Notes under the pieces: generated by a model | Seen by the model: the letters and a program-made list of their open reading frames with translations, nothing else | Databases searched by the model: none | What the model was told of the DNA's origin: nothing | Source: Singulisphaera sp. GP187 | Lineage (GTDB): Bacteria; Planctomycetota; Phycisphaerae; Phycisphaerales; SM1A02 | Direction: 5' to 3' | Assembly: GCA_945868805.1 (NCBI GenBank) | Contig: CAMBMO010000004.1 | Location: forward strand, 1-64,000 | Length of the DNA stretch: 64,000 nucleotides | Position numbers and translations under genes: made by a program | Part shown: piece after piece, positions 1 to 64,000 of the stretch | How the letters are laid out: each line of letters starts with the position of its first letter | Numbering within the stretch: position 1 is the first letter of the stretch

Positions 1-779
1 TCACCGTCGGAATATCCCCGTCGGTAGTACCGAATCGGTTGCCCGTAATAGTCGAGGAGAACCTTCGGAGCATCGGAGCGCCAATTGTTGTCACCCGCGC
101 GCGCGACGATTGGAAGACCTGATGAATCGCTCCCGACAATCGCACCCAGAAGCGATCCATCCTTGAGCTCGAGATATGGTCCAAGCGATCTGCCTGAGAC
201 ATTGGGACTCGGTGAGGTATTTGCGGCGTTTCCCTGCGGGAGATTCCGCCGCGAAAAATTGCCGAGTGCGCCAGTGCTCCCTGTTCGCGGATTCGAGTAG
301 GCGCCCCACACACCGTCCTTCAGCGGACTCCGGATTCCGACTGGTGGCATCTCCTTCATCCCAGCGGTTCCACCCAACGGAATTCCAACCGCCCCAAAAC
401 CATCTTGATCTCGGCCGCCGGGTCCGAGCAGATACTCGATCATCGAAGTCATCGAGTAATAGTTCTGTAACACGGCGACTTGCTGTGACGATGGTGAGGC
501 ACTGGACGATGGTGGCAGTACGAGATCACGCAAGTAACCAACCGTTCCCTCGGAGGATGGCCCCGAACTCGGGTAGCCCAGCACGGGGGGTAGATAGCCA
601 AGGTCGGTTCGAAACTGCGTGAGACCGCGCGAGACGGTTGCCATCAAACTCCGAGTACTCGCCTCCTGTGAAGCTTTGGCCGATCGCGAAACTGCGACGA
701 TCAGCAACCCGACCAGCGTCACGATGATGCCGACGACGACAAGAAGTTCGATGATGGTGAATGCGCGTCGTGCCTGCAT
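1..779 (-). CDS. Type II secretion / type IV pilus pseudopilin (GspG-like), 3' part cut by window edge
   Basis: Reading the minus strand from the ATG at 779 gives an open frame that runs off the left edge with no stop, so only the N-terminal ~259 residues are visible. The N-terminus is a class III prepilin leader: a short basic MQARRA, then FTIIELLVVVGII with the conserved Glu at +5, continuing as a single ~22-residue hydrophobic helix. The residue before the cleavage site is Ala rather than the usual Gly, as is common in planctomycete pseudopilins. The rest is a soluble Gly/Ser/Pro-rich domain. It starts 9 bp after the pilC stop and is the last visible gene of the pilus/secretion cluster. 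Known for the family: processed by a prepilin peptidase and assembled into a short periplasmic pseudopilus or pilus. The exact subunit (GspG, GspH or minor pilin) cannot be fixed from this fragment. Confidence 0.8.
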   Translation of the reverse strand, partial: MQARRAFTIIELLVVVGIIVTLVGLLIVAVSRSAKASQEASTRSLMATVSRGLTQFRTDLGYLPPVLGYPSSGPSSEGTVGYLRDLVLPPSSSASPSSQQVAVLQNYYSMTSMIEYLLGPGGRDQDGFGAVGIPLGGTAGMKEMPPVGIRSPLKDGVWGAYSNPRTGSTGALGNFSRRNLPQGNAANTSPSPNVSGRSLGPYLELKDGSLLGAIVGSDSSGLPIVARAGDNNWRSDAPKVLLDYYGQPIRYYRRGYSDG

Positions 780-788
780 GTGCGTCGC

Positions 789-2075
789 CTATTTCCCCCC
801 ACCACCCGAGACACTCTCGATCATGGCGACAAGCGGAAGGAAAAGAGCAAGAACGATCGTCCCGACGATTCCTCCCAAGATCACCACCATGAACGGTTCG
901 AGCAACGAGAGAAGACTCGCAACCGCGACATCGACTTCTTCCTCGTAGTTGTCAGCGATCTTCATGAGCATTGCGTCAAGATCTCCGGTCTCCTCACCGA
1001 CATCGATCATGTTCACAACGATTGCGTCGCAAACCCGACTCTCACGGAGCGGTTTGGCAAACGTCTCGCCCTCGCGAATCGAATCGTGCACCTTTGTGAG
1101 CGCCTTCTCGAAGACATAATTTCCAGACGTGTCGCGCGTGATGAGCACGGCCTCCAGGATCGGCACACCCGCGGCGATCAGCGTTCCGAGCGTGCGCGTA
1201 AATCGGGCGATCGCCGTCTTTTTGATCAACCCTCCGATCACTGGAATTTTCAAACGAATCACATCGGTGACTGCTCTTCCGAACTTGGTCATTCGCACCA
1301 ACTTGAAGAAGAAGAAGATCAGGAACGGCGACGCGATGATCCAGAGCGCGCCCGGCACCTTTTGGTCGGGTTGCTGTCCCGCCACCCAGCGACTCGCACC
1401 GATCAGCCAGATCGTCAGCGCAGGCAAGGCGACATCGAAGTCGGCAAAGATTTCCTGGAACTTCGGAATGACGAAGTACATGATGCCTGTCACGATCGCG
1501 GCGGCGATAAAGATGACGACCGCTGGATAGATCATCGCTCCGATGATTCGGCGCTTCAGTCGCTGCGCCTTCTCCATGAACTCCGAAAGCCGTTGCATCA
1601 CGACATCGAGCACTCCACCGACTTCGCCTGCCGCCACCATCTTCACATAGAGGCGCGAGAAGACCCGAGGATGATGGGCGAATGCCTCGGAGAGCGAAGA
1701 TCCACCACTGATCGATTCGCACACATCGCCGAGAACATTCTTGAGCTTCCCGGGCTTTTGCTGATCTTCCAAAATCTGGAGCGACCTCAACAAGGGGAGA
1801 CCTGCATCTTGCAGTGTCGACATCTGACGAGTGAACAGTGTCAAAGCCTTGGTGCTGACTCCGCCGATCGTGATGGTCATCCCCTTCTTTTTCTTCTTGC
1901 CCTTCTGCTTTGCTGCAGCCTGCTTCTTGGCGGCTTCTTTTTGCTCGCGAACCGCCGTAGGGAAGAGACCTTGAGTTCGGATTTTTCGGACTGCTTCCTC
2001 GCTCGAAGCAGCCTCGACGGTTCCCTTCTGTGTCTTTCCGGCCGTATTGGCCGCCTCGTACGAATAGGTCGCCAT
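789..2075 (-). CDS. pilC: Inner-membrane platform protein PilC/GspF
   Basis: This 428-residue protein, about the family length, is the polytopic platform that couples the cytoplasmic ATPases to pilin insertion and extraction. An N-terminal domain (about 1-45) begins MATYSYEA, typical of GspF/PilC. It is followed by a very lysine-rich linker (about 49-65) and two T2SF repeats (about 78-204 and 290-412). Membrane helices are visible near 182-204, 243-261 and 393-418. The ATG lies 3 bp after the stop of the upstream ATPase gene, so the two are probably co-translated. I call PilC rather than GspF because pilT is in the same cluster. No other secretion-only gene is in the window, so GspF remains possible. 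Confidence 0.9.
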   Translation of the reverse strand: MATYSYEAANTAGKTQKGTVEAASSEEAVRKIRTQGLFPTAVREQKEAAKKQAAAKQKGKKKKKGMTITIGGVSTKALTLFTRQMSTLQDAGLPLLRSLQILEDQQKPGKLKNVLGDVCESISGGSSLSEAFAHHPRVFSRLYVKMVAAGEVGGVLDVVMQRLSEFMEKAQRLKRRIIGAMIYPAVVIFIAAAIVTGIMYFVIPKFQEIFADFDVALPALTIWLIGASRWVAGQQPDQKVPGALWIIASPFLIFFFFKLVRMTKFGRAVTDVIRLKIPVIGGLIKKTAIARFTRTLGTLIAAGVPILEAVLITRDTSGNYVFEKALTKVHDSIREGETFAKPLRESRVCDAIVVNMIDVGEETGDLDAMLMKIADNYEEEVDVAVASLLSLLEPFMVVILGGIVGTIVLALFLPLVAMIESVSGGGGK

Positions 2076-2078
2076 AAA

Positions 2079-3851
2079 TTACTCCGCGGCCGAAATCGTT
2101 TCGCGAACGATTTCGTCGATTGTCGTCTGACCCTCATACAGCGCCAGCAGTCCGGACTCGCGCAACGTGCGCATCCCGCGCTTTCGGGACTCAGTCTGCA
2201 GAATCGCTGTGGAAGCCTGTTGCATGACGAGCTCGCGGAGCTCGTCGTCCATAATCATAATTTCGAAGATGGCCATTCGTCCCTTGTAGCCAGACTTCGT
2301 ACACCCGTCACAGCCACGTCCTCGGAAGAGCCGTCTCCCTTGGACATCGCTTGTGCGAAGGCTGAGCTCCATCAAGTGCTCCTCGGAAGGGACGAACTCC
2401 TCCTTGCATTTCGTGCAGATCCGCCGCACGAGGCGTTGCGCGACGATCGCCTCAATGGTTGCGGTGAGTAAGAACGACTCAACCCCAAGGTCGAGGAGTC
2501 GAAGGATCGAGCTCGGCGCATCATTCGTGTGAAGCGTGGCAAAAACCAAGTGTCCGGTGAGACTCGCCTGAATAGAGATCTGCGCCGTCTCGAGGTCTCG
2601 AATCTCACCTACCAGAATGATGTCCGGATCCTGCCGAAGAAATGACCTCAGCAGTCGCGCGAAGGTCAATTCCTGATCGGTGTTCACTTGGCACTGGATC
2701 AAACCGTGGATGTCGTATTCAACCGGGTCCTCTGCCGTCAGGATCTTGGTGTCAATCTGATTCAGCTCGCGAAGTGCCGCATACAAAGTCGTCGTCTTCC
2801 CCGAGCCAGTGGGACCAGTCACCAGAATGATCCCGTTGGGCTTATTGATGACAAGCTTCATCGTCGCCAACTCGTCCTCGCGTAATCCAATTCGATCGAG
2901 CTCAAGCTGAACTGCGGACTTGTCCAAGACTCTCAGCACCACCGATTCGCCGTACATCGTCGGGAGCACCGCGACTCGAAGGTCGATCGGGTCTCGATCC
3001 GCCGACAACTGGTAGCTGATTCGACCGTCCTGCGGAAGACGACGCTCCGCGATATCCAACTTCGCGAGAATCTTGACCCGACTCACAATCGCCATCGCGA
3101 TTTCCTTCGGTTGAGTCTTCATCTCGTAGAGCACGCCGTCGATTCGATATCGCATCTTGAATTCATCGTCGAAGGGTTCAAGATGAATGTCCGAAGCGCC
3201 GTTGGCGATCGCCTGCGCGAGCATATTTGTCACGAGTCGAACGACCGCGTTGTCACTTCCGGCATCTTCGAGCGAGGCGACATCGATCGAATCTCCGCGC
3301 CCTTGAAGATTTTTGACAGCCTCTGATCGGTTGACTTCGGAAAAAAGTTCGCCCGCATCAGTCTTGCGCGAATACTCTCGTCGAATGACTTCATCGATAT
3401 CGGCGACTGGCGAAACCACCACCGTGATTTCGTAGCCCGCGAACATATTCATCCGGAGATTGTCGACCGCCTGAAAATTGGCGGCGGACCCGATCGCGAT
3501 CATGATCGTCTTCGCTTTCGGATCGATTTCGAGAGGCACCACCCGCATGACATTTGCCGCCTCGGAGGTGATCGCACGGAGAGTCTCCTGCGGGATCACG
3601 AGCCCACCCAGTCGCTTGTAACGAAACCCCCTCTGCCCCGCGAGTGCAACCGCAACATCGTCTGCCGAAATCATTCCGAGTTCGATCATGAACTCGCCGA
3701 GTTTCATCTTCGACTTCGCTGGGTCGGACGCCCGCGCCTCGAGCGCGGAGTGCACTTGCTCGCGCGAGACTCGACCCAATTTGGTGAGAATCCTTCCGAT
3801 CTTGCGGTTCTTGAGTTCGGACGGGTCGAGTTCGGTCATCATCTCAGGCAT
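2079..3851 (-). CDS. GspE/PilB-type assembly ATPase (second copy)
   Basis: A 590-residue secretion/pilus assembly ATPase. An N-terminal MshEN/GspE-N domain (about 15-170) leads into the ATPase domain. Walker A GPTGSGKTTT is at 346-355, the Asp-box LTAEDPVEYD near 371-380, Walker B LVGEIRD at 413-419 and the His-box near 438-443. A four-cysteine zinc motif is present at C479, C482, C514 and C517. The frame is open further upstream to a TTG at 3896, but no ribosome binding site precedes it. I use the ATG at 3851, although ATGs at 3842 and 3839 are possible. The gene sits between pilT and pilC. With the other GspE/PilB gene at 5217 it gives two assembly-type motors in one cluster. Which one partners PilC cannot be decided from sequence. 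Confidence 0.88.
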   Translation of the reverse strand: MPEMMTELDPSELKNRKIGRILTKLGRVSREQVHSALEARASDPAKSKMKLGEFMIELGMISADDVAVALAGQRGFRYKRLGGLVIPQETLRAITSEAANVMRVVPLEIDPKAKTIMIAIGSAANFQAVDNLRMNMFAGYEITVVVSPVADIDEVIRREYSRKTDAGELFSEVNRSEAVKNLQGRGDSIDVASLEDAGSDNAVVRLVTNMLAQAIANGASDIHLEPFDDEFKMRYRIDGVLYEMKTQPKEIAMAIVSRVKILAKLDIAERRLPQDGRISYQLSADRDPIDLRVAVLPTMYGESVVLRVLDKSAVQLELDRIGLREDELATMKLVINKPNGIILVTGPTGSGKTTTLYAALRELNQIDTKILTAEDPVEYDIHGLIQCQVNTDQELTFARLLRSFLRQDPDIILVGEIRDLETAQISIQASLTGHLVFATLHTNDAPSSILRLLDLGVESFLLTATIEAIVAQRLVRRICTKCKEEFVPSEEHLMELSLRTSDVQGRRLFRGRGCDGCTKSGYKGRMAIFEIMIMDDELRELVMQQASTAILQTESRKRGMRTLRESGLLALYEGQTTIDEIVRETISAAE

Positions 3852-3971
3852 AGGGTCACGATGGATAATACGGCATCCACATCGTTTTAGAAGCAATAAT
3901 GCAGTTCATTGTTATGACTTCTAGTTATCGAAGTCGATTTCCACAATCCGCGATGCCCAACCGACGGACCT

Positions 3972-5138
3972 CTACCCTACGGTGTCGTCTCGTTCGTCCC
4001 ATTCGGCTCGCCCAACCTTGCCGCCCGCACCGTGGACCTTATCGCGAAGCGCTCCGGGGTTCTTTCCCTTGTCGATCATCTCTTCCGCGGTGATTTGACC
4101 ACGCGAGTACATCGCCCAAAGATGGTCGTCAAGCAACTGCATACTGAATCGCTTCCCGGTCTGAATCGCCGAGTCGATTCGGAAGGTCTTGTTCTCGCGA
4201 ATCAAGTTGGAAATTGCGGGGGTCACCATCAAGAACTCGTACCCCGCCAGTCGCCCAGGTCTGTCAGCACGGACGAGGAGTACTTGGCTCAGCACCGCGA
4301 TCAAACTGACCGACAATTGAACTCGGATTTGCTCTTGCTGATTCGTCGGGAAGGCGTCAATGATTCGATTGATCGTTCCGGATGCGCCAGTGGTGTGGAG
4401 AGTTCCGAAGACCAAGTGGCCGGTCTCTGCGGCTCGAATCGCCGCCTCGATCGTTTCAAGGTCTCGCATTTCACCGACGAGCACGACATCGGGGTCCATA
4501 CGGAGAACGCGTTTGAGTGCTTCCGTGAAGCTCGGGACATCTGCGCCAACTTCGCGCTGATTCACGACCGACTTCTTGTGGTAGTGATAAAACTCGATCG
4601 GATCCTCCACGGTCACGATGTGCCGTTCGAGCGTGTCATTGATGATGTCGATCATCGTCGCCAGCGATGTTGACTTTCCGCTCCCGGTCGGACCCGTCAC
4701 GAGGAAGAGTCCTCGTGGGCGGCGAATCAGTTCGAGACAAATATCCGGAAGACCGATCTCCGCAAAGGTCATCAGTCGATTTGGAATCTGTCGCATCACC
4801 ATCGAAACCGCTCCACGTTGCTTGAAAATCGAACAACGAAAGCGAGCGGCTGTTCCAAAGGCGATACCAAAGTCCGATCCACCGTTTTCCTGAAGTTCCT
4901 GCTGATTTCGCTCTGGCGTGATCTGCTTCATCAAGGACATCGTGTCCTCGGGACCAAGCACTTTCGTAGCAAGCGATCGCAATCTTCCATGAAGGCGAAG
5001 CGTGGGCGGGCGTCCAATGGTGATATGAAGGTCGGAAGCCCCCTGCCGCACAACCGTGTCGAGAAGTCGATCGATCTGCATCGTGCTTTCGATGTCTTTT
5101 GGGGCACTGGTTGTTGGACTCGCTTCACCGGATGACAT
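3972..5138 (-). CDS. pilT: Twitching motility / pilus retraction ATPase PilT
   Basis: A 388-residue hexameric retraction ATPase. The N-terminal PAS-like domain (about 20-120, with the GASDLHIT signature) is followed by the RecA-like domain: Walker A GPTGSGKS at 149-156, Asp-box VTVEDPIEF near 176, Walker B LVGEMRD near 220, and the PilT-diagnostic AIRAAETGHLVFGTLHT region at about 233-249. It lacks the four-cysteine zinc motif of the GspE/PilB proteins, as expected. A ribosome binding site (AAGGAG) precedes the ATG at 5138. Its presence argues that the cluster makes retractable type IV pili and not only a secretion system. About 120 bp with no gene separate it from the downstream ATPase. Confidence 0.94.
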   Translation of the reverse strand: MSSGEASPTTSAPKDIESTMQIDRLLDTVVRQGASDLHITIGRPPTLRLHGRLRSLATKVLGPEDTMSLMKQITPERNQQELQENGGSDFGIAFGTAARFRCSIFKQRGAVSMVMRQIPNRLMTFAEIGLPDICLELIRRPRGLFLVTGPTGSGKSTSLATMIDIINDTLERHIVTVEDPIEFYHYHKKSVVNQREVGADVPSFTEALKRVLRMDPDVVLVGEMRDLETIEAAIRAAETGHLVFGTLHTTGASGTINRIIDAFPTNQQEQIRVQLSVSLIAVLSQVLLVRADRPGRLAGYEFLMVTPAISNLIRENKTFRIDSAIQTGKRFSMQLLDDHLWAMYSRGQITAEEMIDKGKNPGALRDKVHGAGGKVGRAEWDERDDTVG

Positions 5139-5216
5139 TGGGCACGCTCCTTGGATCCAGAACTGAATCAGTCAAAGTATCACAATCGACGGCGAACTGT
5201 AAGTGGCACTCGCGCA

Positions 5217-6977
5217 TCATGAGGAGAGGTCCGATTGTGCAAATTTCGCCACTTCGTCGGCTGTTGTCATCCCGTTCAACACCTTGATTTTGCCGTCGCC
5301 CAAAAGCGTTCGCATGCCCGCGCGCACCGCGGCGCCACGGATCTTCGCGACGGTCGCTCGTTGGAATGCGAGATCACGAATCTCCGAATTCATCACCATC
5401 ATCTCGTAGACCCCGCGGCGACCGTGGTAGCCGGTATGCGAGCATTTTTCGCATCCGACCGGCTTCATGAGGGTGGCGCGCGATGCCTCTTCGGCCGTGA
5501 TCCCTGCCATACGAAGCCAGCTTACATCGGGATTCTCGTCCCTCACCTTGCACTCCGAACAGAGGATGCGCGCGAGCCGCTGCGCGAGGACGGCTTGAAT
5601 CGAGCTCGCGACCAAAAATGGTTTCACACCCATGTCGACGAGTCGCGTGATTGCGCTCGGCGCGTCGTTTGTATGGAGCGTCGAAAAAACCAAGTGCCCC
5701 GTTAACGCTGCCTGAATGGCAATGTCAGCGACCTCGCGATCTCTAATTTCACCGACGAGAATCACATTCGGCGCCTGCCGGAGCATCGACCTCAGGATGA
5801 TTGGAAATGTCAGACCGATCTGCTCACGAACCTGAACTTGATTGATCCCCTTGAACGAGAATTCAACTGGATCTTCAGCAGTAATGATCTTCTTGTCTGG
5901 TCGGTTGAGATCGTTGAGCGCCGAATAAAGCGTCGTCGTCTTTCCTGAACCCGTCGGTCCGGTGACGAGAAAAATTCCATTGGGCCGGCGGATCACCTTA
6001 TTAAAAAGATCAAGCGTGTCCTGCTGAAGCCCCAGGTTCAGCAAACCAATTCGCGCTGATTCTGGACGCAGAATTCTCATCACGATGCTCTCGCCCCAAA
6101 TCGCCGGGCACGAGCTGACTCGGAAGTCGATCGCTGATCCTTCCACCGAAAATTTGATGCGTCCGTCCTGGGGGATTCGTCGCTCCGAAATGTTAATTCC
6201 TGCCATCAACTTGACGCGCGCAATCACCGAGCTCTGCAATTTCTTGGGAATCGGCGGCGTGATGTCGATGCACGAACCGTCGATCCGAAATCGCAGGCGC
6301 ACATCCTGCTTCATGGGCTCGATGTGGATATCGCTGGCTCGATTGGTCACGGCTTTAATAATCATGCGATCGACGATCTTGAGCGCGCCCTCATCGATCT
6401 TCTGCAACTGCTCCCGGTCGATCGATGCATCTTGAGACTTGTCCTGGCTCGACCGATCCTGACTGCTGTCCTTCGTCCGGTCGTGGGTTCGAGTGACCGA
6501 CGCGGTGACGATGTCGTTCTTGTTCAAGAGGCTCTTCGTCGATTTTCCCCCTTCAACATAGTCGCGCAACTGCGTTCGACTCGTGATGAACTTCTCGAAT
6601 TGACAACTCAGTCTGAATTGCAACGCCGTGAGCGCGTCAAGATCCATTGGGTCGTGGATTAGGATCTTCATCGTGTTCCCGACCTTCTCATCGAGTGGAA
6701 GGATCAGGTACTTCTTGATCACATCGTCGGCGAGGAGCTTCTTGTTGACACGGTTCGCGCCGTCTGGTCGATCCAGATTGACGAATTCCAAGCCGAATTG
6801 CCTCCCCAAAGCCCGTGCGACATCCTCGTCCGTGCACACATCCATCTCGACTAACACCTCGCCGGTGCGCTTGCGGGAACTCTTCGCCGTCGCGACTGCT
6901 TCTTCGACCTTCGCATGCGTCGCGACGCCGGCCTCGATCAGTATTTCACCGATCTTCTTTCGTTCCTTTCGTGCCAA
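5217..6977 (-). CDS. pilB: GspE/PilB-type assembly ATPase (first copy), TTG start
   Basis: A 586-residue assembly ATPase and the first gene of the minus-strand pilus cluster. The N-terminal MshEN-type domain (about 1-145) is joined by a polar Ser/Asp/Gln-rich linker (about 163-190) to the ATPase domain. Walker A GPTGSGKTTT is at 340-349, Walker B LVGEIRD at 407-413, and zinc cysteines are at C473, C476, C509 and C512. The start is a TTG at 6977. It is chosen because GGAG lies six bases upstream and the protein begins MARKERKKIGE, a normal family N-terminus, with no in-frame ATG nearby. The choice of pilB over gspE rests on adjacency to pilT. The other copy at 2079 could equally be the extension motor. 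Confidence 0.9.
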   Translation of the reverse strand: MARKERKKIGEILIEAGVATHAKVEEAVATAKSSRKRTGEVLVEMDVCTDEDVARALGRQFGLEFVNLDRPDGANRVNKKLLADDVIKKYLILPLDEKVGNTMKILIHDPMDLDALTALQFRLSCQFEKFITSRTQLRDYVEGGKSTKSLLNKNDIVTASVTRTHDRTKDSSQDRSSQDKSQDASIDREQLQKIDEGALKIVDRMIIKAVTNRASDIHIEPMKQDVRLRFRIDGSCIDITPPIPKKLQSSVIARVKLMAGINISERRIPQDGRIKFSVEGSAIDFRVSSCPAIWGESIVMRILRPESARIGLLNLGLQQDTLDLFNKVIRRPNGIFLVTGPTGSGKTTTLYSALNDLNRPDKKIITAEDPVEFSFKGINQVQVREQIGLTFPIILRSMLRQAPNVILVGEIRDREVADIAIQAALTGHLVFSTLHTNDAPSAITRLVDMGVKPFLVASSIQAVLAQRLARILCSECKVRDENPDVSWLRMAGITAEEASRATLMKPVGCEKCSHTGYHGRRGVYEMMVMNSEIRDLAFQRATVAKIRGAAVRAGMRTLLGDGKIKVLNGMTTADEVAKFAQSDLSS

Positions 6978-7037
6978 TCACTGCTCCATTGGGTCTCTAG
7001 GTCATCCGAGGTCGAGGCGATTCACTACGAACATGCA

Positions 7038-7046
7038 AGCATAGCA
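7038..7046 (-). promoter_or_regulatory. Candidate -10 element for the pilus cluster
   Basis: On the minus strand the sequence reads TGCTATGCT, an extended -10 form (TGC then TATGCT), about 60 bases upstream of the TTG start at 6977. No convincing -35 box is present at the usual spacing. It resembles the elements upstream of rplK, rpoB, tRNA-Ser and the subtilase gene, which is the main reason to list it. Confidence 0.35.
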
Positions 7047-7127
7047 GGGCATGTTCCGCGACTTTACGAAGCAGTCGGTACTATTCCACACTTTCCAACT
7101 CGACCACCACTCACAGGAGCGAATCAA

Positions 7128-8153
7128 ATGCAGCTAGGAATGATTGGACTCGGACGTATGGGCGCAAACATGACACTGCGTCTCTTGAAGGCAGGACACC
7201 AAGTTGTGGTCTATGACCGGAGCACTGATGCGATCGCGGAGCTCGTGAAGGCGGGCGCGGTTGGAGCGACTGGACTGCCGGATCTCGTCAAGAAGCTCAA
7301 TGGTCCTCGACATGTCTGGCTCATGATTCCGGCCGCGTATGTCGACCAGTCGATCGCCGAACTCTTGCCCCTGCTTTCGGCCGATGACGCGATCATCGAC
7401 GGCGGGAATTCTTACTACAAGGACGACATCCGACGATCGAAAGTCCTTGCCGCAAAAAAGATGCATTACGTCGACTGCGGAACCTCCGGCGGAGTCTGGG
7501 GTCTGGAGCGTGGCTATTCCCAAATGATCGGCGGCGACAAGCAGGTCGTCGGTCGCCTCGATCCGATTTTCTCCGCGCTCGCGCCAGGGAAAGCAAGCGC
7601 CCCACCAACTCCGGGAAGGAATTCGTCCGGCACCGCAGATCAGGGATATCTCCACTGTGGTCCTTCTGGCGCAGGGCACTTTGTCAAAATGGTTCATAAC
7701 GGAATCGAATACGGAATCATGGCGGCATACGCAGAAGGATTGAACATCCTTCGTCATGCGGATGCGGGAATGCATGCGCGCGAAATCGACGCCGAAACAA
7801 CTCCACTTCGGGATCCATCCGATTTCATGTACCAATTCGACCTGCCTGAAGTCACCGAAGTTTGGCGCCGGGGAAGCGTGATTGCTTCCTGGCTCTTAGA
7901 TCTCACGGCAGAAGCTTTTGCGAGCGACAAGGACCTTTCGACTTACCACGGAAGAGTCTCGGATTCGGGGGAGGGTCGTTGGACCATCCTCGCTGCGGTC
8001 GAGGAGGGAGTTCCAGTCCATGTGCTCAGTGCAGCATTGATGGATCGATTTGAGAGCCGTGGACAAGCAGACTTCGCAAACAAAGTGTGCTCCGCCATGC
8101 GCATGGGATTCGGTGGCCATCTTGAGAAGCCCAAAGACCAGAAGGGTGGATGA
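7128..8153 (+). CDS. gnd: 6-phosphogluconate dehydrogenase (decarboxylating), short YqeC/GndA-like form
   Basis: Oxidatively decarboxylates 6-phosphogluconate to ribulose 5-phosphate. The protein is 341 residues, matching the short class rather than the ~470-residue classical enzyme. The Rossmann motif GLGRMG is at 7-12. DGGNSYYKDD (91-100), GTSGG (118-122) and the catalytic GAGHFVKMVHNG block (181-192, Lys187, His190, Asn191) are intact. The second beta strand ends in VYDRS, with Asp at position 30 where NADP-dependent enzymes usually have Asn, so NAD preference is inferred. The start is the ATG at 7128 preceded by AGGAG. An in-frame extension to 6915 overlaps the divergent pilB gene and is rejected. 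zwf follows after 3 bp. Confidence 0.93.
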   Translation: MQLGMIGLGRMGANMTLRLLKAGHQVVVYDRSTDAIAELVKAGAVGATGLPDLVKKLNGPRHVWLMIPAAYVDQSIAELLPLLSADDAIIDGGNSYYKDDIRRSKVLAAKKMHYVDCGTSGGVWGLERGYSQMIGGDKQVVGRLDPIFSALAPGKASAPPTPGRNSSGTADQGYLHCGPSGAGHFVKMVHNGIEYGIMAAYAEGLNILRHADAGMHAREIDAETTPLRDPSDFMYQFDLPEVTEVWRRGSVIASWLLDLTAEAFASDKDLSTYHGRVSDSGEGRWTILAAVEEGVPVHVLSAALMDRFESRGQADFANKVCSAMRMGFGGHLEKPKDQKGG

Positions 8154-8156
8154 ACG

Positions 8157-9557
8157 ATGGCCAATCACTTACCGGCCGATGCGATGGTTTTCTTTGGAGC
8201 GACCGGAGACCTCGCACATAAGAAGACATTTGCAGCGCTTCAGGCTCTCGTTCGACGTGGTGTGCTGAATGTTCCTATCGTCGGCGTCGCAAAGAGCGGA
8301 ATGACGCTCGAGCAAGTTAAGGCTCGCGCACGCGACGGCATCGAGAAGTTTGGTGGCGGCGTCGATGAACCTTCGTTTGCAAAGATGTGCGAGCTCCTGC
8401 GCTATGTCGACGGCGATTATGCAGATCCTGCCACATTCACGGCTGTTCGCAAACAACTCGGCGATGCGCAACACCCGCTTCACTACCTTGCGATTCCCCC
8501 GTCGTTGTTCGGGCCCGTCTCTTCGCATCTCGGAACTTCGGGATGCGCAAAGGGCGCTCGCGTCGTCGTCGAAAAGCCCTTCGGCCACAACCGAGCGACC
8601 GCGACTGCACTCAACGCGCTCCTGCACGCAGTCTTCGACGAATCGTCGATTTTCCGAATTGACCACTACCTCGGGAAGGAAGCTGTTCAGAACATTCTGT
8701 ACTTTCGATTCGCGAATGCGTTTCTCGAGCCAGTCTGGAATCGGCACTATGTTCGCCAGATTCAAATCACGATGGCCGAGTCATTCGGGGTGGAAGGTCG
8801 GGGAAGCTTCTACGACGCGACGGGTGCTCTTCGCGATGTGATTCAGAATCATCTGATGCAGGTCGTCGGGTTCCTCTGCATGGAAGCTCCGAATTGGGAA
8901 GACACGGAACGAACGCGAGACGAACAAGTCAAACTGTTCCGAGCCATTCGAGCACTCAAGCCGACCGACATCGTTCGGGGACAGTTCCACGGATTTCTTC
9001 AAGAGCCCGGGGTCAAGCCAAAGTCGACGACCGAAACATACGCGGCGATTCGATTGCAGATCGACAATTGGCGCTGGTCTGGCGTGCCGATCTACTTGCG
9101 TGCGGGCAAAAACATGCCATCCTCAGCGACGGAAGTACGTGTCGAGTTCCACCGTCCGCCGCAAGTGGTTTTCAATGAACCACTCCCTCCAAGTCGAAAT
9201 TTTCTGCGCTTTCAGCTGAATCCACGTATCGAAATCGGGCTGAATGCCGAGATCAAGGTCGACGGAGAACGCATGGTTGGAGAGCGGATGGAATTGCTTG
9301 CAATCGACCAGCAGTCCGACGAAATGACGCCCTATGAACGACTGCTCGGCGACGCGCTCCGCGGCGATGGGACTCTCTTTGCCCGCGAAGACAGCGTCGA
9401 CGAATGCTGGCGCATCGTCGATCCTGTTTTGGACGATGTTGTCCCAGCGAGCGATTACGCCGTCGCAACCTGGGGTCCTGAGATCGGCAATGACTGGCTC
9501 CTGCCTCCCGGCGGCTGGCATGCGCCGCAGATTTCAGCCCAAGTCGCAGCCAAGTGA
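8157..9557 (+). CDS. zwf: Glucose-6-phosphate 1-dehydrogenase
   Basis: Oxidises glucose 6-phosphate to 6-phosphogluconolactone, the entry step of the oxidative pentose phosphate pathway. It is 466 residues, close to the usual length. The dinucleotide-binding [10 protein letters not shown] is at 14-23, EKPFG at 139-143 and the active-site RIDHYLGKE at 167-175, followed by the conserved [11 protein letters not shown]. The C-terminal G6PDH domain is complete. The gene begins 3 bp after the gnd stop and a purine-rich AAGGGTGG precedes its ATG, so the pair is an operon. No pgl (lactonase) gene is adjacent. The zwf stop faces the convergent RDD gene with about 30 bp between. Confidence 0.96.
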
Positions 9558-9588
9558 TTTGGGCGACTGTTCGCGGTGACCCTCGCTG

Positions 9589-11142
9589 TCAATGACGGCG
9601 AGCGATGACCGTCTTGGAGAGAGTCTCGGGAAGTCCCTGCTGGAGTGGATGCACGAATGCGAGGAACCCGAGCGCGGGAGCGAAGAGGACGACGATCTTC
9701 AAGAGCGCTCGCACGAATGTTCGGCGCCATCCCGCGCGCAGATCACTTCCACCTTCAGGAGCGCGGATCACTCTGCCACCAACCAGAAACTTTCCTGGGG
9801 TCGCTCGTATCGAGACCTCGAATGCAAGCGACCAGAGCCCGGTGAATCCAAGCATGATCGATGCGGGGGCAGCCGTTTCGAGATCGGGGGTCCAAGATGG
9901 CATCGCGAGCAATTCGTCAACATGCGCTCCGGTAATCCAGAGCGCGAAAATCGCGCCAGGGATCATGTCAATGGCGAGCGCGCTCGCACGGCGGACCATT
10001 GCGAGCACTTCCCAACCGCCGGGCATCGGTGTCGGTGGCTGAATCGGTGGTCGAACAATGAATCCTGCCAACAACATTCCGATGGTCACGACGCCCAGGA
10101 GTGGAAGGTGAATCCAGTCACCAGTCGTTGTCGGCTGGGCGCCGAGGAGTCTTGCAGGTGCACTCTCGCCAGTCAATCCATCGACTGATGAGAGATAAAC
10201 CTGGCCGACATCGTCGCTCCACACGATTTCGAATCCTTCTCCCAATCCGACGATCGACCACGTCGCGTTCGGAATGTGAATCGTCGAAAGTTGTCTGACC
10301 CCATTTGAAGTCGGGTATGCAATTCCGAAAGCACCTCCACCATCGCGCGTCAGTATTGCTGGTCGCTGAGTACCGCCGATCGCCATCTCAAAGTTTGCTC
10401 CAGCTCCGATCCAGCGCTCCAATGCCCAATCGCCAGCCGACCACACGGTGCCCTGCGAGAGCGTCGCACTGATTCCCGCATTCATAAGATCCTCGCCATC
10501 AACCCAGACGATCGACCACAACGCCAGACTGGTTTGACTTGACCACGGTGCAAGGACTGCATCAACGCCCATCGGCATCGGAGGTGCGAGATCGACCCAT
10601 CCCAATTGTTCCGCTTTCACAAGCTTTGGTCGATCGCCACCATCAAGAGCAATGGGACCGTTCGATCCCAGCACCACTTGCTCAATCCGATCCGAGGACG
10701 GAATGCTCGCAAGGACATCGAGTCGCCCGAGCGGCTCGTAGAAATAGATGCCGGTTGCGGGATTGCGGTGAGCTGAAAGCATGAATACCGCGCTGCTCTT
10801 CGACTGAGGGTCCGGCGACATGACGATCGCCAATTGGTTCTCCCTCGCCGCGAGGTCGGATGGGATGGCGGGAAGCGTTGTGGCAACTCGGCAGAATGAG
10901 CCGTCCATGTCGGGCGCATGGTGAATGATCTGGCAACCCGTCCCCGATCGGACCGCGACCCAGAGATGAGTGCCAGAGCTCGCACACAGGAGCTTTGGAC
11001 CTTGTTCAGAATCGCTTTCGGGCAAACTTTCGGGCAAACTTTCGGGCAAACTTTCGGTTAAACATGGTGTCCCCTGCACGAGCGCTGTCGCACTGAGCAC
11101 CAGAATGATCGATACAGAGGCAAAGCGAGATCCAAATTTCAT
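9589..11142 (-). CDS. RDD-domain membrane protein with exported N-terminal region
   Basis: A 517-residue protein. An N-terminal signal peptide or anchor (about 1-24) is followed by a four-fold SLPE-type repeat (about 31-43) and a ~300-residue beta-rich region with several WS/VW patches that could be a propeller-like exported domain (inference). A membrane helix lies near 355-375, then a C-terminal RDD domain with Arg in MVRRASALAIDMIPG and further hydrophobic segments. The RDD family is a small membrane domain of mostly unknown, possibly transport-related, function. Its ATG overlaps the stop of the upstream lipoprotein gene by 4 bp, so it is the last gene of the tyrS cluster. The extracytoplasmic domain is not one I recognise. 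Confidence 0.75.
   Translation of the reverse strand: MKFGSRFASVSIILVLSATALVQGTPCLTESLPESLPESLPESDSEQGPKLLCASSGTHLWVAVRSGTGCQIIHHAPDMDGSFCRVATTLPAIPSDLAARENQLAIVMSPDPQSKSSAVFMLSAHRNPATGIYFYEPLGRLDVLASIPSSDRIEQVVLGSNGPIALDGGDRPKLVKAEQLGWVDLAPPMPMGVDAVLAPWSSQTSLALWSIVWVDGEDLMNAGISATLSQGTVWSAGDWALERWIGAGANFEMAIGGTQRPAILTRDGGGAFGIAYPTSNGVRQLSTIHIPNATWSIVGLGEGFEIVWSDDVGQVYLSSVDGLTGESAPARLLGAQPTTTGDWIHLPLLGVVTIGMLLAGFIVRPPIQPPTPMPGGWEVLAMVRRASALAIDMIPGAIFALWITGAHVDELLAMPSWTPDLETAAPASIMLGFTGLWSLAFEVSIRATPGKFLVGGRVIRAPEGGSDLRAGWRRTFVRALLKIVVLFAPALGFLAFVHPLQQGLPETLSKTVIARRH
11016..11063. repeat. In-frame 12-bp tandem repeat, four copies
   Basis: The unit tttcgggcaaac is repeated at 11016, 11028, 11040 and (imperfectly, tttcggttaaac) 11052. 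On the minus strand it encodes the SLPE repeat just after the signal peptide of the RDD protein. Because the unit is a multiple of three, copy-number change would not shift the frame. Confidence 0.95.
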
Positions 11143-12047
11143 TCCTGAGACTCCTCGATCACTTCGGGCCGGAGCGCCGCCTTGACATCGTCCCAGTTGA
11201 AGAGTTGAGGGCGGATTCTGTCACCTCCAAAGGATGGTTCCTGTGCGGAGAGTTTGATCTCGCCACCAGGCTCCTCATCCAACTCGCGACGACCCTGTGA
11301 CCAGAGCGCGAATCGAATTCGTGTCGGGACGAGCGCTTGCACTGAGCTCGGCGGCGAACCAATCGGCCACGTTCCTCGAATCCACTCGAAATTGTCGAGC
11401 GTGCAACTTCCAACGACTCTCATTTCTAAATTCAGCCACTCGCATCCGATAGGAAGCAGAGTTTCGCCACGCGCGTACGCACGGCGATTCAGCAGCGTGA
11501 AGCACCACGCTCCACGAATCTCGTCCCAGCCAATCGCCGATATGTCTCCCTCCGTGACATTTGCAAGTCCCAATGCTTCGATGAGCCGCCGTGGCTCGAT
11601 CACACCGTCGAGACCTGTGACTCCGATTCCCATCGACATCTCATGCGATGATTCCGACTCGTTCCAATCTCGAATAACCGCACGGGAGGGCGACTCTCGT
11701 GGGAGCACGATCCACGAATGACCACCTCCCGCACCAACCCAAAGAAATTTCTCGCCAAGCTTTCCAACCCTCAAGCTCAGATCCGATGGGGGTCTCACCA
11801 CGAGATCGAAGTCGCCATCATCGAAGTGTCGCCCCTTCTCGTCTCGCCACTGCAACTCGGCATGACCCCGCAACGAAAGCGAAGGGACCGCCTGCACCCT
11901 CCGTTGCTGCGCGACGACAAAGTCCATCGCCGTTGGAATTGACCCGACTGGTTGCGGAATTCGAGTGACCTTCGGAGGGCAACCAACCGAACAAAGGATC
12001 GCGACTGCGACCCCGAACTGAATCGAGATCGATCGCGCGTCGGTCAT
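11139..12047 (-). CDS. Predicted outer-membrane lipoprotein, unknown function
   Basis: A 302-residue protein whose N-terminus is a lipoprotein signal: a hydrophobic stretch (about 9-20) ending in SVGC, with the acylated cysteine at C23. The mature part contains a repeated beta pattern (residues about 45-200, for example LRGHAELQW and DFDLVVRPPSDLSLRVGK). This recalls LolA/LolB-like or DUF4292-type lipoprotein folds, but I cannot assign it. It starts by a 4-bp overlap with the stop of the gene at 12044 and ends by a 4-bp overlap with the RDD gene, so the three are translationally coupled. A role at the outer membrane is inferred only from the lipobox and the Gram-negative context. Confidence 0.7.
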   Translation of the reverse strand: MTDARSISIQFGVAVAILCSVGCPPKVTRIPQPVGSIPTAMDFVVAQQRRVQAVPSLSLRGHAELQWRDEKGRHFDDGDFDLVVRPPSDLSLRVGKLGEKFLWVGAGGGHSWIVLPRESPSRAVIRDWNESESSHEMSMGIGVTGLDGVIEPRRLIEALGLANVTEGDISAIGWDEIRGAWCFTLLNRRAYARGETLLPIGCEWLNLEMRVVGSCTLDNFEWIRGTWPIGSPPSSVQALVPTRIRFALWSQGRRELDEEPGGEIKLSAQEPSFGGDRIRPQLFNWDDVKAALRPEVIEESQE

Positions 12048-12577
12048 GCGTCTGCGCGAATGATGTCGCCGAGTTGATCGGCGAGTTCACGCAACTCTTC
12101 CTCGCGAATCCGCGGATTCTGGATCCGAAAGGGTTCCGACGACGGATCGGCACCCCGCGGGCGAAAGGCCCAGAACTCATTCTCGCCCTCGTGAATGATC
12201 CCGTCGACAAGTTTCAGTGCTTTCCTTCGCAGAAGGACGAGGGCGAGGATCCACCGAAATGCCCTTCGTCGAACATCGCTCTCTTCGCTCGTGCGTTGAA
12301 CCATCTCGAGCAATGTCTCATCATCGACAAACATCTGTCGCTTTTCACCAGGTTCAGGCGCGACCGACTTCCAGAACGAGACAAGTCCATCGGGACGAAC
12401 ACCGCTCTGCCAGATGTCACTTGCGAAATCGAGACGGCGTAGCACAGGATGCCCCTCGTCGTCCAACCCATCCACCAACGCCGCTATGAATTCTTGCCGA
12501 GGAAAGATCGGCGTGCGCGAGCTTGCGCATTCACCGGAGAATCGACCAAGTTCGTATGTGCCGGCGGTCCCTGCCAT
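12044..12577 (-). CDS. Conserved hypothetical protein downstream of tyrS
   Basis: A 177-residue soluble protein without signal peptide. The N-terminus (MAGTAGTYELGRF, then ECASSRTPI and FIAALVDG) looks like a small zinc-ribbon-like or beta domain, but only a single Cys is visible there. The middle is helical and charged (MVQRTSEESDVRRRAFRWI, about 90-110), and the C-terminus is acidic with a coiled-coil tendency (EEELRELADQLGDII). The frame is open to a GTG at 12601 that overlaps the tyrS stop by 4 bp. I prefer the ATG at 12577 because of the compact N-terminus, but the GTG is a real alternative. Function not recognised. Confidence 0.65.
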   Translation of the reverse strand: MAGTAGTYELGRFSGECASSRTPIFPRQEFIAALVDGLDDEGHPVLRRLDFASDIWQSGVRPDGLVSFWKSVAPEPGEKRQMFVDDETLLEMVQRTSEESDVRRRAFRWILALVLLRRKALKLVDGIIHEGENEFWAFRPRGADPSSEPFRIQNPRIREEELRELADQLGDIIRADA

Positions 12578-12597
12578 TTTCGCAATGGTACCGCAAA

Positions 12598-13878
12598 TCA
12601 CATCGTGAACTCTGCGACTGCCCAGTTCCGCTTGCCTCGGCGGATGAACGCGAAGCTTCCATGAAGGAGCGATGATCCAGTAACCCGGCTTTCGATCGCC
12701 ATCCGCTCGCCGTTCACCTGAACGGCGCCGGATTCGAGAAACTCTCTCGCTTCGCGCTTGCTCGCGGCGAGCCCGGCGTCGATGAGGAACTCGAGTACAA
12801 GCTTGCCCTCTCCTTCAAGTGCAGCTTTGTTCATGCGCGGTCCAGGAAGGTCGGCCGCGACTTCGATCGCTGAACGCTCGTCCAGTTCGCGAATGTCGCC
12901 GCCGAAGAGCGCGTTCGCACAGACCGAGGCGCGCCTTGCTTCGCTCGCCCCGTGCACCATTGTTGTGATCTCGTCCGCGAGCGATTTTTGCGCCAATCGG
13001 GCTCCTGGATCGGAAGTATGGCCGTGCGAGATCTCTTCGATGCGGGCGCGGGTCAGAAAGGTGAACCAACCGAGAAACTTCAACGCATCCGCATCCGATG
13101 CATTCAGCCAGTACTGATGGAATCGATATGGACTTGTTCGGTCGGCGTTGAGGTAGATCGCTCCACGTTCCGATTTGCCAATCTTTGTGCCATCGGACTT
13201 CGTGACCAACTGATTCGTGATTCCGTACGCCTGTTCCTCAGCAATCCGTCGGATCAAGTCGATTCCCGAACAGATGTTTCCCCATTGATCCGCTCCACCA
13301 AGCTGCACCGTGCAGCCGGTGGTTCGGTAAAGATGGAGAAAATCGTACGCCTGCAGAATCATGTAGCTGAATTCGGTGTACGAGATTCCCTGCTCGCGCT
13401 CTGTCAACCTGCTTGCGACAGAATCGCGCGCGACCATCTGATTCACGGAGAAGTGCTTGCCGATATCACGAAGAACTTCGACAAATCCCAATTTTAAGAG
13501 CCAGTCTGCATTGTCGACAATCGTTGCGGCATGGGCTCCTGAAAAATCGAGCACGCGCGCGAAGATCGGACGTTGGCAGTCAATATTGTGTCGCACCTGT
13601 TCGGTCCCAATGAGCTGTCGCTCGCTGCTCTTTCCACTTGGATCCCCGATCAGTCCAGTCGCGCCACCCATCAGGACCAGCGGTCGATGACCGGCGTGCT
13701 GCCACCGTGCAAGGACTGTGATGGGGAGGAGATTCCCAACGGTCAAACTGTCGCTTGTTGGATCAAATCCGCAATATGCAAGACGACCTGGGTTCGTGAG
13801 GTGCCCGTGGAGCAATTCCGAAGTCGTCTGGTGCAATAAACCGCGCCAGGTCATCTCGGCAAGGAAGTCATTTGACAT
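12598..13878 (-). CDS. tyrS: Tyrosine--tRNA ligase
   Basis: Class I aminoacyl-tRNA synthetase charging tRNA-Tyr, 426 residues. It has the family landmarks YCGFDPTSDSL (35-45), GGATGLIGDPSGK (71-83), QLGGADQWGN (192-201), the KMSKS-equivalent KIGKS (232-236) and a C-terminal S4 RNA-binding domain (about 355-420). The HIGH-equivalent is TVGN at 46-49: both histidines are replaced, the second by the commonly seen Asn and the first by Thr. The DNA reads ACC at that codon with no frame disturbance. The ATG at 13878 follows GAGG and is the first gene of a four-gene minus-strand cluster. It is divergent from rplK across a 244-bp region. Confidence 0.94.
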   Translation of the reverse strand: MSNDFLAEMTWRGLLHQTTSELLHGHLTNPGRLAYCGFDPTSDSLTVGNLLPITVLARWQHAGHRPLVLMGGATGLIGDPSGKSSERQLIGTEQVRHNIDCQRPIFARVLDFSGAHAATIVDNADWLLKLGFVEVLRDIGKHFSVNQMVARDSVASRLTEREQGISYTEFSYMILQAYDFLHLYRTTGCTVQLGGADQWGNICSGIDLIRRIAEEQAYGITNQLVTKSDGTKIGKSERGAIYLNADRTSPYRFHQYWLNASDADALKFLGWFTFLTRARIEEISHGHTSDPGARLAQKSLADEITTMVHGASEARRASVCANALFGGDIRELDERSAIEVAADLPGPRMNKAALEGEGKLVLEFLIDAGLAASKREAREFLESGAVQVNGERMAIESRVTGSSLLHGSFAFIRRGKRNWAVAEFTM

Positions 13879-13976
13879 CCTGGATCCTCACTTTGGAATT
13901 TCCATCTCGCAATCCTATAGATAGAGTCACGGTCGGGTGGATCGCACCACCCCCTCTCAGTCCATGTCGCTGGGGG

Positions 13977-14005
13977 TTGCAGAACCGAAGAATCATTGCT
14001 ATCCT
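13977..14005 (+). promoter_or_regulatory. Candidate promoter of rplK-rplA-rplJ-rplL
   Basis: TTGCAG (13977-13982), a 17-base spacer ending in TGC, then TATCCT (14000-14005). This is a sigma70-like promoter with an extended -10, about 115 bases upstream of the rplK ATG. It lies in the 244-bp region between tyrS and rplK (13879-14122), which otherwise holds only the hairpin at 14084 and the tyrS upstream region. Confidence 0.6.
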
Positions 14006-14083
14006 TCTGCGCTCTTCACGATCAACCGCACGAACTACTTGAATCCGCCCGATCTTGCCTCACCAGTGGCTTGAATCGGCACC

Positions 14084-14098
14084 GCCCCTCGTCGGGGC
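14084..14098 (+). promoter_or_regulatory. Leader hairpin upstream of rplK
   Basis: GCCCC (14084-14088) pairs with GGGGC (14094-14098) around the loop TCGTC, ending ten bases before the strong AGGAGG at 14108-14113 that serves the rplK ATG. It has no T-run, so it is not a terminator. Position suggests mRNA stability or ribosomal-protein autoregulation (inference). Confidence 0.4.
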
Positions 14099-14122
14099 AG
14101 TTCAGGTAGGAGGTTCAAGAAC

Positions 14123-14548
14123 ATGGCAAAGAAAATAACCAAACAATTCAAGATTCTTGCCCCCGGTGGCAAGGCGACGCCCGCACCTCCACTCGGCCCG
14201 GTGCTCGGCGCCAATGGTGTCAACCCTGGCCAGTTCATTTCGAAATTCAATGACGCCACGCGCGAGTTCAATGGTCGCGTCGTCGGGTGCATCGTCACTG
14301 TGTACGCAGATCGAACATTTGATCTTGAAATCAAGAGTTCACCCTCTTCCGTGCTGATCGCGACGGCGTTGAAAATCGAGAAGGGTTCTGGAAAGCCCAA
14401 CACCGAGAAGGTCGGCAAGCTCTCACAGTCACAGTTGAAGAAGATCGCGGAGGAGAAAATGAAGGATCTCAACGCAGGAAGTCTTGAAGCAGCAATGCGA
14501 GTCATCGCAGGAACCGCCCGTTCGATGGGTGTGACGGTGGAGGCATAA
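14123..14548 (+). CDS. rplK: 50S ribosomal protein L11
   Basis: Binds 23S rRNA at the GTPase-associated centre and forms the base of the L7/L12 stalk. Its 141 residues match the usual length. The N-terminal domain starts MAKKITKQFKILAPGG with the PAPPLGPVLGANGVN block (about 21-35). The C-terminal RNA-binding domain ends GTARSMGVTVE. A consensus AGGAGG precedes the ATG. In most bacteria secE and nusG lie directly upstream of rplK. Here the upstream neighbour is the divergent tyrS, so that link is broken. Confidence 0.98.
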   Translation: MAKKITKQFKILAPGGKATPAPPLGPVLGANGVNPGQFISKFNDATREFNGRVVGCIVTVYADRTFDLEIKSSPSSVLIATALKIEKGSGKPNTEKVGKLSQSQLKKIAEEKMKDLNAGSLEAAMRVIAGTARSMGVTVEA

Positions 14549-14553
14549 TTCCC

Positions 14554-15252
14554 ATGGCAATCAAAGAACCAAAGATCATCGGTCACAGCAAACGGGTTCG
14601 TGCAAATCAGGGTGCGCTTGTCACAACCGCACAATCACCTGCCGATGCGATCAAAACTCTCCGCACCTACAAGGCGACGAAGTTCGACCAAACCATCAAT
14701 GTCGTAGTGCACTTGGGCATCGACCCCAAGGTCGCAGATCAAGCACTTCGAGGAGCAATTTCTTTCCCCAAGGGCGTGGGAAAGACAGCGCGAGTCATCT
14801 GCTTCTGCAACAGCGACAAGGCAGCTGCGGCGAAGGCTGCCGGAGCGACGGAAGTCGGAGCCGAGGATCTCGTCGCAAAAATTGAAGGTGGGTGGATGGA
14901 CTTTGAAGTTGCGGTCGCAAGTCCCGACATGATGCGCATCGTCAGCCGTCTCGGAAAGGTGCTCGGTCCAAAGGGATTGATGCCATCTCCGAAAGCGGGA
15001 ACGGTCACGCCTGATGTCGCGACCGCCGTTCGCGAATATGTCGCTGGCAAAGTCGAGTATCGAAACGACGATGGTGGAAATGTCCACTGCATCATCGGAA
15101 AGATGTCGTTCAAGGACGAGGATCTCGTTGCGAACCTTGATCATTTCATCGCGTTGATCCAGAAGGCAAAGCCAGCGTCGTCAAAGGGCACTTACATTCG
15201 CAAGTGCGTCGTGAGTGCGACCATGAGTCCTGGGGTTCAGATCGCGGTCTAA
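14554..15252 (+). CDS. rplA: 50S ribosomal protein L1
   Basis: Forms the L1 stalk and contacts deacylated tRNA at the E site; in many bacteria it also represses its own operon. 232 residues, normal length. Typical signatures are KFDQTINVVVHLGID (about 43-57), KVLGPKGLMPSPKAGTV (about 136-152) and the C-terminal ATMSPGVQI. The gene starts five bases after the rplK stop, with GGAGG inside the rplK 3' end acting as its ribosome binding site. It is therefore co-transcribed and probably coupled. Confidence 0.98.
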   Translation: MAIKEPKIIGHSKRVRANQGALVTTAQSPADAIKTLRTYKATKFDQTINVVVHLGIDPKVADQALRGAISFPKGVGKTARVICFCNSDKAAAAKAAGATEVGAEDLVAKIEGGWMDFEVAVASPDMMRIVSRLGKVLGPKGLMPSPKAGTVTPDVATAVREYVAGKVEYRNDDGGNVHCIIGKMSFKDEDLVANLDHFIALIQKAKPASSKGTYIRKCVVSATMSPGVQIAV

Positions 15253-15281
15253 GTCCGCAAGATTCGAGAGGCACATACCCA

Positions 15282-15830
15282 ATGAGCAAACCAATCAAGA
15301 ACATGATCGTCGCCGAGTACAAGAAACGATTCCTCGATGTCGAGGGAGCGGTCCTGATAGAGATTCGTGGCATGCCGGCGAAGACGAATACGTTGCTCCG
15401 CGCGCAGATGCGCACGAGCGAAGTGCGCGTGACAGTTGTGAAGAACACACTTGCGAAGCGCGCGTTCGTCGGCACTCCACTCGAAGCCCTCGCGCCTGGA
15501 CTGAAAGGTCCGCGAGCCCTGGTCTATGGAAAGACCAGCGTCGTGACGATTGCCCGTGAACTCGTCAAAACCGCCAAGACCAACGACAAGCTCGCACTCA
15601 TGGGAGCGTGCCTCGATGGATCCTGGTTTGATGGAGCGGAAGGAGTCGAACGACTCAGCAAGTTCCCGACCCGAGAAGAGGCTCAATCGCAACTCATTAC
15701 ATTGGTGCTCTCCCCTGCCCGAAAGCTCGTTGGCACGGTGGTCGCGCCCGGATCGCGCCTGCTCGGCGTTGTCAAGGAAATTCAAACCCGACTCGAGAAA
15801 GGTGAATCCATCTCGGCTCGGTCCAACTGA
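15282..15830 (+). CDS. rplJ: 50S ribosomal protein L10
   Basis: Anchors L7/L12 dimers to L11 and 23S rRNA. The ATG at 15282 follows GAGAGG and gives 182 residues. An in-frame extension to 15204 overlaps the rplA 3' end and is rejected. The sequence begins MSKPIKNMIVAEYKKRF and shows the RNA-binding core VTVVKNTLAKRA (about 46-57), PRALVYGK and the long C-terminal helix region that binds L7/L12. It lies 29 bp after rplA and 93 bp before rplL. The spacer to rplL contains a hairpin, as is common in L10-L12 operons. Confidence 0.96.
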   Translation: MSKPIKNMIVAEYKKRFLDVEGAVLIEIRGMPAKTNTLLRAQMRTSEVRVTVVKNTLAKRAFVGTPLEALAPGLKGPRALVYGKTSVVTIARELVKTAKTNDKLALMGACLDGSWFDGAEGVERLSKFPTREEAQSQLITLVLSPARKLVGTVVAPGSRLLGVVKEIQTRLEKGESISARSN

Positions 15831-15872
15831 TTCTTTAGAACCGCACTCCACTGGTCCCCTCGGGGATGAAAT

Positions 15873-15888
15873 GACGCCTCGTGGCGTC
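15873..15888 (+). promoter_or_regulatory. Hairpin in the rplJ-rplL spacer
   Basis: GACGCC (15873-15878) pairs with GGCGTC (15883-15888) around the loop TCGT. It lies in the 93-bp spacer before rplL. There is no T-run, so it is more likely an mRNA processing or stability element than a terminator. This is inference from position. Confidence 0.4.
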
Positions 15889-15923
15889 GCCTATGGAGAG
15901 CCATATTGTGAAGGAGTTTCGAA

Positions 15924-16325
15924 ATGTCAGACGCAAAAACCTTTGAAGCGAAAATCTCGTCGATGGGTGATTCCATCGCATCGCTCACCCTCAAGGAAGC
16001 GGTCGATTTGGCCGAATACATGAAGGACAAGTACGGAATTGAACCAGCTGCAGGCGGAGCCGTCATGATGGCCGCAGGCGACGCAGGTGGAGGAGCTCCA
16101 GCCGTCGTCGAGCAGTCCGAATTCACGGTGATCCTCGAGAATTCTGGTGCAACCAAGATCAATGTCATCAAGGTCGTTCGCGAAGCGACCGGACTTGGAC
16201 TGAAGGAAGCCAAAGATCTCGTCGATGCCGCACCAAAGGCGATCAAGGAGAACATCTCCAAGGAAGACGCAGACAAGCTGAAGGCTGCTCTCGAGGCAGC
16301 AGGCGGCAAAGTCACTCTGAAGTGA
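15924..16325 (+). CDS. rplL: 50S ribosomal protein L7/L12
   Basis: The multicopy stalk protein that recruits translational GTPases. 133 residues. An N-terminal dimerisation helix region (about 1-45) is followed by an Ala/Gly-rich hinge (about 46-62) and the conserved C-terminal domain with [37 protein letters not shown] and a terminal GGKVTLK. AAGGAG precedes the ATG. An intrinsic terminator about 95 bp downstream separates it from rpoB. Confidence 0.98.
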
Positions 16326-16419
16326 TCGTCCGCGATCCCGTCTGTGGGCTTAACGCCCCGATCGGATCAAACGCTTCAACTACTGCGTTCCTCCACGGAG
16401 GAACCAATGACAGTCAACG

Positions 16420-16446
16420 GCCCCGCCACTCGGCGGGGCTGTTTTT
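16420..16446 (+). terminator. Intrinsic terminator / attenuator between rplL and rpoB
   Basis: GCCCCGCC (16420-16427) and GGCGGGGC (16432-16439) form a perfect 8-bp stem with loop ACTC, followed by TGTTTTT. It would stop or attenuate ribosomal-protein transcripts before rpoB, as the rplL-rpoB attenuator does in Escherichia coli. It lies in the 369-bp rplL-rpoB region (16326-16694), which also holds a promoter candidate and a short leader reading frame. Confidence 0.85.
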
Positions 16447-16517
16447 GCGTCCGCAGTGCCAATTGTGAAGTCGAGAGAACAAATTCCAAAAATTTAATGA
16501 AAATCACCACGGCCCCC

Positions 16518-16547
16518 TTGCGCCTTTCGGCAGTGGGTTGCTACCCT
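16518..16547 (+). promoter_or_regulatory. Candidate promoter of rpoB-rpoC
   Basis: TTGCGC (16518-16523), an 18-base spacer and TACCCT (16542-16547) in the context TTGCTACCCT. It is downstream of the terminator at 16420 and about 150 bases upstream of rpoB. The -10 context matches the rplK promoter, which strengthens an otherwise moderate match. Confidence 0.45.
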
Positions 16548-16694
16548 TCGGGACTTGGCGCGCGCCCCAGATTCTGTTTGGAAACTCACGAAACAACGAC
16601 TCAAGCGAATCACATCGCGAAGAGTCGTGTCTCGAATCGTATCGGTCGTTCGTGAGGGCGCAATGGGTTGGAACGAGAACTTTCAGAGGTGACT

Positions 16695-19600
16695 ATGACC
16701 ACGAGAAACGTCCGTGACTATTCGAAGCGCGGCGACGCGATCCCCGTTCCAAATCTGACTCGGGTCCAACAGGACGCATACGACCGGTATCTGCAGAAAG
16801 ATGTCGCGCATGAGTCCCGCAAGGAACACATGGGACTTCAGTCCCTCCTGCGCGAAGTCTTTCCTATCGAGAGCTACGACGGGCTGATGAAATTAGAATA
16901 CGTCTCGTATTCGTTCGGCGAACCGCAGCACACAGAGATGGAGTGTCGCGAACTTCGATTGACCTACGGATATCCATGGCGGGTAAAGATGCGTCTGAAG
17001 CGCGAGGGATCAACGGATGTTCTTGAAGAGGACATCTATCTCGGCGACATTCCCATTCTGCTTGGTGGAGGCGAATTTGTCGTCAATGGTTCCGAGCGAG
17101 TCATCGTGAGTCAGCTCCACCGCTCCCCAGGCGTTGACTTTTCGATCGCGTCAAGCTTGGGAGATCGCCCCCTGCACAGTGCGCGCATCATCCCTGAGCG
17201 TGGTTCTTGGATCGAACTGGAAGTCACGAAAAAAGATGTTCTGGCGATGCGAATCGACCAGTCCACCAAATTGGCTGCGACGACATTCCTGAGAGCGATG
17301 GACGAAAAGTTCTCGAGCACCGAAAAGATTCTTGAGCTCTTCTACGACGTCGAAGAAATCCGCGTCGAGAAACTCCGACCAGAGCACTACTCGGCGGAAC
17401 TCATCATCGATCAGGACACCGGCGAAGAACTCTGCAGAATTGGCGTGCCGTTCGGTGACAAGGTCGCAATGATCCAGGCGAGTCCGCTGAAGTCCGTCCG
17501 CGCCATTTGCAACCCTGGCGATCCACTGATTCTCAACACGCTTGCTGAGGAGAAATTAGACTTCCTCGCCGAGGCGACCGAATACGAAGCGTCGCTTCTC
17601 AAGTTGTACGCACGACTCCGTCCTGGCAATCCGCCGCAGACCGAGAAGGCGCGAGATCTGTTCAGCGAGAAGTTCCTCGATACGAACCGATACCGCCTCG
17701 GGCGCGTCGGACGTTTCCGCGTCAATCGAAAGTTTGCGGATGATCCTCAGTACAAGCAAGTCGGCGAGTCCGCTCAGCACTTGCGCGCGGAAGACTTCCT
17801 CGCCGTGATCCGCTACATGATCGAACTTCGCAGACCAGCGGATCCAAATCGCAGGTCACGCGCCCACATCGACGATATCGATCACTTGGGAAATCGACGT
17901 TTGCGAACACTCGACGAGCTCGCAACGGAAGAAATGCGCAAGGGCTTCCTCAAATTGAAGAGGACAGTTCAGGAGCGTATGAGCGTCAAGGATCCGGCAG
18001 ACACTTCGTACAAGATCGCTGACCTCGTCAATTCGAAGTCCATCTCCAGTGCGATCGAGTTCTTCTTCGGACGCAGCGAATTGTCGCAGGTGGTTGATCA
18101 GACAAATCCGCTCTCGATGCTTGTTCACGAACGGCGACTTTCGGCTCTCGGGCCAGGCGGTCTCAATCGCAAGCGCGCTGGCTTTGAAGTTCGAGACGTG
18201 CACATCTCCCATTACGGCCGTATCTGCCCGATCGAAACACCCGAAGGCGCAAACATCGGTCTGATTGCGAGCTTGGGGATCTATTCGGAAGTCGACGATT
18301 ATGGGTTTCTCCTGACGCCGTATCGCGAGATCTCTGGTCGAAAGGCGACCGGCAAGACCATTCGCCTTCGCGCAGACGAGGAAATCAAGAGCGTTCTCGC
18401 GCCTAGCGAAACTCTCAACGACGCAGGCAAGGTCATCGAAGACCTCGTCATTGTGCGCAGAGGCGGCGAGTTGGTCACCGCGGACGCGGTCGAAGTGCAG
18501 TTTGTCGACATCAGTCCGAAACAAACGGTTGGCGTTTCTGCTGCGCTCATTCCGTTCCTTGAACATGACGATGCAAATCGTGCGCTCATGGGATCCAACA
18601 TGCAGCGCCAAGCGGTGCCACTGGTCAAGGTCGATCCCCCACTCGTCTCGACAGGTATGGAGAAAGTTGTCGGGAAATCAAGTGGAATGATTGTTCGTGC
18701 GGAACGAGCAGGAACCGTCACATTCGTGGATGCGGAGCGCATAATCGTCGACAATGCCGACGAATACATCCTGCGAAAATTCGTCGGGTTGAACGAAAAG
18801 ACCTGCCAGAACCAGAAGCCGATCGTTCAAGTCAAACAACGAGTGAAGGCCGGTGAAATCCTCGCAGACGGCGCGAGCACCAAGCAGGGTGAACTCGCGA
18901 TTGGAAAGAATGTTCTCGTCGCATTCAACACCTTCGACGGATACAACTTTGAAGACGCAATCGTGATCAGCGAGCGACTTGTTAAGGACGACACATTTAC
19001 TTCCATCCACATCGAGTCGTTTGACGTCGAAGTGCGCGAGACGAAACTCGGCCGTCAGGAGTTCACCGCGGATATCCCGAATGTCTCGGAGAGCATGCTT
19101 CGGAACTTGGACGAGCACGGCGTGATTCGCGTTGGAGCTCGCGTTGGCCCCGGCGACATCCTCGTCGGAAAGGTCAGCCCGAAGTCGAAGAGCGAACTCT
19201 CGCCCGAAGAGAAGTTGCTTCATGCGATCTTCGGAAGAGCCGGCGAAGATGTGAAGAACGACTCGCTCGATGTCCCCGCTGGTACCGAAGGCGTGGTCAT
19301 CGGAACGAAGAGTTTCAGTCGTCGGCAGCACCAGACGGACGATCAGAAGCGCCAATTGAAGAAGCAAATCTCGACGTTCGAGCAATCGATGGACGCAAAG
19401 GCGATTCAGCTTTTCCGTCAGATGGCGAGCGAGATCAATCGGGTCACCGGAACCGAAATGGTCGATCCTTCGACCCGTCAGAAGATCGGCGCCAGCGACA
19501 TTCCCGATGTCATCCTCGAACAGATCGAAGGATTCAGCGAGAAGTGGATCAAGGGCTCGAAGGAGTCCCGCGAGCAGGCTCTCGTAACCCAGAGCCAGTT

Positions 19601-20519
19601 CTGGCCTCGAATCCAGAAACTGCTTCGTGAAAAAGATCGTCGTGTCACCCACATGCGACGTGGCGACGAGTTGCCTTCGGGTGTCCTTGAGATGGTCAAG
19701 GTCTACCTCGCGACGAAGCGCCAACTCTCGGTCGGCGACAAGATGGCCGGACGGCACGGCAACAAGGGCGTTATCGCCCGAATCGTGCCCGAAGCGGACA
19801 TGCCATTCATGGAAGACGGTACGCCAGTAGAAGTCCTGTTGAATCCGCTCGGCGTGCCAAGTCGAATGAATGTCGGTCAGATTCTTGAAACCCATCTTGG
19901 GTGGGCGGCGCGCGTGCTTGGATTCCAAGCCATCACCCCGGTCTTCGACGGCGCGAAGGAGTCTGAAATCTTCGACGCCATTCGCGAAGCAAACACCCAT
20001 GTCAACGAACGCGTGGCTTCATTCGAGAAGAGTGGAGTCAATCCAGGTCGTCCCGATGAGTTGCTTGCGTTGATGCCGGAAGACGGAAAGGTCCAACTCT
20101 ACGATGGTCGCACGGGCGAGGCGTTCAATCAGCGCACATCGGTTGGGTATATGTACCTCCTCAAGCTTCATCACTTGGTCGACGACAAGATTCACGCTCG
20201 GTCGACCGGCCCGTACAGCCTCATTACCCAGCAACCACTCGGCGGAAAAGCGCGCACAGGCGGTCAGCGATTCGGCGAGATGGAAGTGTGGGCACTCGAA
20301 GCTTACGGCGCTGCGTATGTGCTACAGGAACTTCTCACAGTCAAGAGCGACGACACGGAAGGTCGCCAGAAGATCTACGAATCGATGGTGAAGGGCGACA
20401 ACACACTCCAAGCCGGAATGCCGGTGGTGTTCGATGTGTTGTGCCAAGAAATCAAGGGTTTGTGTCTGAACATCCAACTGGAAAAGGTCGGCGGAGAAGC
20501 AGCCGCACCAGTTCTCTGA
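16695..20519 (+). CDS. rpoB: DNA-directed RNA polymerase subunit beta
   Basis: Catalytic core subunit of RNA polymerase, 1274 residues from the ATG at 16695 ([12 protein letters not shown]), which follows AGAGGTGA. A TTG nine codons earlier (16668) is open but has no support. All core regions are present: the rifampicin region around residue 458 ([16 protein letters not shown]), [38 protein letters not shown], the [15 protein letters not shown] block and [24 protein letters not shown] near the C-terminus. At the classic resistance positions (E. coli Q513, D516, H526, S531) the wild-type residues are present, so no target-site rifampicin resistance is predicted from those sites. Confidence 0.98.
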
Positions 20520-20615
20520 GCTCGGTGAACGATCGGGATGGTGATCGGTTTTGTTGTCAGGTTTGTGACTTGCTCGATGGGCCTCGAATGACGATTCCTT
20601 TTTGAAAGATCCACT

Positions 20616-23600
20616 ATGAACAGCATGGCAGAAAGCGTTTTCGATCGGGTCAATGACTACGGAGCGGTTCGCATTCAACTTGCGAGCCCCAACGACATCC
20701 GAAGCTGGAGCTTTGGCGAAGTCAAGAAACCAGAGACGATCAACTATCGCACCTATCGCCCCGAGCGCGACGGTTTGTTTTGCGAGCGGATCTTCGGACC
20801 AGAACGCGATTACGAATGCGCGTGCGGCAAGTACAAAGGAACGAAGTACAAGGGAATCATCTGCGATCGATGCGGTGTCAAGGTCACCCACTCGCGCGTG
20901 CGTCGCAAGCGCATGGGGCACATCAACCTCGCAGCCCCTGCCGTTCACATCTGGTTCTTCAAGGCACTCCCGAGTCGGCTCGGGACCCTCCTCGGAATGC
21001 GAACCGGCGACATCGAAAAGGTTGTCTACTTTCAGGATTACGTCGTCACCGATCCAGGATCCACCGATCTTGATTTCAAGCAAGTTTTGACCGACGACGA
21101 GTATCGAGAGATGGTTGGCAAGCACGGCGGCAAGTTCACCGCGATGATGGGTGCGGAAGCGATCCGAGAACTGCTCTCCCCCGACATGCTCGATCTTCAC
21201 CAGATCTCCATCGAGATTCGCCAGGAACTCAGCGATACCAAGAGCAAGCAGAAAGCAAAAGACCTCTCCAAGCGCCTCAAGTTGGTCGAACAGATTCGCG
21301 GTTCCGCAAATGAGCCCCAGTGGATGGTGTTGGACGTCATTCCGGTAATCCCACCACAACTGCGACCACTCGTCCTTCTCCAAAGCGGCAACTTCGCGAC
21401 GAGCGATCTCAACGATCTCTATCGACGCATCATCAATCGAAACAATCGATTGAAGAAGCTCATGGATCTCAATGCACCCGAAGTCATCATCCGCAACGAG
21501 AAGCGCATGTTGCAACAGGCTGTCGACGCGTTGTTCGACAACGGTCGTTGCCGTCGACCCGTCCTCGGATCAAGCAATCGCCCGCTGAAGTCCATCACGG
21601 ACATGATCAAGGGCAAGCAAGGACGATTCCGCGAGAACTTGCTCGGCAAGCGAGTCGATTATTCCGCTCGATCCGTCATCGTCGTAGGTCCCGAACTCAA
21701 GCTTTGGCAGTGCGGACTTCCGAAGAAGATCGCACTCGAATTGTTCCAACCATTCATCATCCGAAAGCTCAAGGAACACGGACTCGCAGACACTATCAAG
21801 AGCGCCAAGCGCATGTTGGAACGTCGGGCTCCAGAGGTCTGGGACATCCTTGAACAGGTGACCAAGAACCACCCCGTTCTACTCAACCGCGCTCCGACAC
21901 TCCATCGAATGGGTATTCAGGCGTTTGAGCCCGTGCTCGTCGAAGGAAATGCGATCAAAGTGCATCCACTCGTTTGCGCGGCGTACAACGCCGACTTTGA
22001 CGGCGATCAGATGGCGGTGCACTTGCCGCTGTCGCTCGAAGCGCAAGTCGAAGCGCAGGTGCTCATGATGAGCACTCACAACATTTTCAGCCCCGCGAAC
22101 GGTAACCCAATCGTGAGTCCATCACAGGACATCGTCATGGGTGTCTACTTCCTTACCGCAGCTCCGATCGATCCTCCGGTGGCGACACCAGGGAAGCGCT
22201 CCAAGACCCCGATTTTCGGAAGTGTGACCGAAGTCGTGTTGGCGTATCAACTCGGCAAGATCGGCGTGCATGAGTGGGCCGATGTTCGACTCGACCGCTT
22301 CACTGAGGTCGTCAACGGCGTGAGCGATTCTCCGGTTGCGACACCAGCTCATCGGCGCATTCGCACAACGGTCGGTCGGGTTGTCTTCTCCGAGATTCTC
22401 GCGACTGGATTGCCCTTCTACAACTGCGCGCTCAGCAAAAAGGGCGCGGCACGGGTGATCGACGACACATTTGCGCGGTGCGGCAAGGCCACGACAATCG
22501 AGTTGCTGGACGCGTTGAAGGAAACCGGCTTCAAGGCCAGTACGACCAGCGGACTTTCGTTCGGCATCACTGACCTGCACATCCCTGAGCACAAGGAACG
22601 GCTCATTTCTGATACCCAGCGCAAAGTCGATCAGGCACGGAAAGACTACGACGACGGAAACACCACCGACGATGAAAGACGCAATCGCGTCATGGATGCC
22701 TGGTCGAAGTGTCGCGACGGCCTCTCGGCCATGGTGCTCGAAGCGCTCAAGACTGATCGGAAGAGCCAAGTCGCCGGAACGAAGGCGGTCGCTGGAAACG
22801 TCCCAGGTCTCCCATCGGCTGCGAGTCCAACAGCGCGGTATCTCAATCCCGTTTATCTCTTCATGGATTCGGGTGCACGAGGCAACAAGACCCAGATGCA
22901 GCAGCTCGCTGGTATGCGAGGGCAGATGGCGAAGCCGAGCGGCGAAATCATGGAAACGCCGATCAAATCGAACTTCCGAGAAGGTCTCTCGGTCCTCGAA
23001 TACTTCTCTTCGACCCACGGCGCGCGTAAGGGACTTTCCGACACCGCTCTCAAGACCGCCGATTCGGGTTACCTCACTCGAAAGCTCTGCGATGTCGCCC
23101 AATCGGTGGTCGTCATTGAACACGACTGTCGACAGACTCGAGGAATTGCGAAGGCAGCTGTCTACAAGGGCGAAGAAGTTGATGTCCCGCTGCGAGATGT
23201 CATCAAGGGGCGAACGAGTTGCGACAACCTTGTCGATCCGCGAACAGATCGGACAATCGTCAAGAAAGACGAGATCATCACTGTCGAGAAAGCTCGTCAG
23301 ATCGAAGAGTTCGGCGTGAAGACTGTGTACGTACGCAGCCCTCTCACCTGCCAAACCGCGCGCGGAGTGTGCGCGACTTGCTACGGCATGGATATGTCCA
23401 CCGGAAAACTGGTCGAAGAAGGATTGGCGGTGGGAATCATCGCCGCTCAGTCCATTGGAGAACCAGGAACTCAGTTGACCATGCGCACATTCCACACGGG
23501 TGGAATCGCTGTGAGTGCGACGACTGAAAATCAGTGGAAGGTCACGCAGCCAGGAACAATCGAGTACGTCGACTGTGGCGAAGTCACCGTCACCGCAACG

Positions 23601-25112
23601 GCTGTCCCCTACCGAATCGCTCTTCGAAAAACAGGAGAGGTTCGAGTGATCGACGCGAAGGGTCGCGAACTCGAAAAATATAAGGTCCCCTACGGCGCGC
23701 TTCTATTGGCTGCGCCAGGCGAGCAAGTGAAGAAGGGTCATCCGGTTCTCGAATGGGACGTCCACGTCGCCCCGACACTCGCTGAACGAAGCGGAAAGAT
23801 CCGATTCCGCGACATTCTTGAAGGCGAAACCGTGCGCATCGAGCGAAAGCTCAATAAAGACGAGATGGTCGTCATCGAGCACAAGGGCGAGAAGCATCCT
23901 CGGCTGACCGTCGAAGACGACGCTGGCGATGTGCTTGACGTCCACCATCTTTCGGCGAAGGTGCACATCGAAGTGAAGGATGGACAGGTCATTGAGGCTG
24001 GCCAGCGAATCGCGTTCAACCCCAAGGGAACTGCGCGATCCGCCGACATCGTGGGAGGACTCCCGCGCGTCACCGAAATCTTCGAGGCTCGAATTCCTCG
24101 CGATCCTGCGGTGCTCGCACGCATCTCTGGTCGCGTCGAACTCCTTCCCAACGAACGCCGTGGAAAGATGACGATCCGAATTCATGCGGAAGGCGCCAAA
24201 GAAGAACTCGCTGAAGACCACTACGTCTTGCAGGGCAAGAGACTCCTCGTTCACTCGGGCGACAATGTCGAGGCGGGCGATGCGCTCACAGAAGGCGCGC
24301 TCACTCCATCCGAAATCCTCGGCATCAAGGGCGAGGACGAGTTGTATCAGTACATGTTGACCGAGGTGCAGAATGTCTATCGCGCTCAAGGCGTGCCGAT
24401 TTCTGACAAGCACATCGAAGTGGTCTTGCGCCAAATGCTCAGCAAGGTGAAGGTCGTTGATATCGGCGACACCTCGTTGCTTCCAAACGATGTTGTGGAA
24501 CGCTATGTCTTCCGCGGACTCAACGAAACGCTGGCGACTATGTACAAGATCGAAGATGCGGGCGCAACGACTCTCGTCAAAGGGACGCTCGTCCCGAAGG
24601 ACGAAGTCAAACAAGCGAACGCTGAAGCGGAACTTGCGGGCAAGGCGATCGCCAAGACACGAAAGCCAAAGGCGGCGCGTGCTCGAACACTGCTCCTCGG
24701 CATCACGAAGGCATCGTTGCAATCCGAGAGTTTCCTCTCGGGAGCAAGCTTCCAAGAAACGACCAAGGTGTTGACCGAGGCCGCGCTGAAGGGTGCGGTC
24801 GATACGCTCGTTGGATTGAAGGAGAATGTGTTGCTCGGCCATCTGATCCCCGCAGGAACAGGTTTCGAGCCATACACCAATCTCGTCATCAAACAACTCA
24901 TCGAGCACGACGCCGAGGAATTCGGCGAGGCGGCCGAGTTGGCAGCAGCAGCGTTCGCCGCCGAAGCGCTGGGAGCGGACAGACTTGGTTCGGCGCCGAC
25001 ACTGAAGGATCTTTCGGCTCATGCGCAGAAGGAACAGGTTGCCTCGGGAACGACCGAGACGCTTGATTCCCCTGCCGATGGATCGGTTGGATCAGCTCTC
25101 GGCGAGGAGTGA
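20616..25112 (+). CDS. rpoC: DNA-directed RNA polymerase subunit beta'
   Basis: The 1498-residue beta' subunit holds the catalytic Mg-binding loop [12 protein letters not shown] (458-469). The N-terminal zinc ribbon is C68, C70, C83 and C86 and a second zinc site lies around residue 911 ([13 protein letters not shown]). The bridge helix/trigger loop region near 790-830 ([20 protein letters not shown]) and the C-terminal [17 protein letters not shown] block are present. The C-terminal ~70 residues are an Ala/Glu/Ser-rich tail. It is separated from rpoB by 96 bp and begins [16 protein letters not shown]; the ATG at 20625 is an alternative start. Length is within the normal range for Gram-negative beta'. 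Confidence 0.98.
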
Positions 25113-25155
25113 GTTTCTTTCTTCGGACGATGTCACACGAATTCGGTCGCCTTGA

Positions 25156-25641
25156 ATGAACAACGCGAACGACCAATCCTCGCCCCAACCGTGGTACAAG
25201 GACGGACTTCGTTTTGCATGTTCGCAGTGTGGCAATTGCTGCACGGGCGGCCCTGGCGCGGTCTGGTACACCCCCGACGAGGGGCATGCGATGGCAGTTG
25301 CGCTCGGGTTGAGCGATGAGGAATTCGCCACGCGCTACACACGGGTGATCGCGGATCGTCGCTCGCTGAATGAACGGGAGACCCAGCACGGCTTCGATTG
25401 TGTTTTTCTTGATCGCACGACCCAACCAGGCAAGGCGTTATGTGGCGTGTACATGGCGCGACCGACTCAGTGCCGAACATGGCCATTTTGGCCGGAGAAC
25501 CTGGCTTCCCCTCGGGCGTGGCTTGAGGCGAAGTCACGGACTCCTTGCCCTGGAATGGACAAGGGCACATTGATTCCAGTCGATCAGATTCGCATTCTTC
25601 GGGATCGCGATCATGCCGACAATCATGCGGCTCCGTACTAG
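25156..25641 (+). CDS. YkgJ-family cysteine-cluster protein
   Basis: A 161-residue soluble protein with the YkgJ/CxxCxxCC signature (zinc- or iron-chelate-binding family, biochemical role mostly unknown). C22, C25, C28 and C29 form the CSQCGNCC cluster; C82, C96 and C106 follow, the last in the family motif RPTQCRTWPFWP. It lies 43 bp after rpoC and is probably transcribed with it or from read-through. A second, more divergent member follows 69 bp later. Metal binding is inferred from the motif. No ribosome binding site is obvious at the ATG. Confidence 0.88.
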   Translation: MNNANDQSSPQPWYKDGLRFACSQCGNCCTGGPGAVWYTPDEGHAMAVALGLSDEEFATRYTRVIADRRSLNERETQHGFDCVFLDRTTQPGKALCGVYMARPTQCRTWPFWPENLASPRAWLEAKSRTPCPGMDKGTLIPVDQIRILRDRDHADNHAAPY

Positions 25642-25710
25642 CCATTCCTGTGTCAAGTTTCCGCTCGACATTGCGACGAGCGGGTCAATCGTTGGAGACC
25701 GTCGATCCAA

Positions 25711-26244
25711 GTGAACCCCTTTGTTCCGAGCGAGCCCCCTGACGACGAGTCGATTCGGCTCTGGTGGGAGTCCGCCGCCAAGCCATCCATCCATGGCGCG
25801 CTGAGCGCGCTTCACCACCATGCGCTGGAAGTTGTCGATGTGAATCGACCAGTCTGCCTCGCCTCAGGTCGGTGCTGTCAATTCAAGACCCACGGTCATC
25901 TTCTGGCAGTGACTGGACTCGAAGCTGCGTGGGTTTGGCGAAGCACGCAACGGAATCTCTCTACGGCGCAGACCAACAGAGCGCGCGAATGCGGCGCATG
26001 CGCGTATCTCGACGGCACGCTTTGTTCTATCCATGAACACCGCCCAACTGGATGCAGGTCGTACTTCTGCGATCGAGGCGATGGAGTCTGGCAATCCAAC
26101 CTCGCAGAGTCTTTGCATCGCTCGATACGGGTGCTTCACGATGAGAATCGCATCCCGTACCTCTGCGCAGAGTGGACATGGCTCGTTCACGCCATTTCTT
26201 GCGCCCACGAACGAGGGGTTTTTTTGGAGGGGTCGCTCCCCTAG
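25711..26244 (+). CDS. Divergent YkgJ-like cysteine-cluster protein, GTG start
   Basis: 177 residues from a GTG at 25711, the first start in the open frame. Cysteines C49, C55 and C56 (CLASGRCC) are followed by C94 and C97 (CGAC), C105 and then RPTGCRSYFC (C115, C120). This reproduces the YkgJ plan with the first cluster reduced to CxxxxxCC instead of CxxCxxCC. It probably also binds a metal or Fe-S centre, but the altered first cluster makes this less certain. It is adjacent to a canonical member, which suggests duplication and divergence. The stop at 26242-26244 is ten bases before the next ATG. Confidence 0.75.
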   Translation: MNPFVPSEPPDDESIRLWWESAAKPSIHGALSALHHHALEVVDVNRPVCLASGRCCQFKTHGHLLAVTGLEAAWVWRSTQRNLSTAQTNRARECGACAYLDGTLCSIHEHRPTGCRSYFCDRGDGVWQSNLAESLHRSIRVLHDENRIPYLCAEWTWLVHAISCAHERGVFLEGSLP

Positions 26245-26254
26245 TATTCGTCGC

Positions 26255-27217
26255 ATGCGTGAATATGAACTACGACATGACCTGAAGCGATCCGAAGTGG
26301 AGGGCTACCAGTTTCCTCTCGGAATCGAACCGATCTCGCTTCCAGCGCCGAAGCAGGGATACACGCTCGAATACACGCCCGGTGAAGATGGCGACCCTGA
26401 CACATACGCATTTCACATCGTCATCTCTCATGATCGCCTCAGTGCGGTCATACGCGAGGCATTCGAGTTTTTGCCCGAAGAAGTGATTCCAATCGTCGAG
26501 ATCGGCTCTCGCGATGCCTACCGCGCGCTCGACACCTATCTGGGGTCTGAGATGATCCCAACGGACGACTTCCTCAAGATCTGGAAGCGCTTTGAGCCAC
26601 TCCTTCTGGAAGATGGATCGATCGGTGCTGGCGCAAATGCCGAACAACCGTTCGTCGAGATTTTTCTCGATACATGGAAGGGACTCCTGATCAATGTCCC
26701 AATCAGTATGCGACGTGAAGTTGAACGGATGCTCTCTCGACACGGACTCCGCGAAGTCCTCGAAACGTGGCCTCACGATCTCGACCACTCGCCAGAACCG
26801 CCCTCCCAATTGCGCGAGGTGCTTCGAACCGAGGATGATCAGAGTCCCGACCTCGACGAAATTCTCCTGCAACTTCGCGAAGCGTGGGGACTCGAATTGG
26901 ATGTCGATCCAGAAGTGAATGTCGACGAAAGCGGACGACGATTGGGGATGGTCTTGTGGCACGCCATCGTCCTTGCAGTGCGGCAAGATCGACGGGGCAA
27001 GGGGGCGTACATCACGATCTGGGCGACAGCCGGAAGCCTTTCAGAAATGGAACGACTCGTGAATGACCATGTCGAAGCGAAGATGCCCCAGTGGAGTTTC
27101 GAGGGCTTTTTCTCGGTTGATCGGGTGGCCTTCGACGAGAGACCAGATGAACTTTCAGATCTCGACATACGACGCAACCAGCCGGAAGTTCATCTCACCG
27201 CAACTGACGAGTGGTAA
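26255..27217 (+). CDS. Hypothetical protein
   Basis: A 320-residue protein starting at the ATG 26255. The frame is open to 26033 but that part overlaps the previous gene and is rejected. It is acidic and soluble, with no signal peptide or membrane helix. Two similar-looking halves may exist: residues about 60-110 (FEFLPEEVIPIVEIGSRD) and 245-300 (VRQDRRGKGAYITIWATAG) both contain beta-strand/helix patterns, but I find no recognisable motif. It closes the plus-strand run that begins at rplK and faces livF convergently. I do not recognise the family. Confidence 0.65.
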   Translation: MREYELRHDLKRSEVEGYQFPLGIEPISLPAPKQGYTLEYTPGEDGDPDTYAFHIVISHDRLSAVIREAFEFLPEEVIPIVEIGSRDAYRALDTYLGSEMIPTDDFLKIWKRFEPLLLEDGSIGAGANAEQPFVEIFLDTWKGLLINVPISMRREVERMLSRHGLREVLETWPHDLDHSPEPPSQLREVLRTEDDQSPDLDEILLQLREAWGLELDVDPEVNVDESGRRLGMVLWHAIVLAVRQDRRGKGAYITIWATAGSLSEMERLVNDHVEAKMPQWSFEGFFSVDRVAFDERPDELSDLDIRRNQPEVHLTATDEW

Positions 27218-27305
27218 GGAGCTATTGCGGATTTCTCGCTTTCGTTACCCCGGCATCTACCACGGCAACGGCTCACGAGCTCGTCGCGACCGCATCGACC
27301 GACAC

Positions 27306-28022
27306 TTAATCGCCGAGGTACGCGCTCCGAATCCGGGGATCGTTGAGAAGATCAGCTGATGGTCCCTCGAATCCGACCGAACCAGTTTCAAGGACATAAC
27401 CACGCTTGGAGAGTCCGAGAGCCGCACGCGCGTTTTGCTCGACGAGCAGGACCGTCAACCCATCACTGTTGAGCTGGCGAATCGCGGCGAAGATCCGACT
27501 CACGAGTATCGGCGCGATACCCATCGATGGTTCGTCCATCATCAGGAGCCGTGGACGACTCATAAGCGCGCGCCCGATCGCGAGCATTTGCTGTTCGCCG
27601 CCCGAAAGTGTTCCAGCCGACTGGCTCCCGCGCTCACCGAGCAATGGGAAGAGGTCATACACCCGCTTGAGGTCCCGAGTGACATCGGCAGGATTGGTTC
27701 GCAGGTACGCCCCCATGCTCAAATTCTCAAGAACGGTCATCCGCGCGAAAACACGACGCCCTTCGGGAACTTGCACGAGACCGCGTTGGATCACTTGGTC
27801 TGGTCGTAATCCAAGGAGCGATTCACCAGCGAACCGAACTTCGCCTCGTCGTGGCACGAGAACCTGACTGATGGACATCAGCGTTGTGCTCTTGCCCGCT
27901 CCGTTGGATCCGATGACCGAGACCACTTCGCCCTCGACGACGTGCAACGAGACCCCACGCAAGACTTCGATCGATCCGTAGCTCGCGTGGAGATTGGAGA
28001 CTTCGAGGAGCGACTCGCTCAT
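27306..28022 (-). CDS. livF: Branched-chain amino acid ABC transporter ATP-binding protein LivF
   Basis: One of the two ATPases of the LIV-type importer. The ATG at 28022 overlaps the livG stop by 4 bp and gives 238 residues, the standard LivF length; a longer frame to 28058 is rejected. Walker A GSNGAGKST is at 38-46, the Q-loop region follows as GLVQVPEGRRVF, the signature is LSGGEQQM, Walker B is LLMMDEPS and the H-loop is VLLVEQN. It is the last gene of the livKHMGF operon. In contrast to LivG next to it, this subunit has a wholly conventional layout. Confidence 0.95.
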   Translation of the reverse strand: MSESLLEVSNLHASYGSIEVLRGVSLHVVEGEVVSVIGSNGAGKSTTLMSISQVLVPRRGEVRFAGESLLGLRPDQVIQRGLVQVPEGRRVFARMTVLENLSMGAYLRTNPADVTRDLKRVYDLFPLLGERGSQSAGTLSGGEQQMLAIGRALMSRPRLLMMDEPSMGIAPILVSRIFAAIRQLNSDGLTVLLVEQNARAALGLSKRGYVLETGSVGFEGPSADLLNDPRIRSAYLGD

Positions 28023-29053
28023 CCGTGGTCCTCCGATCCCAGGTACGCCTCGACGCATTTTGGATTCGATCGAATCTCGGCTGGAGTGCCTTCCGCAATC
28101 TGCTTCCCGTATTGCAGCACCAAAATTCGATCGGAAACTCCCATCACGAGTCGCATGTGGTGCTCAATCAGCACCACGGTCGTCCCGGCGTCTCGCACCC
28201 TGCGAATGAGCGCCATGAGATCGACGACCTCTGAAGGGTTCATTCCCGCCGCAGGTTCATCGAGCAGGATCATCGTCGGTTTCCCCGCAAGCGCGCGCGC
28301 AATCTCCAATCTCCGTCGCAGACCATAGGGGAGGCTCCCAGCTGCGTTGTCCGCCCTCGACCCGAGCCCAACAAATTCGAGCAATTGGCCTGCCTCGGCA
28401 TGAAACTTCCGCCGCTCGGAGAAAAATCTTGGAAGTCGAAAGAGAGCGCTCAGAAATCCAGCTCTCATTCGGTGATCCATTCCAACGAGCACATTCTGGA
28501 CGAGGCTTAGTTCGTTGAAAAGTCGGATGTTTTGAAATGTCCGCGCGACCCCCGACCGAGCGATGTGATCCGGCGCGCGCCGTCCGCGCCACCAGCTCAC
28601 AAAGGCCGCGGCGCATCCAACCGCACCGCCGAGGACGAGTGGTATCAAGCTGTCCGTTCTCGGCATGTTCCACAGCGTCGACCAGAACTCACCGATCGCG
28701 AGAGCCCATGGGAAGGGTTGAGCGAAGGTGTAGTGGTCCACGATCGTCGCCGTCCAGAGAGTCTCGATGTTGACTGCGATCGCTGTGCCGATCCCGATCG
28801 AAACGAACGCGACCACGAACCGAAGCACCATCAACTTCGTCAGCGGATCGACCTGCTCACGTCCATTGAGTTCGACCACCCCTTCGCTTGGCGCGTAGAT
28901 CCCGGTGACCGCATTGAAGAGGGTTGTCTTTCCCGCGCCGTTTGGACCGATGACGGCGTAAATCTGCCGTGGCTCGACCGCGAAGTGGACATTTTCCACC
29001 GCGACCAACCCACCGAAGCGAACGGTCACGCCACGCGTGCGGAGGACTGTCAC
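28019..29053 (-). CDS. livG: LivG-type ABC transporter ATP-binding protein with internal membrane-spanning insertion
   Basis: 344 residues, against about 255 for ordinary LivG. The ATPase motifs are intact: Walker A GPNGAGKT 36-43, Q-loop FQN 173-175 in RTFQNIRLF, signature LPYGL near 241-245, Walker B MILLDEP 261-267, H-loop VLIEHHM. Between Walker A and the Q-loop, residues about 66-158 replace the usual short linker. This segment contains two hydrophobic stretches (about 74-96 and 136-154), with an amphipathic stretch between (about 113-130, many Trp/Phe). After it the normal LivG sequence resumes at PDHIARSGVARTFQ. The frame is continuous and base composition does not change. The gene overlaps livM and livF by 4 bp on each side. 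Insertion of a helical hairpin into an ABC ATPase is unexpected; its role is unknown. Confidence 0.9.
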   Translation of the reverse strand: MTVLRTRGVTVRFGGLVAVENVHFAVEPRQIYAVIGPNGAGKTTLFNAVTGIYAPSEGVVELNGREQVDPLTKLMVLRFVVAFVSIGIGTAIAVNIETLWTATIVDHYTFAQPFPWALAIGEFWSTLWNMPRTDSLIPLVLGGAVGCAAAFVSWWRGRRAPDHIARSGVARTFQNIRLFNELSLVQNVLVGMDHRMRAGFLSALFRLPRFFSERRKFHAEAGQLLEFVGLGSRADNAAGSLPYGLRRRLEIARALAGKPTMILLDEPAAGMNPSEVVDLMALIRRVRDAGTTVVLIEHHMRLVMGVSDRILVLQYGKQIAEGTPAEIRSNPKCVEAYLGSEDHG

Positions 29054-30066
29054 TGGGGAGCCCTTTCAATCCGCGGAGGAACAAGCCCGCTCGGCTTCAG
29101 GCGAACTGCCAACACTAAGGCAAGTCCAAAGATCAGAAACTTCCAGTTGTTCGGGGAAAGAAGGACGTTGCCCTGAGATCCGATTCCGTGCGCTGCCATC
29201 CACGCAGTCGCCTTCACGAGCACGATCGAATTGAGACCGACCATCACGAGCGCTCCGACGAGCACCCCCGCGATGCTCCCGATTCCTCCAACGATCACGA
29301 TGCAGAGCGCGAGGATCGAAATCTGGAAGTCGTAGTTGCTCGGCTCCCCTGTCGAACTCAGAATGCTCGCCGACAACCCGCCGGCCATCGCCGCAATCGC
29401 CGCCGCAGTAGCGAACGCGATCATCTTGATGCGTTCGACTCGAATTCCCATTGACCGCGACGCGATTTCGTCTTCGCGAATGCTGAACCACGCTCGCCCG
29501 AGACGCGATCGTTCAAGATTCCTGATCGCGATGACCGTGACCACGAGCAACGCCAAGAGCAGGTAGTACCACTTGTATTCGTCATCTGCCGTCCACTCAT
29601 GCCCGCCAAACGTGGGAGCGGGGAGCGGATTGATTCCCTGAGTCCCCTTCGTGACCACATCCAAGTTCTTCAGGACATCTTGCACGATTTCGCCAAATCC
29701 GAGCGTGACGATCGCCAAATAGTCACCACGCAATCCAAGTGTCGGCGCTCCTAGGATGAATCCTGCAAGTGCCCCAATGGGAATCGTCAGTCCGAGCGCG
29801 GACCAGAATCCCAGCTGAAATGGATAGATTTCGCATGTCAGGATTCCGAATGTGTACGCACCGATTGCCATAAATGCGGCGATGCCAAGATTCAATAATC
29901 CGGCGTATCCCGTCACGACATTCAGTCCGAGCGCAAGAATCGCATACAAGAAGACTCCGCGAACGGCTTCGCTGAGTTGCAACTCGACGGGCAAGATTTG
30001 GTCGAGAAGTGGGATGCATGTCGCCAGAGCGAGAATGATGAAGATGGGACCGGGTCGCCAACGCAT
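29050..30066 (-). CDS. livM: Branched-chain amino acid ABC transporter permease LivM
   Basis: Polytopic inner-membrane permease, 338 residues from the ATG at 30066. A TTG-started extension to 30096 overlaps livH and is rejected. Family markers are LNVVTGYAGLLNLGIAAFMAIGAY (about 47-70, shown here only to locate it), LRGDYLAIVTLGFGEI and the cytoplasmic coupling loop FSIREDEIASRSMGI, plus GGIGSIAGVLVGA. Multiple hydrophobic helices span the protein. It starts one base after the livH stop and overlaps livG by 4 bp. It forms the transport channel as a heterodimer with LivH. Confidence 0.95.
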   Translation of the reverse strand: MRWRPGPIFIILALATCIPLLDQILPVELQLSEAVRGVFLYAILALGLNVVTGYAGLLNLGIAAFMAIGAYTFGILTCEIYPFQLGFWSALGLTIPIGALAGFILGAPTLGLRGDYLAIVTLGFGEIVQDVLKNLDVVTKGTQGINPLPAPTFGGHEWTADDEYKWYYLLLALLVVTVIAIRNLERSRLGRAWFSIREDEIASRSMGIRVERIKMIAFATAAAIAAMAGGLSASILSSTGEPSNYDFQISILALCIVIVGGIGSIAGVLVGALVMVGLNSIVLVKATAWMAAHGIGSQGNVLLSPNNWKFLIFGLALVLAVRLKPSGLVPPRIERAPQ

Positions 30067-30067
30067 G

Positions 30068-31024
30068 TCAGACCTTTTCCCTTCTCGTCGCGCCAAGCAG
30101 TCCGTTTGGCCGGAAGATCAAGATCAGCACGAGAATGCAGAAGACGATGGTGTTCGTCCAGCGAAGTTCGAGATATTGATCACTCATCGCACGGACACAG
30201 CCAATCGTCAGTCCTCCGAGCACCGCGCCTGGAAGGCTTCCGATTCCTCCGAGCACCGCTGCAGTGAAGGCGTCCATGCCGGCGCGCGTTCCCATCTGAA
30301 ATCCAATGGTGTTGTTGTAAAGCGAATAGACAACGCTGGCGAATCCACCGAGAGCGCCACCGATAAAGAATGTCGCGCCAATCACACGATCGACGGGAAT
30401 CCCCATCAGCGACGCCGCGACCGGATCTTGCGCAACTGCCCGCATCGCTCGGCCAAGCCGTGTGCGCTTGACCATGATCGTCAAACCAATCATGAGCGGA
30501 ATCGTCACCGCCCAGACCAAGAGGTCCGCTGGAGTGATTCGCAGAAAGCCATCGCCAAGCAAGTTCACTTGGGGAATCAGCGCGGGAAAATCCTTTGGCG
30601 CCGCAGCAGCGTTTCCGCCAGCAAAGACTTCCATCGGAACACCGCCCCAAAACAGGCCAAGATTCATGCAGATGAATGAACATCCGATTGCCGAGACCAG
30701 AAGCGACAACTTGGACGACTTTCGAAGTGAGCGATAGGCGCATCGATCGAGTGACCAATTGAGGCTGCCGCAGAAGAGCGCACTCCCAACGAGAAGGACC
30801 GCCACCCCCGCAACCTGCCCACTTGGTCCCCACGCTTCTATCCCCAGTGCACCAACGAGTGTGAGTGCGAGAAATGCGCCAAGCATGAAAACATCGCCAT
30901 GGGCGAAGTTAATCAGCTCAATGATCCCGTACACCATCGTGTAGCCGATGGCGATCAACGCGATGATCATGCCATTCGAGAGGCCTGTGATCAGTTGCTG
31001 GAGAAAGACGTCAAGATCAAGCAT
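30068..31024 (-). CDS. livH: Branched-chain amino acid ABC transporter permease LivH
   Basis: 318-residue inner-membrane permease. Landmarks are GLSNGMIIALIAIGYTMVYG at about 14-33, ELINFAHGDVFMLGAF (about 36-51), the coupling loop MRAVAQDPVAASLMGI and the C-terminal GGIGSLPGAVLGGLTIG. A ~40-residue segment rich in Ala/Gly/Pro (about 130-165) replaces the short loop of the E. coli protein. It follows livK by 45 bp and immediately precedes livM, completing the heterodimeric pore. Confidence 0.95.
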   Translation of the reverse strand: MLDLDVFLQQLITGLSNGMIIALIAIGYTMVYGIIELINFAHGDVFMLGAFLALTLVGALGIEAWGPSGQVAGVAVLLVGSALFCGSLNWSLDRCAYRSLRKSSKLSLLVSAIGCSFICMNLGLFWGGVPMEVFAGGNAAAAPKDFPALIPQVNLLGDGFLRITPADLLVWAVTIPLMIGLTIMVKRTRLGRAMRAVAQDPVAASLMGIPVDRVIGATFFIGGALGGFASVVYSLYNNTIGFQMGTRAGMDAFTAAVLGGIGSLPGAVLGGLTIGCVRAMSDQYLELRWTNTIVFCILVLILIFRPNGLLGATRREKV

Positions 31025-31069
31025 GGAATGTCCGAAACCGTCATCGACGGCTGACTGCGACCGCCGGTT

Positions 31070-32275
31070 CTATTTTCCAAGCACCTTGACAAATTCGAAC
31101 TCGCCACCGCGAACGATTTGACCGCTCATCACTTGACTCGAAGTGTCACCGTCCGCATCGAAGCTCCACTTCCCAAGGACGCCGTCGAAGTCTGTCGTCG
31201 CGGCGACCGCAGCGAGTATTCCTGCGCGGTCCTTGGTCTTTGCATTGGCGATGCCTGCGAGGATGACTCGCGCCGCTTCGTATCCATAGACCGCGTACGC
31301 CTCAGGATCAGCGCCAAACTTTGATCGATACGAACTGCAGAATTCCGCTCCCTTCCCGGTCAATTTTTCCGGAGGAAGTCCTCCAAATGTGACATACGTC
31401 CTGCCATTGAGGTTCTCCGCACCACCTGCTTCGATAAACGCACGTTCGAAGCAACCGTCTGGGACCATGTACATACCTTCGAAGCCACCCGAGCGAAGAT
31501 CCTTCCCGATCTGTCCACCATTGGTCTGAGTCGTCCCCGCAAAATAAACCAAGTCAGGATTTTTCGCCTTCACTTTCGTCACGAGCGATCGATAGTTCGC
31601 GGCCTTTGAGTCAATTTCTTCAAATCCGACGATTTCGATTCCCAGTTTTTCCGCCTGCTTTCGAAAGACTCCCGAAATCCCTTTCCCGTAAAGCTCGCGA
31701 TCGTTCAAGATGAAAACTTTGGTGACCCCGAGTTCCTTCGCCCAATTTGCCGCATACACCCCCTGCAGATCGTCCGTAGGAACGATACGGAAATAGTTCA
31801 CCTTTCCAGTTGGTCGATAGACCGCAGGTTCGTTGGCTTCGCCCTGTCCTGGTTTCGTCAGACCTGGATAGGTATTGGCCGGACTCACCATGACGAGGCC
31901 AGCCCGATTGAGAATTGGCATCGCAACCTTGGCGGCTCCCGAATTAAAAGTGCCGATGTACGCCACACAAGACTTATCCTTCGCTGCAGAGTTGGCATTC
32001 TGAGCCTCGACCGTTGGATCCCAATTTCCGCGCTGGGGACTTGCATCATCCATGTCCTGGTATTCAATCTTCCAACCGTCGATCTGACCGCCACATTCGT
32101 CGATGGCCAACCTGATTCCATTCACGATCGTGTTCGTTTGCGCATTGGCGCTCCCTGTTCGAGGAAGGCTTGAAACGATTTTCAGTGTTCCGACTGGTGC
32201 TTGAGCGACTTGCCCTGCCGTCATGAGGGATCCGCAAACGACCGCGACGGGAATTGCTAGGTATCCGATTTTCAT
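31070..32275 (-). CDS. livK: Branched-chain amino acid ABC transporter substrate-binding protein LivK
   Basis: Periplasmic binding protein, 401 residues from the ATG at 32275, which has GGAG upstream; a TTG extension to 32296 is rejected. A signal peptide (about 1-26) ends AQA and has no lipobox cysteine, so the protein is predicted to be free in the periplasm. The type I periplasmic-binding fold shows GTLKIVSSLPRTGS, GIRLAIDECGG, SCVAYIGTFNSGAAK and the C-terminal GYEAARVILAGI. Typical ligands are leucine, isoleucine and valine, but related proteins bind amides, urea or other small molecules, so the substrate is only probable. First gene of the five-gene importer operon. Confidence 0.92.
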   Translation of the reverse strand: MKIGYLAIPVAVVCGSLMTAGQVAQAPVGTLKIVSSLPRTGSANAQTNTIVNGIRLAIDECGGQIDGWKIEYQDMDDASPQRGNWDPTVEAQNANSAAKDKSCVAYIGTFNSGAAKVAMPILNRAGLVMVSPANTYPGLTKPGQGEANEPAVYRPTGKVNYFRIVPTDDLQGVYAANWAKELGVTKVFILNDRELYGKGISGVFRKQAEKLGIEIVGFEEIDSKAANYRSLVTKVKAKNPDLVYFAGTTQTNGGQIGKDLRSGGFEGMYMVPDGCFERAFIEAGGAENLNGRTYVTFGGLPPEKLTGKGAEFCSSYRSKFGADPEAYAVYGYEAARVILAGIANAKTKDRAGILAAVAATTDFDGVLGKWSFDADGDTSSQVMSGQIVRGGEFEFVKVLGK

Positions 32276-32348
32276 TTTCGTTTCTCCAGTAAGCAAATCA
32301 TTCGAACGAGAAGTTTCAGGAGAACTTCTGCGCGAATCGTATCGGGTT

Positions 32349-33512
32349 TCAGGTTCCGTTGGAGGGTGGAATCACCGAACGTCGCGCCACTTGCAGAATC
32401 ACTCGGGCAGCTTCAATGCCTGGTTCGTGTCCTGCGAATGAATCGACAACTCGCTTGAGTCCATCGGAGATCTCGGCTCTCCAACGCTGATCTCCTGCCA
32501 TTCGAAGTGCCACTTCGATGATCGGGGCTGACGACCCGCACCATGGAACAAACTCGGGAACAAGATGCCGCCTCGCAAGAATGTTCGGAAGCAGGCGGTG
32601 AGGTGACTTCAGCATGAAGTTTGCACCAAGACACGCCAGTTTCCCCGCTCGGTAGACGCCGATCATCGGCTTCCCCGCACGAGTGAGATCCAGAGTGACA
32701 GTCCCCGAAACTGCGATCGCAAAATCGCACCACTTCGCCGCATCGTCGATGACGCCAGTCATCATCGTCACACCCGGTGGAAGCTCGCCGACGACTGCAC
32801 GAAATCGCTTCGCAACGATTGGATTCGCCGCCACCACCACCGCAGTCGCTTTGGGAAAGTCTCGCTGAATCGCCTGAATGACTTCCAAGAGGAGCCCGCT
32901 GTTTCGATCGACCTCGAGTGTGCGAGATCCCGGCAACAAGAGAACCCGGGGCGAACCACTGACAGGAACCGTCCAGGGGCTCGCGTCGCGATCTCGGTCG
33001 TGGGAACCGTTGATCACGGGGTGTCCAACAAATGTCGCGTCGACTCCACGATCACGAAACCAAGACTCTTCGAATGGCAGGAGACACATCACGTGATCGG
33101 TCAGCCGCCTCAACTTTCGGATTCTCCACTCCCCCCAAGCCCACATTTGCGGAGCGACGAGGTGAACAACTCGCGCCTGCTTTCGCTTCATGCGCTTGCA
33201 GATCGGGAAATTCGCGGCAGGCGAATCAACTGGAACATGGACGGTCACGATGTTTTTTGAAGCCCATCGATCGATCTCCCCAGCGATGCGACGCACCGCG
33301 AGAATCTTGCCGAGGCCGGGAATCCCCATCGTTCCATCGTCGGCGGTCCGCCCCATCATTTCGGCGCCCTCTCGCTCCATTCGAGCGCCACCCCAGGCGA
33401 CAATTCGTACGGTCGGATCCAAACTTCGAATCGCACGAATCACTGGCGCGGCGTGCGCGTCGCCCGATGGCTCGAATGCAGTGAAGAGAATTGTCGGCCG
33501 CGATTCCGCCAC
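32349..33512 (-). CDS. lpxB: Lipid-A-disaccharide synthase (LpxB), GTG start
   Basis: GT19 glycosyltransferase that joins UDP-2,3-diacylglucosamine and lipid X during lipid A synthesis at the inner membrane. 387 residues, usual length. Family features are the N-terminal EPSGDAHA (14-21), PQMWAWGEWRIRK, LLPFEESWF, GHP, LLPGSRTLEVDR and the donor-site region SGTVTLDLTRAGKPMIGVYR followed by LPNILARR. The start is a GTG at 33512; no in-frame ATG lies nearby and no ribosome binding site is visible. It is divergent from aspS and 73 bp upstream of livK on the same strand. The other lipid A genes are not in the window. Its presence supports a lipopolysaccharide-bearing outer membrane. Confidence 0.9.
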   Translation of the reverse strand: MAESRPTILFTAFEPSGDAHAAPVIRAIRSLDPTVRIVAWGGARMEREGAEMMGRTADDGTMGIPGLGKILAVRRIAGEIDRWASKNIVTVHVPVDSPAANFPICKRMKRKQARVVHLVAPQMWAWGEWRIRKLRRLTDHVMCLLPFEESWFRDRGVDATFVGHPVINGSHDRDRDASPWTVPVSGSPRVLLLPGSRTLEVDRNSGLLLEVIQAIQRDFPKATAVVVAANPIVAKRFRAVVGELPPGVTMMTGVIDDAAKWCDFAIAVSGTVTLDLTRAGKPMIGVYRAGKLACLGANFMLKSPHRLLPNILARRHLVPEFVPWCGSSAPIIEVALRMAGDQRWRAEISDGLKRVVDSFAGHEPGIEAARVILQVARRSVIPPSNGT

Positions 33513-33584
33513 GAGGAGAGGCTAACACCGCAACGGATCTCGGTATCGCTACCATCCCGAGCCCAAATCGATTGGACCAAACTC

Positions 33585-35387
33585 ATGCTCAAGCGAACAC
33601 AAATGTGCGGCGAACTTCGACCATCCCATGCAGGGCAGATTGTGACACTCTGCGGATGGGTCAATACATATCGCGAACAGGGAAAGGGACTTTTCTTCAT
33701 CGACCTTCGCGACAAGGAGGGACTCGCTCAAGTTGTCTTCGGCACCGAGTCGAGCATGGCTCAACTCATCGAGGGCGCTCGAACATTGCGCCGTGAAGAT
33801 GTCATTGGCGTCCGTGGGCTGGTACGCATCCGAACGGGTGGAGCGAATCCGAAGCTCGCGTCGGGCGAAGTCGAACTCGTTGCCGAAGAACTCGAAATCT
33901 TTAACAAAGCTGAAGCGCCTCCGATTCTTCCGGACGAGCACGATGCGGACAAGATCAACGAAGAAACCCGCCTCAAGTATCGATACATCGATTTGCGTCG
34001 GCCACGCATGCAAAGCATCCTCAAGACGCGGTCGAGGATCACCAAGTACACGCGGGACTACTTCGCCAAGCACGGCTTTCTTGAAATCGAGACTCCGCTC
34101 CTGATCAAGAGCACGCCGGAAGGTGCGCGCGACTTCGTCGTCCCGAGCCGTTTGCACCCAGGACAGTGGTATGCCTTGCCACAGAGTCCGCAGCTCTTCA
34201 AGCAGATCTTGATGGTCGCTGGATGCGATCGATATCTGCAGATCTGCCGATGCCTTCGTGACGAAGACCCGCGCGCCGATCGCCAGGCGGAATTCAGCCA
34301 GATCGATCTTGAGATGAGCTTCGTCGAGCGTTCCGACATCATGGACATGATGAGCGGTTTCGTCGCGGGTCTCTGGAACGAAATTTTTTCCTACGACGTC
34401 GGCGTACTTCCACGCATCACCTGGATCGACGCGATGGAAAAATACGGAATCGATCGCCCAGACACAAGATTCGACCTTTTCATCCAAGATGTCTCAGACA
34501 TCGCGGCGAAGTGCGACTTCCAGGTCTTCCAGCAAGCACTCGCAAAGCGCGGTGCGACAGGTCGTGCAGGCGTCGTGAAGTGCCTCAAGATCCCAGGGGG
34601 GGCGGACAAACTCACGCGCAAGATGACCGACTCATATAGCGAATGGGTCAAGACCTTTCGTGCCGGTGGCGTCCCCGTCGTCAAATACACAGCGGCAGGC
34701 TTTGAGTCTGGAATCGCGAAATTCATCGGCCCGATCGCGGATGAGTTGAAGGCTCGACTCGATTTGCAGGTTGGGGATGCGGTGCTCTTTGCCGCCGATT
34801 CGTGGGATGTTGCGACCAAGACGATGGGCGAATTGCGTCTGCGCGTCGCAAATGAATTGAAACTCATTCCCGAAGGCAAGTGGAATTTCCTCTGGGTCAT
34901 CGACTTTCCAATGTTCGACTGGGACGATGAAGGAAAGCGCTGGGTTGCGCTTCACCATCCGTTCACGAGCCCAAATCCAGATCAATTTGGCATCTTGGAG
35001 AGCGATCCGGGCGCATGCCTTTCGGCTGGATACGACCTCGTGCTCAATGGCAGCGAAATTGCGGGAGGATCGATCCGCATGCATCGGATGGATGTTCAAC
35101 AACGAGTATTCAATCTCATCGGACTTACAAACGAAGAAGCAGAGTCGAAGTTCGGGTTCCTGCTCTCGGCGCTTCGACATGGCGCTCCTCCACATGGCGG
35201 AATCGCCTTCGGTCTCGATCGACTCGTCATGCACGTCGTCGGGACGGACAACATCCGCGATGTGATTGCGTTCCCGAAGACTCAGTCGGGTGGCGACTTG
35301 ATGATCCAAGCACCGAGCCCTATCAGCGACGATCAACTGCGCGAGCTCAGCGTTCGAAGCACGGTGACGCAGCCTGTTTCGTCATGA
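33585..35387 (+). CDS. aspS: Aspartate--tRNA ligase
   Basis: Class IIb synthetase, 600 residues from the ATG at 33585; the open frame to 33453 overlaps lpxB and is rejected. An N-terminal OB-fold anticodon-binding domain (about 1-105, with GWVNTYREQGKGLFFIDLRD near its start) leads to motif 2 region FRDEDPRADRQ-like CLRDEDPRADRQAEFSQIDLEMSF, a bacterial-type GAD insertion (about 290-420) and motif 3 GIAFGLDRLVMH. The GAD domain marks the bacterial lineage. Whether it is discriminating or makes Asp-tRNA-Asn cannot be told here. A TACCAT -10-like hexamer lies at 33550, within the 72-bp divergent gap to lpxB. Confidence 0.96.
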   Translation: MLKRTQMCGELRPSHAGQIVTLCGWVNTYREQGKGLFFIDLRDKEGLAQVVFGTESSMAQLIEGARTLRREDVIGVRGLVRIRTGGANPKLASGEVELVAEELEIFNKAEAPPILPDEHDADKINEETRLKYRYIDLRRPRMQSILKTRSRITKYTRDYFAKHGFLEIETPLLIKSTPEGARDFVVPSRLHPGQWYALPQSPQLFKQILMVAGCDRYLQICRCLRDEDPRADRQAEFSQIDLEMSFVERSDIMDMMSGFVAGLWNEIFSYDVGVLPRITWIDAMEKYGIDRPDTRFDLFIQDVSDIAAKCDFQVFQQALAKRGATGRAGVVKCLKIPGGADKLTRKMTDSYSEWVKTFRAGGVPVVKYTAAGFESGIAKFIGPIADELKARLDLQVGDAVLFAADSWDVATKTMGELRLRVANELKLIPEGKWNFLWVIDFPMFDWDDEGKRWVALHHPFTSPNPDQFGILESDPGACLSAGYDLVLNGSEIAGGSIRMHRMDVQQRVFNLIGLTNEEAESKFGFLLSALRHGAPPHGGIAFGLDRLVMHVVGTDNIRDVIAFPKTQSGGDLMIQAPSPISDDQLRELSVRSTVTQPVSS

Positions 35388-35462
35388 ACCATCTCGTAAT
35401 CAACGGCCAGGAATTAGTGCGAGGCTGGAGCGTCTGATCGAATCGCACACGCCGACGTCCTG

Positions 35463-36446
35463 CTAATGCACGCCCTGTGCCGCAAGCCATCGTTCGCATT
35501 CAAGCGCGGCTTGGCACCCCATGCCAGCGGCGGTGACCGCCTGTCGGTACTGCGCGTCGGCGACATCTCCCGCTGCGAAAATGCCTTCGATATTCGTCGC
35601 GCATGACCGTGTCGCGAGTGCCACATATCCCTGCGCATCCAAGACAATTCCGGACGATCGAAGAAATCCCGTCGCGGGCGAATGACCGATGGCAACGAAG
35701 AGCCCGCTCACCAGCAGTGTCGACTTGGCTCCGGTCACTGTGTCTTCCAGTTCGACGCCCTCGATTCGATCCTGACCAAGCACCTGGACAAGTTTCTTGT
35801 TCCAGAGTGCCACTGCATTTGGCTGCGAGAACAATCGATCTTGCATGACTTTCGACGCACGAAATGAGTCACGCCGGTGAATGACATGCACCTTCGACGC
35901 AAACTTCGTCAGATAGGTCGCTTCTTCCATCGCCGTATCTCCGCCACCGATCACCGCCAGCTCCTTGCCACGGTAGACCGGTAGCGCACCATCGCATACC
36001 GCGCAGGCACTCACCCCACCACCCATTTGCGCGAGCCTGAGTTCGTTTGGTGCGCCCACCCAGTTTGCGACAGCACCCGTCGCGAGAATGACACTGTGCG
36101 CTCGAATTTTTGTGCCACTGGCGAGTGTGACCTCGAATGGACGCGAATTGAAATTGCATTCCACAACATCGTCATCGCAGATGCGCGTACCGAATCGCTC
36201 GGCCTGCTTCTGGAAGTGGTGCATCAATTCAGGACCGGTGACTCCGTCTGGAAATCCCGGGTAATTCTCTACCTCGGTCGTCAACATCAATTGTCCGCCT
36301 GGCAGGACCGGCGCGGGATCTGACCGCGGAAGACCGACGACACAAAGCGGCGATAGGTTTGCACGCGCGGCGTAGATCGCAGCTGTCCAACCCGCAGGTC
36401 CGGATCCAATGATCAAGACTCGTTCGACCCCACCCGTTACCGTCAT
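35463..36446 (-). CDS. trxB: Thioredoxin-disulfide reductase
   Basis: FAD- and NADPH-dependent reductase of thioredoxin, 327 residues. FAD-binding GSGPAGWTAAIYAARA is at about 14-29. The redox centre is CAVC inside SACAVCDGALP. The NADPH motif GGGDTAMEEATYL follows, with HRRDSFRAS as the NADP phosphate-binding region, and the C-terminal FAD motif is GIFAAGDVAD. The ATG at 36446 overlaps the stop of the upstream exported-protein gene by 4 bp, so the two are coupled. It is convergent with aspS across 75 bp that hold no gene I can support, apart from the tiny reading frame noted under findings. Confidence 0.96.
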   Translation of the reverse strand: MTVTGGVERVLIIGSGPAGWTAAIYAARANLSPLCVVGLPRSDPAPVLPGGQLMLTTEVENYPGFPDGVTGPELMHHFQKQAERFGTRICDDDVVECNFNSRPFEVTLASGTKIRAHSVILATGAVANWVGAPNELRLAQMGGGVSACAVCDGALPVYRGKELAVIGGGDTAMEEATYLTKFASKVHVIHRRDSFRASKVMQDRLFSQPNAVALWNKKLVQVLGQDRIEGVELEDTVTGAKSTLLVSGLFVAIGHSPATGFLRSSGIVLDAQGYVALATRSCATNIEGIFAAGDVADAQYRQAVTAAGMGCQAALECERWLAAQGVH

Positions 36447-37915
36447 TTCACCAGTCCCTCTTCACGAGCGAGCGCTCGAACGGGTGGCCAGAGCACGAGA
36501 TCCCCGACTGTTCCATCGACCGAATGGGTGGCGCCGCCATCGTCTTCATGATTCGCGCCGACCGCCCAGATCATGCACCCAGTCGCCCAGACACGGCCGA
36601 GGGGCGTATCGATCGCCTGCTTGGTTGAGAGCGCCCGGTACTTCATGTGGGCCGTCTTCTTGCTAAATGGATCGAAGTCGAATCGCTTTTGAAAATAGAC
36701 CGCATGCGCACGTTCGGGATCCTTTGGCCAGCTCTTCTTGAAGTCGAGGAAGTACCCGCACAATCCAGCCGCCATAATCGTTCCGTTGAGTTCAGTGATC
36801 ACCGCATTTCGCCACTCAAATGCACGTGCGAGATCCCGGACCATCGAGACCACGACCGCATACTTGATGGGATTTGTTCGCGACAGCTCAGTCGCCATCT
36901 GCTGAATCTGAGAAGATGGCCGAAGCTTCCAACGGCGCCACCAATCGTCGTAAACGCTCTCCAACTTTTCGTTGCTCGCTTCGAGCGAACCATGCACGAG
37001 CGCGACCCTTCTCCACATCTCTTGCGTGTGAAACGCCTGCAACGGACCCGCGAGTGACTCTTGCGCGCCGATCACCGTCGCAAACTGCTCTGCATCAACA
37101 GATCCACCGTCGGCGACAGCGAGCGCGCGTTTCAGGATCGCCGCAACGATGATTCGATCGCCCTCTGGCATCTGCAATCGCCGAAGCTTTTCGTTGTCCG
37201 ATGGTTTGAGAAACGAGTACTCCTTCAGTGCCACCCGTTGCATCACAGGAACTGGGAGTCGGTCGAGATATGTCCACATGAAATCGCGGTGAATCGAGAG
37301 TGCCTCCGCGAGTGCCTCAAGACCAAAGAGCTTTTCCTCCAACATCCCTTGCTCACACACTTGCCTCAGCAGCCGGGCATACGCGATGCCGATGGTGAAC
37401 GCGGATTCGAACTCCCCTGCTTCACCTCGGCGATACATCTCGGCGGTTGCGTACGCACCGATTGTTCGAATCGGTTTGAAATAATTGCATGCCATCCGTC
37501 CATCGACATCACCATCTCCAAATGAAATCGAGAGCCCCGCCTTGACCCATGCGGGGTCGAGACCATTTGTTCCATAGGGAAGACCAAGCACGACCGCGAA
37601 CTGCGATGTCACGAGCGCTTCGCCCATTGCGGGATTGTCCTGCGCCCATTTCGAAACCTCCGCCCATCGGTCCATCTTGGGCCAAATCGTGGCTTGATTG
37701 AATTCGTCACCAACCTCCAGCGGAGGTGAAGACAGTTTGAGGTAGGCCGGAAAGAGCACCGGGGCACTCCGGTCCTTCATCGAAACCTCCTTCAGTGGCA
37801 GATTCAGCGCGCTCATGACTGTCGCATCTTCGGCTCGAACCGAAGGCGCAACCACGAGTGTCAGAAATGTGGCCACGAGAGGTGTGCACAAGCGACTGGA
37901 GCGAAGCATCTTCAT
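36443..37915 (-). CDS. Exported protein of unknown function, coupled to trxB
   Basis: 490 residues from the ATG at 37915 (MKMLRSS...). The frame is open to 38335 but that stretch lies antisense to ald and is rejected. A clear signal peptide (about 1-26) ends VRA before ED. The mature protein is helical and Trp-rich, with no membrane helix, repeat or catalytic motif I recognise. Patches such as DRWAEVSKWAQDNP (about 80-93) and FEWRNAVITELNG suggest a large all-helical periplasmic domain. The 4-bp overlap with trxB suggests co-expression and possibly a link to periplasmic redox or stress, but that is only neighbour inference. Divergent from ald with 114 bp between. Confidence 0.7.
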   Translation of the reverse strand: MKMLRSSRLCTPLVATFLTLVVAPSVRAEDATVMSALNLPLKEVSMKDRSAPVLFPAYLKLSSPPLEVGDEFNQATIWPKMDRWAEVSKWAQDNPAMGEALVTSQFAVVLGLPYGTNGLDPAWVKAGLSISFGDGDVDGRMACNYFKPIRTIGAYATAEMYRRGEAGEFESAFTIGIAYARLLRQVCEQGMLEEKLFGLEALAEALSIHRDFMWTYLDRLPVPVMQRVALKEYSFLKPSDNEKLRRLQMPEGDRIIVAAILKRALAVADGGSVDAEQFATVIGAQESLAGPLQAFHTQEMWRRVALVHGSLEASNEKLESVYDDWWRRWKLRPSSQIQQMATELSRTNPIKYAVVVSMVRDLARAFEWRNAVITELNGTIMAAGLCGYFLDFKKSWPKDPERAHAVYFQKRFDFDPFSKKTAHMKYRALSTKQAIDTPLGRVWATGCMIWAVGANHEDDGGATHSVDGTVGDLVLWPPVRALAREEGLVK

Positions 37916-37957
37916 GGGGCGTGGAGGGTAGCAGACGGCGCCGACCAATTGCCTCGT

Positions 37958-37963
37958 TACACT
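37958..37963 (+). promoter_or_regulatory. Candidate -10 box of ald-purD
   Basis: TACACT at 37958-37963, about 66 bases upstream of the ald ATG. No -35 box with normal spacing is visible, so this is a weak call supported mainly by identity to the -10 hexamers upstream of tRNA-Ser and the subtilase gene. Confidence 0.3.
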
Positions 37964-38029
37964 TGTCGATTCGTCCCGACGAAGGCGTTCGGTTGTTTCT
38001 TGATAGTCATTTCCTCGGAGTCCCGTCTC

Positions 38030-39136
38030 ATGATCGTTGGAGTTCCCACAGAAGTCAAAGCAGATGAGTTTCGCATCGGTATGCGACCCATCGGCGCGGA
38101 GATGTTGGTACGTGAAGGGCACACGGTCGTCGTGCAGTCGGGTGCAGGTCTCGGCAGCGGCTTCGCGGACGAGCTTTATTCCGAAGCTGGCGCGCGAATC
38201 GTCGCAAGCGCATCCGAAGTCTGGGGCCAGTCGCAGATGATCGTCAAGGTCAAAGAACCACAGGCTTCCGAAATCCCGATGATCAGGTCGGAGCAGATTC
38301 TCTTCACCTACTTTCATTTCGCCGCCGACAAGCAACTCACGCTCGACTGCCTCGACTCGAAGTGCATTGCTTGCGCATACGAGACTCTGACGGACGACGA
38401 AGGACGCCTTCCCCTCCTGACTCCGATGAGCGAAGTTGCGGGAAAACTCTCAATTCAAGAGGGAGCGAAATATCTCGAACGACCGTGGGGCGGATCGGGT
38501 GTCTTGCTCGGTGGCGTCCCGGGAGTCGCGCCTGGAACTGTTCTCATCATCGGTGGCGGCGTCGTCGGAACATGCGCAGCGCGCATGGCATCTGGGCTGG
38601 GCGCGGATGTCGTCATCGTTGACATCAACCTTGATCGCTTGCGATTTCTGGCTGAAGTCATGCCATCAAATGTGCGAATGATCTACAGCGATCCGCAGGC
38701 GATTCGCGAGCGACTCGCGTGGGCGGACCTCATTGTCGGCGCTGTCTTGGTCCCGGGGGCACGTGCTCCGAAACTCATTCGTCGCGAGGATCTTCGATAC
38801 ATCCGCCCCGGATCCGTCATCGTCGATGTCGCGATTGACCAGGGCGGATGCGTCGAAACTGCCAAAGTCACGACCCATCGGAATCCGGTTTACACCGTCG
38901 ATGGTGTCGTTCACTACTGCGTTGGAAACATGCCGGGAGCAGTCGCGCGGACTTCCACTCAAGCGCTCACGAATTCGACATTGCCCTGGACTTTGAAGTT
39001 GGCACGATTTGGCGCCGATCAGCTGGCGAAGATGGATTCTCACTTCGCGAATTCGATCAATATGACAAGAGGAACACTCGTGAACAAGGCGGTCGCAGAA
39101 GCGCACGATCTCGAGTACGAAGTCCTTGCCAACTGA
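38030..39136 (+). CDS. ald: Alanine dehydrogenase
   Basis: NAD-dependent reversible deamination of L-alanine to pyruvate and ammonia. 368 residues from the ATG at 38030 (MIVGVPTEVK), preceded by GGAG; the open frame to 37949 is rejected. The N-terminal catalytic region shows EFRIGMRP (14-21, normally xNRVGLTP) and VKVKEP. The nucleotide-binding motif GGGVVGTCAARMA and the C-terminal YCVGNMPGAVARTSTQAL are characteristic. The usual Asn-Arg in the substrate-binding stretch reads Phe-Arg here, with the key Arg retained. purD follows after 31 bp on the same strand. Confidence 0.94.
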   Translation: MIVGVPTEVKADEFRIGMRPIGAEMLVREGHTVVVQSGAGLGSGFADELYSEAGARIVASASEVWGQSQMIVKVKEPQASEIPMIRSEQILFTYFHFAADKQLTLDCLDSKCIACAYETLTDDEGRLPLLTPMSEVAGKLSIQEGAKYLERPWGGSGVLLGGVPGVAPGTVLIIGGGVVGTCAARMASGLGADVVIVDINLDRLRFLAEVMPSNVRMIYSDPQAIRERLAWADLIVGAVLVPGARAPKLIRREDLRYIRPGSVIVDVAIDQGGCVETAKVTTHRNPVYTVDGVVHYCVGNMPGAVARTSTQALTNSTLPWTLKLARFGADQLAKMDSHFANSINMTRGTLVNKAVAEAHDLEYEVLAN

Positions 39137-39167
39137 ACCCCGAGAACCCGATCACCGAGAAAACCTG

Positions 39168-40502
39168 ATGTCATTCCTGCCACTACCTGAAAAAGTCAAT
39201 GTCCTTCTCGTCGGATCAGGAGGGCGCGAGCACGCGCTTGCTTGGAGGATTCGCCAATCGCCGCATCTCGGAAAGCTGTGGGTCGACAACAATGCCAACG
39301 CTGGACTTCTCGCGCTCGGCACCGCATGCCCCGAAGAGTTCACGCTCAAGCGCAAGTACTACCTCGAGCGATGGATGGCTCAGGAAAAGATCGGATTCAT
39401 CGTCATTGGTCCCGAGGGTCCGCTCGCGGATGGGATGGTTGACGCGCTCGCGACACCGGACCGTCCCGTCTTTGGGCCGACTCGGGCGGCGGCGAGATTG
39501 GAGTGGGACAAGGCATACGCAAAGACGATTATGCGACAGACATCAATCCCCACTGCTGAAGGTCGGGTTCTCACGACACTCAGCGCCGCGCTCGCCTATG
39601 TCACCGAGCGCGACGAGCCTTGTGTCGTCAAAGCCACGGGTCTTTGTGCTGGAAAGGGTGTGACTGTCTGCAAGGACAAGGATGAAGCCGCCATTGCAGT
39701 GAGAAAGTGCATGGAATCCAAGGAATTCGGCGATGCGGGATCGAGCGTTGTGATCGAAGAACGCCTCGAAGGGCAGGAAGTATCCGTGTTGGCTCTGGTC
39801 GATGGTCGCACGATCACCCTGCTCGATACTTGCCAAGATCACAAGCAAGTCGGCGAGGGCGACACTGGTCCCAATACTGGTGGAATGGGAGCATTTTGCC
39901 CAACTCCGCTGATGAGCGATGCGGACCTTCAACTCATCGCGCGCGATGTGTTCGTCCCCGCAGTTGATGGACTGCGTCGCCAAGGCATCGAATTTCGTGG
40001 AGTGTTGTTCGTCGGCCTCATGCTGACACACGCTGGGCCAAAAGTGCTCGAGTTCAACTGTCGATTTGGAGATCCGGAAACACAGGTTTTGATGGCGAGG
40101 TTTCAGGGCGACCTCCTGAAGACTCTCTGGCTGACGGCGACCGGTCGACTCGAAGAAGCCGAGTTCGATTTCGATCCGCGGGTCGCATGCTCTGTCATCG
40201 TTTGCAGCGATGGCTATCCCGGCCCGATCGAAAAGGGACGGGTCATTACGGGACTGCTACCTCTTGACTCTGGCGGTGCCGAGTCAGACCAGTGGATGTT
40301 TCAGGCATCGACCAAACTCGAAAAACGGAAGAAAATAGTGACGACAGGTGGTCGGGTGGTGGGCGCGACCTGCCTCGGCAAGACTCTCGCGCAAGCAAGC
40401 GCCCTCGCCACGAATCTGGCGGGGTCGGTCAAGTTCGAGGGCGCGTTCTTTCGCTCTGACATCGGTCATCGAATACTCCGGCGGCGGCAAATCAAAGCCT
40501 GA
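39168..40502 (+). CDS. purD: Phosphoribosylamine--glycine ligase
   Basis: ATP-grasp enzyme of de novo purine synthesis making glycinamide ribonucleotide. 444 residues from the ATG at 39168; the open frame to 39126 overlaps ald and is rejected. Family motifs are LLVGSGGREHALAWR (about 13-27), VIGPEGPLADGMVD, VKATGLCAGKGVTVC, TGGMGAFCPTP and LEFNCRFGDPETQ. About 25 residues longer than the compact E. coli protein, mostly through small loops. Directly after its stop (40503-40518) TTCCGC and GCGGAA flank a GAAA tetraloop, a stable 3' hairpin without a T-run. Confidence 0.95.
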   Translation: MSFLPLPEKVNVLLVGSGGREHALAWRIRQSPHLGKLWVDNNANAGLLALGTACPEEFTLKRKYYLERWMAQEKIGFIVIGPEGPLADGMVDALATPDRPVFGPTRAAARLEWDKAYAKTIMRQTSIPTAEGRVLTTLSAALAYVTERDEPCVVKATGLCAGKGVTVCKDKDEAAIAVRKCMESKEFGDAGSSVVIEERLEGQEVSVLALVDGRTITLLDTCQDHKQVGEGDTGPNTGGMGAFCPTPLMSDADLQLIARDVFVPAVDGLRRQGIEFRGVLFVGLMLTHAGPKVLEFNCRFGDPETQVLMARFQGDLLKTLWLTATGRLEEAEFDFDPRVACSVIVCSDGYPGPIEKGRVITGLLPLDSGGAESDQWMFQASTKLEKRKKIVTTGGRVVGATCLGKTLAQASALATNLAGSVKFEGAFFRSDIGHRILRRRQIKA

Positions 40503-40549
40503 TTCCGCGAAAGCGGAACCGCGACTCGCGCCTCATACGCACTCGGCCG

Positions 40550-40559
40550 GTGCTACACT
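40550..40559 (+). promoter_or_regulatory. Candidate extended -10 element upstream of the subtilase-like gene
   Basis: GTGCTACACT, about 130 bases upstream of the ATG at 40688. No good -35 box is present. A 5'-UTR hairpin follows (GTCTCC at 40571-40576 with GGAGAC at 40582-40587). The 185-bp purD-subtilase region holds nothing else I can support. Confidence 0.35.
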
Positions 40560-40687
40560 CTGCACGGATTGTCTCCTTCGTGGAGACCGTTTCGAAGTGA
40601 GAAATTCCACTCGCCTCGATCGAGCAAAGTCGGTCGCTAGATTGTCGGTTCAACCAGAAAAGTCATTCAACAAGATTGGGAATTTTC

Positions 40688-43600
40688 ATGCGAGCATTTC
40701 TCATTGTGGTCTTGTCCATTTCGATCTGCGCATTTGACGCGACGGTCGCTGCAATCGATCGATCGATGGCGACGGTGTCTGCTTCTCAATCTCCGACAAA
40801 GGCGAACCGAACTGGTCGTCCCATCACAAAGGATCCAGCATCCCTCCAGATGCCGGTGAACTCTGACCGCGGCACTGCCGAACACACGGGCAGACTCATC
40901 GTCATGTACGACATGATGGTCGGCATGCGTGCATCACGCGTTGCTGGGGATCAGTTGTTCAGTCTGATTGGTCGGGATGCCAGTTCCAGCACGGGTGTCA
41001 TTTCGAAGTACGGTGCGACAATCCGTCAAGCCATCAATAAAGAATCATCGAAGCTTGATTCGCTCCGCACTCGTGGCGAGCAACGCAGTGGCAAGAGAAT
41101 GCCAGATCTCGCGTCGATGATGTATGTCGAAGGAATTGCGGCGAATCAACTGGTTCAGGCTGGAAGGGAATTCCTCGCGCTTGAGGAAGTCGCATGGGTC
41201 GAAATCGAAACCAAGACCGAACTCGCGAGTCCACAAGGCGACTGCCCTTCCTGCGAAGCACCTGCTGGAGCGGGAACCGCATGCGGAAATTGCGGACCAT
41301 GCCCCGACGCCCCGTCGTACGGTTGCAACTTTCCGCACGGTGGAACTGTCGACCCTGACAGTGGCTTGCCGGTGGGGTACTGTTCCGACATCCCGACGTG
41401 CACGACAGTCGTCGCAATTCGACCGTCCTGCGAAATCTGCTGGGATCAGGTGTGCGCCACGCTAGCCAATTTGGTCGGACCATCTGCATTCGGAGGTGAC
41501 GGATCGAGCGATACCTGCCTGCAGACAATTCTGCCTCCAACTTTGCCTGGTCCGGCGCCCTTTGACTGTCCATGGAGCCCGCTCGAAGAGTCGATCTTGA
41601 TTCAGACTTCGCCATTCCTGGAGCATGGCCTAGCAGGGTCATCAAATCCGGATTGTTGCAGAGCTGTCTGTTTCCAAGATGTGACATGTTGCACGATCTC
41701 TTGGGATGACGACTGCGCCGCGGTCGCACTTGGTTTTTATGACGATTGCTACTCAACCCCCGGATTGATTCTCGATGGTGGTTCACCGATCAATCCAAGC
41801 TTGCAAGTCCCTTCACCGCTCTTCGATGCGACATTGCTCGAGATTCCGCCGCCAGTCGATACGCCCGGAAGCGCCGCACTCGCGCTCTACACGACTACCG
41901 AGCGTTACCCCGATCCGTACAACGGTCCGAATCCGCCACCACCGCAACCACCTGGAGTGTTTGAGTCGTTCATCGATGTCACGGGCTTTCGAGGTGGAGG
42001 GCTGGATTTGGCGTCGATGGCGAGCTTGCTTCAGCAATTCCCTGGTTCGAACGGCCCTCAACTTCCAACAATCTCCGTCGCCGTCATCGAGCCATCCGCG
42101 CTCGTGAATCATGAAGACCTTATCGACGAAGTCACCGGCGTCACGAAGGTGACCGTTGAATCTGGACAGACCCCGCTCGTGATCAATGATCAGAGCAACC
42201 CACCACCCACTTTCTCTGGATCGTTCTATACGGCTCCCGCCCATGGAACAGCAACATTGGGTGTGCTTTTCGCGAACGACAACACAATTGGCGTCACTGG
42301 AATCGTGCCGAATGTAAAGGCTTTCTTCTTCCCATCTGAATCGTTTGAACAGCAGGGACGCTTGCTGACTGCGATGACGAATGCCATCGATCAGCTTTCA
42401 TCGATCACTGAGTCCGACCCGAATCCGGGGAATGTCATTGTCCTCCCAATATCCGAGAACGGACAACCACTCAATACGAGTCTCTCGCGCGCTGCCGTGA
42501 TCACGGCGGGGCTCGGCGCGGGAGTCACCTTCGTCATCTCAGCCGGAAACGCTTCGGCTGAAGTCGAGGAGCCCATTGAGGGGAGTGAAGAGGCAATCGT
42601 TGTCGGTGCGGTGTGGCCTGGATTCCAGTTCATCACAGCGCCTGGATCGGCGCGTGTCTACCCCGGGCTGAATTATTGCAGAGCAAACCTGAGTAACTAT
42701 TCGGGCGACGGCACCGCTGAGGTCAATGTCTCGGCGTGGGGCAAGGGCGTTTGCACATTGGGATACGGAGATCTTTTCTCTGGGGAGAACGGATCGGTTT
42801 CGACGAATCCCGATGTTGCTGCGTACGAGGTCAATCGCCTCCGAAGCTACACAGCGGTCTGGGGCGGAACGAGTGCGTCGGCAGCTCAGGTTGGTGGCGT
42901 TGCAGCACTCGCGCAAGCGCTTGCGAAACAGGTCTACGACGGACAGCCCTTCAGCCCAGCAAATGTTGAGGCAATCTTCAGCGATCCAAACAACATATTC
43001 GCGCAGTGCGGGCTCTCTACGGGAGATCAGCCTGAATTCGTCGACGCTTTGATCGGCAATACTGTCGGAGCAGGTGATGGAGATCCTTCGGATGTCGCAG
43101 GTTTTCCAAATCTCCGCCGACTTGGCGCGAGCGTCATCACCGGCGACTTCTACGACAACAACCAGTGCACATTCCAAATTGTCTGCGGATCCCTCCTCTC
43201 TGGATCGCAGTTCAGCATCCGAGAGATCGACAACAAGTTCGTGAAGGCACGCACTGCTCGCCCACGTTCGAATCAGTCCTCCTCCGGGCTTGGCCCCGCG
43301 CTCTTCTATCCGACCGGCAACCGAATTCTCGACGTCCAAGTGATCCGCACAACTGAGCTTCAATCTGCGGGCGATCTCACTGGCATCTCGGTGCGAGTCA
43401 CTGGGCAAACTGTCTCGGTATCAAGTGCGCTTGTCATCGCGTTCGTCTACAACAATGCAACGAATCGCTGGAATTTCATGCCACCGTTTCTTGGCCAGAT
43501 CACAGGCGCCAATGTAACGATGCCACAATTCGTGCTTCCTGCGTGTGTCTTCCCGAGCGACATCGGCATACCAACTCCAACAGGTGTTCAATTGGCTTGC

Positions 43601-43714
43601 CGGGTTGTTTTCATTCCCTTCGGCGGGCTGGGTCAATCTCAGATATGGCTCGACCAGATTGAGATCATGTACAACGATCCGCTCATCGACGCTGGAGCCC
43701 CATGCGGACCTTGA
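40688..43714 (+). CDS. Exported subtilase-like (S8) protein with Glu at the catalytic Asp position
   Basis: 1008 residues from the ATG at 40688, with a signal peptide (about 1-22). The N-terminal third carries a Cys-rich section (about 185-360) that includes a planctomycete-type module CCRAVC...TCCTISWDDDC near 322-345. The S8-like domain follows. VAVIEPS has Glu468 where active subtilases have Asp; HGTATLG supplies His519, SAGN supplies the oxyanion Asn621, and GTSAS supplies Ser729. The Pro that normally follows the Ser motif (GTSMAAP) is missing. The C-terminal ~250 residues form a beta-rich domain with no known signature. A Glu in the triad could mean altered or lost activity. A terminator follows the stop by five bases. 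The frame is open to a TTG at 40676, rejected. Confidence 0.82.
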   Translation: MRAFLIVVLSISICAFDATVAAIDRSMATVSASQSPTKANRTGRPITKDPASLQMPVNSDRGTAEHTGRLIVMYDMMVGMRASRVAGDQLFSLIGRDASSSTGVISKYGATIRQAINKESSKLDSLRTRGEQRSGKRMPDLASMMYVEGIAANQLVQAGREFLALEEVAWVEIETKTELASPQGDCPSCEAPAGAGTACGNCGPCPDAPSYGCNFPHGGTVDPDSGLPVGYCSDIPTCTTVVAIRPSCEICWDQVCATLANLVGPSAFGGDGSSDTCLQTILPPTLPGPAPFDCPWSPLEESILIQTSPFLEHGLAGSSNPDCCRAVCFQDVTCCTISWDDDCAAVALGFYDDCYSTPGLILDGGSPINPSLQVPSPLFDATLLEIPPPVDTPGSAALALYTTTERYPDPYNGPNPPPPQPPGVFESFIDVTGFRGGGLDLASMASLLQQFPGSNGPQLPTISVAVIEPSALVNHEDLIDEVTGVTKVTVESGQTPLVINDQSNPPPTFSGSFYTAPAHGTATLGVLFANDNTIGVTGIVPNVKAFFFPSESFEQQGRLLTAMTNAIDQLSSITESDPNPGNVIVLPISENGQPLNTSLSRAAVITAGLGAGVTFVISAGNASAEVEEPIEGSEEAIVVGAVWPGFQFITAPGSARVYPGLNYCRANLSNYSGDGTAEVNVSAWGKGVCTLGYGDLFSGENGSVSTNPDVAAYEVNRLRSYTAVWGGTSASAAQVGGVAALAQALAKQVYDGQPFSPANVEAIFSDPNNIFAQCGLSTGDQPEFVDALIGNTVGAGDGDPSDVAGFPNLRRLGASVITGDFYDNNQCTFQIVCGSLLSGSQFSIREIDNKFVKARTARPRSNQSSSGLGPALFYPTGNRILDVQVIRTTELQSAGDLTGISVRVTGQTVSVSSALVIAFVYNNATNRWNFMPPFLGQITGANVTMPQFVLPACVFPSDIGIPTPTGVQLACRVVFIPFGGLGQSQIWLDQIEIMYNDPLIDAGAPCGP

Positions 43715-43719
43715 TGAGG

Positions 43720-43738
43720 CGGACCATGTCCGTTTTTT
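43720..43738 (+). terminator. Intrinsic terminator after the subtilase-like gene
   Basis: CGGAC (43720-43724) and GTCCG (43728-43732) form a 5-bp stem with loop CAT, followed directly by six T residues (43733-43738). It begins five bases after the stop codon, so the subtilase-like gene is probably monocistronic. Confidence 0.8.
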
Positions 43739-43770
43739 CGCCAATATCGACCAAAATTGGCGAGGCTTTC

Positions 43771-43798
43771 TTGACAACTTCCGATCCCAACTCATACT
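43771..43798 (+). promoter_or_regulatory. Candidate promoter of the metzincin gene
   Basis: A perfect TTGACA (43771-43776), a 16-base spacer and CATACT (43793-43798). It lies downstream of the terminator at 43720 and about 115 bases upstream of the ATG at 43913, in the 198-bp intergenic region. Confidence 0.5.
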
Positions 43799-43912
43799 CA
43801 CCATGTTCTCTGCGGGGCGTCGCAGGATCATGTCGGTATGAGAATCTACAGATCTCTCGACCGAGCTCGTCATTGAGCAATTGATCCCACTCTCGCACGA
43901 AATGAATCTCAC

Positions 43913-46900
43913 ATGAAACTGAAGAACTTCCAATACTCAGCTATTGCATTTGCCTGCACCACCTTGTCCGCGTTGGCGATTACCAACGGCGGGACCGACA
44001 AGCATGTCGTGTCGATCAATACTGCATCTGGAGCGGCAAAGTCGAATGAATCAAGCACGGGTTCAACACGACCCTCCACTCCAAACGCGGTGCCAGTCGC
44101 ACGGGTCCTTCCAGCGCCGGGCGTTGGAAGACCCGACCTCGCTGGGCTTGGTCTCTCTGGGCTTGGTCTCTCTGGGCTTGGTCTGTCTGGAATGGGTTCG
44201 CCAAATCTCACCGCCAACTCGATCCGCGAGCTCAAGATCGGCGATGAGTTTTTGGTTCCGACACCCGATGGCGGCGCGCTCGACTTCGTCGTCGATCGAA
44301 AAGGATGGACAGGCGTTGACGAGAAGCAAATCTATCTCCGGGGTGGAGATACCGGTCAGTCGCTGTATGGGATCATAAGTCAGATTGGATCCAATCTGAC
44401 TGGATACTTCCTCCGTCGCGATGGATCTGCGTATGCGCTCACTCCTGCCGAATTAGGTCAAAACACACTAGGTCGGTACAAACTCACGCTTCGTCCGGAC
44501 TATGGCAAGTTTGAGTGCGGTGTCGGACGTGTGCTTCCGGGTCTGCCTGGCGTGGCTGGCATGTCGGACATGACAAACCTGAACGGATCCCGTCAGCAAC
44601 AGAACGAGGGCGGAATCGCGGGAGCCCCGATTACTCCGTGCGCTCCCGAGGTCGGTCCGTTTGGATTGCCACCAGGACTTGTCAAGGAAAGTGGGCTCAT
44701 CATCGATGTCCTGATCGTCTTTTCAGTCGATGCGAACGAGCTCCTTCTTGCCGCCGGAACAACGCCGTACGACCAGGCTGTCTTGACCGTAGCGCAGGCG
44801 AATCTCTCGATGCTGAATTCGACGAATCAACCTGCAACTGACTTCGACGGTCAGGACGTGAACAATAATTTGAACACCATCTGCGGATACGGGGCTTACC
44901 CAGAACCAGGCACTGTCACGAACCCGGTGACTGTCCCTCCTCCCGCCCCTCAACCTCCATTCAGCTGTGCCGATGGGCAATCACCGGCCGCGCACGAGGC
45001 GCTCCCTGGCGTCACGCCGGCGGAGACCGAAGTTTGCATGCCACGCCTTCGACTCGTAGGCGCGCTTGTGGCGGATGGCTTTTTCGGCGAAGAGGAACCA
45101 TTCGTCAGCACTGGATTCGCGGTTGATCTCGGACGGCTCTCGACTCCAGGCGATGGATACCTCGACTATGTCCTCGATTGGCGCGATGCGCTCGGCGCCG
45201 ATGAGGTCGCCCTCGTCGGAACTGGATATGGTTCAGACAGCGGCTTTGTCGGCTTGGCAAGCGTGATGCAAGATGCGAACAGCAATGCGCAGGCGCTCGC
45301 TGGACTCACCCTTCCGGCAAACCCTCATCCGATCGTCGACGCGCTCATTGTGCCGGCGGTCGGCGGGATCCTCGGTCCCTCGACCGTCTCGACACTTCAA
45401 GCATTTTCCGAATCTCCATTTTGCCTCCTCGACATCACAGTGCTCGGAGACACGGTGTACGCGCACGAACTTGGGCACAACCTTGGATGCCACCACGACC
45501 ACGACAACGCGGGACCACCAGGCGGAGTCCTTTTCCCTGATTCCTTCGGATTCGGTGATGCAGATTTCCGAACAGTGATGGCGTACCCGAACGGGACAAA
45601 TGTGAGACTTCCCGGCTTCTCCAATCCGGAGAAGTTGTGGCGGGATTACGGAGCGCCACAAGATGCCGACGAAGAGGCGGGCGATGAATTCGACTTCGAG
45701 TGCACGCAAGTTGATCAAACGGATGGTTCGGACGCCGAATACATTGATGAAACTGGAGTGCAGGACCCCGCCTCCGCCGCACCTGCCGCTGTCGTTCCAT
45801 GCGCGATTGCGAGTGACGACTTCCCGAATGACTCGGCGGCGATGGTGGTCGTGTCGGACTCCCAGATCGAAGACCAAGCGGACGAAAAGGCGAACAATGC
45901 TCGATCCATCTCGCAGGTGAAGTTCGACTTCGCCAAGTTTCGTTGCAGCATCTATCCCGTTGTTGACTGCAATGACAACGAGATCGACGATTTTATCGAA
46001 GCTGTCGACGGGATCGCCGAAGACTGCGATGCCGACGGAATTCCCGATGACTGCCAGGTCGCGATCGAGGATCCTGGGATTCCGAGTCCCATCGACTGCA
46101 ACCAGAACCAAATTCCAGATAGGTGCGATATTGCAAATGGGGATAGCCCGGATGTAAATGTCAATGGAATCCCGGACGAATGCGAAGACCAGACACTTCT
46201 GTTCCGCGAAAACTTTGAAAACATTCCATTTGGTACCTGCGATGGAGCGCTCCCAATCGCACGCATTTCGCCACTCGCGCTTGCTGAACTGCGCAGGCTT
46301 GACCCGACCTTCCCCGAGTACTTCGCGACAATCGAAAGTAGTGATCAAAACGGCGACACTTTGGATGGCGGATTCATATATACGGATCACATTCCATCGC
46401 TCTTCCAATACGGACTCGGACGAAATGGCAGCTACGCCGAGTGGGGTGGAATTCTTGGCCAAGGATTTGCAATGGCGTTCGGCACACGCGGATACGCGCA
46501 GCGTCTCGTCTTCAATTCGTTGACTGGCGATTTCCCGTCAGCGAACTCAGTGACTGGCGAAAGTGGTGTCACGACGATCTTGCTCGCCCGAAACTCGAAG
46601 GAGTCCCGTTTCTATATCAATGCGTGTGATTTCGATGAGTATTTTGACACCGAAGAGCTTTATCCTGGGACCTTTCCAGCGCTCATCAATTTCCCGTTTC
46701 TTCAAGCAAATGTGGTGACCGTTCAGGCGTTCTTTGTCGATCCTGGGACTGGCGCCGAAACTCTCAAGTTCGTTCAGTCGTACGACCTTCGCCCATTCCA
46801 GACACCGACCTACCCGACGGGATTCCCGACCTCCGTGATCGATGGCGGACCAGTCAGAATCGCCCAACCATTCGGCCAAGATCCGGATCCAGACTTTGCG

Positions 46901-47203
46901 TTCAACAAGATCGTGATTTCGGGTGCCTTCGTCGCGATTGACAACTTATCGTTCGACCTCGGGTTGACGATCGCCGAATGCCTCGCCGACGTGGCTGGTG
47001 GCGTTCCAGAAGGCGGACTCCCCACAGCGGACGGACGAGTTGGTGCGGAAGACCTCGTCCTCATCCTCGGCCTCTTCGGTGCTGATTCGAGCGACCCTCT
47101 GGGTGCCATCGCTGACGTGAATGACGATGACTCGGTCGATGCACTCGACCTCTTGGAAGTCCTCTCGAATTGGGGAGCCTGCCCCGGCGGAGCAGGGGGC
47201 TGA
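43913..47203 (+). CDS. Exported metzincin-type metalloprotease with Ca-binding and dockerin-like repeats
   Basis: 1096 residues. Signal peptide about 1-22; a Gly/Leu-rich linker with a triple GLGLS repeat near 78-92; then a zinc protease domain. The metzincin signature HELGHNLGCHHD has His518, Glu519, His522, Gly525 and His528, and the Met-turn VMAY places Met556, so this protease looks active. From about 680 to 765 acidic, Cys-containing repeats of the DCNxNxIPDxC type occur, thrombospondin-3-like calcium-binding units. A beta-rich domain (about 775-1030) follows, then a dockerin-like pair (DGRVGAEDLVLIL and DVNDDDSVDALDLLEVL) at about 1040-1085 ending WGACPGG. Such C-termini are frequent in planctomycete exported proteins. 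Substrate unknown; reprolysin/M12-like assignment rests on the motif. Confidence 0.87.
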   Translation: MKLKNFQYSAIAFACTTLSALAITNGGTDKHVVSINTASGAAKSNESSTGSTRPSTPNAVPVARVLPAPGVGRPDLAGLGLSGLGLSGLGLSGMGSPNLTANSIRELKIGDEFLVPTPDGGALDFVVDRKGWTGVDEKQIYLRGGDTGQSLYGIISQIGSNLTGYFLRRDGSAYALTPAELGQNTLGRYKLTLRPDYGKFECGVGRVLPGLPGVAGMSDMTNLNGSRQQQNEGGIAGAPITPCAPEVGPFGLPPGLVKESGLIIDVLIVFSVDANELLLAAGTTPYDQAVLTVAQANLSMLNSTNQPATDFDGQDVNNNLNTICGYGAYPEPGTVTNPVTVPPPAPQPPFSCADGQSPAAHEALPGVTPAETEVCMPRLRLVGALVADGFFGEEEPFVSTGFAVDLGRLSTPGDGYLDYVLDWRDALGADEVALVGTGYGSDSGFVGLASVMQDANSNAQALAGLTLPANPHPIVDALIVPAVGGILGPSTVSTLQAFSESPFCLLDITVLGDTVYAHELGHNLGCHHDHDNAGPPGGVLFPDSFGFGDADFRTVMAYPNGTNVRLPGFSNPEKLWRDYGAPQDADEEAGDEFDFECTQVDQTDGSDAEYIDETGVQDPASAAPAAVVPCAIASDDFPNDSAAMVVVSDSQIEDQADEKANNARSISQVKFDFAKFRCSIYPVVDCNDNEIDDFIEAVDGIAEDCDADGIPDDCQVAIEDPGIPSPIDCNQNQIPDRCDIANGDSPDVNVNGIPDECEDQTLLFRENFENIPFGTCDGALPIARISPLALAELRRLDPTFPEYFATIESSDQNGDTLDGGFIYTDHIPSLFQYGLGRNGSYAEWGGILGQGFAMAFGTRGYAQRLVFNSLTGDFPSANSVTGESGVTTILLARNSKESRFYINACDFDEYFDTEELYPGTFPALINFPFLQANVVTVQAFFVDPGTGAETLKFVQSYDLRPFQTPTYPTGFPTSVIDGGPVRIAQPFGQDPDPDFAFNKIVISGAFVAIDNLSFDLGLTIAECLADVAGGVPEGGLPTADGRVGAEDLVLILGLFGADSSDPLGAIADVNDDDSVDALDLLEVLSNWGACPGGAGG
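44143..44187. repeat. In-frame 15-bp tandem repeat, three copies
   Basis: The unit tgggcttggtctctc occurs at 44143, 44158 and (one mismatch) 44173. It encodes GLGLS repeats in the linker between signal peptide and protease domain of the metzincin. Being a multiple of three, copy-number change keeps the frame. Confidence 0.92.
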
Positions 47204-47282
47204 TCGAAGCTGACAATCTTTTCGTAACACCCAACGCAAAACCTAACTACTCAGACCCGAAGCAAAGACAAGAACCACAACC

Positions 47283-49133
47283 ATGATGACCCCAATTCTT
47301 TTTGCAGTCGAACTCATGCTCGTCCAGCAATTTGGTGACGAAAACCCAGTGATGAGTGCCAGACAGGATGCGGTCCTTGTCGTGCATGAGAAAACGGCTC
47401 GTGGCGCGACCGAACAGGTCTCGGTCTCGATCCCGTCATCGGAAATCGGATTTCCTCCGGTGAGTTTGACAGAGCTCCGATCGATGGTGCAATCGGTATC
47501 GGATGTTGTGCAGTCACCTGTGATGAGTTTTGAGATCGATCGGACGATCGGGGGACACCCCAAGGGCAAGGGCGACAATGAAGGTGGCGACGAGGGCGGG
47601 ATCGCTGGAGTCGGAGTGCCATTCGACCTGCAGTTCGTTGTGACGACGGGCTCGATCGTCCCACCGGCACAGATGGTGCAATTCACAAATGCAGTCGAGG
47701 ACGTCGAGGCGTACATCGAGTCACATGTACTGACGAAGGATGTCGTCCTGCGAATCATGCTGGCCTATGTTGCGCTTCCTTCCGGCCGATTGGGAGTGAC
47801 GACCGCGAGGTACTCCGTTGAGAAGTTCGGAGACGTCGCCGCGGGTTTTGAAGTCATCAATGTGACTGGCGATGCGTTCGTGTTGCCTGAGAACGAGATC
47901 AACCCAGTTCCATTGCGTGCAAGCATCCCGGTTCGCTATAGCGGTGTTTCGACATCTGCGACTCCCGAGAACAGAATCTATGTGGTTCGTCCACTGAAAT
48001 TGGCGCTCGGCTTGCCCGATCCCGCGGGCGTCGGAATTCCGCTCGACGATGGGCTTATCACCCTGAGCTCGGCAATCCAGTGGGACTTCGACCCATCGAA
48101 CGGCCTGCAATTCGGTCAGAGCTTGCTCTACTCCTTTCAAGACCACTTGATCCGCGAGCTTTGTCAGGCGATGGGATTCGTGGCAGGAGCGGATTTTCTC
48201 GTGCGCGATTGCACAGTCATGGACCTTTTTCGCTTTCAGCAAGATGTCATCTTGGAGGACTATCTCGTCAACAACCCAGCGAATGTCTTTGGAGGGGATC
48301 CCGCAGTCACCTGCGCGCAGTTCTCGACCTATTACGAAGGCGTGATTTTCGCCGGTCAGAACTTCAGCGGTGCGCTCCCGGGTTGGGCTCTTGATTACAA
48401 CCCAGGATTGAACAAGACGCTTGTTTCAGACGCTGCGGCATTTGGAATAACGACCGGTCAGATGTTGACTGCCGCCGGCGCTGACACGCCGAACGCGACT
48501 TCGTTTCTCGCGAGCCAATTTCACGGCATCCTCAGTGGCGGAAACAAAAACGCATTTGATGATTCTGAACTCGTTGCTCCGCTTGTGATCCCTATGGCTC
48601 AGCGGACTTTCGCGTATCCCGATGGTGCGGCGCAGACAATCGTGACCGCCGGCGCAGGTGCTGGCAAGTGCGTCGTCGTGGACTTCCGCGGGAGGATCCC
48701 CGCTGCCGGCGCGAATCCACAGATCAACAATGACTTCCTCGGGGCAATGCCGAGAACGGTTGCGCGAAACAGTGTCGCCAACAAGTCGATCTTGAACTTC
48801 GTGAGTAACACCTTCGGAGTCGACTTCGACTTCGAAATGGAAATGTACGACGGCTCGCCCGTTCGAGGCGCCTTCGTGAAGCAAGATGAACTTGCTGACC
48901 TTGGAACCCGCTGCCTCATGGGGAAGTCCATTGGCAAGGGGAACACTTTTTACACGAGAGAGATTTGCTCTTACACGCTCTCTCCAAACAATCGGGTGCC
49001 ACTTGGCACACTTGCCGATTTCTTGACGCGGCGCGAGTGGCTCGCTCTCGACGCAATGGGTTGGAATGTCGACATGTCGATTCTCGACGACACCGACGAG
49101 GGTGATACCGAAGTCGACCTCGACTGCCCATAA
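47283..49133 (+). CDS. Zincin-like protein with degenerate HExxH (predicted inactive)
   Basis: 616 residues; an N-terminal hydrophobic stretch (about 3-15) may be a signal peptide. A central region resembles the planctomycete zincin family in which a zinc helix H-E-x-G-H-x-L-G-F is followed by a MDLFRF-like motif. Here the helix reads RELCQAMGF (291-299): Glu292 remains, but the two zinc histidines are Arg291 and Gln295. The downstream VMDLFRF is conserved. The C-terminal half has the expected layout, ending with a REWLALDAMGWNV segment typical of such proteins. The DNA is uninterrupted, so this is a coding change and not a frameshift. Likely a non-catalytic homologue with a binding role (inference). 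Family identity is from memory of motifs; moderate confidence. Confidence 0.7.
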   Translation: MMTPILFAVELMLVQQFGDENPVMSARQDAVLVVHEKTARGATEQVSVSIPSSEIGFPPVSLTELRSMVQSVSDVVQSPVMSFEIDRTIGGHPKGKGDNEGGDEGGIAGVGVPFDLQFVVTTGSIVPPAQMVQFTNAVEDVEAYIESHVLTKDVVLRIMLAYVALPSGRLGVTTARYSVEKFGDVAAGFEVINVTGDAFVLPENEINPVPLRASIPVRYSGVSTSATPENRIYVVRPLKLALGLPDPAGVGIPLDDGLITLSSAIQWDFDPSNGLQFGQSLLYSFQDHLIRELCQAMGFVAGADFLVRDCTVMDLFRFQQDVILEDYLVNNPANVFGGDPAVTCAQFSTYYEGVIFAGQNFSGALPGWALDYNPGLNKTLVSDAAAFGITTGQMLTAAGADTPNATSFLASQFHGILSGGNKNAFDDSELVAPLVIPMAQRTFAYPDGAAQTIVTAGAGAGKCVVVDFRGRIPAAGANPQINNDFLGAMPRTVARNSVANKSILNFVSNTFGVDFDFEMEMYDGSPVRGAFVKQDELADLGTRCLMGKSIGKGNTFYTREICSYTLSPNNRVPLGTLADFLTRREWLALDAMGWNVDMSILDDTDEGDTEVDLDCP

Positions 49134-49183
49134 CTGAATTATTTGCATTCGATTGGTACCCGTCGAGGCCAAACAGGGTCTCG

Positions 49184-49231
49184 AAACTCGGCCTCGAATC
49201 CCTGAACTGGGGTTTGCGACCGAGTTTTTTT
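49184..49231 (+). terminator. Intrinsic terminator after the zincin-like gene
   Basis: AAACTCGG (49184-49191) pairs with CCGAGTTT (49220-49227). Inside, AATCCC (49197-49202) pairs with GGGGTT (49209-49214) around TGAACT. The outer stem runs straight into a T-tract (49225-49231). It lies about 50 bases after the stop at 49133 and ends the block of large exported proteins. The rest of the 158-bp gap to the next gene holds nothing recognisable. Confidence 0.7.
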
Positions 49232-49291
49232 CTTGGCGCGGTCTGAAACTCCCCGCCCCGATTGCCATTCCTGCGATAGGTTTGCAAGTTG

Positions 49292-50005
49292 ATGCATCGC
49301 GTGGAGCATTTCCCAACTCAGGAATCACGGTGGTTTTCACCACTCCTTCAACGACACGCAATTCCGCACTGGTTTTCTCGAAACAATCCCCCGCCACCTG
49401 AATTGATCGCAATTCGCCTTGCCGAAGAACCTGCGCGCCCAGCGCGGGCTCGACAGGTGCATGGATCCCGCTGGGTGCATGGCCGTGATTGCCTCGGTGG
49501 TGTTTTGCCAGATGCAGATTCCATCATCACCGACGATCCGCTCCTCGTCCCCATTGTCTCGACTGCGGACTGCGCGCCGATTCTCATCGCATGTACGGCG
49601 ACAAATACTTGTGCCGCGATTCACGCCGGTTGGCGCGGAATTGCCCTGGACATTCTCGGCGAGACGGTTCGTGCACTGGTCGAAGAATTCGGCGCGGATC
49701 CGATATCGATGATTGCGGCGATAGGTCCTTGTGCGAGTGCCTCCCGGTACGAAGTCGGAAGAGACGTCATCGAGGCTTTTCGCGAACGCGGGCTCGAGCA
49801 AGCACTCCACTTCTCGCCGCTCCCAGGAAAGGCGTATGCCGATTGCGCTGGCGCCGCACGAATTTTGCTTCAACGGTGTGGGATTGGCCCCGAATCGATC
49901 GAATGCGACCCACCCTGCACGATCACTGACACGAGTTTCAGTAGCCATCGGCGTGAACCACTCAACAAGGCACGGATGTTCTCGGCAATTGCGATCCCGA
50001 AGTAA
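49292..50005 (+). CDS. pgeF: PgeF/YfiH-family purine nucleoside phosphorylase (laccase-domain) protein
   Basis: 237 residues, about the family length. The zinc ligands are in place: His57 in QVHGSRW, Cys94 in TADCAPILI and His111 in HAGWRG, followed by the conserved GPCASASRYEVG. Members of this cytosolic family act on purine nucleosides (adenosine, inosine, methylthioadenosine) or remove mis-incorporated peptidoglycan residues; older names are polyphenol oxidase or laccase domain protein. Which activity applies is not visible. The ATG at 49292 gives a family-like N-terminus, but a GTG at 49301 is a plausible alternative because no strong ribosome binding site is present. Upstream is the terminator at 49184. 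Confidence 0.85.
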   Translation: MHRVEHFPTQESRWFSPLLQRHAIPHWFSRNNPPPPELIAIRLAEEPARPARARQVHGSRWVHGRDCLGGVLPDADSIITDDPLLVPIVSTADCAPILIACTATNTCAAIHAGWRGIALDILGETVRALVEEFGADPISMIAAIGPCASASRYEVGRDVIEAFRERGLEQALHFSPLPGKAYADCAGAARILLQRCGIGPESIECDPPCTITDTSFSSHRREPLNKARMFSAIAIPK

Positions 50006-50074
50006 CCAGCAAGGGCGACCACGGATCTCGAACCCAAACAGACCCTTGGAACGATGAAATCTTGCGACGATCGA

Positions 50075-50084
50075 TTGCTACACT
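50075..50084 (+). promoter_or_regulatory. Candidate extended -10 element of the tRNA-Ser gene
   Basis: TTGCTACACT, ten bases before the 5' end of the tRNA, the spacing expected for a -10 box of a tRNA promoter. No strong -35 is seen. It is nearly identical to the -10 contexts upstream of rplK and rpoB. Confidence 0.5.
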
Positions 50085-50094
50085 CCGAGTCCTT

Positions 50095-50185
50095 GGACAG
50101 ATGGCCGAGCGGTTGAAGGCGTCGGTTTGCTAAACCGATGTAGGGGCTTATACCCCTACCGCGGGTTCGAATCCCGCTCTGTCCG
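50095..50185 (+). tRNA. tRNA-Ser (anticodon GCT)
   Basis: A class II tRNA of 91 bases. The acceptor stem GGACAGA (50095-50101) pairs perfectly with TCTGTCC (50178-50184), with discriminator G50185. The anticodon arm is TCGGT-TTGCTAA-ACCGA (50122-50138) with anticodon GCT at 50129-50131, reading AGC/AGT serine codons. A long variable arm (TAGGGG paired with CCCCTA) identifies it as serine. The T-arm is GCGGG-TTCGAAT-CCCGC. CCA is not encoded (GTTTT follows). Confidence 0.97.
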
Positions 50186-50219
50186 TTTTGCGTTTCCGGG
50201 AGTGATTTGGGTCGCTTCC

Positions 50220-50888
50220 ATGGATGGCATGATTGAACAGCTTCCTCGGATCTTCACTGAACTCGATGGATTTCTTGCCGACATCGTGCAAGGAGCGGGC
50301 GGATGGACGTATGTCGTTCTTTTCCTGATCATCTTCTGCGAGACGGGACTTGTCGTCTTTCCGTTTCTCCCAGGTGACAGCTTGCTCTTCGCTCTCGGCG
50401 CACTCTGCGCTCGACGGATTGGACTCGACCCGTGGTTGTGTGGATCGGTGATCATGGTCGCAGCCATCACGGGGGACACCGTGAATTACCACATCGGAAA
50501 ATGGATCGGTCCGCGTGCATTCACCGGAAAGATTCCACTGCTTCGGGTGTCACACCTTGAGAGAACCAAGTTGTTTTTTGAAGCTCACGGACCAAAGGCA
50601 GTTGTGCTCGCCCGATTCGTACCGATCGTCCGGACATTTGCCCCGTTCTTCGCTGGTGTCGGCGTGATGAGATTCCGCACGTTCATGTTCTATTGCGTGA
50701 CTGGCGGACTCCTGTGGGTCGTGTCGCTCCTCGGAGCGGGGTTCCTCTTCGGTGAAGTCCCGTTTGTGAAGCGCAACTTCGAGTTTGTCGTCCTTGGTGT
50801 CGTCGTCGTGTCGATCGCTCCTGTGGCATGGGAATGGTGGCGAATTCGCCGAAAGCACCGCAGAGTCGATAAGATCGCGAACCCATGA
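50220..50888 (+). CDS. DedA-family inner-membrane protein
   Basis: 222 residues from the ATG at 50220. The open frame extends back through the tRNA-Ser gene to 50127 and that part is rejected. DedA signatures are FCETGLVVFPFLPGDSLLF (Glu41, the acidic residue important in the family, and GDS 52-54) and ARFVPIVRTFAPFFAG (131-146) with the two functional Arg residues. At least four membrane helices are visible. DedA proteins are linked to undecaprenyl-phosphate or phospholipid scrambling and to membrane homeostasis. Its stop overlaps the sucC start by 4 bp, so the two are coupled although functionally unrelated. Confidence 0.9.
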   Translation: MDGMIEQLPRIFTELDGFLADIVQGAGGWTYVVLFLIIFCETGLVVFPFLPGDSLLFALGALCARRIGLDPWLCGSVIMVAAITGDTVNYHIGKWIGPRAFTGKIPLLRVSHLERTKLFFEAHGPKAVVLARFVPIVRTFAPFFAGVGVMRFRTFMFYCVTGGLLWVVSLLGAGFLFGEVPFVKRNFEFVVLGVVVVSIAPVAWEWWRIRRKHRRVDKIANP

Positions 50889-52090
50889 AAATTCACGAAT
50901 TTCAGGCCCGCCAATTGCTCGCGACAGCCGGTATTGCAGTCCCACCCGGCACGATGGTCACGAGCGTGGAAGAGGCGCACACCGCTGCACGATCGCTCTT
51001 CTCTCTCGGTTCAACCCAAGTGGTGGTCAAGGCGCAGGTGCACGCAGGCGGTCGTGGCAAGGCGGGATTCGTGCGTGTCGTGAATTCGATTGACGAGGCG
51101 GTCGCGGCCTCAAACTTCATGCTTGGGAATCGCATGATCACCCCCCAAACTCCACCGGAAGGTCTTGTTGTGGGGCGACTGCTCGTTGCGGATGCAGTCG
51201 CGATCGCACATGAGTACTACATCGCAGTCTTGGTCGACCGCGCCCAAAGGACCAATACGCTCATCGCCAGCACCGAAGGCGGTGTGGAGATCGAAGCCGT
51301 GGCAGAGTCGCGCCCCGATGCGATTATTCGAGTTCCCCTCGATCCGATTCTTGGACTGCAACCGTTTCAGGCCCGATCCGTTGCACTCGCGCTTGGTTTC
51401 AAAGGCAAGGCGATCGCACAGGCGGTCAGCATGGTCACGAAGCTCTGCGCGTTGCAGCGCTCGAGCGACGCGAGTCTTGTCGAAGTGAATCCTCTCGTTC
51501 TCACGCCGCCAACCGCGACACACCCAGATGGTCAGGTGATGGCGATCGACGCCAAATTCGCCTTCGACGACAACGCGCTCTTTCGGCACGCGGACATTGA
51601 GGCAATGCATGATCCCGCAGAAGAAAACCCGGCGGAATTGCGCGCTCAAGCGTTTGGGCTTTCCTATGTCGCACTCGACGGCAACATTGGATGCCTCGTG
51701 AACGGTGCGGGATTGGCCATGAGCACCATGGACATCATCAAACTGCACGGAGGGGAGCCCGCTAACTTCCTCGATGTCGGCGGAAGTGCCACTGAAGAGG
51801 CTGTCACAGAGGCGTTTCGAATCATTCTGAGCGATGGCCGAGTGCAAGGGGTTCTCGTGAACATCTTTGGCGGAATCATGCAGTGTGATCGGATCGCTCG
51901 CGCGATCGTCGGCGCGGCGCAGACCATCGGATTCCGCGTGCCACTCGTCGTGCGCCTCGAAGGGACAAATGTCGAGGAAGCGCGCCGGATTCTCGATGCG
52001 GCGCGCGTCAACATTCCGACGATGCAGAGCGCGACGGATCTTGACGATGCCGCGGCGAAAATCGTCTCGAGCGTGTGTGCGAATGCCTGA
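50885..52090 (+). CDS. sucC: Succinate--CoA ligase beta subunit (SucC-like), no sucD beside it
   Basis: 401 residues. It begins with the family [12 protein letters not shown] and shows the ATP-grasp features [15 protein letters not shown] (about 46-60), [26 protein letters not shown] and the C-terminal ligase-CoA region [31 protein letters not shown] (about 258-288, given only as location) with [10 protein letters not shown]. The enzyme makes ATP or GTP from succinyl-CoA in the TCA cycle. The alpha subunit gene sucD, which normally follows directly, is absent; a HAD phosphatase gene is next. Either sucD is elsewhere or this beta subunit has another partner. Confidence 0.93.
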
Positions 52091-52102
52091 GAGGGCGATG
52101 GC

Positions 52103-52789
52103 ATGCTGATTCTCTTCGACATCGATGGGACACTCCTGCGCACAGAGGGCGCGGGCATGACGGCGATGCTTTCGGCGGCTCGCGATCTTTATCCCGAGCA
52201 TTCATTCTCGTTCGATGGAATCTCGATCTCAGGCAGGCTTGATCGATTGATCTGGCGCGACTTGATGTCGAATGCCGGCGTGGAGCCAACGACTCACCGC
52301 CACGACGCATTTCGGCACGCATATGGAGAGCATTTGCGTCGCGGATTCGACGACACTTCACGGTCAATGGCACTCGGAGGCGCCATCGATTTGGTCCAGG
52401 CACTTTCGGACAATGACGACTACTCGATTGGCCTCTTGACCGGCAACTACGAACACCCGGGTCGATTGAAGGTCGCCCACGCCGGGTTTGATCTTGCCCA
52501 TTTCAAGTGCAACGCATGGGCAGACGACGGGGAGCACCGACGCGATCTGCCAATGGTGGCCATGGAACGCCACCGACTGGCACATGGAAAATCGATCGAC
52601 CCATCCCAGGTCGTCATCGTCGGTGACACGCCCCTCGACATCGACTGCGCCCATTTCAATGGATGCAATGTGATTGCGGTGGCAACGGGGCACCACCCGC
52701 TTGGCGAATTGGCCGGGCACGAACCGGATCTTCTGCTTCCGGGGCTCGAAGACTGGAAGGCAATCGTTTCGTGGATGAGCGGTCGGTAA
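52103..52789 (+). CDS. HAD-superfamily hydrolase (phosphoglycolate phosphatase-like)
   Basis: 228 residues. Motif I is FDIDGTLL (5-12) with nucleophile Asp6; motif II lies in GLLTGN; motif III Lys is in the following helix; motif IV is [10 protein letters not shown] helical cap between motif I and II places it in the beta-phosphoglucomutase/phosphoglycolate phosphatase group. The substrate cannot be read from the sequence. It starts 12 bp after sucC with GAGGGC upstream. Its stop codon lies inside an inverted repeat, GGTCGG (52781-52786) and CCGACC (52794-52799), that lacks a T-run. Confidence 0.88.
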
Positions 52790-52825
52790 CTTTCCGACCA
52801 ACCGTTCGGGGATTACGCTTGGGGC

Positions 52826-53563
52826 ATGTCCGCCTTCGGTTCCCTCTGCAGTGACTTCTGCGTCAATCAGAAGATCGCCCTCAAACTGGACCTGCCAGAG
52901 TCGAGAGAGCCAACACTTGAACTCTTCGATCGATTGCGCCTGCAGTTACCTCGTCTCACCAAGGTGCGCAGGACCGAGCACGAGGTCGCACTCGAGTCAA
53001 TCGAAGGCGAAAGGGAATTCCTCTGGGTCGCGCTCCGCCAGACATCGATTCGAAGCGGTCATGTCAATGCGATTTCGACGAGTGACGCGTACAAGATTCA
53101 CCGAGCGGTTCTTGGGACCGCCCCGTGGTTTCTGTCGATCAGCCCGCTCGACATTGACCACATCGAGTTGATCTTCGGATTCGACATCGACACTGCGTCC
53201 CACCGCGATGGCATTGTCTACGAAGCTCTGCTTGCGAATAGTCCACTCGGATTGCTCCTCGACTGCGATCAGGATGAACCGATCGATGTGCAACCATTCG
53301 TCGGTATCGCGCTGACGCGGGGTCGCGAACTACAGGCCTCGTTTGAAGTGAAGACCCGACCGCAGATCGGGCGTACAAGTGGATCGCTCGGGGTAGACCC
53401 AATCAGCGTGTACTTGACGGTCCGTCGAACCGGTCCCCTCGCCTCGCTTGACGAACTTCCGACTATTTTTGCGACTCTCTGCGGACATGCAGAGCGACTC
53501 GCCGAGCAACGGGTGATTCCATACCTCGTCATGCCGATTCGGCAAGCCATCGGCGCAGAGTGA
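52826..53563 (+). CDS. Hypothetical protein
   Basis: A 245-residue soluble protein, acidic, without signal peptide or membrane helix. Visible patterns are two possibly related alpha/beta segments: about 65-120 (FLWVALRQTSIRSGHVN then PWFLSISPLDIDHIEL) and about 160-205 (VGIALTRGRELQASFEVKTRP). A short Cys pair near the N-terminus (LCSDFC) is not part of a known cluster. It follows the HAD gene by 36 bp and ends 26 bp from the convergent small gene. I do not recognise the family. Confidence 0.65.
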   Translation: MSAFGSLCSDFCVNQKIALKLDLPESREPTLELFDRLRLQLPRLTKVRRTEHEVALESIEGEREFLWVALRQTSIRSGHVNAISTSDAYKIHRAVLGTAPWFLSISPLDIDHIELIFGFDIDTASHRDGIVYEALLANSPLGLLLDCDQDEPIDVQPFVGIALTRGRELQASFEVKTRPQIGRTSGSLGVDPISVYLTVRRTGPLASLDELPTIFATLCGHAERLAEQRVIPYLVMPIRQAIGAE

Positions 53564-53589
53564 ACCGGCGTGAATTGGCTCCCAAGCGA

Positions 53590-53907
53590 TTAAGCGATTG
53601 AAACGAAACGCGCAATCGCCAAGACGTCCGGAATGATCTTCGGAGTCACTTTCAGTTGGAATTTCGCGCCGAGTTCCGCACCGACACAGCGCGTCGCTGC
53701 GATGCGAGCGGCCCACATACGTCCGCCACGCTGGTTCCAAGGAGTTGTACGCGTGCGCTCGCGGGCAACTCGAGTCAGGGTCCGTTGAACCGCAGGCTGA
53801 AGGCGCATCAACCGCTCAATCGTCTTGCGATGGCGGGCTTCCTTCGGAACCTTGATGACGGAAATAGTGACGGTCGTGCCAGCGGTAAGAGTTGCGGTTG
53901 CGGTCAT
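53590..53907 (-). CDS. Small basic orphan protein
   Basis: 105 residues from an ATG at 53907 with a near-perfect AGGAGAT ribosome binding site five bases upstream; the open frame to 54339 lies over the next gene and is rejected. The N-terminus is Thr/Val-rich and beta-like (TATLTAGTTVTISVIKVP). The centre is strongly basic (about 25-60, many Arg with ERLMRLQ and RERTRTTPWNQR), and the C-terminus is again beta-like (KFQLKVTPKIIPDV). Predicted charge is high and positive, compatible with nucleic acid or ribosome binding, but no known motif is present. Its neighbours are unrelated, so context gives no function. Confidence 0.7.
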   Translation of the reverse strand: MTATATLTAGTTVTISVIKVPKEARHRKTIERLMRLQPAVQRTLTRVARERTRTTPWNQRGGRMWAARIAATRCVGAELGAKFQLKVTPKIIPDVLAIARFVSIA

Positions 53908-54008
53908 AGTTGATCTCCTGCAGAGGGTTAGAAATGATACTGCCGCTGTGAATTCCACGCAACATGTGAAGCGAGGAGAAGGAACCCGTGGCCGACTGCT
54001 CTTGCCTC

Positions 54009-54920
54009 CTAGAGGCTTGGAGCGCCCTTTGCAGCCTCGTAGACTTGGTAGAGCGCATGAGTCCCATGCCGGCCCAGATCGGCCTCCTGCGCCATCTGAT
54101 AAAGCTTCTGAGCGACAATCAGCCCGGGTGGTTCTATCCCGATTGCGCGACACTCGTCGATGGCGATGCCCAGATCTTTGACGAAGTGATCGATGAAAAA
54201 CCCTGGATCGAAGTTTCCTTTGAGGATTCGCGGAGCAAGGTTCGAAAGCGCCCAACTGCCCGCGGCCCCTGCCGAAACGGATTCGAGAACGCGGGTAGGG
54301 TCGAGACCACTCGCGCGTGCGTAAAGCATCGCCTCGCAAACTCCGAGCATCGTCGATGCGATGAGAATTTGGTTTGCAAGCTTGGCTTGCTGACCATAAC
54401 CAGCGTCGCCTTGCCGCACCACCGTTTTTCCCATGAGGTGCAGAAGCGGTAATGCGGTTTGAAATGCCTCCTCGCTTCCCCCGACCATGATCGACAGCGT
54501 TGCGTTTCGAGCGCCGACGTCGCCACCCGTGACCGGCGCGTCGAGGGACGGAATTCCACGTGCACCAGCAATCGTCGCGATCTTGCGCGCAAGCGATGGA
54601 CTGCTACTGGTCATGTCGACGACCAGACGTGGCGCGACAGGCGCTGAGAGCGTTCCCGAGGCCCCCAAGTGGACGCTCTCGACATCTGATGGCAGTGCGA
54701 CCATCGAGAAGACCACATCCGTGCCAGACGCCGCCTGGGCTGGATTCTCTGCCCAGACGGCTCCGCGCTCGATCAACACGTCCGCACGAGCCCGCGTACG
54801 CGAATGCACCAGGAGGGAGTGTCCCCCCGCTATCAAATGACCAGCCATCGCATTTCCCATAACTCCAGTGCCGATCCAACCAATTCGAAGTGGAGATTGC
54901 ATAAGAAGGAGTTTACGCAT
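54009..54920 (-). CDS. NAD(P)-dependent beta-hydroxyacid dehydrogenase (3-hydroxyisobutyrate dehydrogenase-like)
   Basis: 303 residues, usual length. Rossmann motif GTGVMG is at 17-22, followed by the substrate-binding DAPVTGGDVGARNATL (about 127-142) and the catalytic lysine in GYGQQAKLANQ. The C-terminal helical domain includes FIDHFVKDLGIAIDE. The family includes 3-hydroxyisobutyrate, tartronate semialdehyde and related dehydrogenases; substrate is not predictable here. The ATG at 54920 is preferred over 54902 because GAGAGG precedes it. It is divergent from the MoxR operon across 67 bp and 101 bp upstream of the small basic gene on the same strand. Confidence 0.87.
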   Translation of the reverse strand: MRKLLLMQSPLRIGWIGTGVMGNAMAGHLIAGGHSLLVHSRTRARADVLIERGAVWAENPAQAASGTDVVFSMVALPSDVESVHLGASGTLSAPVAPRLVVDMTSSSPSLARKIATIAGARGIPSLDAPVTGGDVGARNATLSIMVGGSEEAFQTALPLLHLMGKTVVRQGDAGYGQQAKLANQILIASTMLGVCEAMLYARASGLDPTRVLESVSAGAAGSWALSNLAPRILKGNFDPGFFIDHFVKDLGIAIDECRAIGIEPPGLIVAQKLYQMAQEADLGRHGTHALYQVYEAAKGAPSL

Positions 54921-54987
54921 CGCTTATCCTCTCCAGTCGCCCGAACCCGTTTTCTGGTTCTGTCGTAGCACGAGGATCAATCAAACC

Positions 54988-55986
54988 ATGAGTACATCGC
55001 AACGAGACATCGTCGAATTGGAGCGCCAAGTTGAGGCGGCCAGTCGTCCCTTCCGCCACTTGGTCGACCAGATTCACCGCGTGATCGTCGGTCAGGATTC
55101 GCTCATTGATGGGCTCCTCTGCAGCCTTTTGATGAATGGCCATGTGCTGATCGAAGGTGTTCCCGGACTCGCGAAGACCATGGCGGTGAGCTGTCTCGCC
55201 AAGGGAATCAATACGGGGTTTCGGCGAATCCAGTTCACACCGGACCTGCTCCCGGCGGATTTGATCGGCACGATGATCTACCGACCCAACACAGGTGAAT
55301 TCTCGGTCAAGCAGGGCCCGATTTTTTCGAACATCATTCTTGCAGACGAAATCAATCGAGCGCCGGCCAAGGTTCAGTCCGCGCTCCTGGAAGCGATGCA
55401 AGAGAGACAGGTCACCATCGGCGAGACGACTTTCCCGCTTCCCGATCCCTTCCTCGTCCTCGCGACGCAGAATCCCATTGAGCAAGAGGGAACATATCCC
55501 TTGCCGGAAGCGCAGGTGGATCGTTTCGCAATGAAGCTGATCGTGAAGTATCCATCGGCGAAAGAGGAGCGACTCATCCTCGATCGTATGGCGACCACGC
55601 AACACAAACTCACCGTGGACGCGGTCATGGGCCCGGACGAAATCAAGAGTGCACGACTGCTTGTCGACCAGATTTTCATGGACGACCGAATGAAGGACTA
55701 CATCGTCGATCTCGTACTCAGCACTCGCAATCCAAGTAAGCACAAGATCCCTATCGAAGGACTCGTGCAGTACGGATGTTCGCCTCGTGCGACGATTGCG
55801 CTGACACTGGCCGCGAAATCAAAGGCGTTCCTCGATGGCCGGGGCTATGTGGTTCCGCAGGATGTCAAGGATGTCGCCGCGGATGTCTTGCGCCATCGAC
55901 TTGGACTTTCGTATGAGGCCGAAGCGGAAGAAAAAAGCGCGGACGACATCGTGCAAACGCTGCTCGATCATGTTCCGGTCCCGTGA
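54988..55986 (+). CDS. MoxR-family AAA+ ATPase
   Basis: 332 residues from the ATG at 54988 (GAGGAT upstream); an extension to 54868 overlaps the divergent gene and is rejected. The AAA+ core has Walker A EGVPGLAKT (56-64), Walker B ILADEINRAP, sensor 1 VLATQNP and the second region RFAMK, with a C-terminal lid domain. MoxR proteins are chaperone-like ATPases that act with von Willebrand-domain partners. Here the partners (DUF58, BatA, BatB) are encoded immediately downstream, so it is the first gene of the Bat operon. Confidence 0.95.
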   Translation: MSTSQRDIVELERQVEAASRPFRHLVDQIHRVIVGQDSLIDGLLCSLLMNGHVLIEGVPGLAKTMAVSCLAKGINTGFRRIQFTPDLLPADLIGTMIYRPNTGEFSVKQGPIFSNIILADEINRAPAKVQSALLEAMQERQVTIGETTFPLPDPFLVLATQNPIEQEGTYPLPEAQVDRFAMKLIVKYPSAKEERLILDRMATTQHKLTVDAVMGPDEIKSARLLVDQIFMDDRMKDYIVDLVLSTRNPSKHKIPIEGLVQYGCSPRATIALTLAAKSKAFLDGRGYVVPQDVKDVAADVLRHRLGLSYEAEAEEKSADDIVQTLLDHVPVP

Positions 55987-56068
55987 CGAATCGGCCGATG
56001 CTCAGATGGCGCTCTTGTTCTGTCATGAAATCTCGATTGATTCATCATTGGCGTAGGGGAAGTTGCTC

Positions 56069-56950
56069 ATGCTGACCAGCGAGACCATCAAAAAAATCCG
56101 GCGGATTGAAATTCGCACCTCGCGAATTGTTCAGGAAGCGATCGCAGGGCGCTACGTTTCGGCATTCAAAGGTCGTGGGATGGAATTTGAGGAGGTCCGT
56201 CCGTACACCGATGGCGATGACGTGCGAACGATCGACTGGAATGTTTCGGCGCGCATTGGAACTCCCCATGTCAAACTCTTTCGGGAAGAACGAGAACTGA
56301 CGGTCCTTCTCGCGATCGATCTTTCTGGATCGCTCGCGTTCGGATCGCACTCGCAAACGAAGCGGGAACTGGTTGCGGAGGTCGCTGCGACGCTCGCCTT
56401 CAGCGCGACTCGTAACAACGACAAGGTGGGACTTCTCCTCTTCTCAGACCGAATTGAACGATATGTGCCTCCTCGCAAGGGTCGGCGACATGTCTTGCGC
56501 ATCGTCAGAGATTTGCTCGCACACAAACCGATCGGGAGCGGGACGAATATCGCGTCTGCGATCGACGAGCTCAATCGCATCCAGAAACGCCGTGCAGTGG
56601 TCTTCGTCGTGAGCGACTTCCTCGATCAAGGGTGGGAACAGCCGATGGCGATCGCCCGTCGCCGTCATGATGTCATTCCAGTCTCGATCTTTGACCGTCG
56701 CGAACGCGAATTGCCGGCGGCCGGATTCATTGAATGGACAGACGAAGAGAGTGGCGAACGGGTCTGGATCGATTCGTCGAGTCGCGCGGTGCGAGACGTC
56801 TTTCGCCGAGAGGGACAACTGCGAACAATGCAGTTCGAACTCGCGTTGCGACGGCTCAAGATCGAACCACTCATGATCGAAACTGGGGTCGATTATGTCG
56901 AACCGATCACGGCGTACTTTCGAAAACGAGAGGCACGTCGAAGCAGATGA
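56069..56950 (+). CDS. DUF58 protein (MoxR partner with vWA-like fold)
   Basis: 293 residues from the ATG at 56069, with AGGGGA upstream; a TTG two codons earlier is open but less likely. The diagnostic DUF58 motif GDDVRTIDWNVSAR lies around 49-62. A vWA-like beginning follows (LLAIDLSGSLAFG), with DLSGS resembling a MIDAS motif, and later VVFVVSDFLD. It is soluble, with no signal peptide or membrane helix. The stop overlaps the next ATG by 4 bp (ATGA). DUF58 proteins are regularly encoded next to moxR and are thought to interact with it. Confidence 0.93.
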   Translation: MLTSETIKKIRRIEIRTSRIVQEAIAGRYVSAFKGRGMEFEEVRPYTDGDDVRTIDWNVSARIGTPHVKLFREERELTVLLAIDLSGSLAFGSHSQTKRELVAEVAATLAFSATRNNDKVGLLLFSDRIERYVPPRKGRRHVLRIVRDLLAHKPIGSGTNIASAIDELNRIQKRRAVVFVVSDFLDQGWEQPMAIARRRHDVIPVSIFDRRERELPAAGFIEWTDEESGERVWIDSSSRAVRDVFRREGQLRTMQFELALRRLKIEPLMIETGVDYVEPITAYFRKREARRSR

Positions 56951-57981
56951 AATGGAATTGCGTCACTCTTTTGGCTGCCCTGCTGTTCGTGCAAATCGCG
57001 GTGGCGCAGAGCAACCAGCTTCCTGGACCGGCAGCCAATCCTTCGCCCACTCCTCCACCTTCCAAAGTCGCATCACGACCGGCAAAGCCAGTGCTGATTC
57101 GGGTCGAGGTGGGAGCAGTCACTGCCATACTGGCCACTCCGTCGGATGTCGTCCAAGTTGGTGCGCTCATGCCTTTCACTCTCACAGTTGAATCGCGAGA
57201 GGGCGCGTCGATCTCGATGCCTGATCTGGGTTCGACACTCGGACCGTTCGAGATCCGCGATGTTCGACGCGACATCTCGCCGGCAGGACTCGATCGGAAG
57301 TCGATCCTTTCGTTCGTGGCGACGACCTATGAAAGTGGCCTGCTCGAACTGCCACTCATCGAGATCGATTGGACGGACGCCGCAGGAGTTCGAAGCACCA
57401 TCTCGCTCGGTCCAACTGCGATCGAAGTCGTCAGTCTCATCGGAGCGGAATTCGATCCAAACATCTTTCGAGATATCAAAGGCGAAGTGGGCATCGATAC
57501 GGGGATCAATCCAGCGTTGATCATCGCTGCAGTCGCATTCGTCCTCCTCGGGGCGTTCGCATGGATTTTCATCGCACGTAAGCGTTCGATCACCGGACGA
57601 GGCCTGACGCCAGCGGAGTGGGCCCTTCAGGAACTCGACCGACTCGAGCGCGAAGGGCTTGTCGATCGAGGCGATTTTCACGGATTCTGGGTTCGCCTCT
57701 CTGGAACAGTGCGCGAATATGTTGAACGACGATTCGAGATCGCCGCGCCAGAGCAGACAACCAAGGAGTTCCTCGCGCAGGCGAAGGATCATCCGATGAT
57801 TGGCGCGGAGCACCGCCATATCCTCGCGGACTTTCTGCGCGCGGCAGACATGGTGAAGTTCGCCGCGCACCGACCTGCCGAGCGCGAATGCGCCAGTGGA
57901 CTGGGTGCGGCGCGCGACTTCATTCGGGACACCGAGCCAACGACCGATGCGAAACCAGGGGAACTGGCGGTGCGCTCGTGA
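56947..57981 (+). CDS. Membrane protein with exported beta domain and DUF4381-like cytoplasmic domain
   Basis: 344 residues. A signal peptide or anchor (1-20, ending AVAQ) is followed by a Pro-rich stretch (about 25-47), a beta-rich periplasmic domain (about 48-180) with a BatD-like feel (PFTLTVESREGASISMP), a membrane helix (about 187-210) and a cytoplasmic helical domain (about 218-335) with ALQELDRLEREGLV, FWVRLSGTVREYVERRF, TTKEFL and ADMVKFA. The last pattern matches the DUF4381 proteins found between DUF58 and BatA in many Bat operons. It is overlapped by 4 bp with both neighbours. Probably links periplasmic and cytoplasmic parts of the complex (inference). Confidence 0.8.
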   Translation: MKWNCVTLLAALLFVQIAVAQSNQLPGPAANPSPTPPPSKVASRPAKPVLIRVEVGAVTAILATPSDVVQVGALMPFTLTVESREGASISMPDLGSTLGPFEIRDVRRDISPAGLDRKSILSFVATTYESGLLELPLIEIDWTDAAGVRSTISLGPTAIEVVSLIGAEFDPNIFRDIKGEVGIDTGINPALIIAAVAFVLLGAFAWIFIARKRSITGRGLTPAEWALQELDRLEREGLVDRGDFHGFWVRLSGTVREYVERRFEIAAPEQTTKEFLAQAKDHPMIGAEHRHILADFLRAADMVKFAAHRPAERECASGLGAARDFIRDTEPTTDAKPGELAVRS

Positions 57982-59084
57982 CGACGTACCAGACCCTTGC
58001 ACCGTGGTTCTTGCCGTTGATGCTGCTCGCACCGATCGCCTTGTGGCGGTTTCTTTCGCCAAGCCGTCGCGTTCGCATCGGGTACTCGTCCGCGATGCTC
58101 TTGCGATCAACTCGGCCATCGCTGGCGCTCCGCATTCGATGGATCGTGCCAGCACTGCGGGCAGTCGCGATCGCGCTGCTGGCGCTCTGCCTTGCGCGGC
58201 CTGTGATTGCGAATCAGCAGACGAAAGTGTTTGTCGAAGGCGCAGCTCTTCAATTCGTCGTCGATCGATCGGGTTCGATGCGCGCGCTCGACTTCGAAGT
58301 CGACGGCGCGCGAGCCGATAGGATTGCAGCGGTCAAGATGGTCGGCAAGGAGTTCATTTTGGGAGACGCAGTGCGTGGAGGATTGAAGGGACGACCCGAC
58401 GATCTCATCGGACTGATCACCTTTGCCCGTTACGCGGACAGTCTCTCGCCCCTCACACTCGATCATGGGTATGTCATCGACGCCCTCAACGAGATGCGTC
58501 CTGCTGACGATCAATCCGAGAGTGGAACCGCCATCGGAGATGCTGTTGCCCTTGGTGTCGATCGGCTTCGTGACGCGATGAAGAACGCCCCGACGGTTGG
58601 GGGAAGTCAACCAATCAGAAGTGCGGCGATCATCTTGATGACAGATGGCGAAAACAACGCCGGAGATCTCGACCCCAAGACAGCGGCGGATCTCGCGGCA
58701 AGCTATGGGATCAAGATTTATGCCATTGGAGTCGGCACCCACGGAACGGCTCCCTTTCCGGTCGGAGTCGACCCATTTGGGCGTCAGCAAATCCGCCAGG
58801 TCCCCGTAACAATCGATGAAAAACTCTTGACCGAAATGGCGAGTCGAACTGGCGGAGCGTACTTTCGTGCAACGGATACTGAGAGTCTGCGCGCGATCTA
58901 CGACCAGATCGACAAGATGGAGAAGACGAAAACCGAACAGCGGCAAGCGATGCACTACACCGACCTCGCCGTCCAGTCCTTCCGGCTTGGAGGATTCACC
59001 ATCCCCGCGCTCCTTGGAGGAGTATTGATCGTGCTCGCCGCGGAACTTCTCCTTTCCAGTACCCGATTCCGAACTCTGAACTGA
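57978..59084 (+). CDS. batA: BatA-like von Willebrand factor A membrane protein, GTG start
   Basis: 368 residues from a GTG at 57978 that overlaps the previous stop (GTGA). Two N-terminal membrane helices (about 9-26 and 56-78) flank an Arg-rich loop. The vWA domain contains a complete MIDAS, DRSGS with Asp96, Ser98 and Ser100, then TAIGD and MTDGENNAGD. A C-terminal helix (about 340-360) re-enters the membrane. BatA/BatB pairs in this operon type bind metal through MIDAS and are associated with stress or aerotolerance phenotypes in some bacteria. The longer frame to 57888 is rejected because it lies inside the previous gene. Confidence 0.92.
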   Translation: MTTYQTLAPWFLPLMLLAPIALWRFLSPSRRVRIGYSSAMLLRSTRPSLALRIRWIVPALRAVAIALLALCLARPVIANQQTKVFVEGAALQFVVDRSGSMRALDFEVDGARADRIAAVKMVGKEFILGDAVRGGLKGRPDDLIGLITFARYADSLSPLTLDHGYVIDALNEMRPADDQSESGTAIGDAVALGVDRLRDAMKNAPTVGGSQPIRSAAIILMTDGENNAGDLDPKTAADLAASYGIKIYAIGVGTHGTAPFPVGVDPFGRQQIRQVPVTIDEKLLTEMASRTGGAYFRATDTESLRAIYDQIDKMEKTKTEQRQAMHYTDLAVQSFRLGGFTIPALLGGVLIVLAAELLLSSTRFRTLN

Positions 59085-59090
59085 GCCGCA

Positions 59091-60167
59091 ATGGAAATCG
59101 AATTCAACAATCTCTCTGCGCTGAACTGGCTCTGGGTCGTTTTCGTCTTGGCAGTCATTGCAAGCATGTCGATCGCCTGGCGCCGCCGTGCAATGAGGTC
59201 GATGATCGACTCGAAATTGATCGATCGAGTCGCACCTGGATTCTCTCTTTGGCGACCAGTATTCCGTTTGCTGCTGGTCATTTGCGCAATGCTCGCGGTC
59301 GTCGCCGCAGTCATCGACCCAAGACTGGGGAGTGAAACGCAGGAGATCAAGCGCCGTGGAGCAGATGTGATGTTCGTCGTCGACGTGAGTCGATCGATGC
59401 TCGCGGAGGACGCGACCCCGAATCGACTCGGTCGCGCGAAGTCATTCATCGACGATGCAGTTCGGGAGATGGGTGGCGACCGCATCGGATTGGTGGACTT
59501 CGCTGGAGTCGCGGCGATTCGAACACCGCTGACGCTGAACTATGGCGCCTTTATGGCGAATGTGGACGATCTCGAGCCCAAGGACGCACTCCGTGGTGGA
59601 TCGATGCTCGCAGACGCGCTTCGCGTCGCAGCCGAGAGCTTTTCGAGCGACGCAACCGCCGGCCGAGCGATCGTGGTTCTCACCGATGGCGAGGACATGG
59701 GGAGCGACCCCATCGCAGCGGCGAAGGAGATTTACGAGAAGCAAGGAATTCGAATCATCACAATCGGACTGGGAGATTCCCGCGATGGAGGTCGGATTCC
59801 AGTCGATACTGGTCGCGAAGGCGACGAGCAAAGGACATGGCTCGTGCACGATGGGCAAGAAGTCTGGTCCAAGATGGATCCCAATACCCTGCGTGAAGTT
59901 GCTCAGAGTGCAGGTGGAATCTTTGTGAATGCAGGAACGGCCCATGTCGACCTTGGCGACATTCTTCAGCGATCGATGTCAGACCTCGAGCGTGGCGAAT
60001 TCGAGACCTCGACGATTCGGAAAACGATTCCCCGATTCCAATGGCCAGCTGGTTTGGCACTTCTTCTCCTCATCGCCGAGTGTCTGATTCCCGATCGCAA
60101 GTCAGTTCAGCGTCAATCACGGTCTTCCAATGCCGCAATGATCAAGTTGCAAGGAGGAGTGGCATGA
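59091..60167 (+). CDS. batB: BatB-like von Willebrand factor A membrane protein
   Basis: 358 residues, paralogue of the preceding gene. N-terminal helices lie at about 12-29 and 55-75. The MIDAS is DVSRS with Asp98, Ser100 and Ser102, followed by GGSMLADALR and VVLTDGED. A C-terminal membrane helix (about 318-336, GLALLLLIAECLI) precedes a short cytoplasmic tail. It begins seven bases after batA and its stop overlaps the batC ATG by 4 bp (ATGA). BatA and BatB probably form a membrane complex facing the periplasm (family knowledge). Confidence 0.92.
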   Translation: MEIEFNNLSALNWLWVVFVLAVIASMSIAWRRRAMRSMIDSKLIDRVAPGFSLWRPVFRLLLVICAMLAVVAAVIDPRLGSETQEIKRRGADVMFVVDVSRSMLAEDATPNRLGRAKSFIDDAVREMGGDRIGLVDFAGVAAIRTPLTLNYGAFMANVDDLEPKDALRGGSMLADALRVAAESFSSDATAGRAIVVLTDGEDMGSDPIAAAKEIYEKQGIRIITIGLGDSRDGGRIPVDTGREGDEQRTWLVHDGQEVWSKMDPNTLREVAQSAGGIFVNAGTAHVDLGDILQRSMSDLERGEFETSTIRKTIPRFQWPAGLALLLLIAECLIPDRKSVQRQSRSSNAAMIKLQGGVA

Positions 60168-61204
60168 AGCAACGAGTTCCTCAATCCATCCAGCTTGCAT
60201 CAATCGTCGCGCTCTCTCAATTCTTCGGCGCGAATGTTTATGGACAGACGCCTCCGAAGCAAGTCGACCAGGCAGCATTCCGCACGGCGGTTCGAGAGGC
60301 TCGCGAAGCAATGGACGCCGGCGATTTCGCTGCGGCAACACTTGCTTACACACGGGCGGTTGAGGCAGATCCGTCGAATTCACGCGCCCTCTACAACCGA
60401 GGGGTTGCCCAATACAAGGATGGAAGTCTGAAGGAGGCCGCTGAGTCGTTTGCAGAGGCCGCGCAGAGTGCTGAGGTCGATTTGGCTGCTCAGTCAATGT
60501 TCAATCAGGGCAACGCGATCTACGCGCAAGCGATCAAGGGACTGGAAACGGATCATTCGGATACTCCGGGCGACCCGACAGAAACTCGCGCAGGGAGTCC
60601 TGACCTGAAAGGCGCCATCGAAGCGGTTACGAATGCGCTCACCCACTTCAAAGACGCAGCAACCGCAGATTCGTCGGATGTCGACGCAAGGGTCAATGCT
60701 GAAACCGCGACTCGGCTCCTGAAGCTTCTTGAAGAAGAGAAGGAAAAGCAAGACCAGAAGCAAGACCAGAAGCAAGACCAACAGCAACAGGATGAACAGG
60801 GGCAAGAAAAACAAGAGCAACAGAAGGATCAGCAAGGAGAGCCCAAGGACGATCAATCGAAGCAGGACCAGTCAGCGGGCGAACAATCTGGGCAACAACC
60901 TCCCGAGCAACCGAAGGAATCAAAGCCCGAAGCGGACAAGAACGAACAGCCAAAAGATGGCGAGACCAAAGACAAAGCACAGGACGAACCGCAAGGTCAG
61001 CAAGGAGAGCAAGGACAACAATCTGAAGGCGAGCCGTCGCAGAACAAGCAAACCGAGGCAGGAGACCCTGTAAAGAATGCGCCCCTGACCAAGCAAGAGG
61101 CCGAGCAACTGCTCCAAGCTGTGCGCGACCGCGACAAGGCGCGACGAGAAGCGAAGGACCAAGCCACGCAATCGAAGAGAACTCCCACCAGCAAGGACTG
61201 GTAA
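60164..61204 (+). CDS. batC: BatC-like TPR protein with Gln/Glu/Lys/Asp-rich C-terminal tail
   Basis: 346 residues from the ATG at 60164 with AAGGAGG upstream. A signal peptide (about 1-28) is followed by two or three TPR-like units (about 38-115, for example AREAMDAGDFAAATLAYTRA). A charged, repeat-rich tail (about 195-310) is made almost only of Gln, Glu, Lys, Asp, Gly and Pro, probably disordered. The C-terminal ~30 residues become helical (EAEQLLQAVRDRDKARREAK). Short-repeat DNA at 60746 builds part of the tail. Such TPR proteins with Q/E-rich tails are typical of BatC. The role is likely scaffolding of the vWA/MoxR complex. Confidence 0.9.
   Translation: MKQRVPQSIQLASIVALSQFFGANVYGQTPPKQVDQAAFRTAVREAREAMDAGDFAAATLAYTRAVEADPSNSRALYNRGVAQYKDGSLKEAAESFAEAAQSAEVDLAAQSMFNQGNAIYAQAIKGLETDHSDTPGDPTETRAGSPDLKGAIEAVTNALTHFKDAATADSSDVDARVNAETATRLLKLLEEEKEKQDQKQDQKQDQQQQDEQGQEKQEQQKDQQGEPKDDQSKQDQSAGEQSGQQPPEQPKESKPEADKNEQPKDGETKDKAQDEPQGQQGEQGQQSEGEPSQNKQTEAGDPVKNAPLTKQEAEQLLQAVRDRDKARREAKDQATQSKRTPTSKDW
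60746..60781. repeat. In-frame 12-bp tandem repeat, three copies
   Basis: The unit aagcaagaccag occurs at 60746 and 60758, and with one mismatch at 60770. It encodes KQDQ repeats at the start of the charged tail of BatC. In-frame expansion or contraction is possible. Confidence 0.9.
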
Positions 61205-61220
61205 AAGAGAACGCAGCATT

Positions 61221-63065
61221 ATGGAGAATCCAACAGTCCATTCGAACAGATTCAGCCAGCTGGCGCTATCGATCGCCACGTGCGTACTTCTTTTCGCGAT
61301 GAGCGCCATCGCCGCGGATGTCGAGTTCACGCTCTCACCCCGCGAAACCTGGATCGGAAGTCCAGCAATCATGAAAATCGTCGTGCGTGGTGGCAGCTCG
61401 ATCGCAGTGCCAATCCTCCCTCGCGTCGAAGGGGTCGATTTCGAGGTTCAAGCAGGTCGCCAGACGACGAGCTCGATGCAAATCAGCAACGGAACTGTCA
61501 CGCGAGACAGTACGACGGTCATCAATGTGATGATTACGCCGTCCAGAGCGGGTGTCATCACGATTCCACCGATCACCATAGATGTCGACGGAACGAAGTT
61601 CTCGAGCAAGCCGACATCAATCTCGACCGCGGTCGCAACGACTGGCGACCTGCTCCAGGCAGAAGTCTTCGGAGAAGGCGTCGATACCTGGGTCGGCCAG
61701 CCCCTCACAGTGACACTTCGGATAGTCGTCAAGCCCTTCCAAAGCGCAGAGCACCGCGTGACGCTCGGCGAGGCAGACATGTGGCAGTTCATGAATCAGG
61801 ATCGGTGCGAGTTCGGACCATTCACCAAGTCGCTCAACGAGATGGCTCAGCGGCGTCAGCGACCCGCTGGTCGCGAGGAGTTGATCGATGGACAAAGCTT
61901 TCTGATTTACGAGATCCCAGCGACAATCACTCCAACGGCGAGCGGCGTGCCAGACTTTAGCGATGTTTTGATCGCGTGGAACTACCCCACTGCACTCACG
62001 GTTCAACGGGGTTTCTTCAGCCGAAACAACCTTTCAGTTTCTGCGACCAAGCCCATCCGCACCAGCGCTTCCGCATCAGGAATTGAGGTGCGCGCGCTTC
62101 CTGAAATTGGTCAACCTGAATCGTTTCGCGGTGCGGTTGGTTCGTTCACACTCTCGGCGACTGCCAAGCCCATTCGTGTGGCGGTTGGCGACCCGATTAC
62201 GTTGACAGTAATCATCACCGACCTCTCGGGAACTCAACCACTCGACACGATGCAGCCGCCTCCGCTAGCGATCCCATCTCTCGAAGCCAGTTTCCGCATG
62301 CCGACCGCGCCACTCGCGGGGTCCATCGAGGGGAACAAGAAGACGTTCACGCAAACTCTTCGACCAACGAAACTCGACATTCGTCAGATCCCGCCGATCG
62401 AGTTCTCTTGGTTCGATACGACAACCGGCGGATATCGAACAGCGATGACGAAACCGATCGATATCACTGTCGTTGCTTCGGAACACATCGCGACAGATGC
62501 GATCCTGGGCGCCCCAACTGGCACTCAATCGCCCATGCGACAGCTCACCGCCTCCGAGGGCGGATTGACCGCGAATGTTGCACCCACTCTCGCGATGGTT
62601 CGAGACGACTCTTCTTCGCTCGGCGCATTCACAAGTGGTGCGTTGCTGTTGGCACCACCGATTGCATGTGCGGCACTCTGGTTGGCGCGACGACGGAGCG
62701 ATCGCCTTCGGAGCGACGTTTCCTTCGCCCGCGAACAAGGCGCTTGGAGTCGCGCGAGCAAGCGACTCGGATCAGGCGATGGATTCGCGGCAATCGTCGG
62801 ATACATCGCCGATCGGATGAACTGCCCCAGCGGAACGCTCACGAGATCCGAAGCCAGGGAGTGCCTGTCGAATGCAAATGCCCCCAACGAACTGCTCGAT
62901 CGCGTCGACCAGTTGCTCCAACAGGTGGAACGCGCGCGATTCTCCGCGAATGGGAAAGGCGAAATCTCGACTGAAATCGTCGCGCAAGCGAGGTCGTGCA
63001 TTCAATCGCTCGACAAACTCGACTGGCGACTCGCACGGGTCGTATCTGGAGGATCGCGATCATGA
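61221..63065 (+). CDS. batD: BatD-like membrane protein
   Basis: 614 residues. A signal peptide (about 1-31) is followed by a long beta-rich periplasmic region (about 33-455) containing several immunoglobulin-like segments; the pattern ADVEFTLSPRETWIGSPAIM then ISNGTVTRDSTTVIN is typical of BatD (about 32-95). A membrane helix lies at about 466-488, and a cytoplasmic helical tail (about 490-614) follows. It starts 16 bp after batC and its stop (TGA 63063-63065) overlaps the next gene's ATG. BatD is a conserved component of MoxR/Bat operons, often annotated as an oxygen-tolerance protein. Confidence 0.9.
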   Translation: MENPTVHSNRFSQLALSIATCVLLFAMSAIAADVEFTLSPRETWIGSPAIMKIVVRGGSSIAVPILPRVEGVDFEVQAGRQTTSSMQISNGTVTRDSTTVINVMITPSRAGVITIPPITIDVDGTKFSSKPTSISTAVATTGDLLQAEVFGEGVDTWVGQPLTVTLRIVVKPFQSAEHRVTLGEADMWQFMNQDRCEFGPFTKSLNEMAQRRQRPAGREELIDGQSFLIYEIPATITPTASGVPDFSDVLIAWNYPTALTVQRGFFSRNNLSVSATKPIRTSASASGIEVRALPEIGQPESFRGAVGSFTLSATAKPIRVAVGDPITLTVIITDLSGTQPLDTMQPPPLAIPSLEASFRMPTAPLAGSIEGNKKTFTQTLRPTKLDIRQIPPIEFSWFDTTTGGYRTAMTKPIDITVVASEHIATDAILGAPTGTQSPMRQLTASEGGLTANVAPTLAMVRDDSSSLGAFTSGALLLAPPIACAALWLARRRSDRLRSDVSFAREQGAWSRASKRLGSGDGFAAIVGYIADRMNCPSGTLTRSEARECLSNANAPNELLDRVDQLLQQVERARFSANGKGEISTEIVAQARSCIQSLDKLDWRLARVVSGGSRS

Positions 63066-64000
63066 TGTTTGCTTCGCAGAAAGACCTTCGCGCACCGTTC
63101 GTCAGAGTCCGCGCTTTCGGAGCAATCCTGGCGCTCGCCTGTTCCGTGTCGACGATGGCGGCCCCCCAAGTCCTGACAGCCGCCCCAAGATCTGACGAGT
63201 CCAGATACGCCATCGCAATTGAAGCGCAGAATAAGTATGACGAGGCGGCAGGATTGGTTGTCGCGGATCCGGCAAGAGCACGCGAGCTCTTCAGCGACTC
63301 CGCGGCAAAGTTTCAGAAGATCGTCGACGATGGGGTATCGAATGGAGAACTCTTTTTCAATTTCGGAAATGCGCTTGTTCAATCTGGATCAACTGCGAGA
63401 GGGATCGGTGCATATCTCAACGCGGATCGAATTCTCCCTGGTGACTCTCGCATCGCGACGAATCTGGCTCATGCACGGTCGCTCCTTCCCGCCCAGAGGC
63501 GAATGACGACAACGATTTCTCCCGTCGATCACATTGCCACATACTGGAAGTCGTTTGGCCAACCCGTCCGAGTTTCGAGCGCTCTGGCCGCATGGTTTGG
63601 GTTGTGGGCGATCATCGCGATCGCGGTCATGGTCGGCTGGCAATCCACCACGCGTCTTCGCCTTTGGCGCGGATCGATGGCGGTCGCCTCTGTTGTATGC
63701 CTCGGTCTCACCGCCACGATTGTGGTCGACGCCATTCGATATCGCATCGACCCACCGGGCATTCTTGTGAGTGATCAAGTGATCGTGCGCAAAGGCAACG
63801 GAGACGGATTCGCCGCGTCGTTTACTGAACCGCTCCCCATCGGCGAGGAATTCACGATGATCGAGTCGCGCCCGGGTTGGTACAGAATTCAGCTTGCCGA
63901 CGGCCAATCGGGCTGGGTGAAGCACGCCGACGCAATTGTCGTAGGAAGGGTCGTAGGAAGGGTCGTAGGAAGCCTCATCGAAGGCGCGACGCCCCCAACG
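63062..64000 (+). CDS. batE: BatE-like TPR/SH3 protein, C-terminus cut by window edge
   Basis: The frame opens at ATG 63062, overlapping the batD stop by 4 bp, and runs to the end of the window with no stop (at least 313 residues). A signal peptide (about 1-33, ending MAA) is followed by a short TPR region (about 50-140, ELFFNFGNALVQSGS). Two membrane helices (about 181-198 and 203-224) follow, and an SH3b domain (about 236-296) with IVRKGNGDGF and GWYRIQLADGQSGWVKHAD. This TPR plus two helices plus SH3 layout is the BatE plan. The last visible stretch is a 12-bp repeat encoding VVGR units. The true stop lies outside the window. Confidence 0.88.
   Translation, partial: MMFASQKDLRAPFVRVRAFGAILALACSVSTMAAPQVLTAAPRSDESRYAIAIEAQNKYDEAAGLVVADPARARELFSDSAAKFQKIVDDGVSNGELFFNFGNALVQSGSTARGIGAYLNADRILPGDSRIATNLAHARSLLPAQRRMTTTISPVDHIATYWKSFGQPVRVSSALAAWFGLWAIIAIAVMVGWQSTTRLRLWRGSMAVASVVCLGLTATIVVDAIRYRIDPPGILVSDQVIVRKGNGDGFAASFTEPLPIGEEFTMIESRPGWYRIQLADGQSGWVKHADAIVVGRVVGRVVGSLIEGATPPT
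63938..63973. repeat. In-frame 12-bp tandem repeat, three copies
   Basis: gtcgtaggaagg at 63938, again at 63950, and with a final-base change at 63962. It encodes VVGR repeats just after the SH3 domain of the BatE-like protein. Confidence 0.93.

Follow-up and report, generated by a model that had tools for sequence, protein, structure and literature searches.

What does a subtilase with an unusual catalytic triad do next to a metalloprotease with an intact zinc site and another that has lost its own? This question is raised by three neighbouring genes, P1, P2 and P3, found at positions 40688-49133 of the window (the 64,000-nucleotide stretch of DNA analysed here) in an uncultured planctomycete. 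The initial annotation had described a subtilase with an altered triad, a metzincin with a complete motif and a zincin relative without zinc site, and our inspection of residues and motifs confirmed this description. The reading we favour, at about even chances and on sequence grounds, is that P1 would be a working, or at least self-processing, Glu-His-Ser subtilase and P2-P3 a later unit in which an active metzincin is paired with a pseudo-protease partner. The genes, and the residues, motifs, promoter and hairpin located below, are all on the forward (+) strand.

P1 (40688..43714) starts at the ATG at 40688, with a longer TTG frame opening at 40676; it was recognised as a secreted pro-subtilase from Pfam, a structure model and residue alignment. 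The PF00082 match scores 51.7 bits for a cut-off of 21.8. The protein consists of a putative signal peptide, ordinary-looking when judged by eye, a propeptide-like domain (about residues 60-180), a Cys-rich insert, the S8 catalytic domain (about 376-818) and a C-terminal beta domain. The predicted model has the subtilisin fold (Z 28.9 to 3lpc, 293 residues, rmsd 3.2). The propeptide region has no Pfam match up to E 1, yet pro-subtilisins can be superposed on the model from residue 68 onwards (Z 28.6 over 335 residues). Residue alignment placed the catalytic His519 (42242..42244), the oxyanion-hole Asn621 (42548..42550) and the catalytic Ser729 (42872..42874) as in S8 enzymes, but at the position of the catalytic Asp a GAG codon (42089..42091) specifies Glu468; for that reason P1 is termed here a Glu variant and not a canonical S8 member. 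It resembles the S8 peptidases AprB2, pro-subtilisin E and Tk-subtilisin by its fold, its His, Asn and Ser and its propeptide-like domain; it differs from them by the Glu, by the Cys-rich insert that separates the propeptide from the catalytic domain, and by the C-terminal beta domain.

Subtilisins are generally taken to have an invariant Asp in their triad. The side chain of Glu is one methylene longer than that of Asp, and at the acid position it may hold the His poorly. Among other planctomycete subtilases, examined at 31 loci that were mostly the best-scoring ones, the acid was Asp in 24 of the 24 readable cases (seven were unreadable), and a literature search, mainly of freely available papers, listed none on Glu-triad subtilases. 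This unusual Glu would fit a P1 that is a pseudo-protease: turnover would be disabled, the conserved His and Ser could serve the fold or ligand binding instead, and P2 would be the sole active member beside two inactive partners. There is a precedent for pseudo-subtilases acting beside an active one (PMC6636752); there, however, CspA and CspC are altered at two catalytic residues, whereas P1 is altered at one, and conservatively.

The acid position was surveyed in 118 P1-like cores from 116 genomes of the family; model A1, built from both Glu and Asp rows, matched 144 genomes, those that yielded no core being unfetched, matched off the acid region, or unlisted. One of the two patterns in a peptide-pattern scan of the contigs admits no acid other than Glu or Asp, so the counts rest on the A1 model search instead. 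The His is retained in 108 homolog rows, all of which have either Glu (69) or Asp (39) as acid. The Glu rows kept the His in 69 of 69 cases, the Ser in 63 of the 63 readable ones and the oxyanion Asn in 65 of 68, Ser or Gly replacing it in the other three; of the 256 columns in this class no more than 16 are invariant, and these include His and Ser as well as, by definition, Glu. Nine homologs with a changed His are also without the Asn and the Ser, and have Ala, Gly or Asp as acid: in this family, such a joint loss is what decay looks like in an alignment. Acid and His were unreadable in one core (G084b), and the Ser was unreadable in eight purD-linked rows (those whose fetched stretch also contains purD; contig edges and homologs at other sites are among the unlinked rows) and in one other. 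Because Glu recurs across the family with its partner residues kept, the altered triad is not to be read as an inactive one. Of the two members initially put forward as altered, P3 has lost its zinc site (see below), while P1, with its His and Ser kept, need not be inactive.

Phylogeny adds to this picture. Among the 97 rows whose His and Ser are both intact, the tree calls for six or more Glu/Asp interchanges, and on the tree rooted with 12 ordinary subtilases parsimony gave at least three Asp-to-Glu and at least two Glu-to-Asp changes. The outgroup rows were picked by an Asp-requiring pattern and hold no information on the frequency of Asp; the trees, which comprise 113 of the 118 cores after omission of the shorter rows and of one half of a contig, are quick trees with weak deep forks. 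An apparent return to Asp with the site intact suggests that the Glu stage was not a dead one. These apparent returns to Asp, together with the retention of His and Ser in the Glu class as opposed to the nine His-less homologs, make the pseudo-protease version of P1 unlikely in our eyes.

A softer version has P1 process itself a single time and keep its propeptide as a cap, its turnover slowed by the Glu, so that it would be mainly a binding protein. It would agree with the retained propeptide-like domain and the modified but complete triad, and CspB holds its cleaved propeptide over the active site (PMC6636752). Asp-type relatives, however, occupy the same locus behind purD, so the sequence implies no special slow-turnover role, and we consider this version quite improbable. 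The propeptide itself is no proof of P1 activity, since the inactive homolog G114 also matches that region. Our preferred reading remains that Glu468 may support catalysis by P1.

P2 (43913..47203) is an M12B-like metzincin with Cys/Asp-rich repeats and a dockerin-like tail. A Reprolysin_5 match (35.9 bits, cut-off 27), the HExxHxxGxxH motif, placed by residue alignment (HELGHNLGCHH, 45464..45496), and a VMAY Met-turn ally it to the reprolysin-like metzincins (M12B; Mep72-like), from which its planctomycete repeats and tail set it apart. The zinc motif is intact in 13 of 14 readable rows, and P2 is probably an active enzyme. Its putative signal peptide is, again by eye, ordinary-looking. The tail falls short of a type I dockerin (PF00404, 15.4 bits for a cut-off of 22.9), and the matching cohesin-like partner that was to be looked for was not found: a search of the genome, a draft that is 95.8% complete, gave no PF00963 match, which is evidence against such a partner and led us to reject a cohesin-dockerin assembly.

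P3 (47283..49133) is related to the NF038122 metalloproteases, with a match (50.1 bits) under the family cut-off of 80; 20 of the 21 members of its alignment (A3) match NF038122 with E up to 0.001. Sequence alignment puts RELCQ (48153..48167) at the place of HExxH. The first zinc His is Arg in all 16 readable P3 rows of the cluster and the second is Gln in 11 of them; HExxH is intact in the 11 homologs read outside the cluster (6 + 5). The zinc site is thus lost in all cluster members read, and P3 is by its sequence a pseudo-metalloprotease. The structure model is middling (mean pLDDT 65.6): Foldseek returned no significant match for it (best E 1.1), and a second aligner, run on Foldseek's list, likened it to matrixins (Z 9.7 to 1hv5_A). 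P3 therefore resembles the NF038122 family, below cut-off, and the matrixins MMP-11 and MMP-7, through its model, and differs from both, as do its cluster homologs, by the loss of the zinc site. The N-terminus is hydrophobic, but it contains a Glu and has no positive charge at its start, which leaves the export of P3 uncertain, so that the assertion that all three proteins are exported stands, by the look of the signal peptides, for P1 and P2 only. P3 had no match in 72,556 plasmid records, and carriage by plasmids was rejected.

The P1-P2 gap contains a promoter (TTGACA, 16 bases, CATACT; 43771..43798) that scored 10 of 12 matches in our scan and the first box of which is conserved among relatives; the TTGACA promoter reported before P2 is thereby upheld. 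Just downstream lies a conserved hairpin, CTGCG-GGGCGT-CGCAG (43810..43825), which may be an RNA element or a DNA operator. By the strict pattern the genome contains one copy, and each relative has a single strong match (up to 150 candidates scored per genome), so that a repeated genomic element was rejected; two additional matches to the pattern, in L324 and L328, have neither P1, P2, P3 nor a flanking gene nearby. Covariation is thin, two pairs being changed on both sides in one sequence each. A scan of viral contigs for the hairpin gave no match, and Rfam gave, over 43600-44100, one match off the hairpin (15.9 bits for a gathering score of 70). Terminators had been reported after P1 and P3: both are present, the first seen by eye (CGGAC-CAT-GTCCG-T6, 43720-43738) and the second found by script, but they are not conserved, the script detecting one in 1 of 15 P1-P2 gaps and in 4 of 11 stretches after P3. 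A generic scan revealed no excess of promoters (4 versus 3.8 expected) or terminators (11 versus 10.1 expected).

Whether the genes belong together was to be judged beforehand on their staying together in relatives, and they do: the block, in the same order and on the same strand, is common to the genus and two other genera, and the scattering that was to count against it was not seen. P2 is next to P1 in 12 of the 14 same-genus loci readable past P1. Whole-length P2 relatives were restricted to the genus and G084 (121 genomes, up to six candidates scored in each), G223 and G265 being added later as carriers. P2 is absent at 24 of the 35 named P1 loci, i.e. those carrying P2 or with 3 kb past P1; as most loci were fetched only about 1 kb past P1, absence is claimed from the longer sequences. 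With their own conserved promoter, and with P1 free of them in many genomes, P2 and P3 are not part of a single three-gene operon, which we rejected: P1 is an older gene, fixed behind purD, and P2-P3, sitting between P1 and pgeF, is a later two-gene unit with a conserved promoter and hairpin.

The same facts, P1 without P2 at 24 named loci and the separate promoter, would also be expected if the trio were functionally unlinked and P2-P3 had merely landed behind P1 in a slowly rearranging region, the more so as the order of trxB, purD, dedA and sucC is conserved regardless. Against this stand the identical order and strand in three genera and the case of G137 and G138, where both P2 and P3 are gone from the locus (searched genome-wide, the two lack any P3 match, and their P2-like matches are all short and weak). 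Relative to the window genome, the ratio of P1 dN to purD dN is 3.0 in each of the two genomes without P2-P3 and 1.3-1.8 in ten others: measured against purD, the divergence of P1 was roughly doubled where P2-P3 was lost, in what is one event. A control pair unrelated to that loss (G105-G136) gave 2.1. The contig of G135 stops directly behind P1, and the rest of that genome yielded no P3 and, for P2, nothing beyond short weak matches, yet its P1 is not accelerated (1.3); should P2-P3 really be missing from G135, the link would fail. Weighing these points, we find an unlinked trio rather unlikely. The cooperating processing set originally suggested keeps one indirect sign in its favour, the faster P1 where P2-P3 was lost, and does not take the form of one operon.

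In the favoured reading, P1 would be a secreted zymogen with Glu as triad acid, still able to catalyse at least its own maturation; P2 would be the active metzincin of the separately promoted pair, and P3 a metzincin-fold pseudo-protease, its zinc ligands lost, kept as a binding partner that could be a regulator, an inhibitor or a substrate holder. P1 maturation would come first, P1 would then cleave or activate the P2/P3 pair, and the last step would be extracellular proteolysis carried out by P2, with P3 limiting or directing it. The three proteins may also come into physical contact. A close analogy is with the CspBA/CspC germination proteases of Clostridioides difficile, where subtilases of mixed catalytic status cooperate. 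In that system the inactive members are themselves subtilases, altered at two catalytic residues (PMC6636752); in the present trio the subtilase differs by a single conservative replacement, and it is a relative of metalloproteases that is inactive. As for the acid, the aspartyl dipeptidase PepE (family S51) has, according to PMC4826915, a natural Ser-His-Glu triad; it shares this Glu with P1 but not the subtilisin fold, its own being unique judging from the title of a structure paper cited there.

Several Asp/Glu exchanges with the other site residues kept amount to a natural experiment in how far the triad acid may vary, with matched Asp and Glu homologs at one locus and decayed relatives as controls. 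They call for caution before a protease is declared dead because one residue has been conservatively replaced. A clean pseudo-protease case is added by P3, whose zinc site is consistently absent next to a relative in which it is intact. The broader possibility, to which we give somewhat less than even chances, is that a whole clade of subtilases works with Glu-His-Ser, its acid having switched repeatedly between Asp and Glu within one bacterial family and even inside single genera, and that in one sublineage it would drive an extracellular active metzincin and its dead cousin, expressed from a dedicated promoter-hairpin element of which each genome has one copy.

P1, P2 and P3, coding for a subtilase, a metzincin and a zincin relative without zinc site, lie on the + strand at 40688-49133 of the window, itself part of a 2.5 Mb draft genome, in the order purD - P1 - P2 - P3 - pgeF. 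The domains, coordinates and active-site states of the initial annotation were borne out, the alteration in the P1 triad being now specified as Asp to Glu. The relatives compared are, as labelled, mostly planctomycete assemblies, with several Phycisphaerales, several lake-derived ones (Baikal, Pavin) and a few labelled otherwise. The trio is real, and its arrangement is conserved in relatives. A P1 match (E up to 1e-20) is present in 16 of the 19 genomes of the genus, with P2 as the next gene in 12 of the 16; P3 follows P2 in 10 of these 12, the contig stopping after P2 and before any P3 in G127 and G140. P3 is a 98-residue piece in G126, and P2 is divided between two contigs in G087. Beyond the genus, three genomes have the block: G084 and G265, each with two P3 copies (the G265 contig is also the named locus L116), and G223, where the contig stops after P2. 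Several genomes have a second, more diverged P3 (G105, G129, G131).

The association is not universal. The pgeF gene is directly 3' of P1 in G137 and G138; in G134 and G135 the contig stops at P1. Whole-genome searches of these four genomes and of G128, G132 and G139 gave no P3 except for two weak matches in G128 (36-38% identity), and only short matches, at E 2.6e-9 or weaker, to the central part of P2. Therefore, within the limits of the draft assemblies, G137 and G138 lack P2-P3; for G134 and G135, the missing pair may be either an assembly gap or a real absence. The purD gene ends at most 0.5 kb upstream of P1 in 42 of the 45 named P1 loci (3 loci start at a contig edge, and in 4 the mechanically chosen P1 start overlaps purD). 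P2 is present in 11 of the 45 and lacking in 24 that extend at least 3 kb past P1; 10 are too short. From these P1 loci without P2 and from the gene-order counts, we concluded that P1 is an old resident and P2-P3 a later unit. A TGNTACACT-like stretch ahead of P1 (window ~40503-40687) recurs in several genomes of the genus and may be P1's own promoter, of the extended -10 type.

The gap between P1 and P2 carries a conserved element, CTGCGGGGCGTCGCAG (43771-43825), made of a TTGACA promoter (43771) and a hairpin (43810-43825). Three features recur in all 15 P1-P2 gaps read: a TTGA[C/G] box, which reads TTGAG in G126; a -10-like box of low conservation; and the hairpin core CTGC-x-GGGCG[A/T]-x-GC, which is degenerate in G223 and has one pair broken in G126. 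In G130 the mechanically chosen P2 start and the element overlap. Of the 15 gaps, 14 contain a TTGAC[A/T]-like hexamer, versus 2.5 expected from simple letter shuffling. Among the matches listed for a model of the element, 12 of the 19 genus genomes have one strong match (E up to 1.3e-11), always between P1 and P2 by position; elsewhere in the 19 genomes nothing is better than E 0.016, and G137 and G138 have no strong match. The strict hairpin pattern occurs once in the window genome, and Rfam gave no match to the element. Most likely, the element serves P2-P3 as promoter and 5' leader, and its hairpin may be an RNA hairpin or an operator.

The P1 dN to purD dN ratio, taken against the window genome, lies at 1.3-1.8 for ten genomes (G135 and nine that have P2) and reaches 3.0 for both G137 and G138, which lack P2-P3; these two represent one loss event, and dS is saturated in most pairs. 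The G137-G138 pair also gives 3.0, with selection on P1 still purifying (dN 0.21, dS 1.17). Other pairs give 1.7 (G105-G129), ~1.3 (G048-G133) and 2.1 (G105-G136); from G105 the ratio is 2.8 to G137 and 2.5 to G138.

Of 14 readable P2 rows, 13 have an intact zinc motif; the other, a shortened copy in G126, has Glu changed to Lys. In P3, the first zinc His is Arg in all 16 readable rows, the motif Glu is retained in 12 and the second zinc His is Gln in 11 and His in none. Since HExxH is kept in all 11 P3 homologs read outside the cluster (a set without the two weak G128 matches), the zinc site had probably been lost by the time of the cluster's common ancestor. P3 of the window genome is 46-65% identical to that of eight other genus genomes, and so is retained for some purpose besides zinc catalysis. 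Its predicted core is similar in structure to matrixins (Z 9.7 and 8.0); Foldseek alone returned nothing significant for the P3 model. The hydrophobic N-terminus of P3 (window 47283-47340, and homologs) departs from an ordinary signal peptide: it has no positive charge, and several members of the genus have a Glu within it (as in ATELLLL). P3 of G087 (L087:2038-4512) and of G136 (L261:5044-7485) is ~200 residues longer than that of the window, the extra length in G087 being at least partly a Gly/Thr-rich, repeat-like insert.

The predicted P1 model (mean pLDDT 75.2, pTM 0.77) has subtilases as its best structural matches (3lpc, Z 28.9, rmsd 3.2, 293 residues), and pro-subtilisins align with it from residue 68 on (3whi_B, Z 28.6, 335 residues). 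The propeptide would be no proof of activity, because the inactive relative G114 also retains sequence in this N-terminal region. A Cys-rich module (CC...WDxxC pattern; window ~41250-41760), without match in Pfam, recurs in other proteins of these planctomycete genomes, their short matches covering P1 residues ~312-359.

Among 118 P1 catalytic cores, 60 read Glu-His-Asn-Ser and 32 Asp-His-Asn-Ser; 9 further Glu rows have gaps or a changed Asn, 3 further Asp rows have gaps, 13 show other combinations and 1 is unreadable at acid and His. The 13 comprise nine His-changed rows plus four with Asp and an unchanged His, in which Asn is altered and, in two of the four, Ser as well. The nine have His replaced by Arg or Ser, Asn by Asp (9/9) and Ser by Val, Ile, Lys or Leu, with Asp, Ala or Gly as acid. 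They form a clade of long homologs in which all three of His, Asn and Ser have been lost (G114, G072, G240, G241, G232, G236, G230, G157 and G233), likely pseudo-subtilases within the P1 family.

Wherever His is retained (108 rows), the acid is either Glu (69) or Asp (39). For the 72 purD-linked rows the split is 48 Glu to 24 Asp, with His in 72/72 and Ser in 64/64 readable rows. Of the 256 well-filled columns in the Glu class, 16 show no variation, among them His519 and Ser729 (and Glu468, by definition of the class). No acid other than Asp was found in other planctomycete subtilases (24/24 readable of 31 loci inspected). Glu and Asp interchanged at least six times on a P1 tree from which the acid column had been left out; when 12 ordinary Asp subtilases serve as outgroup, at least three gains of Glu and two returns to Asp are required by parsimony, the deep forks being weakly supported. 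Both Asp and Glu are found even within single genera, g2 and g3. From conservation only, we infer that Glu would work as the triad acid of P1. To conclude, it is this Glu/Asp interchange in the P1 triad, rather than the cooperation of active and inactive proteases first proposed, that is the most interesting part of the trio.
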